A stretch of 64,000 bases of DNA from NCBI GenBank assembly GCA_020161395.1, contig JAIUOE010000007.1, positions 1-64,000 of the forward strand. The letters run 5' to 3'. This document shows positions 1-64,000 of this stretch, one piece after another (within the stretch, counting starts at the first letter, position 1; the number at the start of each line of letters is the position of its first letter). The notes below the pieces were generated by a model that was not told the DNA's origin, did no database searches, and saw nothing but the letters and a program-made list of their open reading frames with translations. Position numbers and translations under genes: made by a program. This stretch comes from Bacteroidota bacterium. GTDB lineage: Bacteria > Bacteroidota > Ignavibacteria > Ignavibacteriales > Ignavibacteriaceae.

Positions 1-5
1 ATTTT

Positions 6-86
6 GGGCATCCTTTTGACTGTTTGTGTTGGTTGTTTAATGATACACAAATTACTGAATTTTAGTAATATGCAGCGAGGATGCCC
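6..86. repeat. Spaced 8-bp inverted repeat near window start
   Basis: GGGCATCC at 6-13 is the exact reverse complement of GGATGCCC at 79-86, with 65 bases between. The right arm is followed by CTTATTATTTT, so the pair could be the base of a long transcript structure or the end of a gene lying outside the window. No coding region is recognisable in bases 1-212. Confidence 0.3.
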
Positions 87-159
87 CTTATTATTTTAAA
101 TTAACTTTTTAAACATACCTTCTCATAATTAATAATTGATGCCACAGCTAATTACTACC

Positions 160-191
160 TTGCTTTCCCCCCTGTGATAACAGTATATTTC
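160..191 (+). promoter_or_regulatory. Weak Bacteroidota-type promoter candidate
   Basis: TTG at 160-162 and TATATTTC at 184-191 resemble the -33 (TTTG) and -7 (TAnnTTTG) elements with about 21 bases between. The last G of the -7 box is C here. It would start transcription just upstream of the GH2-like gene. Sequence match only. Confidence 0.25.
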
Positions 192-212
192 GAGTCTTAA
201 TTTTTTTATTTT

Positions 213-2810
213 TTGATATTGGGATGTATAGCTTTGAGAAGATTGTTATCTATAATCTCACTGACATTTTTGGTTTTATCGTGGGGAGTGAATGGTCAGG
301 CTAATTTTACATCTGCGGGCGGAGGTGCATACCGCGATGGTGACCTTGATTACCTTGAGCAGTCACAAACCCGCAGGATAATTCCCCTTACAGGGAAGTG
401 GAGTGTACGCTTTGCTGATGAGCCTTCGGGTTCCACCAGTCAGGTTGACATACCTTCTTCATTTGAATCTGAATCTGAACTCGTTTTTGAGAGAACGCTT
501 CCATTTACACCGGGAGGCGACAAAAACTACAAACTTACATTTCTTGGCGTATCCAACAAAGCAGAGATTTCGTTAAACGGAAGAATGATTTACCGTCACC
601 TTGGCGGAACATTTCCTTTCTCATTCCTTCTGCCGAGAGATATTTTAAAGAAAGACGGAAACAATGTAATCTCCGTTAAAGTGGATGGAAACCTTGATAA
701 AAAGGAGACATTTCCATTCAAAATGAGCTTCCTTTATCCTTACAACAACAAAGGGATATTCCGGGAGGTTTTCATTCAGGAGCTGCCAAACATCTTCATT
801 GGTGATTATTCAGTGAATTATAAAGTATCACCAAACGGCAACCGTGTCGAGCTAAATCTTTCCGCTTCGATAAGCAACCGGAACTACGGAAAAGTGATAA
901 ACGACAGTCTCGGAAACAAGTTCGATCTTACTGTTACCATCAGAAAAAGGGAGAGTGATGGTGAAAAGGCTGCCTCGTCGGTTGAAAAATTTACGATTGC
1001 TGCGGGCAAGGACAGGGAGTCGGTGCTCAATATGGTGCTTAACGACCCTAACTTGTGGACGCCGCAGTCACCCGATCTGTATGATGTTACTTTTTCACTT
1101 CATTCCGGTTCAGTTCTGGTTGATGAGGCGGTAATTCCCGTCGGCTTCTTCCTGTTTAAAAGTGGAGACAACACATTCAATTTAAACAACAACAAGTTTT
1201 CTCTTCGCGGTGTAACATATGTTCCTTCTCTTTCAAAAACCGGTGGAATGCTTACTTATGAAGAGATGACCCGGGATATCCGCATAATCAAAGCTGCCGG
1301 ATTTAATGCAGTCCGTTTTGAAAGAAGCATACCCCATCCCTTTCTGCTTCACTTGTGTGCAAAAGAGGGGCTTCTCGCATTTGTTGAGACACCCATAGCG
1401 AATCTTCCTGCCTCTTTCGCCGATGATCCTCTCCTTACCGAGAATCTGATAAGTTTCTCGAAGCTTTACTTGAAAGGGTACAAGAATTTTTCAACCGTGG
1501 CTGCTTTCGGTCTTGGCACCGGGTACCTTGGGAATACCAAAAATTCTATTGATCTACTGAAAAAACTAGCTGCTGAGGTGAAAAAAACTACGAGCAAGAT
1601 GGTATACGCTTCATTTGCCAAGATGCCGGTGGAACCAATCGAAGGAATAGATGCCTATGGCCTTGAGTTTGTAAACAGATCGTCGGAAGAGGTGGTCAGA
1701 GTATACCAGCAGGCTGCAAAAAAGATTGGGACCGGAAGGGTGATGATTGCTGGCGCCGGCTACATTATCGATCCTGAAAAAGGGAAGACGGGAGGGAAGC
1801 ATTCAGCAGAGGCTCAGGCAAAATTCTTTGAAGATCTTTTGATGTACGCCGGAGACAATCCCGGATTTTCTTTCTTCTTTACAACAATGTTCGACTACAA
1901 GAGCAACTATCAGTCGATAGTTTCGGGAGCCCAAAGTGAGAAACTTGTCTATCTCGGTTTATTACCCGAAGACAGACGGGCGGGCAGGTTGTCATATAAA
2001 GTGGTGGATGCCCTGTTAAACGGCAGGGAACGGGTTACCATTTCTCTCGGCTTTGATGGCGATGACGCACCGATGATTTTTATACTTTTTGGATTGGGAC
2101 TTGCGCTTCTTTCTGCGATGCTTCTTAATACCGGAAAGAAATTTAAAGAAGATGCACTTCGCGCCATGCTGAGGCCCTACAACTTCTATCAGGATGTGAG
2201 AGACTACAACCAGTTGTCTCCGTTTTTGACCACATATGTCGGACTCCTGATTTGCGCCGTAATGGCACTTCTGACTTCGAGTCTCCTTTTTTACTGGAGA
2301 TATGATCCCTTCCTTGAAAGGATTCTTTTAAGTTTTGGATTCGAAAATCTACTTTCGTTTGTCAGTTATCTGAGCTGGAATCCGGTCGAATCCCTGTTTA
2401 TCCTGACTGCCGTCAACTTTTTGCTCGCACTTTTTTCCACACTGCTTGTGAAATTTGGTTCGCTGTTCGTTGTGAACAGGGTGACCATTGTGAAAAGTTA
2501 TCTTGTGGTAATGTGGGCTTCACTTCCATATATAGTGGCACTTCCCGGAGCGATACTTCTGTACCGTATTTTGAATTCCGGTGTTGCGAATGAGATTATT
2601 TATGTGATTTTAGGAATATTTTTTGTCTGGAACCTGCATCGTCTTCTCAAGGGGATGTATGTCGTCTATGATGTGCCGGCATTCAAAGTTTACTTTTTTT
2701 CGATTCTGCTGGTCTTGGTGGTTACCGCTTCGTGGTTGTTCTATTATCAGATGACCAATTTCAGTGTTGAGCAGATAATTCAGGTTTACCTGGAAAGCAA
2801 AGCCGGGTAA
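213..2810 (+). CDS. GH2-like ectodomain fused to a Yip1-like multi-pass membrane domain, probably non-catalytic
   Basis: Secreted or membrane protein of 865 residues. The N-terminus has a signal-like hydrophobic stretch (about residues 8-26). Residues about 50-185 resemble a GH2 sugar-binding jelly roll, 190-315 the immunoglobulin-like GH2 domain, and 325-600 a GH2 barrel (NNNKFSLRGV, then DIRIIKAAGFNAVR, then AKEGLLAFVE). Where active GH2 enzymes carry the acid/base Asn-Glu there is FGLGTGYLG (about 430), and where the nucleophile Glu lies there is MIAGAGY (about 510), so hydrolase activity is doubtful. A membrane segment at about 622-640 is followed by five more between 670 and 850, resembling Yip1-type domains. 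Initiation is unclear: TTG at 213 gives this length, and TTG at 234 would give a more typical signal peptide starting MRRLL. Neither has a clear ribosome site. It ends 4 bases before smc. Function unknown. Confidence 0.75.
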   Translation: MILGCIALRRLLSIISLTFLVLSWGVNGQANFTSAGGGAYRDGDLDYLEQSQTRRIIPLTGKWSVRFADEPSGSTSQVDIPSSFESESELVFERTLPFTPGGDKNYKLTFLGVSNKAEISLNGRMIYRHLGGTFPFSFLLPRDILKKDGNNVISVKVDGNLDKKETFPFKMSFLYPYNNKGIFREVFIQELPNIFIGDYSVNYKVSPNGNRVELNLSASISNRNYGKVINDSLGNKFDLTVTIRKRESDGEKAASSVEKFTIAAGKDRESVLNMVLNDPNLWTPQSPDLYDVTFSLHSGSVLVDEAVIPVGFFLFKSGDNTFNLNNNKFSLRGVTYVPSLSKTGGMLTYEEMTRDIRIIKAAGFNAVRFERSIPHPFLLHLCAKEGLLAFVETPIANLPASFADDPLLTENLISFSKLYLKGYKNFSTVAAFGLGTGYLGNTKNSIDLLKKLAAEVKKTTSKMVYASFAKMPVEPIEGIDAYGLEFVNRSSEEVVRVYQQAAKKIGTGRVMIAGAGYIIDPEKGKTGGKHSAEAQAKFFEDLLMYAGDNPGFSFFFTTMFDYKSNYQSIVSGAQSEKLVYLGLLPEDRRAGRLSYKVVDALLNGRERVTISLGFDGDDAPMIFILFGLGLALLSAMLLNTGKKFKEDALRAMLRPYNFYQDVRDYNQLSPFLTTYVGLLICAVMALLTSSLLFYWRYDPFLERILLSFGFENLLSFVSYLSWNPVESLFILTAVNFLLALFSTLLVKFGSLFVVNRVTIVKSYLVVMWASLPYIVALPGAILLYRILNSGVANEIIYVILGIFFVWNLHRLLKGMYVVYDVPAFKVYFFSILLVLVVTASWLFYYQMTNFSVEQIIQVYLESKAG

Positions 2811-2814
2811 TAAA

Positions 2815-5800
2815 TTGTACTTATCGAAGCTCGAGATATTAGGATTTAAATCGTTCGCTCAAAAGACTGTAATCCACTTTAACAAGGGGATTACGGCGAT
2901 AGTTGGACCGAACGGTTGCGGGAAGACTAATATAGTCGATGCTTTACGCTGGTGCATTGGGGAACAGAAATCCTCAGTTCTCCGCTCCGACAAGATGGAG
3001 AATGTTATTTTCAACGGCACTTCTGCCCGAAAACCGCTCGGAATGTCGGAGGTGGCTCTCACAATTCAGAATGACAAGGGGATTCTTCCTGTCGATTACA
3101 CAGAAGTGATCATTACACGAAGAATTTTCCGTTCGGGAGAGAGTGAATATCTTTTAAATAAAAACATCGCCCGTTTGAAGGATATAACCAGTCTTTTCAT
3201 GGATACCGGCATGGGGGCAAATGCTTATTCAGTCATCGAATTAAAGATGGTTGAATCGATTCTCAGCAACAAGGCTGATGAACGAAGAACTATGTTTGAG
3301 GAGGCTGCCGGGGTAAACAAGTACAAAATCAGAAGAAAACTTACTTTAAAAAAGCTTGAAGAGGTAAGATCAGACCTCTCAAGAGCGAATGATCTTATTT
3401 CTGAAATCGAGAAAAAAGTAAATTCACTTGAGAGACAGGCGAAGAAAGCTGAAAAATATCAGCAGCTCGCAAACCGGTTAAAAGAAATAGATATGAAATC
3501 GGCAGCCTGCGACCTCTTCGTGATGCTAAATGAACAGGCGGTTTGGCAGCAACAGCATTTCGACGCCACAATTCAAAAAAATGAAATTGAGATAACTCTC
3601 AGCAGGCTGGACGAGATTTTTGCGGGAATTCGTGAGAAAACCTATATCACCGAAAATGAGCTTAAAGAAACAAGAAAAAAAATCAGTGCTCAGACCGAAT
3701 TGATTTACAAATCAGAGCGAAATATCTCAGTGGCACAGGAGTCACGCCGTTCGCTCGAGAATAATATTAAAAGGTTTGAGTCGGAGATTACCGAATTCGA
3801 AAATCAGATTGAGGAATCAGAGGGAAGCCTTGAGGATTTAAACTTCGATCTGGATGAGAAGAATCTTGAAGAAGAGAAGCTGGTTGCAGAGATTGCCGCG
3901 GTTAAGAATGAAGTGGAAGAGAAAAGGGGAAAACTCTCGGAAGCAAGGGAAAGCATAAAGCTGTTTTCTGCATCTGTTCTTTCGAAGGTACAGGGCTCGG
4001 CAGAGCGGAAGAACGAGTTGAGCAACCTCGAGAAATCGCTCATCAGAACCGGACAGACATCTCAGAAGAACGCCGGTAGATTGAACATTCTAAATGAATC
4101 GATTTCCAAAAACTCGGCATTTCTTTCAGAGATTAATTCTGAAATTGCCGAGACTTCCGATAATCTCAGGAATGCTGAAACCGTTTTTAATGAGACCACT
4201 CTGAAAAAAGAAGCTCTCGAGAAGGAACTCGACAATCTCAGGGAAGAGGAATTTGAAATAAAATCATCCATTAATGATTTGAAAACCAGAATCGACTTCC
4301 TCAACGATCTGATTAACAATCTCGAAGGTTTTTCGCTGGCTTCAAAAAAGCTAATGGAAGACAAGTCATGGTCGGGTGAAGAAAAGAGATTGATATCTGA
4401 TTTCGGAGAACCCGTTGATGAATTTAAGTTTGCTGTCGAGGCTGCTCTAAAAGCTAACTTTAACAGTTTCATTGTCTCCGAAGTATCCGAGGTTGAGGCA
4501 GGCATCAATCTTCTTCTTTCATCGAACAGCGGAAAAGCCTCTTTCATCGTAAAACTGGATACGACTGAAAGAGCAAAATCACTGGTTGATAAAATTGCCA
4601 GGTTTGCAAGCAAAAGAATAGTAAAACGGCTTGCAAATGAAGAGGGATTTGTAGATTTTGCTCACAGACTGGTGAATGTGCCCGTGGCATACGAACCATT
4701 TTTCGAACTGCTGCTGGCAAATGTTGTGGTTGTAAAAAATCTTTCGGCTGCACTTCGACTCGCAGGCAGATATTCAGGTTTCAGATTCATTACACCTGAC
4801 GGGGATATTGTCGGTGACAACGGGTCAGTGGAAGCGGGTTCCCGCCTTAAGGATGAGGATACTCTGTTCGGAAAGAAGACTCAGCTTGAGAACCTGAGGA
4901 AGGGAATAAAACCGCTCGAGGATCAGCTTGGAGCATTGAAGCAGAAGATATATTCAGTGGAATATGATCTTCATCTTATCGATCTGAAAGATATGGGAGA
5001 TGCGATAAGGATATATCAGAATGACCTGATGCAGTTGGAGAAACAGGCTGCGCAGCTCGAGTTTGAAGTGAAAAAGGCTTCGGAAGAAAAATCACTTCTT
5101 GATTCAGAGGCGACCACACTCAATGACCAGATGTCACAGCTTGAGAGTGAGATATCCCGGCTAAGAACTGAAACCGCTGAGGACGACAAGCACAAAGAAG
5201 AAACTGCTGCAAAACAGAGAGAACTTGAAACGGTCACGCTCGAAACAGAGAAGGAATTCAATGTTTCATCGCGTGAGTACAATCAAAAAATACTGGATCT
5301 CGAAAGAGTAAAAGGGGAGAAGAAGAACTTCGTCAACTCAATCGAACGGGTAAGTCAGTCGCTTATTTCATTGAAGAACTCGATCGAGAGAAGAAGAAGG
5401 GAAATTGAAACAGCCCGGACGGAAATAGAGATTCTGACGGGAACAATTGAAGACGGCGAATTTGATCTTGAGGAGCTTAAGCAGGCAAGGGAGATTCTTC
5501 GGGGGAAAGAGAAAGAGATAGAAACCGTTTATTTGCAGGAGCGGGAAGAACTCGATAATCTTGAGAAGGAAAAAACCTCCATCAGGAAAAATCGTGATAA
5601 AATAAGTGAAGATCTGCATCGATCGGAACTCAAGTATAACGAATATACTATCAACATAAAAAACCTCAAAAGAAGGATAAACGAGAAATATGAACTTGAG
5701 GTCAGTCCGGTTGAGCCAACAGAGGAGGAACTCGAACAGCTTGACGGGTGGCGTGCCGAAGTAAGGGAAATTGAACACCAGCTTCATCAAATCGGTCCTG

Positions 5801-6408
5801 TTAACCTTCTCGCGTTTGAGGAGTATGATGAAGAGAAAAAGAGATTTGATTTTTTTGCCGGACAAAGAAGCGACCTTATACAGTCGGAAAAAGATCTGAT
5901 CAAAACAATAGACGAAATAAACACAACCGCCCAGAATCTCTTTTTTGAGACATTCGAAGCAATCAGGGAAAATTTTCAGAAAATATTCAGAAGTCTGTTC
6001 AGGCAGGAAGATGAAGCCGACCTTCGACTCGAAGAGGGGGTTGACCCGTTGGAAGCCAGAATAGAAATTATTGCCAAACCCCGGGGGAAAAGACCTACAT
6101 CCATAGAGCTGCTTTCAGGTGGTGAGAAAACACTTACTGCAATTGCACTTCTTTTTGCTATCTACTTGGTGAAACCGTCGCCATTCTGCATACTTGATGA
6201 GATTGATGCTCCTCTTGACGATGCGAACATCGACAGATTCACGAAGATCATCAGAGAATTTAGCGAAAACACGCAATTTATAGTGGTTACTCACAACAAA
6301 CGAACAATGGAAGCTGCGGATACGATGTATGGTGTCACCATGCAGGAAGAAGGCGTCTCAAAACTTGTGAGCGTCAGATTTAACGAAGATTTCAACATCG
6401 TAGCGTAG
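2815..6408 (+). CDS. smc: Chromosome segregation protein SMC
   Basis: Condensin subunit of 1197 residues, the usual family length. It compacts and separates chromosomes together with ScpA and ScpB, neither of which is in this window. The N-terminal ATPase half has Walker A GPNGCGKT at 31-38. Long heptad-rich coiled-coil arms at about 165-510 and 680-1010 flank a globular hinge at about 515-680. The C-terminal half has the ABC signature LSGGEKT at about 1100 and Walker B CILDEIDAPLDD at about 1125. Start is TTG, chosen because MYLSKLEILGFKSF is the universal SMC beginning. It follows the GH2-like stop by 4 bases with no separate promoter space, so translational coupling is likely. Confidence 0.97.
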   Translation: MYLSKLEILGFKSFAQKTVIHFNKGITAIVGPNGCGKTNIVDALRWCIGEQKSSVLRSDKMENVIFNGTSARKPLGMSEVALTIQNDKGILPVDYTEVIITRRIFRSGESEYLLNKNIARLKDITSLFMDTGMGANAYSVIELKMVESILSNKADERRTMFEEAAGVNKYKIRRKLTLKKLEEVRSDLSRANDLISEIEKKVNSLERQAKKAEKYQQLANRLKEIDMKSAACDLFVMLNEQAVWQQQHFDATIQKNEIEITLSRLDEIFAGIREKTYITENELKETRKKISAQTELIYKSERNISVAQESRRSLENNIKRFESEITEFENQIEESEGSLEDLNFDLDEKNLEEEKLVAEIAAVKNEVEEKRGKLSEARESIKLFSASVLSKVQGSAERKNELSNLEKSLIRTGQTSQKNAGRLNILNESISKNSAFLSEINSEIAETSDNLRNAETVFNETTLKKEALEKELDNLREEEFEIKSSINDLKTRIDFLNDLINNLEGFSLASKKLMEDKSWSGEEKRLISDFGEPVDEFKFAVEAALKANFNSFIVSEVSEVEAGINLLLSSNSGKASFIVKLDTTERAKSLVDKIARFASKRIVKRLANEEGFVDFAHRLVNVPVAYEPFFELLLANVVVVKNLSAALRLAGRYSGFRFITPDGDIVGDNGSVEAGSRLKDEDTLFGKKTQLENLRKGIKPLEDQLGALKQKIYSVEYDLHLIDLKDMGDAIRIYQNDLMQLEKQAAQLEFEVKKASEEKSLLDSEATTLNDQMSQLESEISRLRTETAEDDKHKEETAAKQRELETVTLETEKEFNVSSREYNQKILDLERVKGEKKNFVNSIERVSQSLISLKNSIERRRREIETARTEIEILTGTIEDGEFDLEELKQAREILRGKEKEIETVYLQEREELDNLEKEKTSIRKNRDKISEDLHRSELKYNEYTINIKNLKRRINEKYELEVSPVEPTEEELEQLDGWRAEVREIEHQLHQIGPVNLLAFEEYDEEKKRFDFFAGQRSDLIQSEKDLIKTIDEINTTAQNLFFETFEAIRENFQKIFRSLFRQEDEADLRLEEGVDPLEARIEIIAKPRGKRPTSIELLSGGEKTLTAIALLFAIYLVKPSPFCILDEIDAPLDDANIDRFTKIIREFSENTQFIVVTHNKRTMEAADTMYGVTMQEEGVSKLVSVRFNEDFNIVA

Positions 6409-6421
6409 GAGAAATTTCACT

Positions 6422-8362
6422 ATGAGACCACTAACAACGATTTTTATAATCTGCATTCTCTTTTCAGGATTTAGAGCGGATGCACAATGGAATCCCGACC
6501 CCAACTCGCCGAAACAGATTGTTACTGCATCCGTATCGCCACAGAATATCTATCCTGTAAAGAACGGAAGTGAAGGGTTTTTTCTCGTCTGGGAAGACAA
6601 ACCTGCAAACGGGAAATCACGCATTCTCTTCAATCATTACAACTTAAGGGGAGAAGTGGCGAGAACTGCAAACGGGGTTGAGACTGAAGGAGTGATAAAT
6701 TCGCAGACATCTCCGAAAGTTACCCAGTCGATTTCCGGCAGAATTTCCGTAATATGGTCTGAAGAAACCGAGCCCGGGAAAACTGCGTTGCTCATGCAAC
6801 AGGTTAATTCACGGATAAATTTTTTGTGGACTGACAGAAGCGGCAAGGAAATAACCACGGCAGCAGCCGGCAACATTTCCGAATATTCCGTGGCACTCGA
6901 CAGGAGAATGAATACACAGATTGCATGGATCGAGAAGAGCAGCAATCCTTCGGGTTATTCTGTAATGGTGCAGCGGGTCGATAAAAACGGGAATTTGAGC
7001 TACGGTGACGGCATTAAAGTTGAGAAGGGAAGCTATCAAAAATCATCCCTCAAAATTCTGACCGGCTCAAATGGCGGAGCCTCGGTCTGCTGGATTGATG
7101 CACAGGGGGGAAGCTCTCTGATAAAATTTGCAACAATCGACTCCACCGGGAAAATGCAGGGTGATGTTTCAGTGCTTGCGAGTGTTGAGGGTATACTCAA
7201 GACGATGGATATAGTAACCCTTTCCTCGGGCGATCACTATCTCGTTTGGGAAACTGCAGGAAAAACGAGAGAAATTTTTCATCTGCTTGTTAATGCAAAA
7301 GGTGATGCAAAATGGGGCAAAGGCGGAAGACAGGCTGTCTCAAATCAGGGGGTTAATTCATCACCCGTTGCAGTTGAGGGGGGTGACTCGACAATAGTAA
7401 TATCCTGGATTAATGAACTTAACGGTGACGAAAACATTTTCCTTCAAAAATTTGACAGGAAGGGAACTGCTGTTTGGGGTATCAACGGCGTTACGATCGG
7501 GAGTATAAAAGGGAGACAGTTTGCTCAGGCACTCGACTCTGACAAGTCTGGAGGAATTTATATAACCTGGCTCGACAGAAGGAGTGGCAAAGCAGAGATT
7601 TATGCTCAAAAGCTAAGTCCGGCAGGCAAGGAAGAGTGGGATGAAGAGGGTGTGCCGGTATCCAAAACCCAAAGCCCTGAAAAGAGTTACCTGGATATTT
7701 TCTTCGACTCGAAAGATGGTGCCATCCTGATCTTCAAAGAGAAAAATAAAAAGGACGAGGGCATTTTTGGGCAAAGACTTGCGGGAGTTAGACCAAAGGT
7801 TCAGGGAATCGTGGAGGCATGGCTCTCAAATAATGAGGATGAAGTAAAGATCAGTTGGACAGCGACGAACGAGAAAAATGTAATCAGCTATTTCATTCAC
7901 AGAATGGAACCTCGCGGGAAGGATACTGCGTGGACAGAGATTGATAATGTGGTCGCACATCCAAATGCACAAGGCTCTTACTATACATTTGATGCTCCTG
8001 ATAATGAAGGGAAACTCGTATATAGAATTACACAGATATCGAAAGATAACAAAGTCGTCTCCCAAAAAATGGTGGAAGGTGAATTTACAAGGAAAACCAG
8101 TCAAAAAATCTATGTTTCACAAAACATTCCGAATCCTTTCTCGGGAGAGACAACCATTGCTTATAATGTGACTGGTGTCCCTGTTGTTAAATTCGAATTT
8201 TTTGATTCAAATTTTAAACTTGTGAAAGAGGAATCGATAAAAGTAGTGAAAGAAGGCAAGAGTGCATATGTCTTCAAAGCCGAAGGGCTTAAACCCGGCA
8301 TCTACTTCTACCGTTTCACTGCAGGCACATATGTTGAAGTAAAAAAGATGGCGATTATTTAG
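6422..8362 (+). CDS. Secreted propeller-like protein with type IX sorting domain
   Basis: A 646-residue exported protein of unknown function. A signal peptide (1-22, ending ADA-QW) is followed by seven or eight repeats of about 54 residues, each centred on a V/I-x-W-x-[ED/D] strand (VWED, IWSEE, AWIEK, CWIDA, VWETA, SWINE, TWLDR near residues 55, 110, 167, 222, 274, 327 and 380). This spacing suits a seven- or eight-bladed beta-propeller. Residues about 460-555 look like a fibronectin III-type domain. The last 80 residues are a type A Por sorting domain (QNIPNPFSGETTIAY, then GLKPGIYFYRF), so it should cross the outer membrane by type IX secretion. ATG at 6422 has AGGAG ten bases upstream. 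It lies 13 bases after smc. Confidence 0.85.
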   Translation: MRPLTTIFIICILFSGFRADAQWNPDPNSPKQIVTASVSPQNIYPVKNGSEGFFLVWEDKPANGKSRILFNHYNLRGEVARTANGVETEGVINSQTSPKVTQSISGRISVIWSEETEPGKTALLMQQVNSRINFLWTDRSGKEITTAAAGNISEYSVALDRRMNTQIAWIEKSSNPSGYSVMVQRVDKNGNLSYGDGIKVEKGSYQKSSLKILTGSNGGASVCWIDAQGGSSLIKFATIDSTGKMQGDVSVLASVEGILKTMDIVTLSSGDHYLVWETAGKTREIFHLLVNAKGDAKWGKGGRQAVSNQGVNSSPVAVEGGDSTIVISWINELNGDENIFLQKFDRKGTAVWGINGVTIGSIKGRQFAQALDSDKSGGIYITWLDRRSGKAEIYAQKLSPAGKEEWDEEGVPVSKTQSPEKSYLDIFFDSKDGAILIFKEKNKKDEGIFGQRLAGVRPKVQGIVEAWLSNNEDEVKISWTATNEKNVISYFIHRMEPRGKDTAWTEIDNVVAHPNAQGSYYTFDAPDNEGKLVYRITQISKDNKVVSQKMVEGEFTRKTSQKIYVSQNIPNPFSGETTIAYNVTGVPVVKFEFFDSNFKLVKEESIKVVKEGKSAYVFKAEGLKPGIYFYRFTAGTYVEVKKMAII

Positions 8363-8363
8363 G

Positions 8364-9167
8364 GTGTCAGCCGATATGGATTTGGAACTCATCAGGAGTA
8401 AAAACAGGCTTGAGACCGGTGGTATTGCCGGTGATTCCATTGAAAACCGGATTGATCCTTCCCTCGTAAAGGTGTTCATCGACTTCGACGGAACAATTTC
8501 GTTAAAGGATGTCGGAGCAAATATCTTTATTGAATTTGGGGAGAAAGAGAAGGCTTACGAGATTATTTACGGTTTCAGAGACGGGAAATATACTGCAACC
8601 GAGACATGGGATGAGCTCCTGAAAACCCTTACTGTAACTGATGAGGAGAAAATCAGGGAATATACAGCGTCGTTTGCGATGGATGATCATTTTCCTGAAT
8701 TCATCTCTTTTCTGAGGCAGCAGAGCATTGAGCACTATATAATTAGTGACGGATTCAGATTCTACATCGAATCCATTCTGGAAAGAGAGGGGCTTGAAAT
8801 TCCGTTTTTCGCCAACAATCTCGTCTTTACGGATGGAGAAGTAAAAATGGATTTCCCTTATACCGATGAACACTGTATCAAATGTGCGAACTGTAAACGG
8901 AATCATGTCGTTTCCCTTAGCGCCGATCATGAATATTCTATATACATCGGAAACGGGAATTCGGATATCTGTGCCGCACTTCACTGCGACTACATTTTTG
9001 CGAAGGATTCACTGTTGAAGTATTGCGAGTTAAACCGGGTTTCCTATTACCCGTTCAAAGATTTCAGGGATGTGCAGACAAGAATTTCGGAACTGCTCGG
9101 CAAAAAAAGGCTTAAAAAAAGGCATCAGGCAGAATTGAACAGACGCAAACTTTACATGCAAGGCTGA
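8364..9167 (+). CDS. HAD-superfamily phosphatase (MtnX/SerB-like)
   Basis: Cytosolic haloacid dehalogenase-type phosphomonoesterase, 267 residues. Motif I is FIDFDGTIS (about 37-45, with the two catalytic aspartates), motif II is the serine of YIISDG, and motif IV is GNGNSD, where most relatives have GDGxSD. The layout resembles MtnX-like and phosphoserine phosphatase-like HAD-IB enzymes; the substrate cannot be told. An unusual C-x2-C-x2-C cluster (C171, C174, C177) sits before motif IV and could bind a metal. GTG at 8364 is one base after the preceding stop. ATG at 8376 is an alternative start giving four fewer residues. Tight spacing to lpxB may mean a role in envelope sugar or lipid phosphate metabolism, but that is a guess. 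Confidence 0.8.
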   Translation: MSADMDLELIRSKNRLETGGIAGDSIENRIDPSLVKVFIDFDGTISLKDVGANIFIEFGEKEKAYEIIYGFRDGKYTATETWDELLKTLTVTDEEKIREYTASFAMDDHFPEFISFLRQQSIEHYIISDGFRFYIESILEREGLEIPFFANNLVFTDGEVKMDFPYTDEHCIKCANCKRNHVVSLSADHEYSIYIGNGNSDICAALHCDYIFAKDSLLKYCELNRVSYYPFKDFRDVQTRISELLGKKRLKKRHQAELNRRKLYMQG

Positions 9168-9176
9168 CCGGGCGAT

Positions 9177-10307
9177 ATGGGCAGAAATTTTCTGATAATT
9201 GCAGGTGAGGCGAGCGGAGACCTTCACGGTGCTTCACTTGTAAAAGCAATTCGCAGGGCAGAACCGGATATCGGGCTGTTTGGTGTGGGTGGGGAAAGAA
9301 TGAAAGCCGAGGGTTTCGAAACGCTTTTTCATATAAATCAGATGGCATTTCTTGGGTTCGGGGAAGTGGTAAAACATATTCCATATATACTGAGAGTCCA
9401 GAAAAAGTTGTTGAGCGAGGCAAAAGCAAGAAATATCGATGCCGTGGTTCTGATAGATTATCCGGGTTTCAACCTTAATATCGCAAAGAAATTCAAGAAG
9501 CTTGGAATCAGGGTAATATATTACATAGCTCCGCAGATTTGGGCTTGGGGGCAGAAGCGGGTGAAAAAATTGAAGGAAAGGACTGATACAGTACTTGCCG
9601 TTTTCCCTTTTGAAGAAAAGTTTTTCAGAGAGAAGGGGGTGAATGTAAAGTTTGTGGGGAATCCACTGGCGGAGAGAATCAGTGAATACAGTTTCATATC
9701 TGAAGAGGATTTCAGGGAAAAGTGGGGACTGGACAGCAAAAAGGAGATACTTGCAGTGCTGCCCGGGAGCAGAAAACATGAAGTGGAGCTTTTGCTAAAA
9801 CCGGCACTCGAAGCTGCTTTCAAGATTGCAGAGAAATTCGGATTTCAAATTGTTGTCGGATGTGCCGGAACCATAGGTGAAGATTTGATAAGAGAGATTT
9901 CCCCCGGTTCCGGTTATACCATTATCAAGGGATATGAGTTTGAGATAAAGAAATATTCAAGGTTTGGAATTGTAAAATCGGGGACTTCTACCATGGAGTC
10001 GGCGCTTCTCGGAATGCCAATGGTGATCATCTATAAAACTTCATCCTTGACTTATCAAATAGGGAAAAGGCTGATCAAAATCGGTAATCTGGGGATGGTG
10101 AACATTATCGCAGGTGAAACGATATCTCCCGAACTGATTCAGGATGAAGTGACTGGAGAGAGAATAGCCTCCGAAGTTTCAAAGGTGCTTGAATCGCCCG
10201 ATTTGCTCGAAAAACAACTCAGGGGATTTGCGCGGATTAAGGAAAATCTTGGAAGACACAAGGCTTCTGTGACGGCAGCCCGGATGATTTTGAATGAAAC
10301 TGAGTGA
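9177..10307 (+). CDS. lpxB: Lipid-A-disaccharide synthase
   Basis: GT19 glycosyltransferase of 376 residues that joins UDP-2,3-diacylglucosamine and lipid X into the lipid A disaccharide at the inner membrane. The N-terminal GEASGDLHGA (about 10-19), the IAPQIWAWG segment, FVGNPL and the nucleotide-binding LPGSR motif are all present, as is the C-terminal KSGTSTMESAL segment. It shows that the organism makes lipid A and so has an outer membrane. The stop overlaps the next start by 14 bases, and lpxK is two genes downstream, so this is a lipid A sub-operon. Confidence 0.97.
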   Translation: MGRNFLIIAGEASGDLHGASLVKAIRRAEPDIGLFGVGGERMKAEGFETLFHINQMAFLGFGEVVKHIPYILRVQKKLLSEAKARNIDAVVLIDYPGFNLNIAKKFKKLGIRVIYYIAPQIWAWGQKRVKKLKERTDTVLAVFPFEEKFFREKGVNVKFVGNPLAERISEYSFISEEDFREKWGLDSKKEILAVLPGSRKHEVELLLKPALEAAFKIAEKFGFQIVVGCAGTIGEDLIREISPGSGYTIIKGYEFEIKKYSRFGIVKSGTSTMESALLGMPMVIIYKTSSLTYQIGKRLIKIGNLGMVNIIAGETISPELIQDEVTGERIASEVSKVLESPDLLEKQLRGFARIKENLGRHKASVTAARMILNETE

Positions 10308-10959
10308 GAAAAACAAGGAACGGTTGAGGAAAGCAGGATTTGTACTCTTGAATCCTCTTCTCTCATTTGTTTGTTTCTCGCTCATAAAGAAGATCAAAAA
10401 TTACGAGTCCCTGAAGCAACTGGATGCGGACGGGAAAAAATATGTAGTCGCCTTCTGGCATGGAAAAATGCTGTTCGGCTGGTATTATTTTAAGAAAAAA
10501 GGTTTTGCAGGTCTGACAAGCCAAAGCAAGGATGGGGACATACTGGCGTCAGTTCTCGAGAAATGGGGGTACAGTGTTGTGAGAGGTTCCAGTTCAAAAG
10601 GGGGAAGTGAAGCCCTGAACAGGATAGTTGATGAGATAAACTCAGGGAAGTGTGCGAGCATGACACCTGACGGTCCAAAGGGGCCCCCTCATGAAATGAA
10701 AGCCGGTGCCGCAGTGGCAGCAAAAAAAACGGGCGTCCCGCTCATTTTGATGGGAATCAGTTACAAAAGAAAAACACGGTTGAAAAGCTGGGACAGATTC
10801 GAGATTCCACATCCTTTCAGTTTTGTAAAGGTGGTGTTTTCCGATCCTCAGTACTTCGATCCCTCACTTCAGAAAGAGGAGTTGTCGGCAATGTTGCCGG
10901 ATATAGAAAAGGAATTCCACAGGGTACAAAAAGAAGCTGACAAACCGTTTTTCAGATAG
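10294..10959 (+). CDS. DUF374 lysophospholipid acyltransferase-like protein
   Basis: A 221-residue DUF374-family member, related to the lysophospholipid acyltransferase superfamily. The family core is clear: FWHGKM (about 52-57, with the histidine typical of the HX4D-like box), SQSKDGD (about 76), VRGSSSKGGSEAL, and TPDGPKGP (about 128-135). Because it overlaps lpxB and precedes lpxK, a role in acylating lipid A or a related glycolipid is likely, perhaps replacing LpxL. This is inferred from neighbourhood, since the exact reaction of DUF374 proteins is not established. Start ATG at 10294 lies inside lpxB, consistent with translational coupling. Confidence 0.85.
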   Translation: MKLSEKNKERLRKAGFVLLNPLLSFVCFSLIKKIKNYESLKQLDADGKKYVVAFWHGKMLFGWYYFKKKGFAGLTSQSKDGDILASVLEKWGYSVVRGSSSKGGSEALNRIVDEINSGKCASMTPDGPKGPPHEMKAGAAVAAKKTGVPLILMGISYKRKTRLKSWDRFEIPHPFSFVKVVFSDPQYFDPSLQKEELSAMLPDIEKEFHRVQKEADKPFFR

Positions 10960-11029
10960 AACCGGCAGCGATGAAAGAATTTGGGTATCAAATCCCGTTT
11001 AGCAGAGTTATTGAGTAAATAGAGAACAG

Positions 11030-12103
11030 ATGAAATCTTTAGACATTTTAAGAGTTTTTATGTTGCCGGTTGTGCCGCTGTATGCTGTTGCCATGTGGCT
11101 GCGCAACAAACTCTTCGATCTTAAGATTTTTAAGAGTGACAAGGTAAGCAGACCGGTCGTTTCAGTCGGTAATTTGACAGTAGGCGGATCAGGAAAGACT
11201 CCCCTCGTCATGTATCTTGCAGATCTGTTTAAGAAATGCGGTCTCGAACCGGGGGTTGTAAGTCGCGGATATGGGAGGGAGACCAGCGGTTATCTGCTCG
11301 TTGCTGACAGCACGGGTGCAATAAGAACTCCCGAAGAGAGCGGTGACGAAATTTATCAAACAGCAGTCGAGTGTGGTGTTCCGGCAGCAGTGGGTGAGAA
11401 AAGAGTGGAGGCAGCGGCAAATCTGATTAAGGAAACCGGGGTGAAAACGATAATCCTCGATGATGCGTATCAGCACAGGTGGATTTATCGTGATGTGAAC
11501 CTGCTGATAATCGCCCAAAGGTTTCTGGTGGATGAGAATCCATTAAGACGGTCACTTTTTCCGACGGGTAATTTGAGGGAATTCTTTAACGGAGCCGACA
11601 GGTCTGATGCTGTCATCATCAACCGGAAGTTCACTGAAAAAAAAGATATCCCTTCAAAGCTGATAAAACATTTTTCACACAAGCCGGTATTCCACGCTTA
11701 TTATGAACCACTCTATTTCGTGGATGTGAAAACAGGGAAACATTATGATTATAAAGATTTTACAGGTCAAAAAAGTTTGTGTGTGAGTGGTATCGCCAAC
11801 CCATTCTCTTTTTTCTCTGCTCTCGAACAGTTGAAAATAGATACAGGAAACAGGCTGATATTCATCGATCACAAATCGTATTCCGGTAAGGAAGTGGAGA
11901 AGATGAGAAAGCTCTTTTATTCCACGAATGCCTACTCGGTAATTACAACACAGAAGGATGCCGTAAAACTCGTGAAATTTTCGCGGGAGCTGGACGACAT
12001 CGACATCTATTATCTAAAGATTCGCTTGAGACTCGATGAAGAGAAAAAATTTGAACAGTTCATACTGAACAGACTTAAAGCGACAAATCCAAAAAAATCC
12101 TAA
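11030..12103 (+). CDS. lpxK: Tetraacyldisaccharide 4'-kinase
   Basis: LpxK of 357 residues phosphorylates the 4' position of the lipid A precursor at the cytoplasmic face of the inner membrane. It has the P-loop VGGSGKTP (about 51-58) inside the family segment SVGNLTVGG, and the second hallmark LDDAYQHR (about 144-151, the DDGFQHR box of other phyla). A hydrophobic N-terminal helix is visible. A 70-base gap separates it from the DUF374 gene; I see no terminator there. The downstream ppdK begins 18 bases after the stop. Confidence 0.95.
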   Translation: MKSLDILRVFMLPVVPLYAVAMWLRNKLFDLKIFKSDKVSRPVVSVGNLTVGGSGKTPLVMYLADLFKKCGLEPGVVSRGYGRETSGYLLVADSTGAIRTPEESGDEIYQTAVECGVPAAVGEKRVEAAANLIKETGVKTIILDDAYQHRWIYRDVNLLIIAQRFLVDENPLRRSLFPTGNLREFFNGADRSDAVIINRKFTEKKDIPSKLIKHFSHKPVFHAYYEPLYFVDVKTGKHYDYKDFTGQKSLCVSGIANPFSFFSALEQLKIDTGNRLIFIDHKSYSGKEVEKMRKLFYSTNAYSVITTQKDAVKLVKFSRELDDIDIYYLKIRLRLDEEKKFEQFILNRLKATNPKKS

Positions 12104-12121
12104 AACAGGAGGAAGAATAAA

Positions 12122-14893
12122 ATGGCAAAGAAGGACATAAAATATGTCTATTTCTTCGGCGGTAAAAAAGCCGACGGTGATGCAAAGATGAAAAACCTCC
12201 TCGGCGGAAAAGGTGCCAACCTCGCCGAGATGATCAATATGGGATTGCCTGTTCCTGCAGGTTTCACCATAACCACTGAAGTATGTACATACTACTATGC
12301 CAATGGAAGAGAATATCCAAAACAGTTGGCAAAACAGGTAAAAGAAGCCATCAAGAAGATGGAAGAGGCAATGGGAAAGAAATTTGGCGATGCCAAAGAC
12401 CCGCTCCTTCTTTCGGTCCGTTCGGGTGCCAGAGCTTCAATGCCCGGCATGATGGATACGGTTTTGAATCTTGGACTCAATGACAAAGCTGCAGAGGCAC
12501 TTGTAAAGATTACCAACAACCCCAGATTTGTTTACGATTCATACAGAAGATTCGTTCAGATGTACGGTGATGTGGTTCTCGACCTGAAACCAAGAGATAA
12601 AAAAGATCACGATCCGTTTGAAGTGATTATCGATGCAAAGAAAAAAGCAAAAGGCGTTGAATTCGATACGGACCTTACTGCTGACGATCTGAAAGAACTC
12701 GTGGCAGAGTTCAAAGCTGCAATTAAAGAAAAAACCGGAAATGATTTCCCTGACGATCCTGAAGAACAGCTTTGGGGATCAGTTGGTGCCGTTTTCAATT
12801 CATGGATGAACGAAAGAGCCATTGTTTACAGAAAACTTAACAACATTCCTGAAGAATGGGGTACTGCTGTGAATGTTCAGGCGATGGTGTTCGGTAACAT
12901 GGGTGACGATTCAGGTACCGGTGTTGCTTTTACCCGCGACCCTGCTACTGGCGAGAATGTTTTCTATGGTGAATATCTCTTCAATGCACAGGGAGAAGAT
13001 GTGGTTGCAGGTATCAGAACCCCGCACCCTATCAGCAAACTTCGTGAAGAAGCTCCAACAATGTACGAACAGCTTGACAAGATTCGTCACAAACTCGAAA
13101 AAGAGTACAAGGACATGCTTGATGTCGAGTTTACAATTCAACAGGGAAAACTCTGGATGCTCCAGTGCCGTGTGGGTAAAAGAACCGGTCTTGCAGCAGT
13201 AAGAAACGCCGTTGAAATGTATAACGAAGGACTTATTGACAAGAAAACCGCTCTCATGAGAGTTGAACCAAATCAGTTGAATCAGCTTTTAAGACCAATT
13301 TTCGATCTCGATGAGAAGAGAAAAGCCATCGCAGAAGGCAAACTTCTTGCAAAAGGTTTGAATGCCGGTCCCGGTGCTGCAACAGGTAAAGTTGCGTTCT
13401 CTGCACATGATGCCGAGGAAATGGCTAAAACTGGCGAACCTGTTATTCTCGTCAGAATTGAGACTTCACCTGAAGATATTAAAGGTATGAATGCCGCAGA
13501 AGGTATCCTTACTGCCCGTGGCGGTATGACCTCACACGCTGCTCTCGTTGCCCGTCAAATGGGTAAAGTTTGCGTTGCAGGTTGTGGAAAACTCCTCATT
13601 GACTACCATGCCGGTACGATGAAAGTTGAAGGAAGACCCGAATTCCTCGTAAAAGAAGGTGACTACATTTCAATCGATGGTACCACCGGTGAAGTAATTG
13701 TTGGCAAGATTCAGACCAGACCTTCAGAGGTTATCGAAGTTCTTCTCAACAAGACAAGAAAACCTGAAGATTCACCAATGTATCAGATCTACAACACACT
13801 GATGACATGGTCGGATGAATTCAGAAAAATGAACATCAGAACCAATGCAGATCAGCCTGATCAGGCATCGAATGCCATTCAGTTTGGTGCAGAAGGTATT
13901 GGACTTTGCCGTACAGAGCACATGTTCTTCGGTGAAAACAAGATCAAGTCGATGAGAAAAATGATTCTTGCTGATACAGAAGCTGAAAGAAAAGCAGCTT
14001 TGGCAGAACTTCTCCCGCTTCAGAGAGAGGATTTCGCTGGAATCTTCAAAGCAATGAAGGGCTTCCCTGTTACAGTAAGAACACTTGATCCACCACTTCA
14101 CGAGTTCCTTCCGAAGAAAGAATCGGAGATCAAAGAACTCGCGGCTGAGATCGGTGTTCCCGTTAAAAGTGTGAAAGACAAGATCGCCAGCCTTCATGAA
14201 GAAAATCCGATGCTCGGATTCAGAGGCTGCCGCCTTGGTATCGAATTCCCCGAAATCACTGAAATGCAAGCCCGTGCAATACTCGAAGCTGCTGTTGATG
14301 TGAAAAAAGAGGGTTATGAAGTTCACCCTGAGATCATGATTCCACTCGTAGGTCATGTAAACGAATTAAAGCTTCAGGAAGGAATCGTAAGAAGAGTTGC
14401 TGAAGAAGTATTCGCTGAAAAAGGTCTTAGAGTTGACTACATGGTTGGAACAATGATCGAGCTCCCAAGAGCCGCTCTCGTTGCTGACAAGATTGCTACC
14501 GTTGCCGAATTCTTCAGCTTTGGTACAAACGATCTTACACAGACAACATTCGGTCTCTCAAGAGATGATGCCGGTAAATTCCTTCCAAACTATGTTGCAA
14601 AAGAAGTTCTGCCATCAGATCCTTTTGAAACCATTGATCAGGAAGGTGTTGGTCAGCTCGTGGAGATCGGTGTTCAGAGAGGCAGAAGTGTAAAACCAAA
14701 ACTTAAAGTTGGTATCTGCGGCGAACATGGTGGCGAGCCTGCATCAGTTGAATTCTGTTACAGAACAGGACTTGACTATGTAAGTTGCTCACCTTTCAGA
14801 GTGCCGATAGCGAGACTTGCAGCCGCACAGGCAGCACTTCGCGAAAAACTTGCTAAAGAAGCAAAGAAAAAAGCTAAAAAAAGCGCTAAATAA
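12122..14893 (+). CDS. ppdK: Pyruvate, phosphate dikinase
   Basis: Interconverts pyruvate, ATP and phosphate with PEP, AMP and pyrophosphate; in anaerobes it often runs in the glycolytic direction. At 923 residues it is somewhat longer than typical (about 875-890), partly from a lysine/alanine-rich tail. The N-terminal ATP-grasp domain includes [10 protein letters not shown]; the phosphohistidine domain has [16 protein letters not shown] with His472; the C-terminal barrel has [10 protein letters not shown] with the catalytic Cys866. AGGAGG at about 12109 lies well placed before ATG. Codon use is smoother than in the preceding genes, which fits high expression. Confidence 0.97.
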
Positions 14894-14925
14894 ATCGAAA
14901 TCGATTAAATAACGATTACATTGCA

Positions 14926-14972
14926 AATATTTCCGCCTGTGGTTGTGAAATGCCGCAGGCAGGGAATATTTT
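14926..14972 (+). terminator. Hairpin between ppdK and queA, possible terminator
   Basis: GCCTGTGG (14935-14942) pairs with CCGCAGGC (14953-14960) around a 10-base loop. Beyond a single bulged A the stem continues with AATATTTCC (14926-14934) against GGGAATATT (14962-14970). Only TT follows before GATT, so termination may be partial. It is well placed to end the ppdK transcript. Confidence 0.5.
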
Positions 14973-15001
14973 GATTACAAAGGACACGAGGTGAACATTA
15001 G

Positions 15002-16036
15002 ATGAAATTATCTGATTTCAATTACAATCTCCCCAAAGGACAGGTAGCTAAATATCCTTACCAGAAAAGGGATGAAGCCAGGCTGATGGTTTTGAACCGG
15101 GAGACAAAGAGCATTGAGCATAAACAATTCAAAGATGTGACCTCATTGCTGAACAAGGGTGACATTCTTGTGGTTAACGAATCAAAGGTTTTCCAGGCAA
15201 GGCTCCTGGGGAACAAAGAAAAAACCCAGGCTAAAATTGAAGTTTTCCTTTTAAGAGAGCTGAACTCCAAGGAAGCCATCTGGGATGTTATAGTTGATCC
15301 CGCAAGAAAAGTCAGAATCGGAAACAAAATCTATTTTTCTGACGATCTCTGGTGTGAAGTTATTGATAACACCACTTCCCGCGGAAGAACAGTTAAATTC
15401 AACCAGGTCGGGAATATCTACAGAGCGGTGGAAAATATCGGTTTGACGCCACTTCCTCCGTACATTAAAAGAAATGCAGAACCACAGGATAAAGAGTATT
15501 ATCAGACTGTATATGCAAGAGTGGATGGTTCAGTAGCTGCACCAACCGCCGGACTTCATTTCACCCCTGAACTCATCGATGAGTTAAAGAAAAAAGGTGT
15601 GATTGTGGTTCCTGTCATTTTGCATATTGGTTTGGGTACTTTCAGGCAGGTGGAGGTGGAAGACCTGACAAAACACAGGATGGATTCGGAATACTACGAG
15701 ATAACAACTGCTGTTGCCGAACAGATAAACAAAGCCCTTGAAGCAGGTGGTAAACTCACGGCTGTCGGAACCAGTACGGTTCGTGCACTTGAGTCGAGTG
15801 TCACGGCTGAAGGATTCATACGGGCACAGAAGGGGTGGACTGACAAGTTTATCTACCCTTCATACGGTTTCCGCATAGTTAAACAAATGATCACAAATTT
15901 CCATATGCCTCAGTCGACCCTGATAATGCTGGTGTCAGCGTTTGCTGAAACTGAATTCGTGATGAAGGCATATAAAGTTGCAGTAAAAGAAAATTACAAG
16001 TTTCTCAGTTATGGCGATGCAATGATGATCTTATGA
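15002..16036 (+). CDS. queA: S-adenosylmethionine:tRNA ribosyltransferase-isomerase
   Basis: QueA, 344 residues, transfers the ribosyl part of SAM to 7-aminomethyl-7-deazaguanine in tRNA, making epoxyqueuosine at the wobble base of GUN anticodons. The N-terminal YNLPKGQVAKYP, the central VDGSVAAPTAGLHFT, HIGLGTFRQV, and the C-terminal TNFHMPQSTLIMLV are all family hallmarks. The tRNA-Tyr (GTA) gene in this window is a possible target. The stop codon overlaps the ispD start by four bases (ATGA). Confidence 0.97.
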   Translation: MKLSDFNYNLPKGQVAKYPYQKRDEARLMVLNRETKSIEHKQFKDVTSLLNKGDILVVNESKVFQARLLGNKEKTQAKIEVFLLRELNSKEAIWDVIVDPARKVRIGNKIYFSDDLWCEVIDNTTSRGRTVKFNQVGNIYRAVENIGLTPLPPYIKRNAEPQDKEYYQTVYARVDGSVAAPTAGLHFTPELIDELKKKGVIVVPVILHIGLGTFRQVEVEDLTKHRMDSEYYEITTAVAEQINKALEAGGKLTAVGTSTVRALESSVTAEGFIRAQKGWTDKFIYPSYGFRIVKQMITNFHMPQSTLIMLVSAFAETEFVMKAYKVAVKENYKFLSYGDAMMIL

Positions 16037-16734
16037 GAACGGTTGCCATAATTCCTGCAGCAGGGTCCGGTTCCAGAACGGGGAGTGAAATCCCGAAACA
16101 ATTTATTCGATTTAACGGCAAAGAGCTAATAGCTTACACTCTTGAAGTGTTTCAGAGGTCTGCACTTGTCGATGAAATTGTGGTTGCAACTTCAGGATCC
16201 GGATTTGAACAGCTTGAAGAGATCAAAACGAAATATGGAATTTCAAAAATCTCAACGGTTGTTCAGGGCGGGAAGGAAAGGCAGGACTCTGTAAGAGCCG
16301 CACTAAAGGCGGCGAAAATGTCTTTTGATGACCTTGCCGCAGTGCACGATGCGGCAAGGGCTCTTTTACCGGTTGAAGTGCTCAACAAGGCGATACTCAC
16401 AGCCTCTGAAAAGGGGAGTGCTCTTGTGTGCACTCGTGCAAAAGATACAATCGCATTTATTGATGACAATCAACTTGACTATATCGACAGGAGTAAAATC
16501 CTGATCGTGCAAACTCCGCAGATTTTCAAGTATGGTGAGCTGATGCATGCCTTCGATGAGGCATATTCCGAAAACTTTTATGGTACAGATGAGTCATCAC
16601 TGATGAGGCGGGCGGGTTTCCCGGTAGTGATTTCCGACGGCTCTGCATACAACTTTAAGGTGACTACAAAAGAAGATTGTGAACTGGTCGAACGGTTGAT
16701 TGCGGTTAATCGTTTTGAACAAGAGGGACTGTAA
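16033..16734 (+). CDS. ispD: 2-C-methyl-D-erythritol 4-phosphate cytidylyltransferase
   Basis: IspD, 233 residues, third step of the MEP isoprenoid pathway: CTP plus MEP gives CDP-ME. It shows the nucleotide-binding IPAAGSGSR (about 6-14), PKQF, the VVQGGKERQDSV segment, HDAAR (about 104) and the QTPQIF motif. It starts within the queA stop. The last 29 bases overlap the 3' end of the convergent sensor kinase gene, so the two genes share their termini on opposite strands. Confidence 0.95.
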   Translation: MRTVAIIPAAGSGSRTGSEIPKQFIRFNGKELIAYTLEVFQRSALVDEIVVATSGSGFEQLEEIKTKYGISKISTVVQGGKERQDSVRAALKAAKMSFDDLAAVHDAARALLPVEVLNKAILTASEKGSALVCTRAKDTIAFIDDNQLDYIDRSKILIVQTPQIFKYGELMHAFDEAYSENFYGTDESSLMRRAGFPVVISDGSAYNFKVTTKEDCELVERLIAVNRFEQEGL

Positions 16735-19700
16735 AAGTAAAACTCGTCCCCTCACCGGGTCTGCTCGTAACAGAGATTGTACCTCCACCTCTTTCAACAA
16801 ATTCCTTACAGATCAGCAAACCAAGTCCCGTTCCCTTTTCGTTTTTGGTGCCGTCCTTCGAGAAAACCACTTCTTTTTTGAAAAGTTTTTCAGTCTCCTC
16901 ACCGGTCATTCCTTTCCCGGAATCGCTGATGGTTATGGATGCGAGATTTTCGTGAACGGAAGTGGAAATGGAGATCATTCCTTCTTCTTCTGAAAATTTA
17001 ATGGCATTTGAGAGCAGGTTTTGGAGGATTGTCTGGAGCATTACACGATCTGCGAAGACCTCTGTCTCTTCCTGAATTTCCACGATGAGCTCAATTTTTT
17101 TAGCCTTCAGGTTTGCTTCAAGTATTGCCTGGGTTTCCCGAACAGAGGGGAACAATCCGGTTGGAACAGGGTCGTAGTTTACTCTGCCCATTTCAATCCT
17201 GAACCAGTTTAGTACATTATCAATTGTAGCAAAGAGGCTTTTGGAGACGGCATAAAGACTTGAGAGATAGAAGTTTCTTTCTTCCCTGTTGAGATCATCA
17301 ATATCCTCATTAAGAATCTGAAGGTAGCCAAGAATGGCGGTGAACGGACTTCTTACATCGTGTGCGAACATCGAGAAGAATCTGTTTTTTGAAGCGTTGG
17401 TTTCTTGAAGTTCCAGGTTGTTTCGTTCAAGTTCATCCTTTTTCAACTCGAGTTGTTTCGTGCGGCTCTCCACGATTCGTTCCAGCTCTTCATTTCGTTT
17501 CCGGATTCCCTCCGTTTTCCTTTTGTAGCCAATATAAATCAAGGAAAACAGCAGTATGGTAGCTGAGACCCGGAACCACCAGGTTTTCCAAAAAGGAGGA
17601 TTTATGATGATATACAGTTCGGCAACATTTTTGGATCTGGAACCGTCCCGGTTTATCGTAGCCACCATAAATTTGTATGACCCGTGATCTAGATTTGTGT
17701 AGATTGCCTTTCTCGACGATGCAGGGGCAGACCACTCTTTCTCAAATCCCTCCAGAATAAATGAGTATCTTGTGCTGGAACTTACATTGTAGTTGAGTGC
17801 GGTAAACTCGAGAGAAAGACTGTTTTCATCATAATCGAGAGTAATCACTTTTTTTAGATGGATAGCTGAATCGAGGATTATCCTGTCGTTATATTCACCA
17901 ACGGGAATCTCTCTCGAGAAGAGGCTCATACTTGTAACAGCGAGGTTGGGGTTGAGTGAATCGCCGGCAACTGTTTCAGGATTAAAGATGGAGAACCCCT
18001 TTACACCTCCAAAAATCATGTTCCCGTCTCTTAGTTTCAGGTATGCTTTGGAGTTGAATTCATTTCCCGATAGCCCTTCACTTTCAGTATAGTTAAAAAA
18101 CTTCCCGGTGTGGGGATCGAATCTTGAAACTCCGAGATTGGTGGAAAGCCACAGTTTCCCTGAATTGTCTTCCAATACCGAGTAAACGAGATCATTGGGT
18201 AATCCGTCAGACATTGTATAGGTTTTAAGTTTGTTCCTTTTGGTGTCGTAAATGCAAAATCCTGAATTGGTTGCGATGTAACAGGTATCATCATTCTTGA
18301 AGAGGAGTGCTCTAATATCGTTTGACGGGAGAGAACTTGTGGTGGTTCCCGAAGATAAAAAGGAAGAAAAATCCCCCGTACGGGGATTGAACTTCACGAT
18401 ACCGTTTCTTTCGGTACTTAAATACATTGACCCTGAATGCTCATCGATATCGTAAATGACTCCGAAAGAAACGACAGAATCGGTTCCGATTGCGGGAGGG
18501 AAATATTTAAGAAAATTTGTTTTTGTATCGAGTGAATGGAGCCCTCTTTCAGTGGCAATATAAAGCAGGCTGTCACTTCCCCAAAAGAGGGAGCTTACAA
18601 ATCCACCCCGTAAAAAATCACCTTTTGTGTTGAGATCATTGAAAGATTTGATTTTTTTCGTTTCGAGAGAGTAAATGAAGAGTCCACCACCTTCACTTCC
18701 CACCCACAATAAATTGTTTGGTTCCTGCCTGTCTTCGGCAATTGAATAGACAGATAATGTCAGACCGACAATTTTATCGATGATTCCGCTGTTCAGGTTC
18801 TCTATGGAATAGTCGGAACGCACACGACTGAATCCCCGGTAACCGGAAAGGATTACTGATCCGTCCCTGAGTTGAATCATGGAGCGGATGCTTTTCAGAC
18901 TTGGGCTGAAATTGGTAAATCTTTTGAAGAGGTTATTGTGCGGGCTGATGGATTGTATACCCCAGCCGTTCGATCCACACCAAAGAGTGCTGGATCTGTC
19001 GATAAACAAAGAGATAAAATCGAATTTTTGATCGAGGGTGTCAGTTGCGGTTGCGTCCCTTAAATAAATACCCGAGTCATTTTTAAATGAATATTTCATC
19101 AGTCCCTTGCCAAGATATGCAATATACACTTCCCCTTTTGACGCTTTGATTATGGTTGTCGGGATAGTGCTTGCCTCATCGTTTTTTACATTCTTCAATT
19201 TCATGCCGTTCTCATCAAAGGCGTAAATGAAATAGAAGTCGGCAATGAAGATTTGTCCCTCTCCGTCATCGGCAATCGATGTGACCGGCAAGACTTTCCG
19301 GTTGTCTTCGGAACTGTATGAAACGAATATGTTTCTCGTTAGGTTTTTTACCGGCTCGTGGATGAAAAGTCCTTCACCGCCTGTGCCAATCCAGATATCT
19401 CCTTTTACTGATTCAAACAGGGTTCTGATACTTCTTTCGTTTACAGAGAGGTCTGCCTTAAGTTCAAAAACCAGGCTGTTGGTTTTGGTCTCCGGGTAGT
19501 ATTTGATCATACCGGCTTTAGTTGCATAATAGAAAAAATCTTTTTGATTCCGGGGGACGAGAATGCTGGTGACAGATCTAAACCCTTTATCGGGGGAGTT
19601 GGAGTTATAGATCGGAATTCGTGAGAAAGTCTGCGTTACGGGGTCGAAAATATTCAGACCGTCGTTTGTTGCAATCAGAAGTTTCCCGTCGTGCGATTCT

Positions 19701-19978
19701 TTTATGTCGTTTATGATATTGTTGGATATCGAATTGGGGTTGTCACTCTTGCGTCTGAAAACAAGGAAAGAGTATCCATCGTACCTGTTGAGCCCGTCGG
19801 CAGTACCAAACCAGAGGAAATTCGATTTATCCTGAATAATTCTGGTAACGCGTCCCTGGGAGAGCCCGTCCACAGTATTCAGCGAACTAAATGAGTATGT
19901 CTCGATTTTCTGTGCCAAAACCGGATGACATAGAAGCAGAATGATTAAAATCGATAATAGTTTCAGAATTTTTGGCAT
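16706..19978 (-). CDS. Sensor histidine kinase with periplasmic Reg_prop/Y_Y_Y ectodomain
   Basis: Membrane sensor kinase of 1090 residues. A signal sequence (1-22) precedes a large double-propeller-like region of Reg_prop repeats (about 30-700, many with LWFGTADGLNRYD- or LWLSTNLGVSRFD-type strands), a Y_Y_Y domain (about 725-795) and one transmembrane helix (about 800-820). A short coiled coil leads to HisKA with His873 in FAHDVRSPF, then an ATPase domain with N-box NLLSNAIKFS (about 988), G1 DSGKGM and G2 GTGLGLLICKEF (about 1048). Relatives known as hybrid two-component systems usually carry a receiver and an AraC-type DNA-binding domain in the same chain. Both are absent here, so an unlinked response regulator is needed. 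The ligand is unknown; relatives often sense glycans. Confidence 0.93.
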   Translation of the reverse strand: MPKILKLLSILIILLLCHPVLAQKIETYSFSSLNTVDGLSQGRVTRIIQDKSNFLWFGTADGLNRYDGYSFLVFRRKSDNPNSISNNIINDIKESHDGKLLIATNDGLNIFDPVTQTFSRIPIYNSNSPDKGFRSVTSILVPRNQKDFFYYATKAGMIKYYPETKTNSLVFELKADLSVNERSIRTLFESVKGDIWIGTGGEGLFIHEPVKNLTRNIFVSYSSEDNRKVLPVTSIADDGEGQIFIADFYFIYAFDENGMKLKNVKNDEASTIPTTIIKASKGEVYIAYLGKGLMKYSFKNDSGIYLRDATATDTLDQKFDFISLFIDRSSTLWCGSNGWGIQSISPHNNLFKRFTNFSPSLKSIRSMIQLRDGSVILSGYRGFSRVRSDYSIENLNSGIIDKIVGLTLSVYSIAEDRQEPNNLLWVGSEGGGLFIYSLETKKIKSFNDLNTKGDFLRGGFVSSLFWGSDSLLYIATERGLHSLDTKTNFLKYFPPAIGTDSVVSFGVIYDIDEHSGSMYLSTERNGIVKFNPRTGDFSSFLSSGTTTSSLPSNDIRALLFKNDDTCYIATNSGFCIYDTKRNKLKTYTMSDGLPNDLVYSVLEDNSGKLWLSTNLGVSRFDPHTGKFFNYTESEGLSGNEFNSKAYLKLRDGNMIFGGVKGFSIFNPETVAGDSLNPNLAVTSMSLFSREIPVGEYNDRIILDSAIHLKKVITLDYDENSLSLEFTALNYNVSSSTRYSFILEGFEKEWSAPASSRKAIYTNLDHGSYKFMVATINRDGSRSKNVAELYIIINPPFWKTWWFRVSATILLFSLIYIGYKRKTEGIRKRNEELERIVESRTKQLELKKDELERNNLELQETNASKNRFFSMFAHDVRSPFTAILGYLQILNEDIDDLNREERNFYLSSLYAVSKSLFATIDNVLNWFRIEMGRVNYDPVPTGLFPSVRETQAILEANLKAKKIELIVEIQEETEVFADRVMLQTILQNLLSNAIKFSEEEGMISISTSVHENLASITISDSGKGMTGEETEKLFKKEVVFSKDGTKNEKGTGLGLLICKEFVERGGGTISVTSRPGEGTSFTFTVPLVQND

Positions 19979-20185
19979 GGATTATATAATCGAATATTTA
20001 TTACTTTAAATTACGAATTATTTAATTTTATTTGGTGGTGAAATAAATAAAAACCCGTGAAAATCGAATAAACACAAATTTATTGTGATTTTTGATTCAT
20101 TGTTTGGTAAGTGTTTTTATTTATCTTAACGAAGTGTAATAATTTAATTTTTGAATAGCTGCAATACTGTCCGTCACACGGTTTT

Positions 20186-20201
20186 TTTTGACGAGTCAAA
20201 A
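20186..20201. promoter_or_regulatory. 16-bp palindrome upstream of plsY
   Basis: TTTTGAC-GA-GTCAAAA is a perfect 7-bp inverted repeat with a 2-base centre, ending 32 bases before the plsY start, in the 255-base divergent spacer between the sensor kinase and plsY. It looks like a dimer-binding operator. The rest of the spacer is AT-rich, with no clear promoter that I trust. Confidence 0.3.
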
Positions 20202-20233
20202 CACAAGTAACCATTAGTTTACAGGAAATTGAG

Positions 20234-20896
20234 ATGTTAGCTTTAGCTGCAATTTTAGTTCTCTCATATTTAGTAGGAGCCATTCCCTTTGGAATAATAG
20301 TTTCAAGGCGAAAGGGAGTTGATATCAAGTCACACGGCAGTGGTAACACAGGTGGCACGAATGTCTTCAGAACGCTTGGTCCGAAATACGGACTTACAGT
20401 AATCGCACTCGATGCCATAAAAGGTGTGGTTGCCGTGGTGTTTATCACCCAGCTTTACTATCTGAATCCTGTTGTACTTAATAACCGGACACCATTTGAA
20501 GATATCACAATTATCAGAATTATGGCAGGAATATTTGCCATAATTGGTCATATATGGAGCGTGTTCGCATCATTTAAGGGTGGAAAAGGAATCGCTACAG
20601 CCCTTGGTATGATGCTTTCTATCACCACAATTGACATGCTTGTGGCTCTTGGCATATTCATACTGTTTGTTGGCATTTTTAAGTATGTCTCGCTTGGTTC
20701 CATTATGGCATCAATAGCTGTGCCTCTGACACTTTTTATTCGTCAGAACATTTTTCATGCCGAAGTTCAGGGCTACGGGACACTGCTTCCCTTCGTTGCT
20801 GGAGTTTCAATATTGTTGATTTACACTCACCGTTCAAATATTAAAAGGCTTTTAACAGGGAGCGAGAACAAGATATCCTTCGGTAAAAAGAAGTAA
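20234..20896 (+). CDS. plsY: Acyl-phosphate:glycerol-3-phosphate acyltransferase
   Basis: PlsY, 220 residues, an inner-membrane enzyme adding the first acyl chain to glycerol-3-phosphate from acyl-phosphate. Several hydrophobic helices are seen. The conserved cytoplasmic loops are SYLVGAIPFG near the N-terminus, HGSGNTGGTNVFR (about 35-47), and FKGGKGIATALG (about 115-126). ATG at 20234 has AGGAAA eight bases upstream. It is followed after 5 bases by gpsA, which makes its glycerol-3-phosphate substrate. Confidence 0.96.
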   Translation: MLALAAILVLSYLVGAIPFGIIVSRRKGVDIKSHGSGNTGGTNVFRTLGPKYGLTVIALDAIKGVVAVVFITQLYYLNPVVLNNRTPFEDITIIRIMAGIFAIIGHIWSVFASFKGGKGIATALGMMLSITTIDMLVALGIFILFVGIFKYVSLGSIMASIAVPLTLFIRQNIFHAEVQGYGTLLPFVAGVSILLIYTHRSNIKRLLTGSENKISFGKKK

Positions 20897-20901
20897 TTTT
20901 T

Positions 20902-21906
20902 ATGAAGATATCTGTGTTGGGTGCAGGTGCCTGGGGCACCACCCTGGCTATTTTACTGAGCGACAATGGTCACGAGGTTACTCTCTGGGAGTATAACGAA
21001 ACCTACGCCAATCTCCTTGAGGAGAAGCGGGAAAATATCATATACCTTCCCGGGATACCGTTTCCGCCTGCATTAAAAGTCTCGAAAGACCTTCTCGAAG
21101 CGAGCAGGAACAAGGAAATAATCGTTACTGCAATTCCAACCCAGTTCACCAGGAATTCCCTGCAAAAAATTCCGTTCGAAAATGTAAAAAACACAATATT
21201 TGTCTCGGTTTCAAAAGGTATTGAAAAGGGACATCTTCTCACCGTCAGTCAGATCTACAAGGATGTATTTCCCGGGCTTTCTGATCATCAGACAGGTGTG
21301 CTTTCCGGTCCGAGCCACGCCGAGGAAGTCAGCAAAAAAATTCCAACCACGGTTGTCGCAGCCTGCAGAGATCACGATACATCAAAAATAATTCAGAATG
21401 CGTTCATCAACAGATATTTCCGTGTTTATTCATCCACTGATGTTGTTGGTGTCGAGTTAGGTGGAGCATTCAAGAATGTTATTGCAATCGGAGCCGGAAT
21501 TCTTGACGGGATGGGAATGGGCGACAACACCAAAGCTGCAATCATGACGAGAGGAACCGCTGAAATTACCCGTCTGGGTCTTGCAATGGGCGCCCAGCCG
21601 CACACTTTCTCAGGGCTTTCCGGCATGGGTGACCTGATAGTAACATGCATGAGCCGTCACAGCCGGAACAGGTATGTGGGTGAAAAAATCGGTAGCGGTA
21701 TGAAATTGAGTGAAGTACTCTCTCATATGACAGCTGTAGCCGAGGGAGTGGAAACCTCAAATTCCGCGATGCAGCTCGCCATAAAATATGGTGTTGAAGT
21801 GCCGATAACGACTGAAGTTTACAAAATTCTCTTCGAAGACAAAGAACCTGCGCAGGCAATTCATGATCTCATGACCAGAGACAGGAAAGAGGAGTACAGA
21901 GTTTAG
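20902..21906 (+). CDS. gpsA: Glycerol-3-phosphate dehydrogenase [NAD(P)+]
   Basis: GpsA, 334 residues, reduces dihydroxyacetone phosphate to sn-glycerol-3-phosphate in the cytosol. It carries the Rossmann motif VLGAGAWGTTLA (about 5-16), VSVSKGIE, VLSGPSHAEE, the catalytic-lysine segment GGAFKNVIAIGAG (about 193-205), and the substrate-binding MSRHSRN segment. It lies directly downstream of plsY, so substrate and acyltransferase are made together. The stop codon sits at the left edge of a heptamer repeat. Confidence 0.97.
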   Translation: MKISVLGAGAWGTTLAILLSDNGHEVTLWEYNETYANLLEEKRENIIYLPGIPFPPALKVSKDLLEASRNKEIIVTAIPTQFTRNSLQKIPFENVKNTIFVSVSKGIEKGHLLTVSQIYKDVFPGLSDHQTGVLSGPSHAEEVSKKIPTTVVAACRDHDTSKIIQNAFINRYFRVYSSTDVVGVELGGAFKNVIAIGAGILDGMGMGDNTKAAIMTRGTAEITRLGLAMGAQPHTFSGLSGMGDLIVTCMSRHSRNRYVGEKIGSGMKLSEVLSHMTAVAEGVETSNSAMQLAIKYGVEVPITTEVYKILFEDKEPAQAIHDLMTRDRKEEYRV

Positions 21907-21939
21907 TTATGAGTTGTGAGTTATGAATTATTAGTTGTA
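21905..21939 (+). repeat. Five degenerate 7-base repeats after gpsA
   Basis: AGTTATG, AGTTGTG, AGTTATG, AATTATT, AGTTGTA run in perfect 7-base register from the gpsA stop codon onward. A similar five-unit block occurs at 33973-34007, and a two-unit form on the other strand near 121-140. This suggests an interspersed intergenic repeat family. Confidence 0.6.
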
Positions 21940-22060
21940 TGTCTATCTTCCGTAGTTCTTAAGTTCCCGCCAAAAGAGAAATTTACCACTTAAACAATAA
22001 TCCCGCCCGAATACCAACATATTTTGCAATTTGCACAATTCATTTACAAAAGGTTAAAGA

Positions 22061-22984
22061 ATGTCAGAAATTGTCAGCAGCAGTAATTTAACAAAGATAT
22101 ATTCCGGAAAATTCAAGGTGAGAGCACTCGAAGATTTTTCCATTTCTGTGATGCCTGGACAGGTTTTTGGACTTCTTGGGCAGAACGGTGCAGGGAAAAC
22201 CACATTCATAAAAATCCTGCTGGGTGTAACCAAACTTACATCAGGCACTTACTCTCTTTTTGGTTCAAATGAGTATAATCATCTTTTGAAACAAAGAATC
22301 GGATATCTTCCCGAGAATGTACAGTTTCCCGAAGTTTTCTCGGCGAAACAATCGATGGAGGCATTCGCAAGGTTTTATGAAATGGAGTCGTCACTGGTAA
22401 AAAAGAGGACAGATGAACTGTTCGAACGGCTGGGACTTTCGAAGATTGCCAACAGAAAGGCAAAAACTTTCTCCAAAGGACAAAACCAGCGACTCGGGCT
22501 TGCTCGTGCCCTGCTTCACGATCCTGATCTGATAATTCTTGATGAACCTACTGACGGTATAGATCCGGTGGGAAGAAAAGAGATCCGTTCTCTTCTGCTT
22601 GACCTGAAAAGTCAGGGTAAGACCATTTTCCTGAACAGTCATATTCTCTCAGAAGTTGAGATGGTAACCGATTCAGTTGCCATACTGCATAAAGGAAAAC
22701 TCCTTAGATCCGGTACACTTGATGAACTTACTCACGAGAACACCAATTATGAACTTAGGATTTCGCGACCGCTCAGACAGGAAGAGGAAAACAGCATTAT
22801 TTATCTTGAGAAAAAAGAGGATAACATCTACCGGTATAATGGTTCCGACCTCGAGAAGCTCAACAAAATAATTGACAAAGTCAGGATACTCGATATTTTT
22901 ATCGAAGAGATTTCCCTGAAGCGCTCGAATCTTGAAGAACTGTTTATTAATACAATCACCGCTGACGACAGGGGGAACAAATGA
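22061..22984 (+). CDS. ABC transporter ATP-binding protein
   Basis: ATPase subunit of an ABC-2-type exporter, 307 residues. Walker A GQNGAGKTT (about 39-47), signature FSKGQNQRLGLARAL (about 139-153), Walker B LIILDEPTDGIDP (about 158-170) and the H-loop LNSHIL (about 191) are all intact. The C-terminal 80 residues are the extension typical of the NatA/CcmA-like group. Its stop overlaps the permease start by 4 bases. The substrate cannot be read from the sequence. Confidence 0.92.
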   Translation: MSEIVSSSNLTKIYSGKFKVRALEDFSISVMPGQVFGLLGQNGAGKTTFIKILLGVTKLTSGTYSLFGSNEYNHLLKQRIGYLPENVQFPEVFSAKQSMEAFARFYEMESSLVKKRTDELFERLGLSKIANRKAKTFSKGQNQRLGLARALLHDPDLIILDEPTDGIDPVGRKEIRSLLLDLKSQGKTIFLNSHILSEVEMVTDSVAILHKGKLLRSGTLDELTHENTNYELRISRPLRQEEENSIIYLEKKEDNIYRYNGSDLEKLNKIIDKVRILDIFIEEISLKRSNLEELFINTITADDRGNK

Positions 22985-23784
22985 AAGGCATAACACAATC
23001 GGTTTCATTCTTTTTTGATCATATCTGGAGAAGCAAGTCAATCTGGGTGACGGTCGCCGGTGTACTGGTGATGATAGCCATCTCTGCACTGGTGTCATAT
23101 ACAGTTTTCGGCAACATTGAACCCGGGACAGCGAAAGCAAAAATAGAGCAAAGCTACGATTTTACGCTGATAAACCTGTTGAATAGCACAGTGCAATTGA
23201 TGGTCTTTATCGGTTTGTTTACTGTAGCCATATCTGTAAACTCAATTTTGAAAAGGGGCGTGTTCGATCTCTTTTTGTCGTTGCCGGTAAAGCGCTGGCA
23301 AATATTGACAGGCGCATTCATTAGCGGGATCCTGTTTCAGGCTGCCGTACTTTTCGCGCTTATAATGGGAGTCTGGCTCACGCACTCTGCTATTTTCGGA
23401 ATCTTTTATGGTGAAGTGCTGGTGTGGGGTTTCCTTAGCCTGCTCGGTTTCATCATAATGTTTCATTTTGTCCTTTTTGTTTCATTCAGTTTTAGATCGC
23501 CGATAGCCGGATTACTGACAGCGATAGCTTACAGTGTTGTGGTATCATCGATCCTGTTCGTATTCCATGAGATGGTTCAGACCTCCACAAATGTATGGTT
23601 GAGGGAGACGGTTAATGTAATCTACTGGATATTGCCAAAAAGCACGGAGTTCTCAAGTTCCTTCTTCCTGGCGGATCAGGCGCTTCCTGAAGGTCAACTG
23701 TTAAAACTGATTATTAGCACTGTTTTGTTTATTTTTACCGTTTTCGGTTCTACAATTATTATTTTTGAGAAAAAAGACTATTAA
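22981..23784 (+). CDS. ABC-2 type transporter permease
   Basis: Membrane partner of the preceding ATPase, 267 residues with about six hydrophobic helices, beginning with a long helix at 20-42 and ending with one at 240-262. The segment SILKRGVFDLFLSLPVKRWQ is the coupling-helix region typical of ABC-2 permeases. ATG overlaps the stop of the ATPase gene (ATGA), so the two subunits are made in balance. Drug, polysaccharide or lipid export are all possible. Confidence 0.88.
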   Translation: MKGITQSVSFFFDHIWRSKSIWVTVAGVLVMIAISALVSYTVFGNIEPGTAKAKIEQSYDFTLINLLNSTVQLMVFIGLFTVAISVNSILKRGVFDLFLSLPVKRWQILTGAFISGILFQAAVLFALIMGVWLTHSAIFGIFYGEVLVWGFLSLLGFIIMFHFVLFVSFSFRSPIAGLLTAIAYSVVVSSILFVFHEMVQTSTNVWLRETVNVIYWILPKSTEFSSSFFLADQALPEGQLLKLIISTVLFIFTVFGSTIIIFEKKDY

Positions 23785-23876
23785 AAGACTGAAAAAACGG
23801 TGAATATGCGCCAAAAACGATTGGCATCATAATTGCTTGTAAATAAGTGCAAATTGTTTTACTAAGGAATGGACAG

Positions 23877-24812
23877 ATGCAGGAAGACAATATAAACATT
23901 GATGAAATACTAAAAAGATCGGTTTTGTCGGAATCTTTTGATTCTATAAACCGTGTTGGAATTATTGGTGCCGGCGTTATGGGCCAGGGCATTGCTCAGG
24001 CTATTGCTGCAAACGGCATTGAAGTCATTATCGTGGAAAAGACTACTGACAGGATTGATTATGCCAAAGCAAGTTTGTCTGACAGCATCGATAATGAAAT
24101 AAAAAGATGGGCGATGACTGCATCCGAGAAAAAAGCAATCACCAGCAGAATAAGCTGGGTGACCGACATGAAACTCGTTGCAGGATGCGACCTCATTGTG
24201 GAAGCAGTCGATGAAGAATTCGATCTGAAGAAAAAAATCTTCATGGATATCGACAAGATTGCAAAGAAGGAGACAATTTTTGTTTCCAACACTTCCACTT
24301 TAAGTTTGACGAAGCTCGCAGAATGTACAGGGCGACCTGACAAGGTTATCGGGATGCACTTCCTGAATCCTGTGCCAAAGAGACCCCTGGTAGAGGTTAT
24401 TAAATGTCTGCACACATCTGCGTCAACTTTGAAGATAATAAAGGAATTCGCCAACCGGCTGGGCAAGACTTCCATTGAAGTTTATGAATATCCGGGATAT
24501 GTGACCACAAGAGCCATTGTTCCTCTTTTGAATGAAGCGATGCACATCCTTCTCGAGGGAATAGCTTCTGCAAAGGATATAGACACCGCAATGAAAATCG
24601 GGTTCAATTTTCAGCATGGTCCGCTTGAAATGGCAGACATGATGGGGTTGGATGAAGTGCTTGCATGGATGGATACACTTTGGAAGACTCTCGGAGAACC
24701 AAGGTATAGAGCATGCCCTATTCTCAGGAAACTTGTACGCGAGCAGAAGCTTGGAAGAAAAACGGGTCAGGGCTTTTATGTTTATGACTCAAATGGTAAA
24801 ATAATCTCGTAG
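23877..24812 (+). CDS. 3-hydroxyacyl-CoA (3-hydroxybutyryl-CoA) dehydrogenase
   Basis: NAD-dependent dehydrogenase of 311 residues acting on (S)-3-hydroxyacyl-CoA, as in beta-oxidation or butyryl-CoA synthesis. After a 20-residue extra N-terminus comes the Rossmann motif [14 protein letters not shown], then [15 protein letters not shown] and the catalytic HFLNPVP (with His near 150), and a C-terminal helical domain with [22 protein letters not shown]-type spacing. I chose ATG at 23877 because AAGGAA lies seven bases upstream; an upstream GTG at 23847 has no ribosome site. It sits 6 bases before ackA, an uncommon pairing. Confidence 0.92.
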
Positions 24813-24818
24813 GCGAAA

Positions 24819-26024
24819 ATGAAAGTATTAGTATTAAATTGCGGCAGCTCGTCGATCAAGTATCAATTCTATGATACTGTTCAAAGGGTTGCACTCGCAA
24901 AAGGTCTGGTTGACAGAATCGGAATGTCGGGAGCTGTGCTCACTCACATCAGGTATGATGGTGACAAGATTAACATAGTTGGCGAGATTCTCGATCATGC
25001 AATCGGTATAGAGTATGTTCTTGCTGTTCTTCTCTCCAAAAATCACGGAGTGATAGAAGATAAAAGTGAAATAGACGCCGTCGGACACAGAGTTGTGCAC
25101 GGTGGTGAGACCTTTGCAGGTTCTGTTCTTATTACGCAGGAAGTAATTAAGGTTTTACAGGATAATGTCGGTCTGGCACCACTTCACAATCCACCAAACA
25201 TCAAAGGTATTCAGGCTGTCACGAGAGTGCTTCCGAATATACCACAAGTTGGTGTTTTTGATACTGCTTTCCATTCCAAGATGGAGCCAAAAGCATATCT
25301 GTACGGAATCCCGTATGAGCTTTACAAGAGTCATCAGATTCGCCGGTATGGTTTTCACGGTACTTCGCACAGGTTTGTAGCGGGCAGGGCAGCAAAAAAG
25401 CTCGGGAAACCATTGAATGAGTTGAAGGTGGTAACTGCTCACCTCGGAAACGGATGCAGCATGGCTGCAGTCGATCATGGCACTTCGGTTGATACCTCAA
25501 TGGGATTTACTCCCCTTGAAGGACTTCTTATGGGTACAAGATGCGGTGATATTGATACATCAATCATCCTGCATATCATGGGTAAGGAAGGATTACAGCT
25601 TTCTGAAGCCAACACCCTTCTCAACAAACACAGCGGTCTCGTTGGTATCAGCGGTGAGTCATCCGACATGCGTGAAATTATCTCGGCAATGAAAGATGGT
25701 CACAAACGCTCGAAGTATGCTTTTGATGTCTTCTGTTACAGAATCACAAAATATGTCGGTGCCTATGCAGCGGCAATGGGTGGAATTGACGCCCTCGTAT
25801 TTACGGGTGGTATCGGAGAGAACTCTCCGGATGTCCGTTCCGCAGTCTGTAAAAGTCTGAAGTTCATGGGTATGGATATTGACGAAGCAAAAAATGCCGC
25901 CGGTGATGAAGATATCTCTCCCGAGGGCTCGAAAGTGAAAGTTTTCAGAATCCCCACAAATGAGGAACTTGTAATTGCTCTCGATACAGAAGTAATTATC
26001 AAGGGAATCGAAGTGGATATCTGA
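24819..26024 (+). CDS. ackA: Acetate kinase
   Basis: AckA, 401 residues, converts acetyl phosphate and ADP to acetate and ATP. It starts with VLNCGSSSIKYQ and carries GHRVVHGGE (about 88-96), FDTAFH, RRYGFHGTSH (about 172-181), AHLGNGCS and the C-terminal VFTGGIGENS. All match family motifs and length. No pta gene is near. Co-orientation and 6-base spacing with the hydroxyacyl-CoA dehydrogenase suggest a shared role in fermentative acid formation. Transcription ends at a strong hairpin downstream. Confidence 0.97.
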   Translation: MKVLVLNCGSSSIKYQFYDTVQRVALAKGLVDRIGMSGAVLTHIRYDGDKINIVGEILDHAIGIEYVLAVLLSKNHGVIEDKSEIDAVGHRVVHGGETFAGSVLITQEVIKVLQDNVGLAPLHNPPNIKGIQAVTRVLPNIPQVGVFDTAFHSKMEPKAYLYGIPYELYKSHQIRRYGFHGTSHRFVAGRAAKKLGKPLNELKVVTAHLGNGCSMAAVDHGTSVDTSMGFTPLEGLLMGTRCGDIDTSIILHIMGKEGLQLSEANTLLNKHSGLVGISGESSDMREIISAMKDGHKRSKYAFDVFCYRITKYVGAYAAAMGGIDALVFTGGIGENSPDVRSAVCKSLKFMGMDIDEAKNAAGDEDISPEGSKVKVFRIPTNEELVIALDTEVIIKGIEVDI

Positions 26025-26042
26025 TAATTTTCTTAAGAATTG

Positions 26043-26081
26043 AAAAAAGCTGTCGCTGATCATTCGGTGACAGCTTTTTTT
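26043..26081 (+). terminator. Strong intrinsic terminator after ackA
   Basis: AAAAAAGCTGTC (26043-26054) pairs perfectly with GACAGCTTTTTT (26069-26080), 12 base pairs closing a 14-base loop and followed by T. A and T tracts on both sides make it work in both directions, so it may also end the minus-strand restriction genes. Confidence 0.88.
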
Positions 26082-26142
26082 GTGGCTAAATGGACTCATG
26101 AATAAGATGATTTAATAACTTAATGTCTTGAGAAACCAAGTT

Positions 26143-27120
26143 TTAATTCGAGAAGTCCATATAGTAATTTTCATCATCAATTTTGTAAAAGGTCACATTA
26201 TCCCTGCCGTATCTTTTAAGGTCTGCATTTTGGATGAATGCACCTGAGGCAACCCCAAGCCTGTTTCGAAAGTACTCTCCTAACAAGCTGTTGTTATGGG
26301 GTGTATGAATAGCTGCACCCCAATTGTTCTTTTGAGCCCGTGTGCAGATAAGTGTTTTGCCATCGTCAGTGATAACAGTGAAATGAGTGCCTCTTATTGG
26401 GAAGAATTCACTTTTATAAACTTCAGGCGGAAGTTGGATGTAGGCTTGATTGTGATTCCGCCCACTTCTTTGTCCCCAATTCAATCCACCAACCTTTTGG
26501 ATAATACCGGATTTCGGGATTAATGAAATAGTAATATTCTCAAGACTTTGATTACTGTAATCTGATACCTTCGCTACGGGTAACTTATCCCTCTTTCTTT
26601 TTTGTTTCGGTATTGTGCGCGATGAATCAGTATAAATTAAGACAGAAGTTTCCACATCAGGATGATCACAATAGATAGAGTTTTTTTCTAAATCATTAAA
26701 ATAGTCAAGTGCAATATCCCTGTCACATCCTGCAAGTATCTCCATCTGTTTTAATCCATTAAAAGCCTTCTGTGTGTAATTTGCAGATCCCAAATAGCTC
26801 TGAACAGGTCTGCCGTCTTTAAGCCATATATACAATTTGGAATGGACCGGGGGTAAATTTTGAAGATAGCTACACTGGAAGCAATCTTTGAAAATATCCC
26901 CCATTATTTTTTTGAAGCCTTTATGTCCGGTTAATGAGATTCCCTCTTGAGGAGTCATTCCGACAATTAGATTTACCTTAATATTAAGATTCATATCTGA
27001 TAGAACACTTAAATGTCTAAATGCCATAGCTGGTGTTGCGTATCCGGAAACAATCCTTAGTTCGTCTGATATTTGAGCCGGCTTAATCAGTACCTCTTCA
27101 AATAGTGCTGTCGTAATCAT
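26143..27120 (-). CDS. NgoFVII-like type II restriction endonuclease (PLD fold)
   Basis: Restriction endonuclease of 325 residues. The N-terminal half is a phospholipase D-type nuclease with a single HSK...GSANYTQ motif (His93, then Lys two residues on; GSAN about 21 residues later), so it should work as a dimer as BfiI does. The C-terminal half resembles the DNA-recognition part of the NgoFVII family (GLNWGQRSGRNHNQAYIQLP, then FFPIRGTHFTVITDDG, then LGEYFRNRLG). NgoFVII itself cuts at GCSGC; the target here is not known. I chose ATG at 27120, with GAGG just upstream; TTG at 27132 is the other possibility. It follows the methyltransferase by 17 bases on the same strand. Confidence 0.85.
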   Translation of the reverse strand: MITTALFEEVLIKPAQISDELRIVSGYATPAMAFRHLSVLSDMNLNIKVNLIVGMTPQEGISLTGHKGFKKIMGDIFKDCFQCSYLQNLPPVHSKLYIWLKDGRPVQSYLGSANYTQKAFNGLKQMEILAGCDRDIALDYFNDLEKNSIYCDHPDVETSVLIYTDSSRTIPKQKRKRDKLPVAKVSDYSNQSLENITISLIPKSGIIQKVGGLNWGQRSGRNHNQAYIQLPPEVYKSEFFPIRGTHFTVITDDGKTLICTRAQKNNWGAAIHTPHNNSLLGEYFRNRLGVASGAFIQNADLKRYGRDNVTFYKIDDENYYMDFSN

Positions 27121-27137
27121 ATAACCTCGCAAAATGT

Positions 27138-28295
27138 TTAAACTATATTAATTTGATCAAAGAGGTTCAATTCCACATCTTTGGAAAACCTTAATCCGAA
27201 AAATCTTTTTTTATGGTTATCATGGATGAGAGGATTAATGTTATTTGGTACCCAGTCATATTCGACACCTGCAAAACTTTTGAGAATTGCTTCAAATATT
27301 ACTTGTGCTCCTCTTGCAGGAACTGCCATTCCGATTTGTTTCCGCACACTTTCCTTCGATCCAATAAAAACAAAATCATCAGGAAAAGTCTGTATTCGAG
27401 CCCTTTCTCTATTTGTTAGAGCACGGTCTTCCTGCCAATGGTAAACATGTGTTCCCCCTCCACCACTCCCGGTAATCGTATAACTCGGTTTGTCAGGGAC
27501 CAATCTTTTATAAATTTGACTTATTTGGGCGGCTTTCACATTAAGCCGGAGATTTTCCGGAATATTGGCTGTAAATGCATTTTCACCAGGTTTTATATGC
27601 TTTAATCTTTCAATTACTTGTTGAGATTGCCGGGTAAGCTCATTATTGGTGGCATCAAGTTGAATAGGTGGATTTTCTATAGCATTCTTAACGGATATAT
27701 CAATTTTTCTAAAAGGCCGGGTTGATGGGACACGATACACGACATCTAAGTCTTTTCTTATACCTATAATAAGAATTCTTTGCCGATTTTGAGGAACACC
27801 ATATTCATTAAATTTATACAAGTGTGGATAAACGGAATAACCCATATCGTAAAATGTGGAAAGAATTTTTTTGAATGCATCACCTTCATTGGCATTTTTT
27901 AATCCAGCAACATTTTCCGCTAGAAACCATTTAGGTTGAAATATCTCCATGGTTTTTGCGCCGTATGAATAGAGTGGCCCATAAACACCATCCATTCCTT
28001 TTTGCTCACCCACTATACTAAAATCATTGCATGGGAAACCAAATCCTAGGGCATCTATTTCGGAAATTTTGCGAAGAGAGGCGATGTCTAATTGTCGAAT
28101 ATCTTTACATACAACACTCTTCGGATTTTCGGGACAAATATTATATGTATAAGTCAGGCATGAATCACGATCATAATCGGTTGACCAGGCATGCTCAATA
28201 CTGAATTCCTCGTTGTTATGAGACAATTTAGCAGACTTTGCAGCCAATCCTAGTCCACCAGGACCGCAAAACAACTCACCGAATTTAAATTTCAT
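27138..28295 (-). CDS. DNA (cytosine-5-)-methyltransferase
   Basis: C5-cytosine methyltransferase of 385 residues that protects host DNA from the adjacent endonuclease. Motif I FGELFCGPGGLGLAA (about 5-19) binds SAM, motif IV has catalytic Cys89 in GFPCNDFS, motif VI is AENVAG with Glu127, motif VIII is QNRQRILIIG, and motifs IX-X (RERARIQTFPDDFVF; QIGMAVP) are at the C-terminus. The residue after the catalytic Cys is Asn, where nearly all relatives have Gln. It comes first in the restriction-modification operon, so protection is made before cutting. Its AT-rich codon use differs from the flanking housekeeping genes, suggesting transfer. Confidence 0.93.
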   Translation of the reverse strand: MKFKFGELFCGPGGLGLAAKSAKLSHNNEEFSIEHAWSTDYDRDSCLTYTYNICPENPKSVVCKDIRQLDIASLRKISEIDALGFGFPCNDFSIVGEQKGMDGVYGPLYSYGAKTMEIFQPKWFLAENVAGLKNANEGDAFKKILSTFYDMGYSVYPHLYKFNEYGVPQNRQRILIIGIRKDLDVVYRVPSTRPFRKIDISVKNAIENPPIQLDATNNELTRQSQQVIERLKHIKPGENAFTANIPENLRLNVKAAQISQIYKRLVPDKPSYTITGSGGGGTHVYHWQEDRALTNRERARIQTFPDDFVFIGSKESVRKQIGMAVPARGAQVIFEAILKSFAGVEYDWVPNNINPLIHDNHKKRFFGLRFSKDVELNLFDQINIV

Positions 28296-28511
28296 AAAAA
28301 ACTTTCAAATTGAATACCGAATCTAAAAAAAATGTCCGTAACTATCAATGTTAGAATTACTGCCGAGAAACTAATGTATCATTTCTCTGCAATCGAATGA
28401 GTAGAACCCTGATCAATCTATCATTCGATACAATGCATTTGCAATTACCAAAATCGAAAGACCAAAAGGTTCTATACTTATGATACGACATATCAAACTG
28501 ATTAAATATGC

Positions 28512-28598
28512 ACAAATAATATATTTTAAAATACATTATTTATACCATTTTGTCGAAATAAGATAAAATTTAAGATTTTATGAGATTATTTTGGGTGT
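28512..28598. repeat. 87-bp direct repeat, copy A
   Basis: This copy matches 30197-30283 at 85 of 87 positions in the same orientation; differences are A/G near 28562 and G/A near 28582. It lies downstream of the ATPase gene and upstream of the methyltransferase gene (both minus). It contains a near-perfect 26-bp palindrome at 28515-28540 and is followed by a run of T. Confidence 0.95.
28515..28540. promoter_or_regulatory. 26-bp palindrome in repeat copy A
   Basis: The sequence reads AATAAT-A-TATTTTAAAATA-C-ATTATT: a palindrome with one mismatched pair, centred on TTAA. The same palindrome occurs at 30200-30225. It could be an operator or simply AT-rich symmetry. Confidence 0.4.
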
Positions 28599-28751
28599 TT
28601 TTTTTTTTTTTCGGTTTGTTTTTGTCGGAATGAAACTCAATGTTATTGATTAAAAATTTTCAGAACAATGAACTTATATTCTCCGGGTTCAATCCCGGGA
28701 AGATCACTTCAAAGAGATTAAATCTGGCAGTGTCTGAATTATCTTAAAAAT

Positions 28752-30182
28752 TCAGAAGCCTGCAGAGTAGGCAAACAGGGAAGCAGGCACAAACTTAAGA
28801 TTCAGCCCTCCTGATTCATTCGCACCGGTTTTGTCGATTGTGGTGACGAGAGCTTCATTTAGATTATTTTTTTTGCAAAACAGTGACAAACTTTTCAATT
28901 CAGACGGGTTGTTGAAATACCGGTTACTCCATTTGATTTCAATTGCGAATTTTGGTTTTAGCTTAAAGTCATCAAGCAAAACCAGATCCACCTCGCCGTT
29001 GCTCCTGCCCTGACTCCACCTTGCATAATAAGGTTTGATCCCGTCCTTATAAAACAACTGTGACATGACAGCAGTTTCAACCATGTTGCCGAACGAATCA
29101 TCCATTTGTGATACTGGTGTGAAAAGGGCACTTCTCAAAGAGGGGTTCGTAAGATAAATCTTATAGAAGGTTGCCCTCCTGAATTTTTTCCCTGAATCAT
29201 CAACTCTGTTTAAAATTCTGATGAGAAATGCAGCTTCAAGATACTCGAGGTATCTCTTGAGGAGATTTTTATCGACGCCACTTGTTGAGCTGAGACTTTC
29301 CAAAGAAAGTTCATTTCCTGAATTGTAGGCGAGTGTTGTGAAAAAAGAGTTAAGTTCCTGAACATCCCTTATGCCATAGAGACCCGGCAAGTCACGGAGC
29401 AGGACTTTATCGATAATATCGCTTTTAATATATCTTCCCGGGTCAGACTGAATCCTTTTACTGAAAATGGCTTCAGGATAACCGCCGAAATTTATGTAGT
29501 TTATAAACTGCCGGTTTAGTTCACCTAAATTGGGCGAGGTGAATCCGGTGTTTGGAAATGCAAGACTGTCGTCACTAATTTTTTCAACCAGATAATCAAG
29601 ATTCAGAAGGGTAAGGTACTCCCGGAAAGAGAGTGGGGGGAGCTTAAAATCAGTGAATCTGCCGGCACCGCTTTCCATGCTTTTTAACTTAAGGGCAGCT
29701 GAAGCTGAGCCGGAGACAATGAATTTTGTTTGAGGATAGCTGTCGACCAACGATTTTAAATGGACTTCCCAGTCTTTCAGGTACTGAATCTCATCGAAAA
29801 AGATGAGGCATCCTTTCGGTTCTTTTCTGCCGCTTGCTTTGAGAGAGAGATGAAACAACTCTTCAAGCCCTCGATAGTTGTATATCGGGTTTTCAATGCT
29901 AATATAGAAAATTTGATTGGGGGGTATTCGTTGTCTCAGCAATTCACTTATTGACTGGTGCATCAAAACTGTTTTCCCAACCCGCCGGGGTCCCATAAGG
30001 ATAACCGCTCTTCTGACAGAAGTTTCTTCAACCAAAGCCTGGAAATCAGAGAAATGAAGCCGTTTATCAAAAGTGACAAAGAATTCGGAGGGTCGCCCGG
30101 TTGTCCACCACGGATTTTCGAATTGAAGTCGTTGAATAATCAACTCTTCAGATACCAGATTAAATCGGATTTTTTTATTCAT
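28752..30182 (-). CDS. AAA family ATPase with DUF4143 domain
   Basis: ATPase of 476 residues. The N-terminal AAA part has Walker A GPRRVGKT (about 65-72), Walker B CLIFFDEIQ (about 125-133), sensor-like VSGSAS, and the LPPLSFREYL segment typical of the DUF4143 group. The middle is winged-helix-like (TSGVDKNLLKRYLEYLEAAF). The C-terminal DUF4143 part has NGEVDLVLL...KFAIEIKWSN, a D-x(n)-E-x-K arrangement like PD-(D/E)xK nucleases. The role of this family is not settled; members are often multicopy and may act in defence or mobile elements. ATG at 30182 was chosen; an upstream TTG-type extension would reach into the 87-bp repeat. Copies of that repeat flank the gene on both sides. Confidence 0.85.
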   Translation of the reverse strand: MNKKIRFNLVSEELIIQRLQFENPWWTTGRPSEFFVTFDKRLHFSDFQALVEETSVRRAVILMGPRRVGKTVLMHQSISELLRQRIPPNQIFYISIENPIYNYRGLEELFHLSLKASGRKEPKGCLIFFDEIQYLKDWEVHLKSLVDSYPQTKFIVSGSASAALKLKSMESGAGRFTDFKLPPLSFREYLTLLNLDYLVEKISDDSLAFPNTGFTSPNLGELNRQFINYINFGGYPEAIFSKRIQSDPGRYIKSDIIDKVLLRDLPGLYGIRDVQELNSFFTTLAYNSGNELSLESLSSTSGVDKNLLKRYLEYLEAAFLIRILNRVDDSGKKFRRATFYKIYLTNPSLRSALFTPVSQMDDSFGNMVETAVMSQLFYKDGIKPYYARWSQGRSNGEVDLVLLDDFKLKPKFAIEIKWSNRYFNNPSELKSLSLFCKKNNLNEALVTTIDKTGANESGGLNLKFVPASLFAYSAGF

Positions 30183-30189
30183 AACACTG

Positions 30190-30197
30190 CAAATATA
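30190..30197 (-). promoter_or_regulatory. Possible -7 promoter box of the ATPase gene
   Basis: Read on the minus strand these bases are TATATTTG, an exact fit to the Bacteroidota TAnnTTTG box, ending seven bases before the ATG. Transcripts from it would be nearly leaderless. It lies at the edge of repeat copy B and is absent at the matching place beside copy A. No clear -33 partner is seen. Confidence 0.35.
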
Positions 30198-30283
30198 CAA
30201 ATAATATATTTTAAAATACATTATTTATACCATTTTGTCGAAATAAGGTAAAATTTAAGATTTTATAAGATTATTTTGGGTGT
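30197..30283. repeat. 87-bp direct repeat, copy B
   Basis: Second copy of the repeat at 28512-28598, beginning 14 bases upstream of the ATPase start. The distance between copies is 1685 bases, so gene plus one repeat form a unit that recombination could excise or duplicate. It contains the 26-bp palindrome at 30200-30225. Confidence 0.95.
30200..30225. promoter_or_regulatory. 26-bp palindrome upstream of the ATPase gene
   Basis: Identical to the palindrome at 28515-28540. Its edge is 17 bases upstream of the ATPase start codon, overlapping the expected promoter, which suits an autoregulatory operator. Confidence 0.45.
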
Positions 30284-30317
30284 CATTTCTATCGAGTCGA
30301 GTTGGTGTCATTTCTAT
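30279..30317 (+). repeat. Two 14-base direct repeats, 25 bases apart
   Basis: GGTGTCATTTCTAT occurs at 30279-30292 and again at 30304-30317. The first copy begins inside the end of 87-bp repeat B. It may be a fragment of an interspersed intergenic repeat or of a former insertion element. Confidence 0.6.
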
Positions 30318-30448
30318 TGTGTTCTTACTGTAAAAAATGTGACGAGGGAAAAAATTGTGAAAGAAGGAGTTCTTTATTATATTACCTCGTGGTTTCAAAG
30401 ATAATTTGAGACCGGTTTCGCTAACTTCAAATATGAAAGAGAATAAAA

Positions 30449-30874
30449 ATGGCTTCAATTCAAAAAGGTTCACTCGTGACGATGCATTATACCGGCACCT
30501 TTGCAGACGGCGAAGAATTTGAGACATCGTACGGTAAAGAACCACTCGTTTTCAGGGTTGGTAACAATGAAATCATCCCCGGATTGGAGCTTGCAGTCCT
30601 TGGGATGGAAGTTGGTGAGAAAAAGGATGTGGCAGTTCCCCCTGAGCTTGGTTACGGTGAATATCGTGACGCTCTGGTGGTGGAGGTGCAGAGAGCCCAG
30701 TTGCCCGATATGGAGGTGGAACTTGGAGACCGGTTGGAACTCGATGGAGAAAATGGTGAAAACATAATCATGACAGTAATAGAATTGAATGATGAAACCA
30801 TTACTCTTGATGCCAACCATGACCTTGCAGGAGAAATCCTGAACTTCGCAATAGAAATTGTGGAAGTTAAGTAG
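30449..30874 (+). CDS. SlyD-like FKBP-type peptidyl-prolyl isomerase
   Basis: Cytosolic proline isomerase/chaperone of 141 residues. FKBP segments (VTMHYTGTFADGEEFETSYG, NNEIIPGLELAVLGMEVGEK) flank an inserted-flap chaperone domain (about 67-120) that begins after ELGYGEY, the SlyD layout. The histidine/cysteine-rich metal-binding tail of E. coli SlyD is missing, so nickel delivery is unlikely. ATG at 30449 is preceded by AGAGAATAAA. It lies alone between the accessory island and a secreted protein gene. Confidence 0.9.
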   Translation: MASIQKGSLVTMHYTGTFADGEEFETSYGKEPLVFRVGNNEIIPGLELAVLGMEVGEKKDVAVPPELGYGEYRDALVVEVQRAQLPDMEVELGDRLELDGENGENIIMTVIELNDETITLDANHDLAGEILNFAIEIVEVK

Positions 30875-30943
30875 GAATTTATCATCTAATGTCCCGGGCG
30901 TCCGCAGGTGGACCCCCGAAAATTAAACCGGGAGGAAAACGCC

Positions 30944-33900
30944 ATGCTTTTCAAGTATTTGAGTTTTATAAACATTTTCGTAGTATCTTTGCTTTGGGCA
31001 CAAACAAACCCTGTAACCTTTTATCCGGCAAGTGATACACTAAACCACAGGTCCGGCGAGATAGTTGCTTTAACCGGCAATCAGTATTTGGCACTTCATT
31101 CGGAACATTTCTATCCCGGCAGGGTTCAATATTTCCTTTCGAAAAGCAGCAATTCAGGAACTACCTGGGGCACTCCTTCACTTCTCTTTGATACAACAGT
31201 TTCAACCCTGTCAGCGGAAGACAGTCTTTCGGTTCCGTTTCTTGTAAAAACTGCAAACAACCGGATGCTGGCAATTTTCAGAGTCGGAGGAGGAGTTTAT
31301 AAATATAAAATCTCTGATGATGGAGGAAACAACTGGGGAATCAGCAGATATTTGAAACTCTATAATGGAATATCCGTCGAAAGTCAGCTTAAAATTACAT
31401 CGGCGATTTACAACGGTGGCAATGAGATAGTGCTCGGGATATCACAGAATCAGAATTCAATCGGGTTTTCAAAAAGTACGGATAATGGAATCACTTTTTC
31501 CCAGTATCAGGTTCTGACAACAGGCGGGTTTTCCAATCCGACACTTCTTCCGTCGGGTAACGGTGACATGATTCTTGCTTGTCAGGAAAAAAATGTGGCG
31601 AACAGGAAAATAATGTTGATGAAATACACTGCTTCCACAGGTCAGTGGAAGGACACCACCACTGCACTCTCCTCAGTTGATGAGATCAGAAATCCAAAAT
31701 TTTATAAAGACTCGCAGGGGAATCTCCACATCTTTTACCGTCAGGTCAGGTACACGATCGGTGCATTCAGAAATTCTGATTTTTTCAGGATTTCAAGTAC
31801 CGATAACGGGGTTAGCTGGCAGTCACCCGTTCAATTGACAAAATATGCCGGTGATGATGCTAATCTGAACATCAATCCTCAATCTGTGTCGCCTGACATT
31901 GTTTTTTCCAGTTTGAGGTCGTCCCCGACAGGGAAAACAAGACTTTGGTGGGGGAACGGTCTGACAATGGGTGATAATGAAGCACCTCCTGTAATCTTCT
32001 CAACGAAAATGCTGCCTGCCGTGCCTGCCCTTGGTGATTCGATATTTTTCCTCGTGTATGCCGGTTATCATCTTTCGGGTCTGAACGGGAAAATAAGGGG
32101 CACACTAAACGAAGTACCTGTGGAATTTAACCTTTATGATGACGGACTTCATAACGATTCCACAGCCGGTGACGGTATTTTCAGAGGATTTGTAAAAGTT
32201 GCTTCACCCGGGGATTTCGGCAGGTTGAGTGTCCTGATGAACGGCGGGACTAATTATCTTTCATCTGCTGATTTTACATTTGCCTTTTTGATTGATGGAG
32301 TAAAGGTAATGGACAGTTTTACAACGGGAGCTTTGTGGGTACCTTTTGACAGAAATGGCGTAATCGGAGATGTCAGCATAGACGGTAAATCTTCGATCAG
32401 ATATGATTCGATCCCCATCATTTTTTCGAATGGTTTTTCACTTTCGGGATTCAAAGACGGGGCAGTCTGGTCTGCGAGTGTGATGTCCGCATCGAGAATT
32501 GACGATTATCAAACAGGACCTGTGGGTTCACAACCGGAAGATCCCCGAAATGGAATTTACCGGGTGGCAGCAGAGGATTCGGCATTCGGGGCAAGCTGGC
32601 AGGTTTGGAAGTATGCGGTTCAGTCAGGTGCAAGATACTGGGACGGAAATCAAAACGGGATATATGATCCAATTGATCTGAACAATAACGGAATTTGGGA
32701 ACCAAACGAGGACATGCCCGAGATTTTGGGTGAAATCTCATATTATTGTGTCTATAACGATGCTGTCCCGAGAGATCGGAGAAGATTCTCAGAATATCCT
32801 TCGGGGATAGAAGTGAGACAGACTGTTTACGCGTTTCCAAATTCCCCTTCGTATGCAGTTAGGGATGCAATATTTATCCGGTATGAAATTGTAAACAAAG
32901 GGACTGTTACGCCGAATATTCCCGGAGCAATTTTTTCTGCATGGAGCGACACCGATTTGGGTGATTATGTGGATGATCTTTTCGGAACTGATACGATAAG
33001 AAACAGCAGTTATATCTGGAACGAGGGACCTGACGGCTCTTTCGGTGTGAATCCTCCCGCCGTCTTTCAGACAATATTGTTTGGTCAGCCTGTATTTATT
33101 CCCGGGATATCATTTCAGGATATGAACGGAAACAATATTTATGATCCGGGTTTGGATATTCCTCTTGATACCGCCATTGTTCCGATGGGGAGACCCTTCC
33201 AAAATAAAAGAATCCCGGGAGCTTCGAATCTGGGAATGACATCATCACAGCATTATATCGGGTCGCACCCGACTCACGGGGATCCGACTTACTCCTCTGA
33301 ACTGCGAAACTACCAGAAGGGAAGACAAAAGACCGGTTCCGTGATCGATCCCTGCACATGGCCCTTCGGGCAGTTTTATGGCGGGGTTCCCTGCAGCACC
33401 GCTTCAAAGATATTTATATACTCGGGTGAGCCTGTGACAAACACGGGGTGGTTGAACAATACTCCCACCGATCAGAGAAGCTTAGCCAATTCGGGACCAT
33501 TCGACCTGAGAGCAGGTGATACCATAACTTTTCACAATGCAATAGTTGCAGGCAGGGGAACGGATCATTTAAATTCGATCACGGTAACCAGGGCAAGAAT
33601 CGATCAGATATTCCAGCATTTTGGTGCGAAATACCACTATTACCCGACAGGTATTGAGAAAGATGAGACTTCTGTGCCCGGGGAATTCAGGTTGTGGCAA
33701 AATTATCCCAATCCCTTTAATCCTGAAACAGTGATAAAATTTTCGCTGAAAGAAAAGAGCATCGTTTCTTTGTCGGTTTATAACATCGCCGGTCAGAGGG
33801 TTACAGAACTGTTATCGGGCGAAATGGAAAAGGGTTTTCACGAAAAAAGATTTGACGGTTCAAAGTTTTCGTCCGGCGTTTACATATTCAGGCTAAATGT

Positions 33901-33964
33901 GCAATCACCGGAAAATGGGAACACAGTTTACACTCAGACGGTGAAATCAGTGTTGTTGAAGTAG
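30944..33964 (+). CDS. Large secreted sialidase-like protein with type IX sorting domain
   Basis: A 1006-residue exported protein. Signal peptide about 1-20 (ending WAQ). Residues 30-340 hold Asp-box-like strands of the S-x-D-x-G-x-x-W type (near 68, 123, 177 and 284), as in sialidase-fold propellers. About 350-445 looks immunoglobulin-like. The middle has two acidic loops (DGNQNGIYDPIDLNNNGIWE near 566, DMNGNNIYDPGLD near 725) that may bind calcium. The last 90 residues are a type A Por sorting domain with WQNYPNPFNPETVIKFSL (about 916), so export across the outer membrane by type IX secretion is expected. I chose ATG at 30944 because GGGAGG lies 13 bases upstream; an in-frame GTG at 30908 would bury the signal peptide. 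Catalytic residues of true sialidases were not identified. Confidence 0.85.
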   Translation: MLFKYLSFINIFVVSLLWAQTNPVTFYPASDTLNHRSGEIVALTGNQYLALHSEHFYPGRVQYFLSKSSNSGTTWGTPSLLFDTTVSTLSAEDSLSVPFLVKTANNRMLAIFRVGGGVYKYKISDDGGNNWGISRYLKLYNGISVESQLKITSAIYNGGNEIVLGISQNQNSIGFSKSTDNGITFSQYQVLTTGGFSNPTLLPSGNGDMILACQEKNVANRKIMLMKYTASTGQWKDTTTALSSVDEIRNPKFYKDSQGNLHIFYRQVRYTIGAFRNSDFFRISSTDNGVSWQSPVQLTKYAGDDANLNINPQSVSPDIVFSSLRSSPTGKTRLWWGNGLTMGDNEAPPVIFSTKMLPAVPALGDSIFFLVYAGYHLSGLNGKIRGTLNEVPVEFNLYDDGLHNDSTAGDGIFRGFVKVASPGDFGRLSVLMNGGTNYLSSADFTFAFLIDGVKVMDSFTTGALWVPFDRNGVIGDVSIDGKSSIRYDSIPIIFSNGFSLSGFKDGAVWSASVMSASRIDDYQTGPVGSQPEDPRNGIYRVAAEDSAFGASWQVWKYAVQSGARYWDGNQNGIYDPIDLNNNGIWEPNEDMPEILGEISYYCVYNDAVPRDRRRFSEYPSGIEVRQTVYAFPNSPSYAVRDAIFIRYEIVNKGTVTPNIPGAIFSAWSDTDLGDYVDDLFGTDTIRNSSYIWNEGPDGSFGVNPPAVFQTILFGQPVFIPGISFQDMNGNNIYDPGLDIPLDTAIVPMGRPFQNKRIPGASNLGMTSSQHYIGSHPTHGDPTYSSELRNYQKGRQKTGSVIDPCTWPFGQFYGGVPCSTASKIFIYSGEPVTNTGWLNNTPTDQRSLANSGPFDLRAGDTITFHNAIVAGRGTDHLNSITVTRARIDQIFQHFGAKYHYYPTGIEKDETSVPGEFRLWQNYPNPFNPETVIKFSLKEKSIVSLSVYNIAGQRVTELLSGEMEKGFHEKRFDGSKFSSGVYIFRLNVQSPENGNTVYTQTVKSVLLK

Positions 33965-33972
33965 TTTTTTTT

Positions 33973-34007
33973 AGTTGTCAGTTATCAGATTTGATTTATT
34001 AGTTGAG
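33973..34007 (+). repeat. Five degenerate 7-base repeats
   Basis: AGTTGTC, AGTTATC, AGATTTG, ATTTATT, AGTTGAG run in 7-base register just after the sialidase-like gene. It resembles the block after gpsA unit by unit, including an A-rich fourth unit ending in TTATT. Confidence 0.5.
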
Positions 34008-34044
34008 GAGAAGAAAATAATTTAAAATTATTTCACTTGACTGC

Positions 34045-34073
34045 TTGCATTTAAATTAAAAAAATCTTACTTT
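34045..34073 (+). promoter_or_regulatory. Promoter candidate for the tRNA-secE-nusG cluster
   Basis: TTGCAT (34045-34050), 17 bases, then TACTTT (34068-34073) followed by AG, close to both the -35/-10 and the TTG/TAnnTTTG patterns. It lies 42 bases before tRNA-Tyr. TTGACT at 34037 is an alternative upstream box. Confidence 0.45.
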
Positions 34074-34115
34074 AGAAGTCCCTTTCAGAAAAATTCTGGA
34101 ACGGAATCGATAGTT

Positions 34116-34199
34116 GGGCGGACGCCGAAGTTGGAGAGTCGGGGCGGACTGTAAATCCGTTGGCTTACGCCTTTGGGGGTTCGAATCCCTCGCCGCCCA
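34116..34199 (+). tRNA. tRNA-Tyr (anticodon GTA)
   Basis: Class II tRNA of 84 bases without encoded CCA. Acceptor GGGCGGA/GCCGCCC, D stem CCGA/TCGG, anticodon loop CTGTAAA, long variable arm (GGC TTAC GCC core) and T arm GGGGG TTCGAAT CCCTC are all visible, with A73 and G1-C72 as expected for tyrosine. Odd points: position 8 is C where U is nearly universal, and A7 faces G66. Confidence 0.93.
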
Positions 34200-34216
34200 C
34201 AAAAGGATGGAGAATT

Positions 34217-34288
34217 GCGGGAGTAACTCAGTGGTAGAGTCACAGCCTTCCAAGCTGTTGGTCGCGGGTTCGAGTCCCGTCTCCCGCT
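34217..34288 (+). tRNA. tRNA-Gly (anticodon TCC)
   Basis: Cloverleaf of 72 bases: acceptor GCGGGAG/CTCCCGC, discriminator T, anticodon loop CTTCCAA, T arm GCGGG TTCGAGT CCCGT. CCA is not encoded. It lies 17 bases after tRNA-Tyr, as in the Tyr-Gly-Thr cluster of many bacteria. Confidence 0.96.
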
Positions 34289-34300
34289 CTGAGACAAAGC

Positions 34301-34337
34301 AATGAAAGTGAGCCATTGGCTGCTTTCATTTTTTTTA
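34301..34337 (+). terminator. Hairpin with T run between tRNA-Gly and tRNA-Thr
   Basis: AATGAAAG (34301-34308) pairs with CTTTCATT (34323-34330) around a 14-base loop, AGCC/GGCT being able to extend the stem inside the loop, and TTTTTT follows. This is a fair intrinsic terminator, so tRNA-Tyr and tRNA-Gly may end here while some read-through feeds tRNA-Thr, rpmG and secE. Confidence 0.6.
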
Positions 34338-34348
34338 TGTTTAATTAA

Positions 34349-34421
34349 GCTGACGTAGCTCAGTTGGTAGAGCACATCCTTGGTAAGGATGAGGTCATCG
34401 GTTCAATCCCGATCGTCAGCT
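34349..34421 (+). tRNA. tRNA-Thr (anticodon GGT)
   Basis: Cloverleaf of 73 bases: acceptor GCTGACG/CGTCAGC, discriminator T, anticodon loop TTGGTAA, T arm ATCGG TTCAATC CCGAT. The 60-base spacer from tRNA-Gly has AATGAAAG...CTTTCATT (34301-34308 and 34323-34330) followed by TTTTTT, which can form a hairpin and may attenuate transcription. Confidence 0.96.
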
Positions 34422-34445
34422 CAACTTTTTATTTAAGGTAGAGAT

Positions 34446-34595
34446 ATGAGAGACATAATCACCCTGGAATGTACTGAATGTAAGAGAAGAAATTACTCTA
34501 CAACGAAGAACAAAAGATTACATCCTGCCAGAGTAGAATATAAAAAATATTGCCGCTGGTGTAACAAGCCGGTAGTTCACAAAGAGACTAAATAA
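34446..34595 (+). CDS. rpmG: 50S ribosomal protein L33
   Basis: L33 of only 49 residues. Two Cys pairs (CTEC and CRWC) bind zinc, so this is the zinc form. It sits between tRNA-Thr and tRNA-Trp; tRNA processing should release it as a small separate mRNA. ATG at 34446 is preceded by AAGGTAGAG. Confidence 0.95.
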
Positions 34596-34601
34596 TCCAA
34601 T

Positions 34602-34674
<73 letters not shown>

Positions 34675-34697
34675 CTTAAACAGTCCGAAAGTCCACA

Positions 34698-34880
34698 ATG
34701 AAACAGAAAATAATTAAGCTATACGAAGATATCATCAAAGAGATGAAAAAAGTAACCTGGCCGACCCGGGAAGAGCTGAAGAGTTCCACTCAGGTAGTCG
34801 TAGCCTCGTCGCTTGTTTTTGCCGGTTTATGTTTCGTTATTGATAAAGGAATATCATTCCTTTTCAGCTTTTTGTATTAA
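34698..34880 (+). CDS. secE: Preprotein translocase subunit SecE
   Basis: Small inner-membrane subunit of the SecYEG channel, 60 residues, the short single-helix form. The conserved amphipathic segment EMKKVTWPTREEL (about 14-26) is followed by one transmembrane helix (about 34-57). It is cotranscribed with nusG, which begins 8 bases later. Confidence 0.95.
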   Translation: MKQKIIKLYEDIIKEMKKVTWPTREELKSSTQVVVASSLVFAGLCFVIDKGISFLFSFLY

Positions 34881-34888
34881 GGAGCAAA

Positions 34889-35422
34889 ATGGAACACAGA
34901 TGGTATGTATTGCAGACCCTTTCAGGTCATGAAGCCAAAGTAAAAGGCTTGATTGAGCTGGGAGTCCGTGATAATACAAAACTTGGTGAGAAGATATCTG
35001 AAGTATTGCTTCCCCAGGAAAAGGTTTACGAGGTAAAGGACGGTAAAAAGAAAAGCAAAATCAGAAGCTTTTTACCGGGCTATATTCTTATTTGTGTAGA
35101 TCTCGACGCTCAGGTTAAGGATTTTATAAACAACACACAGTCGGTTATAGGATTTTTAGGCGGTAAAAACCCCGCTCCTCTTCGCGATGATGAAGTAAAA
35201 AGAATTGTCGGCAGAGTGAAGCAGGAAGAGGATCTCGAAAGATTGGATACTGTATTCAGAACGGGAGATACAGTTAAGATTATTGATGGCCCGTTCAACA
35301 ACTTCTCGGGTTCAGTGGAAGAAGTAAATGAGGAGAGGATGAAAATAAAAGTTCTCGTCTCAATCTTCGGAAGAAAAACCCCGGTCGAAATCGATTTTGT
35401 GCAAGCAGAATTGGTACATTAA
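34889..35422 (+). CDS. nusG: Transcription termination/antitermination factor NusG
   Basis: NusG, 177 residues, binds RNA polymerase and links it to Rho and the ribosome. The NGN domain (WYVLQTLSGHEAKVKGLI, then SFLPGYILI) spans about 1-115. The KOW domain (GDTVKIIDGPFNNFSGSVEEV) spans about 125-175. GGAG lies seven bases before ATG. The gene order secE-nusG-rplK is the usual one. Confidence 0.97.
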   Translation: MEHRWYVLQTLSGHEAKVKGLIELGVRDNTKLGEKISEVLLPQEKVYEVKDGKKKSKIRSFLPGYILICVDLDAQVKDFINNTQSVIGFLGGKNPAPLRDDEVKRIVGRVKQEEDLERLDTVFRTGDTVKIIDGPFNNFSGSVEEVNEERMKIKVLVSIFGRKTPVEIDFVQAELVH

Positions 35423-35453
35423 AAAAAAACTTTATAATTAACAGGTCTATAAA

Positions 35454-35879
35454 ATGGCAAAAAAGATAACCGGATATATAAAACTCCAGATTCCCGCAGG
35501 AAAGGCAAACCCGTCTCCACCGGTAGGGCCAGCCTTAGGTCAAAAGGGCGTGAACATAATGGAGTTTTGTAAACAATTTAACGCCAGAACAGCCGGCCAG
35601 GATGGATTGATCATACCAGTTGTGATTACTGTCTTTTCCGACAAGTCGTTTACATTCATTACCAAAACCCCTCCGGCTGCAGTTCTTTTAATAAAAGCTG
35701 CAGGCTTAAAGGGAGGATCAGCCGAACCCAACAGAACCAAAGTAGCAAAAGTTACCAGGAAACAGGTTGAGGAAATCGCTCAATTAAAAATGCCCGATCT
35801 TAATGCTAACACACTCGAAGCAGCCGCATCAATGGTTGCCGGTACTGCCCGTAGCATGGGCATCACGGTTGAAGGATAA
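35454..35879 (+). CDS. rplK: 50S ribosomal protein L11
   Basis: L11, 141 residues, binds 23S rRNA at the GTPase centre. It carries [22 protein letters not shown] near the N-terminus (about 22-43) with the proline-rich hinge, and the C-terminal rRNA-binding part ending in [12 protein letters not shown]. It is 11 bases upstream of rplA. Confidence 0.98.
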
Positions 35880-35890
35880 GGAAGCTGAAA

Positions 35891-36583
35891 ATGAAAATAT
35901 CAAAAAGATACAAATCAGTATTGGCGAAAGTCAATGTAGATAAAGAATACACAGTTGCTCAGGCAATTGATGTTCTTAAAGGTGCATCAAATGTAAAATT
36001 TGTTGAATCACTTGAATGTGCACTCCGTCTCGGTGTCGATCCAAGACACGCAGACCAGATGGTTAGAGGCACCGTATCACTTCCGCACGGAACAGGTAAA
36101 ACTGTGAAGGTGCTTGTTGTGGCACAAGGTCCAAAGATTCAGGAGGCACTTGATGCAGGTGCCGAGTATGCAGGTTTCCAGGAATACCTCACAGCGATCG
36201 AGAAAAATGAAGTTCCCGATGTTGATGTGGTAATCGCTACCCCTGATGTTATGGGACAGCTTGGAAAATTCGGTAAGATACTCGGACCAAAAGGTCTCAT
36301 GCCTAACCCAAAAAGCGGTACAGTTACCATGGATGTAGCAAAAGCCGTAAAGGAAGTGAAGGCAGGAAAGATCGATTTCAGAGTTAACAAACAGGGTATC
36401 ATTCATGCTGCGGTTGGAAAATTAAATTTTACCACCGAACAACTTGAAGAAAATGCCAAAGCACTGATCAATCAGGTTAACAAACTGAAACCTGCAGCAG
36501 CCAAAGGTACCTACATGAAGAGTGTATTTCTCTCTTCAACGATGGGTCCCGGCTTAAAGATAGCAAAAGAAGAACTTAATTAA
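35891..36583 (+). CDS. rplA: 50S ribosomal protein L1
   Basis: L1, 230 residues, forms the mobile L1 stalk at the ribosomal E site and in many bacteria represses its own L11-L1 mRNA. Hallmarks are GTVSLPHGTGKTVKV (about 60-74), ILGPKGLMPNPKSGTV (about 130-145), and GKIDFRVNKQGIIHAAVGK (about 157-175). Confidence 0.98.
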   Translation: MKISKRYKSVLAKVNVDKEYTVAQAIDVLKGASNVKFVESLECALRLGVDPRHADQMVRGTVSLPHGTGKTVKVLVVAQGPKIQEALDAGAEYAGFQEYLTAIEKNEVPDVDVVIATPDVMGQLGKFGKILGPKGLMPNPKSGTVTMDVAKAVKEVKAGKIDFRVNKQGIIHAAVGKLNFTTEQLEENAKALINQVNKLKPAAAKGTYMKSVFLSSTMGPGLKIAKEELN

Positions 36584-36616
36584 AGTTTATTACGCACAAA
36601 CAAAACGAACTGCTTC

Positions 36617-36633
36617 TATACCGACGAGGTATA
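36617..36633 (+). promoter_or_regulatory. Hairpin in rplJ leader
   Basis: TATACC, loop GACGA, GGTATA: a perfect 6-bp stem in the 72-base spacer before rplJ, 22 bases from the start codon. The place is where L10 leader structures, bound by L10-L12 for feedback, usually lie. Only this element is recognised. Confidence 0.45.
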
Positions 36634-36655
36634 AACAAACTGATTCGGGAGTTAA

Positions 36656-37177
36656 ATGAACAGAGAACAAAAAGGTGAAGTCATTGCGGAAATCGTAGAG
36701 CTTCTAAACGATTCTACCGCTATATATCTTACTGACTACACCGGAGTTGATGTGGCTCAGATCTCCAAACTCAGAAATGAGTTCAGGAAAGAGGGCGTTG
36801 TATATAAGGTTATTAAAAACACCTTGTTCAAACGCGCTCTTGTAGAGTCAGGAAAATATCCCAAACTTGCTGAGAACATGGTCGGAATGACAGGATTTGT
36901 ATTCGCTTTCGATAATCCTGTAGCACCTGCCAAGATCATCAAAAAATTCAATGATGATACTCAGAAATTCGGGTTAAAAGCCTGTTACATCGAGACACAG
37001 TACTATTCCGGCGAACAGTTGGATGTGTTGGCAAAACTGCCGACAAAGGCAGAAATTATAGCAGGTATTCTTGGCAGCATCAATGCGCCTGCTTCAGGTA
37101 TCGTTGGCACACTCAATGCGGTCATGAGAGACCTCGTTAGCGTTATCGATGAAATTGCCAAAAAGAAAGCTGCATAA
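36656..37177 (+). CDS. rplJ: 50S ribosomal protein L10
   Basis: L10, 173 residues, anchors the L7/L12 dimers to the ribosome stalk base. It shows the conserved YLTDYTGVDVAQISKLRNEFR (about 24-44) and VIKNTLFKRAL. The C-terminal helix (SGIVGTLNAVMRDLVSVIDEIA) is where L7/L12 binds. CGGGAG lies just before ATG. Confidence 0.97.
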   Translation: MNREQKGEVIAEIVELLNDSTAIYLTDYTGVDVAQISKLRNEFRKEGVVYKVIKNTLFKRALVESGKYPKLAENMVGMTGFVFAFDNPVAPAKIIKKFNDDTQKFGLKACYIETQYYSGEQLDVLAKLPTKAEIIAGILGSINAPASGIVGTLNAVMRDLVSVIDEIAKKKAA

Positions 37178-37212
37178 TTTTTTAGAAAAAATTTAAAAAT
37201 GGAGAACTAAAG

Positions 37213-37590
37213 ATGTCAGAGAAAGTATCTCAGTTAGTAGAATTAATCAAAGCTTTAACCCTTGTTGAAGCTGCTGAATTGAAGAAAGCACTCGAAGATG
37301 AATTCGGTGTTACCGCTGCCGCCCCTGTAGTTATGGGTGCTGCTGCTCCAGCCGAAGCCGCTGCTGTGGTTGAAGAGAAAACAGAATTCGATGTTATTCT
37401 TGCAGAAGCAGGCGCTAACAAGATTGGTGTTATCAAAGTTGTTAGAGCTCACACAGGATTAGGTTTGAAAGAAGCTAAAGACCTCGTGGAAGCAGCTCCA
37501 AAGCCGGTTAAAGAACAGGTTTCAAAAGACGAAGCTGAAAAAGTCAAAAAAGAGCTTGAAGAAGCCGGTGCAAAGGTAGAATTAAAGTAA
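37213..37590 (+). CDS. rplL: 50S ribosomal protein L7/L12
   Basis: L7/L12, 125 residues, stalk protein that recruits translation GTPases. Residues 1-33 are the dimerisation domain, an alanine-rich hinge spans about 35-55, and the C-terminal domain includes [21 protein letters not shown] (about 70-90). It is followed by a strong hairpin before rpoB. Confidence 0.98.
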
Positions 37591-37627
37591 TTTATCAATT
37601 TACTTTTATTCCTTAACCTGATTTTTG

Positions 37628-37668
37628 AGTGATAAGACGATAATCATCGTCTTATCGCTTTTTATTAT
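37628..37668 (+). terminator. Attenuator-like terminator between rplL and rpoB
   Basis: GATAAGACGAT (37631-37641) pairs perfectly with ATCGTCTTATC (37646-37656) around a 4-base loop AATC, extendable by three more pairs including one G-T. TTTTTATTATTT follows. It would set the ratio of ribosomal protein to polymerase transcripts, as the rplL-rpoB attenuator does in E. coli. Confidence 0.8.
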
Positions 37669-37728
37669 TTATGTTCAGATCATGATTGCTAGCAGACGAT
37701 TTGACAAAACAACTTTGAGGTTATTCAA

Positions 37729-41505
<3,777 letters not shown>

Positions 41506-41546
41506 TTAAATAATTTGCAAACAGATACTCGGAAGGAGTTTTTTAT

Positions 41547-44500
41547 ATGTCATTAAGATTGCCGGAAAATGTAATAAAAGATGTTAATTCTATTACTATT
41601 ACATTGGCGAGCCCCGATGATATACTTGATAGATCCCATGGCGAGGTAACGAAACCTGAAACCATAAATTATAGATCGTTCAGACCTGAAAAGGACGGGC
41701 TTTTCTGTGAGAAAATTTTCGGGCCCACGCGTGACTGGGAGTGTTACTGTGGCAAGTATAAAAGGATCAGATACAAAGGTATCATCTGCGACAGATGCGG
41801 TGTTGAGGTTACTCAGAAGAGTGTACGAAGAGAAAGAATGGGCCATATAGGTCTTGCCGTTCCCGTAGTACATATCTGGTTCTTCAAATCGCTGCCATCG
41901 AAAATTGGAAATCTTTTGGGCTTCAGCTCAAAGGAACTTGAAAAAATAGTTTATTATGAGTCTTATGTAGTTATGAATCCGGGACCAACAGGTCTCAGGG
42001 TAAACGATCTCATAACCGAGGATCAGTATTCAGAAATCCAGAAATCATTACCTGTTGGAAATGATAAACTGGCTGATAATGACCCGAATAAATTTTATGC
42101 CAAAATAGGCGGGGAAGCAATCCGCGAGCTTCTGAAGAACCTCAATGTAGAGGAGAAATTCTATGAACTCAAAGATCAGCTCAGCCGCGAAGGCTCACAG
42201 CAGAAAAAAGAAGAATTACTTAAGAGACTTAGAGTAATTGAAGCTTTCCGTACGAAGGAAGACAAACTTGAGAACAAACCTGAATGGATGGTTCTCAACT
42301 ACATTCCTGTGATTCCACCCGAGTTGCGACCTTTGGTTCCCCTCGAAGGTGGAAGGTTTGCCACAAGTGATCTCAACGATCTCTACAGAAGAGTAATCAT
42401 TCGTAACAACCGTCTCAAGAGATTGATTGACATTAAGGCTCCCGAAGTAATTCTCAGAAATGAGAAAAGAATGCTTCAGGAAGCTGTTGATGCCCTCTTC
42501 GACAACTCAAGACGCGGTTCTGCGGTAAGAAGTGATAACAACAGACCGTTAAAATCGTTGAGCGACATGCTCAAAGGTAAACAGGGTCGTTTCCGCCAGA
42601 ACCTCCTCGGAAAAAGAGTTGACTACTCCGGCAGATCGGTTATCGTTGTGGGTCCTGAACTGAAACTTCATCAGTGCGGTCTCCCTAAAGACATGGCGTA
42701 CGAACTTTTCAAACCTCTTATCATCAGGAAGCTGATCGAGAGAGGGCACAACAAAACCGTTAAGAGTGCCAAGAAGGTAGTCGAGAGAAAAGATCCAATT
42801 ATTTGGGAAATTCTCGAAAAAATTATCGACGGACATCCAGTGATGCTGAACCGTGCTCCCACGCTTCACCGTCTTGGTATCCAGGCATTCCAGCCAAAAC
42901 TCATCGATGAGAAAGCCATCAGGCTCCATCCGATGGTTTGTACCGCTTTTAACGCGGATTTTGACGGTGATCAGATGGCTGTGCATGTGCCTCTTTCAGA
43001 TGAAGCCAAGCTTGAAGCACAACTTCTTATGCTTTCGAGCCACAACATCCTTTCTCCACAGAACGGAAGCCCGATTGTTGTTCCTACACAGGATATCGTA
43101 TTGGGTGTTTACTATCTGACCAAAAAGAAAGATGGCGATCTCGGCGAAGGAATGGTTTTCAGCAATGATGAAGAGGTGGAAATAGCCTATAACAACAAAG
43201 TAGTCGGTCTCCATGCCAAGATCAAGGTAAGAATTGACGGCAAAATGATCGAAACCACTGTTGGAAGGGTTATCTTCAACAAAATTGTTCCCAAAGAAAT
43301 GGGATTCTATAACCAGTTGCTCGTGAAGAAATCATTCGGTGCATTCGTAAACCTTATGTTCATGAGGCTTGGAAATAAAGTAACTGCCAGGTTCCTCGAT
43401 GATTTGAAAGATCTCGGTTTCACATTCGCCATGAAGGGTGGACTTTCCATCTCCTTTAGTGATCTTGTGGTTCCCGCAGAAAAAGAATCGATTATCGGCG
43501 AAGCCAACAGAAAAGTTGAGCAGGTACTTAACGAACATGAAAACGGTTTTATCACAGATACCGAGAGATACAACAAGATCATCGATATCTGGACACACGC
43601 AACCAATGATGTTGGCAAGGTTCTTATGGAGAAACTCAGAGAATCGAACCAGGGATTCAACCCCATTCACATGATGGTTGACTCGGGTGCGAGAGGTTCT
43701 TCGGAACAGGTTCGCCAGCTTGCAGGTATGCGTGGTCTTATGATGAAACCTCAGAAATCACTTACCGGTCAGGCAGGTGAAATTATCGAGAACCCGATCA
43801 TAGCCAACTTCAAAGAAGGTCTTTCGGTACTCGAATACTTCATCTCCACTCACGGTGCCCGTAAAGGTCTTGCAGATACAGCTCTTAAAACAGCAGATGC
43901 CGGTTACCTTACGAGAAGGCTCGTGGATGTTGCCCAGGATGTGATTATCACCCAGATTGACTGCGGTACCATTCTTGGTATCGAAATCTCCGCTCTTAAA
44001 GAAGCCGGAGAAGAACGCGAACCGCTCACCGAGAGAATTGTCGGTAGAGTTGCCCAGGGCGATATTTACGATCCAAGAACCGATGAACTGATTTGTGAAA
44101 ACGGTTTAATGATTACAGAAGAAATCGCCGCCGTCATCGAAGACGCCGGACTCGATTCTGTCTATATCAGAACAGTACTTACATGTGAAGCTAAACATGG
44201 TGTCTGCGCCCATTGTTATGGAAGAAACCTTACAAACGGCAAACTCGTTGAAATTGGTGAAGCTGTGGGCGTTATTGCTGCACAGTCAATCGGTGAACCG
44301 GGTACACAGCTTACACTCAGAACTTTCCACCTTGGTGGTACCTCTGCCCGTATTGCGACACAATCACAGGTTGATACACCTGTTGAAGGTATTGTAAGAT
44401 ACAACAGAGTAACATTTGTTGAGAAAGATTCAATCTTCGGAAAAGTAAAAGTGGTTACCGGACGAAGAGGAATCGTTGAAATAGTTGACAATAATGAAAT

Positions 44501-45788
44501 TCTTCTCAGGAAGTTTGATGTTCCCTACGGTGCAGAACTGCTCGTGGATGAAAATCAAAAGGTAAGGAAAAAACAACCCCTTTACTACCATGATCCTTAT
44601 AATGCTCTGATTCTTTCAGATATCACCGGTGTAATCAAGTTTGTCGATCTTATCGATAAATTTACATACGAGCAGATTACTGATGATCAGACAGGCCATG
44701 TTCAGAAGGTTGTGATCGAACCTAAGGACAAATCTCTCTCACCATCCATCGTTGTAGAAAACGCTGATGGCGAAAAGAGATCGTTCAACATCCCTGCAAA
44801 AGCCTTCCTCTCTGTCGAAGAGGGTCAGGAAATACCTGCAGGTACAATTCTTGCCAAGATAGCCAAGCAGGCTTCGAAGACACGGGATATCACCGGTGGT
44901 CTTCCAAGAGTAACCGAGCTGTTTGAAGCAAGAAATCCGCAGGATCCTGCAATCATCGCAGATATCGAAGGTGTTGTATCGTTCGGTGCGAAGAGAAAAG
45001 GTACCCGTGAGATTATCGTAACCGCTGTTGACAAGTCTGACGAGAAGAAATACAATGTACAGATTAGTAAACACACACTCGTGCAGGAAGGTGATGAAAT
45101 ACCTGCCGGCGAGAAGATTATAGATGGTCCGGTTGATCCGCATGACATCTTGAGAATCAAAGGTACAAACGCAGTACAGGAATACCTCGTAAACGAAATA
45201 CAGGAAGTGTATCGTTTGCAGGGTGTTAAGATCAACGACAAGCATATCGAGGTAATTGTGCGTCAGATGCTTCAGAAGATCAAAGTTGTGCAGCCGGGTG
45301 ACACCAGATTCCTCGAGGAGGATGTTGTTGACAAAGCCGAGTTTATGGAAGAGAACGAAAAAATGATCGAGTCAGTTATTGTAACCGACGCCGGTGGTTC
45401 TATTCTTAAACCCGGACAGCTCATCTCCAGAAAGAAGTTGTCTGAGATTAATCTGGAACTCAAAAAGAGAAGCAAACCGGAAATTCAGTATCGTGACGCT
45501 GAACAGGCTACTTTCGATCACATGTTGCTCGGAATTACCAGAGCCGCGCTCGAAACTGAAAGTTTTATCTCTGCCGCTTCATTCCAGGAAACCACAAAAG
45601 TACTGGCAAACGCAGCGATTCAGGCGAAGAGAGACACCCTTAGAGGATTAAAAGAGAATGTTGTAATGGGTCGTCTTATTCCGGCCGGAACAGGATTGAG
45701 AAAATACCGTTCACTCATCGTAAGAGATGAGGATGAAATGGCAATGGAAGCTTTGGAGAACGAAGCAGCCAAAATACCTTCAATCTGA
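41547..45788 (+). CDS. rpoC: DNA-directed RNA polymerase beta' subunit
   Basis: RpoC, 1413 residues. The N-terminal zinc site has four cysteines (CYCGKYK...CDRCGV, about 67-85). The catalytic [12 protein letters not shown], with three Asp, lies near 468-479. The bridge-helix/trigger-loop region ([19 protein letters not shown]) and the second zinc site ([13 protein letters not shown], about 880) are present. AAGGAG lies 10 bases before ATG. A row of hairpins follows the stop. Confidence 0.98.
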
Positions 45789-45801
45789 CATATTTTTAAG
45801 G

Positions 45802-45823
45802 GTCCCCGGAATGGATCGGGGAC
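45802..45823 (+). other. First of two matching hairpins after rpoC
   Basis: GTCCCCG (45802-45808) pairs with CGGGGAC (45817-45823), loop GAATGGAT. The next hairpin has the same loop. No T run follows, so it is not an ordinary terminator. Confidence 0.65.
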
Positions 45824-45841
45824 TCCCTCCTTTACTGATAC

Positions 45842-45861
45842 CCCTCGGAATGGATCGAGGG
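45842..45861 (+). other. Second matching hairpin after rpoC
   Basis: CCCTCG (45842-45847) pairs with CGAGGG (45856-45861), with the identical 8-base loop GAATGGAT. Compared with the first copy, two stem pairs differ and both stay paired (C-G to T-A, and T-A to C-G), which supports selection on the RNA fold. Confidence 0.65.
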
Positions 45862-45865
45862 TGTT

Positions 45866-45886
45866 GCTTCTGAGCAATTCAGAAGC
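45866..45886 (+). terminator. Third hairpin after rpoC
   Basis: GCTTCTGA (45866-45873) pairs with TCAGAAGC (45879-45886), loop GCAAT. The region then becomes AT-rich (CATAAAATAGTTTTATTTTTT), so termination some bases downstream is possible. Confidence 0.5.
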
Positions 45887-45925
45887 CATAAAATAGTTTT
45901 ATTTTTTAAAGTCAAGTGAAAAACC

Positions 45926-45956
45926 TTGACAATTAATTTATTTTATCCTATATTTG
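45926..45956 (+). promoter_or_regulatory. Promoter of the rpsL (str) operon
   Basis: TTGACA (45926-45931), 17 bases, then TATATTTG (45949-45956). The downstream box is an exact TAnnTTTG, the -7 element of Bacteroidota, and the upstream box also fits the general sigma-70 type. It lies 44 bases before the rpsL start. Confidence 0.75.
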
Positions 45957-46000
45957 AAGTCTGAATTTTTTTAAGTTTTGGACAAAATCAGGAGTTCATT

Positions 46001-46387
46001 TTGCCTACAATCAATCAGTTGGTGAGGAAAGGTCGTAAGATCGTGCTTTCAAAAAATAAAGCACCGGCCCTTTCTGCCTGTCCTCAAAAAAGAGGGGTTT
46101 GCACCAGAGTTTACACAACAACTCCGAAGAAACCAAACTCGGCATTACGCAAAGTTGCGAGAGTTAGACTAACTAACCACATAGAAGTCTCAGCCTATAT
46201 ACCCGGCGAAGGCCACAATTTGCAAGAGCACTCGATCGTTTTGATCAGGGGCGGCAGGGTTAAAGACCTTCCCGGTGTCAGGTATCACATCATTAGAGGA
46301 ACGCTCGATTCCAATGGTGTATCTGACAGAAAACAGGGAAGATCCAAGTACGGAGCCAAGAGGCCCAAACAACAAAAAGGCAAGTAA
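46001..46387 (+). CDS. rpsL: 30S ribosomal protein S12
   Basis: S12, 128 residues, part of the decoding centre. [16 protein letters not shown] carries the lysine at the streptomycin site (K42/K43), and [13 protein letters not shown] the second (K88 region); both are wild type, predicting sensitivity. Start is TTG with AGGAG six bases upstream; [11 protein letters not shown] follows directly as in relatives. Confidence 0.97.
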
Positions 46388-46393
46388 TCAGTT

Positions 46394-46861
46394 ATGAGAA
46401 AAAAGAGAGCACCAAAAAGATATATAAAACCAGATCCAAGATTCGGTGATCATTCGCTGGCTAAATTCATAAATGCAATTATGGAAGATGGTCACAAGGA
46501 AACCGCAAGAACTCTGGTATATGATGCTTTTACAATAGTTGAAGAAAAAACTTCGAAACCGGGAATTGAAATCTTCAAAAAGGCGATTCAGAATTGCCAG
46601 CCCGTAATTGAAGTGCGCAGCCGCAGAGTCGGTGGAGCTACCTATCAGGTTCCGATGGAAGTCCGCCCTGAAAGAAGAATGGCTCTTGCTATCAGATGGA
46701 TAAAAAAATATGCAACTGACAGAAAAGACAAATCGATGGCAACAAAGCTCGCAAACGAGTTTATTGATGCATCGAACAATCAGGGCAACGCAATAAAGAA
46801 AAAAGATGATACCCACAGAATGGCCGAAGCCAACAAGGCTTTCGCTCACTTCAAGTGGTAG
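46394..46861 (+). CDS. rpsG: 30S ribosomal protein S7
   Basis: S7, 155 residues, starts assembly of the 30S head and contacts the E-site tRNA. Family segments are FINAIMEDGHKETAR (about 24-38), RRVGGATYQVPMEVRPERR (about 78-96), and ANEFIDASNNQGNAIKKKDDTHRMAEANKAF near the end. It begins 6 bases after rpsL. Confidence 0.97.
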   Translation: MRKKRAPKRYIKPDPRFGDHSLAKFINAIMEDGHKETARTLVYDAFTIVEEKTSKPGIEIFKKAIQNCQPVIEVRSRRVGGATYQVPMEVRPERRMALAIRWIKKYATDRKDKSMATKLANEFIDASNNQGNAIKKKDDTHRMAEANKAFAHFKW

Positions 46862-46886
46862 TGATTAAAAAGTAACAGAATAGATA

Positions 46887-48986
46887 ATGAGCAAAAAGAC
46901 ACCTATAGATAGAGTTCGTAATATCGGAATCATGGCACACATTGATGCCGGTAAAACGACAACGACTGAAAGGATACTGTATTATACAGGCCGTTTGCAC
47001 CGGATCGGCGAAGTACATGATGGTGCTGCGACTATGGACTGGATGGAACAGGAAAAGGAAAGAGGCATTACCATCACAAGTGCTGCAACCACATGTTTAT
47101 GGAATGACCACCAAATAAATATTATTGATACCCCCGGGCATGTCGACTTCACAGTTGAAGTTGAGAGATCGCTCAGAGTACTTGATGGAGCAATAGCTCT
47201 GTTTTGTGCTGTAGGCGGAGTTGAACCACAGTCTGAGACTGTGTGGAGACAAGCTGATAAATATGGTGTTCCAAGAATCGCATTCATCAACAAGATGGAC
47301 AGAATTGGCGCCGATTTTTACAACGCACTCGAAATGATTCGTGAACGGCTCGGAGCAAACGCCATTCCACTGGCTCTGCCTATCGGTGCCGGAGATATCT
47401 TCGCAGGGGTAATTGATCTTATTGAATTCAAAGCCATAATGTATCATGATGATTCACTTGGAAAAGAATTCGATATCATCGAGATTCCTAAAGATCTTAT
47501 AGAGATTGCACAGAAATACAGAACCGAGATGCTTGAGGCTGTCTCTGATGTCGATGATACCCTTTTGGTTAAATACCTTGACGGGGAAGAGATATCAGCC
47601 GCTGAAATAAGAACGGTTCTCAGAAAAGCTACAATTGATAATGTTATTATACCGGTTTTGTGCGGTGCCTCCTTCAAGAACAAAGGCATTCAGATGCTTC
47701 TTGATTCGGTAATCGATTTTCTGCCGTCACCAAAAGATGCAGCCAAGATTGAAGCCCACCACATCGGCATTAATGACCAGGTAACAAGAAATGTTACCGA
47801 AGACGAGAAGTTTACAGCGCTTGCATTCAAGATCATGAACGATCCTTATGTAGGAAAGCTGACCTTCTTCAGAGTTTATACAGGTAAACTTGAAGCCGGA
47901 TCGTATGTTTATAACTCCGTATCCGGGAAAAAAGAAAGAATCAGCCGTTTGTTGCAGATGCATGCCAACCACCGTGAGGAAATTACACAGGTAAGGGCAG
48001 GCGACATTGGAGCAGCAGTCGGGCTTAAGTTTACAAGAACCGGTGATACCCTTTGCAGTGAAGATGATCCTGTGGTTCTTGAAAGAATGGTATTCCCTGA
48101 ACCTGTAATTCAGATTGCCATTGAGCCCAAAACAAAAGCTGATCAGGATAGACTTTCTGAATCTCTTTCAAAACTCGCTGATGAAGATCCGACCTTCAGA
48201 GTCCATGTTGACGAAGAAACAGGACAGACCATCATCGCCGGCATGGGTGAGCTCCATTTGGAGATTATCGTTGACCGTCTTAGAAGAGAATTCAAAGTTG
48301 ACGCAAATGTAGGCAAGCCACAAGTGGCTTACAGAGAGACTATTACTGAAAGTGTTGAAGCTGAAGGTAAATTTGTTAAGCAGTCCGGTGGTAGAGGTAA
48401 ATTCGGTCATGTATGGCTCGAAGTCAGCCCCAACGAACCCGGCAAAGGTTTCGAATTTATCAACGGTATCGTCGGTGGAGTTGTTCCTAAAGAGTATATC
48501 CCTGCAGTTTCTGCCGGTGTTCAGGAAGCAATGCGTAATGGTGTTGTCGCCGGATATCCAATGGTAGATATAAAGGTGAGACTTTTTGACGGCTCATATC
48601 ACGATGTCGATTCCGATGAAATATCATTCAAGGTAGCCGGTTCGATGGGCTTCCAGATTGCAGCTAAAAAAGCCAAACCTGTTATATTGGAACCAATAGT
48701 AGCGGTTGAAGTGGTTTCTCCCGAAGAATATCTCGGAGATGTCATGGGCGATCTGAACTCGAGAAGGGGAAGAATCGAAGGATTCTCAGCCAGAAAAGAT
48801 GCTCAGGTAATCAAGGCTAAAGTTCCTCTTTCGGAAATGTTCGGCTATGCAACAGTTCTCAGGTCGATGACCCAGGGACGCGCAATATACACTATGCAGT
48901 TCTCGCACTATTCTGATGTGCCTAAATCAATTGCTGAAGAGATATCGGAAAAATCTTCCGGTAGAAGATCAGCTTCAACTGTCTGA
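46887..48986 (+). CDS. fusA: Translation elongation factor G
   Basis: EF-G, 699 residues, the translocation GTPase. G1 [13 protein letters not shown] (about 17-29), switch [14 protein letters not shown]3 DTPGHVDF (about 82-89), and G4 NKMDRIGAD (about 136) are followed by domain IV with [15 protein letters not shown] and domain V with [23 protein letters not shown]. All features fit the main bacterial form. Confidence 0.98.
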
Positions 48987-49025
48987 TAATTAAACCAAGC
49001 AGAAAAATTAATAGGAGATAAGCAG

Positions 49026-50231
49026 ATGGCCAAAGAAAAATTTGACAGGTCTAAACCGCATGTCAACATTGGAACCATCGGTCATGTTGACCACGGAAAA
49101 ACAACTTTGACAGCCGCCATTACGATGGCATTAGCAAACAAAGGCTTGTCGCAGGTTAGAACATTCGATTCTATCGACAACGCCCCTGAAGAAAAAGCAA
49201 GAGGTATAACAATCGCTACTGCGCATGTTGAGTACTCGACAGAGAACAGACACTATGCGCATGTTGACTGCCCGGGTCACGCGGATTATGTAAAGAACAT
49301 GATCACCGGTGCTGCTCAGATGGATGGTGCCATCCTCGTTGTTGCTGCAACTGACGGACCGATGCCACAGACCAGAGAGCACATCCTCCTCGCAAGACAG
49401 GTTGGTGTTCCCCGTATTGTAGTGTTCCTCAACAAAGTTGACATGATGGAAGATGAAGAACTTCTCGAGCTCGTGGAAATGGAACTCAGAGAACTTCTCC
49501 AGAAGAATGAATTTGATGGTGACAACACACCAATCGTTAGAGGATCAGCTCTCCAGGCTCTCGAAGCCGGCGCAAGCAACGCTCCAACAGATGATGAAAG
49601 ATACGGCTGTATCTGGAACCTCATGGCAGCAGTTGACGAGTGGATTCTTCTCCCTGAAAGAAGTGTTGACAAACCATTCCTGATGCCGGTAGAGGATGTT
49701 TTCTCGATCACAGGTCGTGGAACAGTTGCTACAGGTAGAGTTGAAAGAGGCGAAATCGAGCTTGGAAAAGAAATCGAACTCGTAGGCCTTGGCCAGCACA
49801 AGAAAACCGTTATCACCGGTATCGAGATGTTCAGAAAAGAACTTGATAAAGCTCAGGCTGGTGACAATGCCGGTATCCTTATGCGCGGTGTTGGTAAAGA
49901 TGAAATCGAGAGAGGAATGGTACTTGCTAAACCAGGATCGATCACTCCTCACACCGAATTCGAGTGCCAGGTTTATGTACTTTCGAAAGAAGAAGGTGGC
50001 CGTCACAAACCATTCTCGAATGGCTACAGACCACAGTTCTATTTCAGAACAACAGATGTGACCGGCGTAGTAACACTTGAAAACGCTGACGACATCGTAA
50101 TGCCTGGTGACAACAGGTCAATGAGAGTTAAACTGATCTCCGAGATCGCTATGGAAGAAGGACTCAGATTCGCTATCCGTGAGGGTGGAAGAACCGTGGG
50201 TGCCGGAACCGTAACCAAGATCATCGAGTAA
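49026..50231 (+). CDS. tuf: Translation elongation factor Tu
   Basis: EF-Tu, 401 residues, brings aminoacyl-tRNA to the ribosome. G1 [10 protein letters not shown] (about 18-27), switch [18 protein letters not shown]3 [23 protein letters not shown], and G4 NKVDM (about 138-142) are intact. It is the only tuf in the window; the tRNA cluster before secE, where some bacteria keep a second copy, has rpmG instead. Confidence 0.98.
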
Positions 50232-50255
50232 GAGAATCTTTATTGCATCACAGAC

Positions 50256-50278
50256 GGGGAGGGTATCCCTCCCCTTTT
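50256..50278 (+). terminator. GC-rich hairpin between tuf and rpsJ
   Basis: GGGGAGGG (50256-50263), loop TAT, CCCTCCCC (50267-50274), then TTTT. A strong short stem with a brief T run: probably a partial terminator that lowers S10-operon expression relative to tuf. Confidence 0.7.
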
Positions 50279-50305
50279 GTGTCTTAAAAAACGAGGAAAA
50301 TCAAA

Positions 50306-50614
50306 GTGGCCGGTAAGAAAATTAGAATTAAGTTAAAATCGTACGATCATATACTTATAGATAAATCGACCGAAAAAATAATTAAAACAGTTAAAAGTAC
50401 GGGAGCTTCGGTTTCCGGTCCGATACCGTTGCCTACCCGTAAAACGATATACACGGTATTACGATCACCTCATGTCGATAAAAAATCGCGTGAACAATTT
50501 GAGACCCGTACACACAAAAGAATTATAGATATCCATAATTCTAGCGCTAAAACAATCGATTCTTTAGGTAAACTAGATATCCCTGCCGGAGTTGACATAG
50601 AGATTAAACTCTAA
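50306..50614 (+). CDS. rpsJ: 30S ribosomal protein S10
   Basis: S10, 102 residues, also the NusE partner in antitermination. [10 protein letters not shown] at the start, [31 protein letters not shown] in the middle and [12 protein letters not shown] at the end are typical. Start is GTG, with GAGGA about 10 bases upstream. First gene of the S10 operon. Confidence 0.97.
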
Positions 50615-50631
50615 GGGATTGCGGAGAATAT

Positions 50632-51255
50632 ATGTTAGGAATACTTGGTAAAAAAATTGGAATGTCTGCTATATTTGACGATAATGGCAACAGAATACCT
50701 GTGACCATCATCGAGGCAGGCCCCTGCACCGTAACTGATGTAAAAAGTGTTGAAATCAACGGCTACAACGCAATTCAGTTAGGCTTTGGTCAGGTTAAAG
50801 AGAAAAATTTGACCAAACCGGTCTTAGGTCACTTCAAAAAGAACAACCTCGAGCCGGTGCGTCATCTCAGAGAATTCCGCGTAGATTCCGTGGCAGAGTA
50901 TAAAGTGGGTGACAGCATTGATCTCGGTATCTTTACTGTTGGAGAGAAGATAAAAGTCTCCGGCAAAAGTAAAGGTAAAGGATTTCAGGGCGTTATGAGA
51001 AGGCACGGTTTCGGTGGAGTCGGCGGAACGACACACGGTCAGTCTGACAGGTTAAGAGCACCCGGTTCTATTGGTGCATCATCTTATCCATCCAGGGTTT
51101 TCCCGGGTCAGAGAATGGCAGGAAGAATGGGAAATGATAATGTCTCGGTAAGAAATCTTCAGGTCATTAGAATCATCGCAGAGAAAAACATAATTTTAGT
51201 TAAGGGCGCTGTTCCGGGTGCCATAAATTCAATTGTAGAGTTATACAAAAAATAG
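50632..51255 (+). CDS. rplC: 50S ribosomal protein L3
   Basis: L3, 207 residues, reaches into the peptidyl transferase centre and starts 50S assembly. It begins GILGKKIGMSAIFDDNG; the conserved core GVMRRHGFGGVGGTTHGQSD and PGQRMAGRMGND segment lie at about 122-175. It is 17 bases after rpsJ. Confidence 0.97.
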   Translation: MLGILGKKIGMSAIFDDNGNRIPVTIIEAGPCTVTDVKSVEINGYNAIQLGFGQVKEKNLTKPVLGHFKKNNLEPVRHLREFRVDSVAEYKVGDSIDLGIFTVGEKIKVSGKSKGKGFQGVMRRHGFGGVGGTTHGQSDRLRAPGSIGASSYPSRVFPGQRMAGRMGNDNVSVRNLQVIRIIAEKNIILVKGAVPGAINSIVELYKK

Positions 51256-51267
51256 TTCAGGTTAGAA

Positions 51268-51912
51268 ATGTTAGTCGATGTTTATAAAACAGACGGTACA
51301 GTCTCCGGACAGGTAGAATTGAATGATGGAGTTTTCTCGGTAGAACCCAATCATCATGTACTCTACCTCGCTTCCAAAGTGTATCTTGCCAATCAAAGAC
51401 AAGGTACTCATAAAAGCAAAGAAAGAGGCGAAATTAGAGGCGGCGGCAAGAAGCCTTGGAGACAAAAAGGAAGAGGCGGAGCGCGTGCCGGTACAACCAG
51501 ATCACCATTGTGGGTGGGTGGCGGAAGAATCTTTGGCCCAAAACCAAGAGACTACCGGTTAAAAGTGCCGCGCAAAGTTGCGATGCTCGCAAAGAGATCT
51601 GCTCTTTCGCTCAAGAATTCTGAAGAAAGATTGGTTGTTGTAGAAAACTTCACATATGAAGCACCCAGAACTAAAGACTTTGTTTCTTTGCTCCAGGCTT
51701 TAAAACTTGATGGTAAAAAGGTTCTTGTTCTTACTTCTGAACACAATGAGAATGTTTACAAATCAGGTAGAAATATCGAGAGAGTAAAAGTTCTAAGTGT
51801 AAACAGTGTTTCTACATACGACATATTGAATAGCCAGGTATTGCTCCTTCAGTCAGGAGCGGTAGAATATTTTAACAATACTTATTCTAAAGAAAAGGCA
51901 GCGGCTGAGTAG
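51268..51912 (+). CDS. rplD: 50S ribosomal protein L4
   Basis: L4, 214 residues, lines the exit tunnel and in some bacteria represses the S10 operon. The tunnel loop (KKPWRQKGRGGARAGTTRSP, about 60-79, then GGGRIFGPKPRDY) is intact, with no macrolide-type change visible. The stop codon is directly followed by the rplW ATG. Confidence 0.96.
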   Translation: MLVDVYKTDGTVSGQVELNDGVFSVEPNHHVLYLASKVYLANQRQGTHKSKERGEIRGGGKKPWRQKGRGGARAGTTRSPLWVGGGRIFGPKPRDYRLKVPRKVAMLAKRSALSLKNSEERLVVVENFTYEAPRTKDFVSLLQALKLDGKKVLVLTSEHNENVYKSGRNIERVKVLSVNSVSTYDILNSQVLLLQSGAVEYFNNTYSKEKAAAE

Positions 51913-52203
51913 ATGAAAGAAGTATTAGTAAAGCCACTATACACTGAAAAAAGCGTTAAGATGCTTTCCGCCCGCAAATACGGGTTTGAAGTAAGCTGGA
52001 GCTCGAACAAAATTGAGATAGCGAACGCGATTGAAAAAAAGTTCGGTGTGAATGTAATATCGGTAAACACAATTAAAAACAGAGGCAAGGTAAAGACATC
52101 TTTCAGGAAAACCGGAAGGTTCACCGGAAAAACGCCTCGGTTCAAGAAAGCCTATGTTACTCTTAAACAGGGCGATAAGATTGAATTATTTGAACAAGCT
52201 TAG
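51913..52203 (+). CDS. rplW: 50S ribosomal protein L23
   Basis: L23, 96 residues, at the tunnel exit, docking site for trigger factor and SRP. VKPLYTEKSVKML at the start, then ANAIEKKFGVNVISVNT and FKKAYVTLKQGDKIELFEQA at the end. ATG touches the rplD stop with no gap, so translation is coupled. Confidence 0.96.
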   Translation: MKEVLVKPLYTEKSVKMLSARKYGFEVSWSSNKIEIANAIEKKFGVNVISVNTIKNRGKVKTSFRKTGRFTGKTPRFKKAYVTLKQGDKIELFEQA

Positions 52204-52224
52204 AAGCAGACCGGAGTTTGAGCA

Positions 52225-53049
52225 ATGGCAATAAGAAAATATAAGCCCACTACACCCGGGACGAGATTTAGATCGGTTTCAGATTTTGCTGAGATTACTA
52301 AATCGACACCGGAGAAGTCTTTACTTCTTCCGTTGGACAAGTCGGGCGGTAGAAACAATCATGGCCGCGTGACTTCAAGACACAAAGGCGGTGGGCACAA
52401 AAGACAATATAGAATAATTGACTTCAAGAGGAACAAATTTGGTGTACCCGCAAAAGTCTTTTCTATTGAATACGATCCAAACCGTACCTGCAGAATAGCA
52501 CTGCTCCACTATGAAGACGGTGAGAAAAGATATATTCTTGCTCCCGCTGGTATCAAAGTTGGTCAGAAGGTAACCTCTGGTCCGGGATCTGAAATTAAAG
52601 TTGGTAACGCACTCCCTCTCAGAGAGATCCCTGTGGGAAGTTTTATTCACAATGTTGAATTAAAACCGGGTAAAGGCGGACAACTTGCAAGAAGTGCCGG
52701 ATCATCCATACAGTTAATCGCAAGAGAAAAAGAGATGGCCACTTTAAAACTCCCTTCTGGTGAAGTAAGAGTGGTAAGAGTCGAATGCATGGCAACCTAT
52801 GGTACAGTCGGAAATTCAGATCATGAAAATATAAGTTTAGGAAAAGCCGGCCGCAACAGATGGCTGGGCAGAAGACCGTTAAGCAGAGGCGTTGCCAAGA
52901 ATCCGGTCGATCACCCGATGGGTGGTGGAGAAGGAAAGACTTCAGGCGGTGGTCACCCTGTTTCACCATGGGGTCAGGCTGCTAAAGGTCTGAAGACCCG
53001 TAAACGGAAAAATCCTTCCAACAGATATATTGTTAAACGCAGAAAGTAG
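52225..53049 (+). CDS. rplB: 50S ribosomal protein L2
   Basis: L2, 274 residues, needed for subunit joining and peptidyl transfer. [20 protein letters not shown] (about 39-58), [12 protein letters not shown], and the C-terminal [20 protein letters not shown] segment with the conserved His are present. The tail is the usual basic [18 protein letters not shown]. Confidence 0.98.
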
Positions 53050-53061
53050 TAGAGAGTAAGT

Positions 53062-53349
53062 ATGCCAAGATCCATAAAAAAAGGCCCATTTATTCACTAT
53101 AAGCTATTGAAAAAAGTACAGTCGCTTAATGAATCAGGACAGAAGAAGATCATTAAGACCTGGTCGAGAGCTTCGATGATAACACCGGACTTTATAGGAC
53201 ACACAGTTGCAGTGCACAACGGTAACAAAATGATTCCTGTATATGTCACTGAAAACATGATCGGGCACAAATTCGGTGAATTTGCTCCCACAAGAATTTT
53301 CAGGGGACACCCGGGTACCAAAGCAGAAAAAGCCTCAAGAGCTAGATAG
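53062..53349 (+). CDS. rpsS: 30S ribosomal protein S19
   Basis: S19, 95 residues, binds the 30S head with S13. [18 protein letters not shown] at the start, [22 protein letters not shown] in the middle and [14 protein letters not shown] near the end. It is 12 bases after rplB. Confidence 0.97.
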
Positions 53350-53360
53350 GACGAAAGAAA

Positions 53361-53723
53361 ATGGAAGCAAAAGCAACATATAGATTTATCCCATCCTCGC
53401 CAAGGAAAATGAGACTCGTTGTAGATCTCGTAAGAGGCATGAATGCTGTGAAAGCAATGGAGTCGTTACAGTTCCAGCCAAAACACGCTTCAAAAGATGC
53501 TTTGAAAGTTATCAAATCAGCAGTTTCGAACTTGATAAACAACAACGAAGAAGCCAGAATTCAACCGGAAAATGTTTACATAAAAGAAATTTTTGTGAAC
53601 AATGGTCCTGCGATGAAGAGGGTACTGCCGGCACCAATGGGTAGAGCTTACCGCGTAAGAAAAAGAATGTGCCACCTTACGGTAGTAGTATCATCAATCA
53701 ATATTAAAGGACAGGAGGCTTAA
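53361..53723 (+). CDS. rplV: 50S ribosomal protein L22
   Basis: L22, 120 residues, lines the exit tunnel with L4. [20 protein letters not shown] (about 12-31) is followed by the long tunnel hairpin ending [17 protein letters not shown]. Its stop is one base before the rpsC TTG. Confidence 0.96.
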
Positions 53724-53724
53724 A

Positions 53725-54366
53725 TTGGGTCAGAAAACTCATCCAATTGGAATCAGAGTTGGAATTATCAGAGGTTGGGAATCGAACTGGTTTGAAAACA
53801 AAAGTTATGCTGTAAAGCTTAAAGAGGATGATCAGTTAAGAAGCTATGTAAGAAGAAGACTGAAATCAGCCTCTGTTTCTCGCATCGTGATCGACAGAAC
53901 CACAAAAAATGTTATCGTTACGATACATACTGCAAAACCCGGTCTAGTAATCGGAAAAAGCGGTTCTGAAATTCAGAAGCTTGAAGAAGAATTGAAGCAG
54001 ATTACCAATAAAGAAGTTAAAGTACAAGTATCCGAAATCAAAAAACCGGAACTCGATGCTTATCTCGTGGCAGAAAATGTTGCCCGTCAGCTTGAAGGAA
54101 GAATATCTTTCAGAAGAGCGATGAAGACATCACTTTCATCCACAATGAAAGCAGGCGGTGAAGGGATAAAGATAATGTGCGCGGGTCGTCTTGGCGGAGC
54201 TGAGATGGCAAGAACAGAGCAGTACAAAGAAGGAAGAACTCCACTTCATACTCTCAGATCGGATATTGATTACGCCAACGGCAGAGCCGAAACCATTTAT
54301 GGTTCCATCGGCATCAAGGTATGGATATGCCGCGGCGAGATTTTAGGTAAAAGAGTATCAGACTAA
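53725..54366 (+). CDS. rpsC: 30S ribosomal protein S3
   Basis: S3, 213 residues, guards the mRNA entry channel and has helicase activity. [22 protein letters not shown] at the N-terminus, the KH motif [16 protein letters not shown] (about 75-90), and [19 protein letters not shown]. Start is TTG, with AGGAGG eight bases upstream. Confidence 0.97.
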
Positions 54367-54384
54367 AATTCGGAGAATGCTGTC

Positions 54385-54807
54385 ATGTTAATGCCAAAAA
54401 GAGTTAAATTTAGAAGAGCCCAACGAGGACGAATGACCGGTAAAGCCTATCGTGGCTCGTCGGTTTCGTTCGGAGATTTTGGTCTGAAAGCACTTGAACC
54501 GGCCTGGATTACCAGCCGTCAGATAGAAGCATGCCGTATCACTCTTTCAAGAAAAATGAAAAGAGACGGTAAAGTATGGATCAGAATATTTCCCGATAAG
54601 CCGGTATCCAAAAAACCTTTGGAAACTCGTATGGGTAAAGGTAAAGGCGCACCCGAGTTTTGGGTAGCAGTTATCAAACCGGGAAGAATTATGTTTGAAG
54701 TAGCAGGAGTAAGTGAAGCGATAGCCAAAGAAGCTTTGGGTACTTGCTCTTATAAACTCCCCATTAAAACCAAGGTCGTAGCCAGACCCGATTTCGAACA
54801 GGAGTAG
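54385..54807 (+). CDS. rplP: 50S ribosomal protein L16
   Basis: L16, 140 residues, helps place A-site tRNA. It starts [19 protein letters not shown], with [22 protein letters not shown] (about 83-104) the typical core. Between ATG at 54385 and 54391 I prefer the first, since GGAG is nine bases upstream of it. Confidence 0.96.
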
Positions 54808-54811
54808 AGAA

Positions 54812-55015
54812 ATGAAGTTGAAAGAGATCAGAGAACTGACATCCGAAGAACTTAAAACCGCACTTGCTGAAAACTATGAAGCTTTGAACAACTTAAAGTT
54901 CAGAAATGCGCTGAAGCAAGAAGCAAATCCTGCTGCAATAAGCAACACAAGAAAAACTATTGCACGCCTTCTTACCATTAAGAAAGAGCGTGAATTAAAA
55001 GCTCAGAATAATTAA
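54812..55015 (+). CDS. rpmC: 50S ribosomal protein L29
   Basis: L29, 67 residues, a helical hairpin at the tunnel exit beside L23. MKLKEIRELTSEEL at the start and NTRKTIARLLTIKKERE in the second helix are typical. It begins 4 bases after the rplP stop. Confidence 0.95.
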   Translation: MKLKEIRELTSEELKTALAENYEALNNLKFRNALKQEANPAAISNTRKTIARLLTIKKERELKAQNN

Positions 55016-55036
55016 TCACCAGGAGCTTCTTAGAGA

Positions 55037-55291
55037 ATGGAAAGAAATAACAGAAAAACCAGAATCGGTAAAGTAGTCAGTAACAAGATGGACAAGACTG
55101 TGGTCGTGGCTATCGAGAGAAGGGTTGCTCATCCGATCTACAAAAAGTACTATAAAAGTACAACCAGACTGATGGCGCACGATGACCTTAACGGTTGCCA
55201 GATTGGCGATATTGTTAAGATTATGGAAACCCGCCCTCTCAGCAAAAATAAAAGATGGCGTTTAGTTGAAACTTTGATCAAAGCAAAGTAG
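55037..55291 (+). CDS. rpsQ: 30S ribosomal protein S17
   Basis: S17, 84 residues, an OB-fold protein for early 30S assembly. [23 protein letters not shown] (about 5-27), HPIYKKYYK and [22 protein letters not shown] are family hallmarks. AGGAG lies 11 bases before ATG. Confidence 0.96.
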
Positions 55292-55309
55292 CTTTTACCG
55301 GAGAAAAAA

Positions 55310-55678
55310 ATGATTCAGGAAGAAACAAATTTAGTAGCTGCCGATAATTCCGGTGCTAAAAGATTGAAATGTATTAGAGTGCTTGGTGGCAGCAATAGAA
55401 GATACGCCAGCGTAGGAGACCTTATTGTGGTTTCCGTGAAGGCTGCCATACCTAACGCCGGGGTTAAAAAAGGTGATGTATCAAAGGCTGTTATCGTTCG
55501 CACAAAGAAGGAAGTAAGACGCAAAGACGGCTCTTACATTCGCTTTGATGAGAATGCTGCCGTACTTCTTAATAACCAGGGCGAACCTAAAGGTACCCGT
55601 ATCTTTGGACCCGTTGCAAGAGAACTTAGAGAAAGAAACTACATGAAAATAGTTTCTTTGGCTCCTGAAGTTTTGTAG
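55310..55678 (+). CDS. rplN: 50S ribosomal protein L14
   Basis: L14, 122 residues, at the subunit interface near the factor-binding site. It starts [28 protein letters not shown] and ends [28 protein letters not shown], matching the family throughout. Confidence 0.98.
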
Positions 55679-55686
55679 AGGATAAA

Positions 55687-56019
55687 ATGGCTAAAATAAA
55701 TCTTAAAAAAAACGATAAAGTTGTAGTTATTGCCGGAAACGACAAAGGTGCCAAAGGCAGAATTCTGAAAATCTTCAAGAAAACTGACCGTGTCATCGTC
55801 GAAGGTGTTAACTTAAGAAAAAGACATACAAAACCTAATCAGGCTAACCCTCAGGGTGGCATTATTGAAAAAGAAGCTCCAATCCATGTTTCGAATGTGA
55901 TGATTATCGATTCGAAAACAGGTGAGCCTTCAAGATTGGGCGGAAAGCTGATAGTGGACGAAAAAACCGGTAAAGAGAAAGTAGTCCGCGTCAGTGTTAA
56001 AAGCGGTGAAATGATATAA
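55687..56019 (+). CDS. rplX: 50S ribosomal protein L24
   Basis: L24, 110 residues, an assembly initiator with a KOW motif ([32 protein letters not shown], about 10-41). It is preceded by AGAGG and starts 8 bases after rplN. Confidence 0.96.
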
Positions 56020-56041
56020 ACAAGGACCAAGGTTTCAGAAA

Positions 56042-56671
56042 ATGGCAGAAAAAACAAAACAAAAACCTGAAGTTAAAGAAAAAAAGGCCGCAAAGGAAAC
56101 TGCTGAACCGGCAGTAAAGATCCCCTGCAGACTTTTTGAATTTTACAAAAAAGATGTGATGCCTGCGCTCACGACCAAATTTCAGTATAAAAATGTAATG
56201 CAGGTTCCAAAGCTGGAGAAAATAGTTGTAAACATGGGCGTTGGTGATGCTATTGCCGATCCCAAGATTCTTGAAGAAGCCGTAAAAAATCTTGAGGCTT
56301 TTACAGGTCAGAAACCAACCATCAGAAAAGCCAAACAGGCTATTTCTAACTTCAAGCTTAGAGCCGGTATGAATATCGGGGTAAAAGTTACCTTAAGAAG
56401 AGACAGAATGTATGAGTTCTTCGACAGACTTGTAAACATCGCCCTCCCAAGGGTAAGAGATTTCAAGGGCTTGTCTGACAAATCATTCGATGGCAGAGGA
56501 AACTACACCTTCGGAGTGAAAGAACAGATTATATTCCCTGAAATTGATGTTGACAAGGTAACACGCATTTTAGGTATGGATATTACAATTGTGACCAACG
56601 CAAAAACCGATGCCGAAGCTTTCGAATTATTGGCTGCGTTTGGATTCCCCTTCAGAAAAAAAGGTAACTAA
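56042..56671 (+). CDS. rplE: 50S ribosomal protein L5
   Basis: L5, 209 residues, binds 5S rRNA in the central protuberance. The core ([14 protein letters not shown], then [17 protein letters not shown], then [21 protein letters not shown]) is canonical. The first 30 residues are an additional Lys/Glu/Ala-rich extension, so the protein is about 30 longer than usual. No better ribosome site is seen at an internal ATG, so the extension is probably real. Confidence 0.95.
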
Positions 56672-56693
56672 CAGTTAAACTGAGGTTTTATTA

Positions 56694-56963
56694 ATGGCAA
56701 GAAAAAGTCTTATAGCCAGAGAAGCAAAAAGAGAAAGATTATACGAACAGTATAAAAAAATCAGAGAAGAATTGAAAGCAGCCGGCGATTATGAGGGTCT
56801 GCAGAAGCTTCCTAAAAATTCCTCTTCTGTCCGTCTTCACAACAGATGTATGATGACAGGAAGAGCGAGAAGTTATTACAGAAAATTTGGCGTGTCCAGA
56901 TTGGTCTTCAGAGAAAAAGCTTTGCGTGGTGAAATACCCGGCGTGAAGAAATCAAGTTGGTAA
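56694..56963 (+). CDS. rpsN: 30S ribosomal protein S14, zinc-independent form
   Basis: S14, 89 residues. It is the longer C-minus form: it lacks the two CxxC pairs and needs no zinc. [15 protein letters not shown] at the start, [23 protein letters not shown], then [11 protein letters not shown] at the end. L33 and L36 in this window are by contrast zinc forms. Confidence 0.96.
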
Positions 56964-56980
56964 AAGGAGATTCTTAAAAA

Positions 56981-57376
56981 ATGACAATGTCTGACCCAAT
57001 AGCCGATTTCTTGACCAGATTGAGAAATGCAATCAAGGCTAACAAGAGAAGAGTTGAGATTCCTTCATCGAATATGAAAGTAGCTATCGCCGGGCTTCTG
57101 AAGAAATATGGCTATATCTACGATTTTGAAGTAATTCCCGACAACAAACAGAATGTTTTAAGAGTTCTCTTAAGATATTCGCAAGGCAAGCCGGCAATAA
57201 ACGGCTTGAAAAAAGTAAGCACCCCGGGTCTTCGGGTTTACAAATCCGTGGATGAACTCCCAAGAGTACTCAACGGTTACGGAATAGCAATTTTATCCAC
57301 ATCCAGTGGAATAATGACAGATAAGCAGGCAAAGCGCGCCAATGTAGGCGGCGAAGTCCTCTGCTATATTTGGTAA
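56981..57376 (+). CDS. rpsH: 30S ribosomal protein S8
   Basis: S8, 131 residues, binds 16S helix 21 and in E. coli represses the spc operon. DPIADFLTRLRNAIKA at the start, STPGLRVYKSVDELPRVLNG, then GIAILSTSSGIMTDKQAKRANVGGEVLCYIW at the end are typical. Confidence 0.97.
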   Translation: MTMSDPIADFLTRLRNAIKANKRRVEIPSSNMKVAIAGLLKKYGYIYDFEVIPDNKQNVLRVLLRYSQGKPAINGLKKVSTPGLRVYKSVDELPRVLNGYGIAILSTSSGIMTDKQAKRANVGGEVLCYIW

Positions 57377-57397
57377 AATCATAAACGGAGCAATAAA

Positions 57398-57940
57398 GTG
57401 TCACGAATAGGTAAAAAACCGGTAGAAATACCAAATGGCGTTACTGTTACCATTAATGGTAATACTGTGACCGTAAAAGGGCCGAAAGGACAGCTCGAGA
57501 GGTCTTTCAGAGATGCTGTCGAAATCAAGCATGAGAATGACACTCTGGTTGTTACCAGAAAAGATGATCAGAAAGAAAGCAGAGCCCTGCACGGATTGAC
57601 CAGATCACTGATTCAGAACATGGTAACCGGCGTGAGCGCAGGTTATTCCAAAACTTTGGATATAGTGGGTGTTGGTTACAAGGTGGAAGCAAGAGAAAAA
57701 AACCTTCTTCTGTCACTCGGATATTCACATCCTATTTACTTCATCCCTCCAGATGACATCACTTTGCAGGTGACCACACCTACACAGATAATCATCAGCG
57801 GTATAAACAAAGAAGCCGTCGGACTTGTAGCGGCAAAAATAAGATCGTTTAGGAAGCCTGAACCTTACAAAGGAAAAGGTATTAAATACTCCAATGAAAC
57901 AATCAGAAGAAAAGCCGGAAAAACAGCCGGTAAAAAATAA
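57398..57940 (+). CDS. rplF: 50S ribosomal protein L6
   Basis: L6, 180 residues, near the factor-binding site. SRIGKKPVEIPNGV at the start, VGVGYKVEA in the centre and FRKPEPYKGKGIKYSNETIRRKAGKTAGKK at the end. Start is GTG, with CGGAG 10 bases upstream. Confidence 0.97.
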   Translation: MSRIGKKPVEIPNGVTVTINGNTVTVKGPKGQLERSFRDAVEIKHENDTLVVTRKDDQKESRALHGLTRSLIQNMVTGVSAGYSKTLDIVGVGYKVEAREKNLLLSLGYSHPIYFIPPDDITLQVTTPTQIIISGINKEAVGLVAAKIRSFRKPEPYKGKGIKYSNETIRRKAGKTAGKK

Positions 57941-57954
57941 GCGGAGCTGAAGTA

Positions 57955-58314
57955 ATGAGTAAAAAGAATTCAAGATTAAAAATAAAAACCAAAATCAGAG
58001 CGAAAGTTTCGGGAACTCCTGAAAGTCCAAGACTGACAGTAACCCGCAGCCTCAATCAGATTTATGCACAACTGATAGACGACAGTGCCAGTGCAACAGT
58101 GCTTGCTGCTTCCTCTCTTACTAAAGAGTTGCAGGAAGACATCAAGAACGCTAAAGGAAAAACCGCAAAATCGAAAGTGGTTGGCCTCTTCCTTGCTAAA
58201 AAAGCACAGGAACAGAACATCACTTCGATAGTCTTCGACAGGAATGGCTACAGATATCACGGCCGTGTGAAAGCCCTTGCCGACGGACTTAGAGAAGGCG
58301 GATTACAATTCTAA
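57955..58314 (+). CDS. rplR: 50S ribosomal protein L18
   Basis: L18, 119 residues, carries 5S rRNA with L5. PRLTVTRSLNQIYAQLIDD (about 24-42), and the C-terminal FDRNGYRYHGRVKALADGLREGGLQF, are family hallmarks. The stop codon is only 5 bases before a tRNA gene, which separates it from rpsE. Confidence 0.97.
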   Translation: MSKKNSRLKIKTKIRAKVSGTPESPRLTVTRSLNQIYAQLIDDSASATVLAASSLTKELQEDIKNAKGKTAKSKVVGLFLAKKAQEQNITSIVFDRNGYRYHGRVKALADGLREGGLQF

Positions 58315-58319
58315 ACGAT

Positions 58320-58390
58320 TGCCGAGTCGTCTAACGGCAGGACAGCGGCCTTTGGAGCCGTATGTGGAGGTTCGAATCCTCCCTCGGCAG
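58320..58390 (+). tRNA. tRNA-Gln (anticodon TTG)
   Basis: Cloverleaf of 71 bases: acceptor TGCCGAG/CTCGGCA, D stem GTC/GAC, anticodon stem GCGGC/GCCGT with loop CTTTGGA, T arm GGAGG TTCGAAT CCTCC. U1-A72 and G73 are the glutamine identity elements. CCA is not encoded. It lies inside the spc operon, between rplR (5 bases) and rpsE (31 bases), on the same strand. Confidence 0.96.
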
Positions 58391-58421
58391 CAGAGATAAT
58401 TAGAGAAACGGAGTTAAAAAT

Positions 58422-58928
58422 TTGAAGAGCAATAGAAATCAGAGCAACGACGGCTTTAAAGAAAAAGTTGTTCATATAAACCGTGTTGCCAAGGTTGTTA
58501 AAGGCGGTAGAAGATTTGGTTTTAACGCCATTGTTGTTGTTGGAAACGGAAACGGGCTTGTTGGTATCGGACTTGGTAAAGCCAATGAAGTTACTGATGC
58601 CATCCAAAAAGGAATTGATGATGCAAGAAAGAACCTGAAACAGGTACTTATTGGGTCTCACACATTACCACATGAAATCATCGGCAAATTCGGCGCAGGA
58701 AAAGTTATGCTTAAACCTGCAACTCCCGGAACCGGTCTTATCGCAGGTGGTGGAGTTCGTGCTGTTCTTGAAGCAGCCGGTGTTCAGGATGTCCTTACCA
58801 AATCACTTGGTTCAAGTAATCCCCATAATCAGGTAAAAGCTACTTTAGCAGGCTTGTTGGAACTTAGAAGCGCAAAAGACATTGCAGCTCTCAGAGGTCT
58901 GTCTGTTAAAGAGATGTTTACCTTATAG
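58422..58928 (+). CDS. rpsE: 30S ribosomal protein S5
   Basis: S5, 168 residues, a fidelity protein next to S4. The dsRBD-like [27 protein letters not shown] (about 15-41), [35 protein letters not shown], then [13 protein letters not shown]. Start is TTG, with CGGAG eight bases upstream. It is the first gene after tRNA-Gln. Confidence 0.97.
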
Positions 58929-58941
58929 ATCGGAGAGAAAA

Positions 58942-59124
58942 ATGAAATTAAAAATAACTCAAACGAAAAGTGTTATCGACAGACCCAAAGATCAGAAAGC
59001 TACTATTGAGGCTCTTGGGCTGAGCAGACCTAACAGGTTTGTTGAACACAACGATACGCCTCAGATCAGAGGAATGATAAGAAAAGTAGCACATCTTGTT
59101 AAAGTGGAAGAAATTCAGGACTAA
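58942..59124 (+). CDS. rpmD: 50S ribosomal protein L30
   Basis: L30, 60 residues. [26 protein letters not shown] followed by RIG-like [21 protein letters not shown] is typical. ATG at 58942 was chosen, with CGGAGAG about 8 bases upstream; an open frame continues further upstream but overlaps rpsE. Confidence 0.96.
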
Positions 59125-59130
59125 AGAAAA

Positions 59131-59589
59131 ATGAGTTATCTTAGCAATTTGAAGCCTGCAAAAGGCGCAGTAAAGAAAAGAAAAAGAGTCGCCCGCGGAG
59201 CGGGATCGGGACATGGTAAAACAGCAACCAGAGGATCGAACGGTCAGATGTCGAGATCTGGTGCAAATCACAGAGCATGGTTCGAGGGTGGTCAGATGCC
59301 AATCCAGCGCCGTGTTCCTAAATTCGGTTTTACACCTCCGTTCAAAATCTATTATCAGGCAGTAAATTTGTATGATATTCAGAAGCTCGCTGATGCCGGC
59401 AGGCTTGTTGAAAACACCGTTACAATCGAGATTCTTCTTCAGACAGGAATTATTTCCACCCCCAACCGCCCCATAAAGGTTTTGGGAACAGGAGATCTTA
59501 GTGCAGCAGTTACAGTAAACGGACATCAATTCAGTAAATCGGCAATCGAAAAAATCGAAGCAGCCGGTGGCAAAACAGTAACAATCTAG
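59131..59589 (+). CDS. rplO: 50S ribosomal protein L15
   Basis: L15, 152 residues. The glycine/arginine-rich N-terminus (KKRKRVARGAGSGHGKTATRG, about 15-35) threads 23S rRNA; FEGGQMPIQRRVPKFGF follows. The C-terminus ends with SKSAIEKIEAAGGKTVTI. It starts 6 bases after rpmD. Confidence 0.96.
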   Translation: MSYLSNLKPAKGAVKKRKRVARGAGSGHGKTATRGSNGQMSRSGANHRAWFEGGQMPIQRRVPKFGFTPPFKIYYQAVNLYDIQKLADAGRLVENTVTIEILLQTGIISTPNRPIKVLGTGDLSAAVTVNGHQFSKSAIEKIEAAGGKTVTI

Positions 59590-59600
59590 ACTGAGTATCA

Positions 59601-60935
59601 ATGCAGCGTTTTATCGAAGTTATCACAAATATATTTAAGATCGAAGAACTCAGGAAGAGAGTTTTATACACTCTTCTTATTCTTTTGATCGTAAGAGTGG
59701 GTGCACACATAGCACTTCCCGGGGTTGACAGCAATCTCCTCAAGGAAGCTATGCAAAGACAAAACAGTGATTCACTCTTTGGTCTCTACGATCTTTTTGT
59801 TGGCGGCGCTTTTAAGAACGCAGCCATCTTTGCATTGGGTATCATGCCCTACATCTCCGCTTCAATTATTTTACAGTTGGCAGCGGCTGTTCTTCCTTCA
59901 ATCGCCAAACTTCAACAGGAAGGTGAAGAAGGAAGGAAAAAAATTAATCAGATGACGAGAGTCGGAACTGTTCTCATCGCAGGACTTCAAGCCTGGGGAA
60001 CAGCCTTTACTCTTAACAGCACAGCCAGTGGTGGCGGTATTGTGGCTCCCGGAATCGATCATACAATGTGGCTGATCCAGTCAGTTCTCATCCTCACCGC
60101 CGGAACCATCTTTATGATGTGGATGGGTGAACAGATTACTGAACGCGGTATCGGAAACGGTATATCTCTTATTATCTTTATCGGAATTATCGACAGATTG
60201 CCTTATGCCTTTCTTGCTGAATATCAGTCAGTACAGGCGGGTGGCAACCTTATCATTTCATTGATCCTGATAATCTTCCTCGTTTTCGTGATCGCAGGTG
60301 TAATACTTGTAACACAGGGAACAAGAAGAATACCTGTGGAATATGCTAAAAGAGTGGTTGGAAGAAAAGTTTACGGCGGCGTAACGCAGTATATCCCTCT
60401 CAGGGTTAACACTGCAGGTGTAATGCCGATCATCTTCGCTCAGGCGATCATGTTCATTCCAAACACACTGCTTTCATTTTTCCCTGACAGTGAGTTCATA
60501 CAGTCGATTGCCGGATATTTCAACTATACATCATTTGTATATTCATTTTTCTATGCAATTGTTATTATCTTCTTTACCTACTTCTATACAGCAATCGCAT
60601 TCAATCCGAAGGAAGTTGCCGACAATATGAAGAGGCAGGGTGGATTTATTCCGGGTATCAGACCTGGGAAACAGACTGCTGAATTTATTGACAATATTCT
60701 TACAAAGATCACCCTCCCGGGTTCAATCTTCCTTGCTGCGGTTGCCATATTGCCTGCATTTATTTCCAGGTTCAATATTGCTCCAACATTCGCACAGTTT
60801 TACGGAGGAACAAGTTTGCTCATCGTTGTTGGTGTGGCACTTGACACAATGAATCAGATTAACTCCATGATGGTCATGAGACATTATGACGGATTCATGA
60901 AGGGCGGGAAGCTGGTAAGAAAAAGATCGTACTGA
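59601..60935 (+). CDS. secY: Preprotein translocase subunit SecY
   Basis: SecY, 444 residues, the channel of the general secretion system, with 10 membrane helices. KIEELRKRVLYTLLILLIVRVGAHIALPGVD at the start, GIMPYISASIILQL (plug and TM2 region, about 93-106), GNGISLIIFIGI, the cytosolic loop TQGTRRIPVEYAKR, and TYFYTAIAFNPKEVADNMKRQGGFIPGIRPG. It must also export the signal-peptide proteins of this window. Confidence 0.98.
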   Translation: MQRFIEVITNIFKIEELRKRVLYTLLILLIVRVGAHIALPGVDSNLLKEAMQRQNSDSLFGLYDLFVGGAFKNAAIFALGIMPYISASIILQLAAAVLPSIAKLQQEGEEGRKKINQMTRVGTVLIAGLQAWGTAFTLNSTASGGGIVAPGIDHTMWLIQSVLILTAGTIFMMWMGEQITERGIGNGISLIIFIGIIDRLPYAFLAEYQSVQAGGNLIISLILIIFLVFVIAGVILVTQGTRRIPVEYAKRVVGRKVYGGVTQYIPLRVNTAGVMPIIFAQAIMFIPNTLLSFFPDSEFIQSIAGYFNYTSFVYSFFYAIVIIFFTYFYTAIAFNPKEVADNMKRQGGFIPGIRPGKQTAEFIDNILTKITLPGSIFLAAVAILPAFISRFNIAPTFAQFYGGTSLLIVVGVALDTMNQINSMMVMRHYDGFMKGGKLVRKRSY

Positions 60936-60939
60936 TAAA

Positions 60940-61698
60940 GTGATCCATATTAAAAATGCCAGAGAGATCGATGCCATCCGCGAGAGTTGCCGGATAGTGG
61001 CAGAGACACTGAATCTGGTGAAGAAAAATGTAAAGGTCGGGGTTACCACTGAAGAGCTGGACAAAATGGCTGAAGATCACATCTTGAGCCGTGGAGGCAC
61101 TCCGGCATTCAAAGGGTATCGCCAGACAGGGACCCCCCCGTTTCCGGGTACTTTATGTATCTCAATTAACGATGTTGTTGTCCACGGTATACCGGGCAGC
61201 AGAAAAGTTACGGAAGGGGATCTGGTTTCGATCGATGTGGGTGTAAAGAAAAACGGTTTCTACGGAGATGCCGCACTTAGTGTTCTCGTTGGTGAGGATA
61301 CCAAAAAGCAAAATCTCATGGATGTAACTGAAAAATCTTTATATCTGGGGATTGAGCAGGCCGTGGAAGGCAATCGTGTTCACGATATTTCTTACGCAGT
61401 TCAGCAGTATGTCGAAGCCAACGGCTATTCTGTTGTAAGAGCATTGTGCGGGCATGGTGTCGGCAGGTATCTTCACGAAGACCCTTCAATTCCGAACTAC
61501 GGAATAAAGGGAACCGGGAAGAAACTGAAAAGCGGCATGACACTGGCTATAGAGCCAATGGTTAACACAGGTAAATATGAGGTATACGAATTGAGTGATG
61601 GCTGGACAATAAAAACAATTGATGGATTGCCATCTGCTCATTTTGAGCATACCATTTTGGTAAACGGAACAAAACCGGAAATCTTAACCATAGAGTAA
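60940..61698 (+). CDS. map: Methionine aminopeptidase, type I
   Basis: MetAP, 252 residues, removes initiator methionine. Metal ligands lie in SIDVGVKKNGFYGDAA (two Asp), GHGVGRYLHEDP (His), LAIEPMV (Glu) and AHFEHTILV (Glu). The HGIPGS substrate segment is intact. Start is GTG, 4 bases after the secY stop, with no separate ribosome site. No adk gene lies between secY and map, unlike in Firmicutes. Confidence 0.95.
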   Translation: MIHIKNAREIDAIRESCRIVAETLNLVKKNVKVGVTTEELDKMAEDHILSRGGTPAFKGYRQTGTPPFPGTLCISINDVVVHGIPGSRKVTEGDLVSIDVGVKKNGFYGDAALSVLVGEDTKKQNLMDVTEKSLYLGIEQAVEGNRVHDISYAVQQYVEANGYSVVRALCGHGVGRYLHEDPSIPNYGIKGTGKKLKSGMTLAIEPMVNTGKYEVYELSDGWTIKTIDGLPSAHFEHTILVNGTKPEILTIE

Positions 61699-61917
61699 AT
61701 GGCAAAACAAGGACCAATAAAAGTTGACGGAGTAATAACCGAGACTCTACCTAACGCAAGTTTTAAGGTAAAGTTAGAGAACGGGCACGAAATCCTGGCT
61801 CACATCTCTGGTAAGATGCGTATGCATTTTATCAAGATTCTGGTAGGCGATCGTGTGTCGATAGAGTTATCCCCGTATGATTTGACTAAAGGAAGAATAA
61901 CTTACCGGTATAAATAA
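61699..61917 (+). CDS. infA: Translation initiation factor IF-1
   Basis: IF-1, 72 residues, the normal length; an OB-fold factor covering the A site. [40 protein letters not shown] is canonical. ATG follows the map stop with no gap. Confidence 0.98.
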
Positions 61918-61928
61918 CGGAGTATTAG

Positions 61929-62042
61929 ATGAAAGTAAGAGCTTCAGTAAAAAAAATATGCGAGCATTGCAAAATAATCAAGAGAAAAGGGACTCTCAGG
62001 GTTATTTGCAAGAACCCAAAGCATAAACAACGACAAGGATAG
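61929..62042 (+). CDS. rpmJ: 50S ribosomal protein L36
   Basis: L36, 37 residues, with a zinc site C11, C14, C27 and H32 ([14 protein letters not shown], then [13 protein letters not shown]). ATG at 61929 is 11 bases after infA. It marks the junction of the spc and alpha operons. Confidence 0.97.
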
Positions 62043-62066
62043 AAATTTTTTTAAGGAGAAATTTAA

Positions 62067-62450
62067 TTGGCACGTATAGCTGGTGTAGATTTACCAAAGA
62101 ATAAGAAGATTTATTACGGCCTGCAGTACATTTTTGGTATAGGTCCGTCAATAGCTGACGAGATACTGCAAAAAGCAGAAATCGACCCTGACAGAAAAGT
62201 CGGTTCACTTACAGAAGATGAAGTAGGTAACATTAGATCCGTTATTCAGGCAGATTTTAAGGTTGAAGGTGCGCTGCGCTCTGAAGTTCAGCTCAACATC
62301 AAACGCTTAATAGATATCGGTACTTACAGAGGTTTGAGGCACAGAAGAGGTCTTCCTGCAAGAGGACAAAGAACCAGAACCAATTCCCGTACGAGAAAAG
62401 GCAAGAGAAAAACGGTTGCAGGCAAGAAAAAAGCTGCTGCTAAGAAGTAA
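62067..62450 (+). CDS. rpsM: 30S ribosomal protein S13
   Basis: S13, 127 residues, in the 30S head, contacts P-site t[28 protein letters not shown] at the start, [31 protein letters not shown] near the end. Start is TTG with AAGGAG nine bases upstream. Confidence 0.97.
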
Positions 62451-62472
62451 TTGAAAATCGGAGGATTATTAA

Positions 62473-62859
62473 TTGGCTAAAACTACCAAAAAAGTTAAGA
62501 AAAAACATGTAGTCGATGCGAACGGCATCGCTCATATAAAAGCATCCTTCAATAATGTGTTGGTCACTCTGACTGATATATACGGGAACACCATTTCATG
62601 GTCGACCGCAGGAAGGAACAGTTTCAAAGGTTCGCGCAAGAATACACCATTCGCCGCGCAGGTTACCAGTGAAGCTGCAGCCAAAGAAGCCTATGACATG
62701 GGCTTGAGAAGAGTAGAAGTAAGAGTAAAGGGCCCCGGTGCAGGTAGAGAATCTGCTATAAGAGCTTTAGTAAATGTTGGTTTCGAGATCACATCGATTA
62801 AAGATATTACACCGATACCACACAACGGTTGCAGGCCACCCAAAAGACGAAGAGTTTAA
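62473..62859 (+). CDS. rpsK: 30S ribosomal protein S11
   Basis: S11, 128 residues, on the 30S platform. [22 protein letters not shown] (about 18-39), [22 protein letters not shown], and the C-terminal [16 protein letters not shown]. Start is TTG, with CGGAGG eight bases upstream. Confidence 0.98.
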
Positions 62860-62882
62860 TTTTATTATTGGAGAGTTATTAA

Positions 62883-63509
62883 ATGGCAAGATACACCGGT
62901 TCGGTTTGTAAATTGTGTAGAAGGGAGAAGCAAAAGCTTTTCTTGAAAGGGAGCAAATGCTTCTCTGAAAAGTGTCCGTTGGAAAAGAAAAACTACCCTC
63001 CGGGTCAGCACGGCACCTCAAGAAAATCCAAAGTTTCCGAGTATGGTATTCAGTTAAGAGAAAAACAGAAAATCAAAAGAATTTATGGTGTCCTCGAAAC
63101 CCAGTTTAGAAACCTTTTCGAAAAGGCTTCGAGACAAAAAGGTATTACAGGTACCAACATGCTTCAGCTTCTTGAAAGAAGGCTGGATAATGTGGTTTTC
63201 AGATTGGGTTTTGCTCCTTCGCGTAAGGCTGCCCGTCAGCTCGTTCGCCACAGACACATCCTTATAAACGGATTTATCGTTGATATTCCTTCTTATACCC
63301 TGATGCCGGGTGATGTGATCAAGGTAAAAGACAAGAGCAAACAGTTGGACATCGTCCACAATTCTCTAAAGAGAGTAAAAGACAATGTGCATCCATGGTT
63401 AACAGTGGACAAAGCAACCCTGAGCGGTACTTTTGTTAATGTTCCCGAAAGAGAAGACATACAACTTAATGTGAACGAACAGTTCGTTGTAGAGTTGTAC
63501 TCTAAATAA
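62883..63509 (+). CDS. rpsD: 30S ribosomal protein S4
   Basis: S4, 208 residues, primary 16S-binding protein; in E. coli it represses the alpha operon. [22 protein letters not shown] with cysteines near 9, 12, 26 and 31 is the zinc-type N-terminus. The S4 RNA-binding domain is [34 protein letters not shown] (about 98-131). Confidence 0.97.
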
Positions 63510-63535
63510 CAAAAAAGAAATTTTTAGAGGTTTAA

Positions 63536-64000
63536 ATGAGTGGATCATATCTAAAAATACCGGAAGCTGTAATTTGCGAAGAGTCATCGTACAGCAATAC
63601 TTTTGGCAGGTTTTTCCTGCAGCCGCTTGAGAGAGGCTACGGTGTAACCGTTGGAAACTCTCTTAGAAGAATATTGATTTCTTCACTGCCGGGTGCAGCG
63701 TTTACAGCAGTAAAGTTTGGTGGAGTACTTCATGAATTCAGTACAATCCCCGGTGTTGTAGAAGATGTAACTGAAATTATCCTTAATCTGAAGCAGGTCA
63801 GATTAAAGTTATTGAATAAAAAACCGGCAAAGATCGAGTTTACGGTTCAGGGACCGAAAGTGATAACAGCCGCAGACATTCAAAAATATACCGCAGATCT
63901 GGAAGTGTTAAATCCTGAATTGCACATTGCAACGCTGCAGGAAAATGCAAAGTTCGAGATTGAACTTCGTGTTGGCAAAGGTAAAGGATATGTTCCGGCT
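63536..64000 (+). CDS. rpoA: DNA-directed RNA polymerase alpha subunit (partial)
   Basis: First 155 codons of RpoA; the window ends inside the gene. The dimerisation domain has GRFFLQPLERGYGVTVGNSLRRILISSLPGAA (about 24-55), which starts polymerase assembly. AGAGG lies about 8 bases before ATG. The C-terminal DNA-contact domain is outside. Confidence 0.97.
   Translation, partial: MSGSYLKIPEAVICEESSYSNTFGRFFLQPLERGYGVTVGNSLRRILISSLPGAAFTAVKFGGVLHEFSTIPGVVEDVTEIILNLKQVRLKLLNKKPAKIEFTVQGPKVITAADIQKYTADLEVLNPELHIATLQENAKFEIELRVGKGKGYVPA

Follow-up and report, generated by a model that had tools for sequence, protein, structure and literature searches.

In the window (the whole stretch of DNA analysed, 64,000 nucleotides from the genome designated here G000), a DUF4143 ATPase gene lies between two direct copies of an 87 bp sequence that forms most of its own leader. 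We propose that the gene and its palindromic leader constitute a single-gene mobile unit, which would have been inserted with a long target duplication. Judged from the sequences compared below, this reading is given a probability of roughly 0.55. The organization of the region, together with the presence of the flanking genes in the congeneric genomes G001, G002 and G003, is as follows.

24819–26024, plus strand: ackA (acetate kinase), the left neighbour, kept in G001, G002 and G003.
26093–28504, minus strand: Type II restriction-modification pair, with an NgoFVII-like endonuclease (26143–27132) and a C5 methyltransferase (27138–28295).
28512–28598, minus strand: repeat copy 1 (cp1), which duplicates the ATPase leader at +154 to +240 past the stop codon, in direct orientation to cp2.
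28599–30196, minus strand: inter-repeat segment of 1598 bp, with the ATPase as the only gene recognised inside.
28752–30182, minus strand: AAA_14-DUF4143 ATPase of 476 aa, PADLOC PDC-S01, from Pfam domains and PDC-S01 models.
30197–30283, minus strand: repeat copy 2 (cp2), which lies in the ATPase leader, −101 to −15 before the start codon.
30449–30874, plus strand: FKBP-type peptidyl-prolyl isomerase, the right neighbour, kept in G002 and G003.

The two copies are in direct orientation with a spacing of 1685 bp and are identical at 85 of 87 positions, in agreement with the original prediction, which had described two 87 bp copies with two mismatches bracketing the DUF4143 ATPase gene. Within cp2 are found an imperfect palindrome (AATAATGTATTTTAAAATATATTATT) and a CTTATTT site. 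The search of the complete G000 genome (4.07 Mb, 21 contigs) with the 87-mer gave no copies beyond cp1 and cp2, so that the further copies looked for upstream of other DUF4143 ATPases are not present; the other matches were inverse self-matches of the palindrome within each copy. Weak matches in G014 and G020 were dismissed, as they covered about 30 bases only and lay beside unrelated ORFs. An assembly artefact is unlikely to be behind the repeat pair, because G003, a separate assembly, carries the same two repeats around its orthologous ATPase gene (88% identical protein). The G003 copies show 15 differences in 86 positions and three gaps when compared with each other, and in the alignment of the four copies from G000 and G003 a single column divides both cp1 from both cp2. 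The presence of the pair in both genomes is most simply explained by an origin before their split. The recent duplication first supposed is thus probably wrong, and the near-identity of the two G000 copies (2 differences in 87) suggests that gene conversion or constraint has acted on them.

A lack of variation among strains would have counted against the original prediction; the ackA–FKBP locus does differ between congeners. The restriction-modification pair between ackA and cp1 is present in G000 alone; in G003 it is missing and the ackA side abuts cp1. In G000 the pair itself abuts cp1, and a short AAATG-like similarity is visible by eye at the edges of this segment (26093–28504). In G002, ackA and the FKBP gene are present with no ATPase match between them, and the spacer contains one leader-like sequence, which is a diverged copy of the repeat: its score was 48, as compared with 25 ± 3.4 for shuffled sequences, and was reached by 0 of 300 shuffles. 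The reverse strand of the spacer also matched the repeat (score of 41, reached by 2 of 300 shuffles) as would be expected of a palindromic repeat. The ackA gene of G002 is only about 73% identical to that of G000, and at such a distance the single copy may be the remnant of a loss. A cassette able to loop out, one of the options put forward at the outset, is the one which best fits the G002 locus, although the divergence of the leader-like copy leaves room for a remnant. In G001, where the 87-mer gave no match, ackA is directly followed by DNA matching the window from 34019 on, which means that the ATPase and FKBP genes are missing there. Just inside that part of the window, two mechanical ORFs on the minus strand (34056–34375) overlap opposite-strand tRNA-Tyr, tRNA-Gly and tRNA-Thr genes and are probably spurious.

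The bracketing was then counted in two sets of DUF4143 genes, neither of which included the window's own ATPase gene. The family set of 85 genes consisted of the G003 orthologue and 84 genes hand-picked among the matches listed, a choice which favoured long ORFs and complete genomes and avoided contig ends. The named-record set, made of close homologues, comprised the best 80 of 239 loci, reduced to 78 by the omission of L202 and L226, which had short flanks. Direct repeats of at least 40 bits between the two flanks, a threshold fixed after the first family-set repeat results, were found for 27 of the 85 family genes as compared with 6 of 185 further ORFs from these loci, and for 16 of the 78 named genes versus 3 of 178 control ORFs, the controls being neighbouring ORFs and not matched accessory genes, which is a caveat against the mobile-unit reading. 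When each side was required to have a spacer of 100 bp or longer, in a count that kept 83 family and 76 named genes, the proportions were 22/50 versus 3/55 and 14/51 versus 1/62, respectively. At a threshold of 100 bits they were 11/85 versus 2/185 and 6/78 versus 0/178. The bracketing events are fewer than the genes, since L181 shares 99% identity with L191, and L065 is the orthologue of L066.

The repeats of the 43 bracketed genes measured 25–395 bp. The record titles of bracketed cases include Bacteroidota, Deltaproteobacteria, Elusimicrobia and Zixiibacteriota. Inspection by eye of 41 of the 43 inserts revealed no shared motif at their ends, which counts against the mobile-unit reading. 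Some of the repeats had several pieces within their own locus (eight for L098, five each for L063, L069 and L185), and such multi-piece repeats may be ordinary dispersed repeats. The largest control repeat, of 220 bits, was situated in L098, the locus with the eight-piece DUF4143 repeat. The upstream repeat copy overlapped the leader (−1 to −110, by at least 25 nt) in 7 of the 43 bracketed genes only, which speaks against the mobile-unit reading.

The leader itself can be recognised at other loci. The 110 bp leader of the window aligned in register with the leaders of homologous ATPases in 27 of 84 cases at z > 3, and the same test on the downstream regions gave 1 of 84, so the repeat makes up the greater part of the leader of the ATPase gene itself. 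The shared control region considered in the original prediction holds to this extent; the part that failed was its extension to a gene family, since none of the genome's remaining DUF4143 genes carries the repeat, and several of them possess separate palindromes. The leader parts in common across loci were a site of the CTTATT type and a palindrome that adjoins TATATTTG, an element similar to the Bacteroidota −7 promoter box. TAAG...CTTA pairs, a motif picked after the leaders had been viewed, occurred in 44 of 86 leaders of the subfamily (shuffle mean of 8, maximum of 14 in 60 shuffles), and downstream of the genes they were not enriched (7 of 82, shuffle mean of 10). Upstream palindromes beating all 40 shuffles were present in the family set for 30 of 78 DUF4143 genes and 6 of 107 control ORFs, and in the named set for 22 of 73 and 7 of 117, respectively; downstream of DUF4143 genes the count was 9 of 85. 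Locus L136 (G011:C18) shows two tandem DUF4143 genes with differing upstream palindromes. On the Acinetobacter seifertii plasmid pAs1069_b, a TAAGATC...GATCTTA palindrome (L242:3900–3992) is located just upstream of a homologue that is 51% identical and lacks bracketing direct repeats of at least 20 nt. A second plasmid match to the ATPase extends to the end of its record.

The extent of homology was examined in 48 pairs of genes with at least 78% identity. Seven pairs aligned for more than 300 bp past the gene, and in the other 41 the alignment was confined to the gene ±300 bp; pairs sharing their genomic place align far past the gene, at 80–91%. The edges were scored in the 40 of these 41 pairs with enough sequence, which involved 33 genes, so that pairs share genes. 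The 3' edge of homology was situated at a median of +1 from the stop codon (25 of 40 within −15 to +5, range −25 to +43) and the 5' edge at a median of −52 from the start codon (range −143 to +36). L198 and L200, for example, are 90.7% identical from −130 through the stop codon. This limitation of the homology to leader and ORF across unrelated sites suggests that the unit of movement is the leader plus the ORF. Against this, a faster divergence of non-coding DNA would also end the homology at the stop codon, but the pairs sharing their place do stay alignable well past the gene.

In four of the 43 bracketed loci (L112, L129, L082 and L076), the repeat corresponded to the 3' end of a neighbouring ORF, which was intact on one side of the DUF4143 gene and present as a fragment on the other side. 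The host ORFs encode 361, 410, 188 and 814 aa, respectively, and the first three are presumably, by their sequence, YchF, LhgO and a methyltransferase. The fetched stretches of relatives contained a single copy of the gene end (G058 and G069 for L112, G047 for L129, G009 for L082), and in a third L112 relative (G075) the gene end gave no match. The two copies were 95.8%, 91.7% and 90.4% identical to each other in L112, L129 and L082, and each was 79–88% identical to the copy of the relative, which indicates that the duplication occurred after the lineages had diverged. Against the mobile-unit reading, none of G058, G047 and G009 offered a clean empty site for these three loci: the far flank of L112 was not found in G058, the L129 site in G047 is occupied by 7.5 kb of other DNA, and the two flanks of L082 are on different contigs in G009.

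The comparison of G000 with G003 revealed differences in DUF4143 genes at four further loci (L085, L083, L084 and L090). At the L085 locus, G003 shows a near-exact deletion of the ORF, of which approximately the last 15 nt are left; an insertion reading of this locus was dropped, as the retained ORF end marks a deletion. The loss did not take place by repeat recombination, and in this respect argues against repeat-mediated excision. At the L083 locus (compared with L240), the leader palindrome is found without the gene in G003, and the other flank is not homologous. In the comparisons of L084 with L239 and of L090 with L238, the spacer repeats persist and are followed by other genes. The gene-free leaders and the L085 deletion imply that leaders can outlive their genes and that not every loss uses repeats. 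In L238 (G000:C1, reverse complement, approximately 6790–8000), the place at which G003 has a DUF4143 gene is taken by a 299-aa ORF, Mrr-like as judged by eye, and by the upstream repeat in a tandem array. In L089 (approximately 3798–4567), G000 has an extra stretch of about 770 bp that is missing from L093 of G003, immediately upstream of an orthologous DUF4143 gene.

The start codon of the ATPase is placed at 30182 rather than at 30221, where the mechanical ORF call begins within the cp2 repeat, because homologues start there in the alignment consensus. Both Pfam domains of the protein are above the curated cut-offs (AAA_14, 115.1 bits for a cut-off of 27; DUF4143, 79.6 bits for 28.1), and seven PDC-S01 models match, the best with an E of 1e-55 over residues 57–453, the PADLOC library giving no cut-off for them. 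In an alignment of 35 sequences, made of the window ATPase and 34 of the 80 named-record loci, the Walker A motif around G64–T71, the Walker B residues D130–E131 and the C-terminal nuclease-like residues E397, D399, E415 and K417 (D...ExK motif) were invariant in 35 of 35. The AlphaFold model (pLDDT of 86.9, pTM of 0.87) resembles in fold CED-4, Cdc6/Orc1 and other STAND/ORC ATPases, and two of the Orc1/Cdc6 matches are DNA complexes according to their entry titles. No nuclease fold was present among the 50 fold matches listed, and the search of solved structures with the ATPase sequence gave no match at E below 0.05. Phage records contained three partial matches, with 26–29% identity. The number of DUF4143 genes per genome ranged from 0 to 12 and 47 of 61 genomes were positive, among the matches listed. 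By its sequence, the gene is of a kind filed as a candidate for virus defence. The protein, with its AAA+, winged helix and nuclease-like domains, may have a part in the binding of the palindrome or in the movement of the gene.

In the model that we propose, the unit would have entered the ackA–FKBP spacer, most simply before the separation of G000 and G003. The entry would have duplicated approximately 87–92 bp, here leader sequence, leaving the gene between two direct copies, and entries elsewhere would have duplicated other DNA, such as the 3' end of a host gene in the four loci described above. Recombination between the two leaders would then take the gene out and leave one leader behind, which is the state of G002. 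Since the DNA duplicated here is the leader, the integration could have occurred into an older leader. It is from the present-day arrangements that we infer movement, including excision and the direction of change at the ackA–FKBP locus. An extended form of the model, in which the DUF4143/PDC-S01 ATPases are self-moving single-gene elements whose protein binds its own leader palindrome, used both as operator and as integration site, and cuts the target with a wide stagger to yield duplications of tens to hundreds of bases, appears rather doubtful to us.

The repeat pair might alternatively be the remnant of a tandem, in which a leader-ATPase-leader-ATPase arrangement arose by duplication and lost the second ORF while keeping its leader. 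Losses of about one ORF do occur, as seen in the L085 deletion and in the L083 palindrome without a gene, and tandem DUF4143 genes exist in L136, but the palindromes of these tandem genes are different, the distance from ackA to cp1 in G003 is a few dozen bases only, and searching the G000 genome at the protein level detected no second ATPase piece on the window's contig. Such a remnant would also leave the duplicated host-gene 3' ends of other loci unexplained, and we regard it as unlikely. It is quite improbable that the gene landed between pre-existing repeats, in a repeat-rich spacer or a hot spot, without any duplication. The persistence of spacer repeats at sites that lack the gene or have another in its place (L084 versus L239, L090 versus L238), the bracketing repeats with more than two pieces per locus and the many matches in G009 to other parts of the L082 flanks would be expected from such a landing, but the 87-mer has two copies only in the G000 genome, and at the three loci with one copy in the relative, the two copies are nearer to each other than to that of the relative.

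A local duplication of an operator, kept for regulation without mobility, for example with the ATPase bound at each end of its own gene, would account for the recurrence of the leader motif in distant homologues (44 of 86), for the fold shared with Orc1/Cdc6 and STAND ATPases and for the conservation of the pair in two species. The absence of enrichment of the motif downstream of the genes and the small proportion of bracketed genes with a repeat copy in the leader (7 of 43) are opposed to it and make it very unlikely. Insertion of a mobile leader-plus-ORF unit with duplication of the target is the reading that we retain.

The proposed unit would share with IS elements and classical transposons the insertion with target duplication, and differs from them in that the window segment has no transposase gene, the ATPase being the only gene recognised. 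The target duplications of IS elements are usually a few bases long; here the repeat is 87 bp, and 25–395 bp in the 43 genes, with no common ends seen by eye. Closer to the present case, insertion with long target duplication is described as a mode for restriction-modification genes (Nobusato 2000; Furuta 2010; both as cited in the accessible parts of PMC3874152 and PMC3031569). There too, a gene-sized insert is flanked by long and variable direct repeats, which in the restriction-modification case are derived from the target and of the order of 100 bp (PMC3874152, in part). The insert is a restriction-modification system there and one gene of another protein family here, and the DUF4143 unit has its own palindromic leader, which in some loci is the repeated DNA. 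An Arabidopsis study (PMC2869330), going by its title, deals with transposed genes that carry flanking repeats, a case of moved single genes in a plant genome.

In the accessible part of PMC12988326, PDC-S01 is described as an ATPase fused to a PD-(D/E)XK member and as the fourth most common defence across prokaryotes, with validation pending for most such candidates. The window protein is similarly an ATPase with a putative PD-(D/E)XK member, matched by the seven models. The same part of that paper treats PDC-S01 as a putative single-gene defence which transfers across domains, and leaders, repeats and the mode of insertion go unmentioned in it. Repeats or leaders were likewise not mentioned in the portion of the literature on DUF4143 or PDC-S01 that was covered, most subscription journals being outside its scope. 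The DUF4143 ATPase family presumably corresponds to COG1373. This COG is listed among horizontally shared genes in the part of PMC10782964 consulted.

If the units do travel with their own leader, the spread of PDC-S01 genes would need no defence function, and the unit of leader plus ORF would be directly testable for mobility. If the ATPases were indeed self-moving elements, their abundance and their placement in defence islands would reflect mobility at least partly, rather than defence. Travel as single units would also carry long target duplication beyond restriction-modification systems, into another large family of genes.
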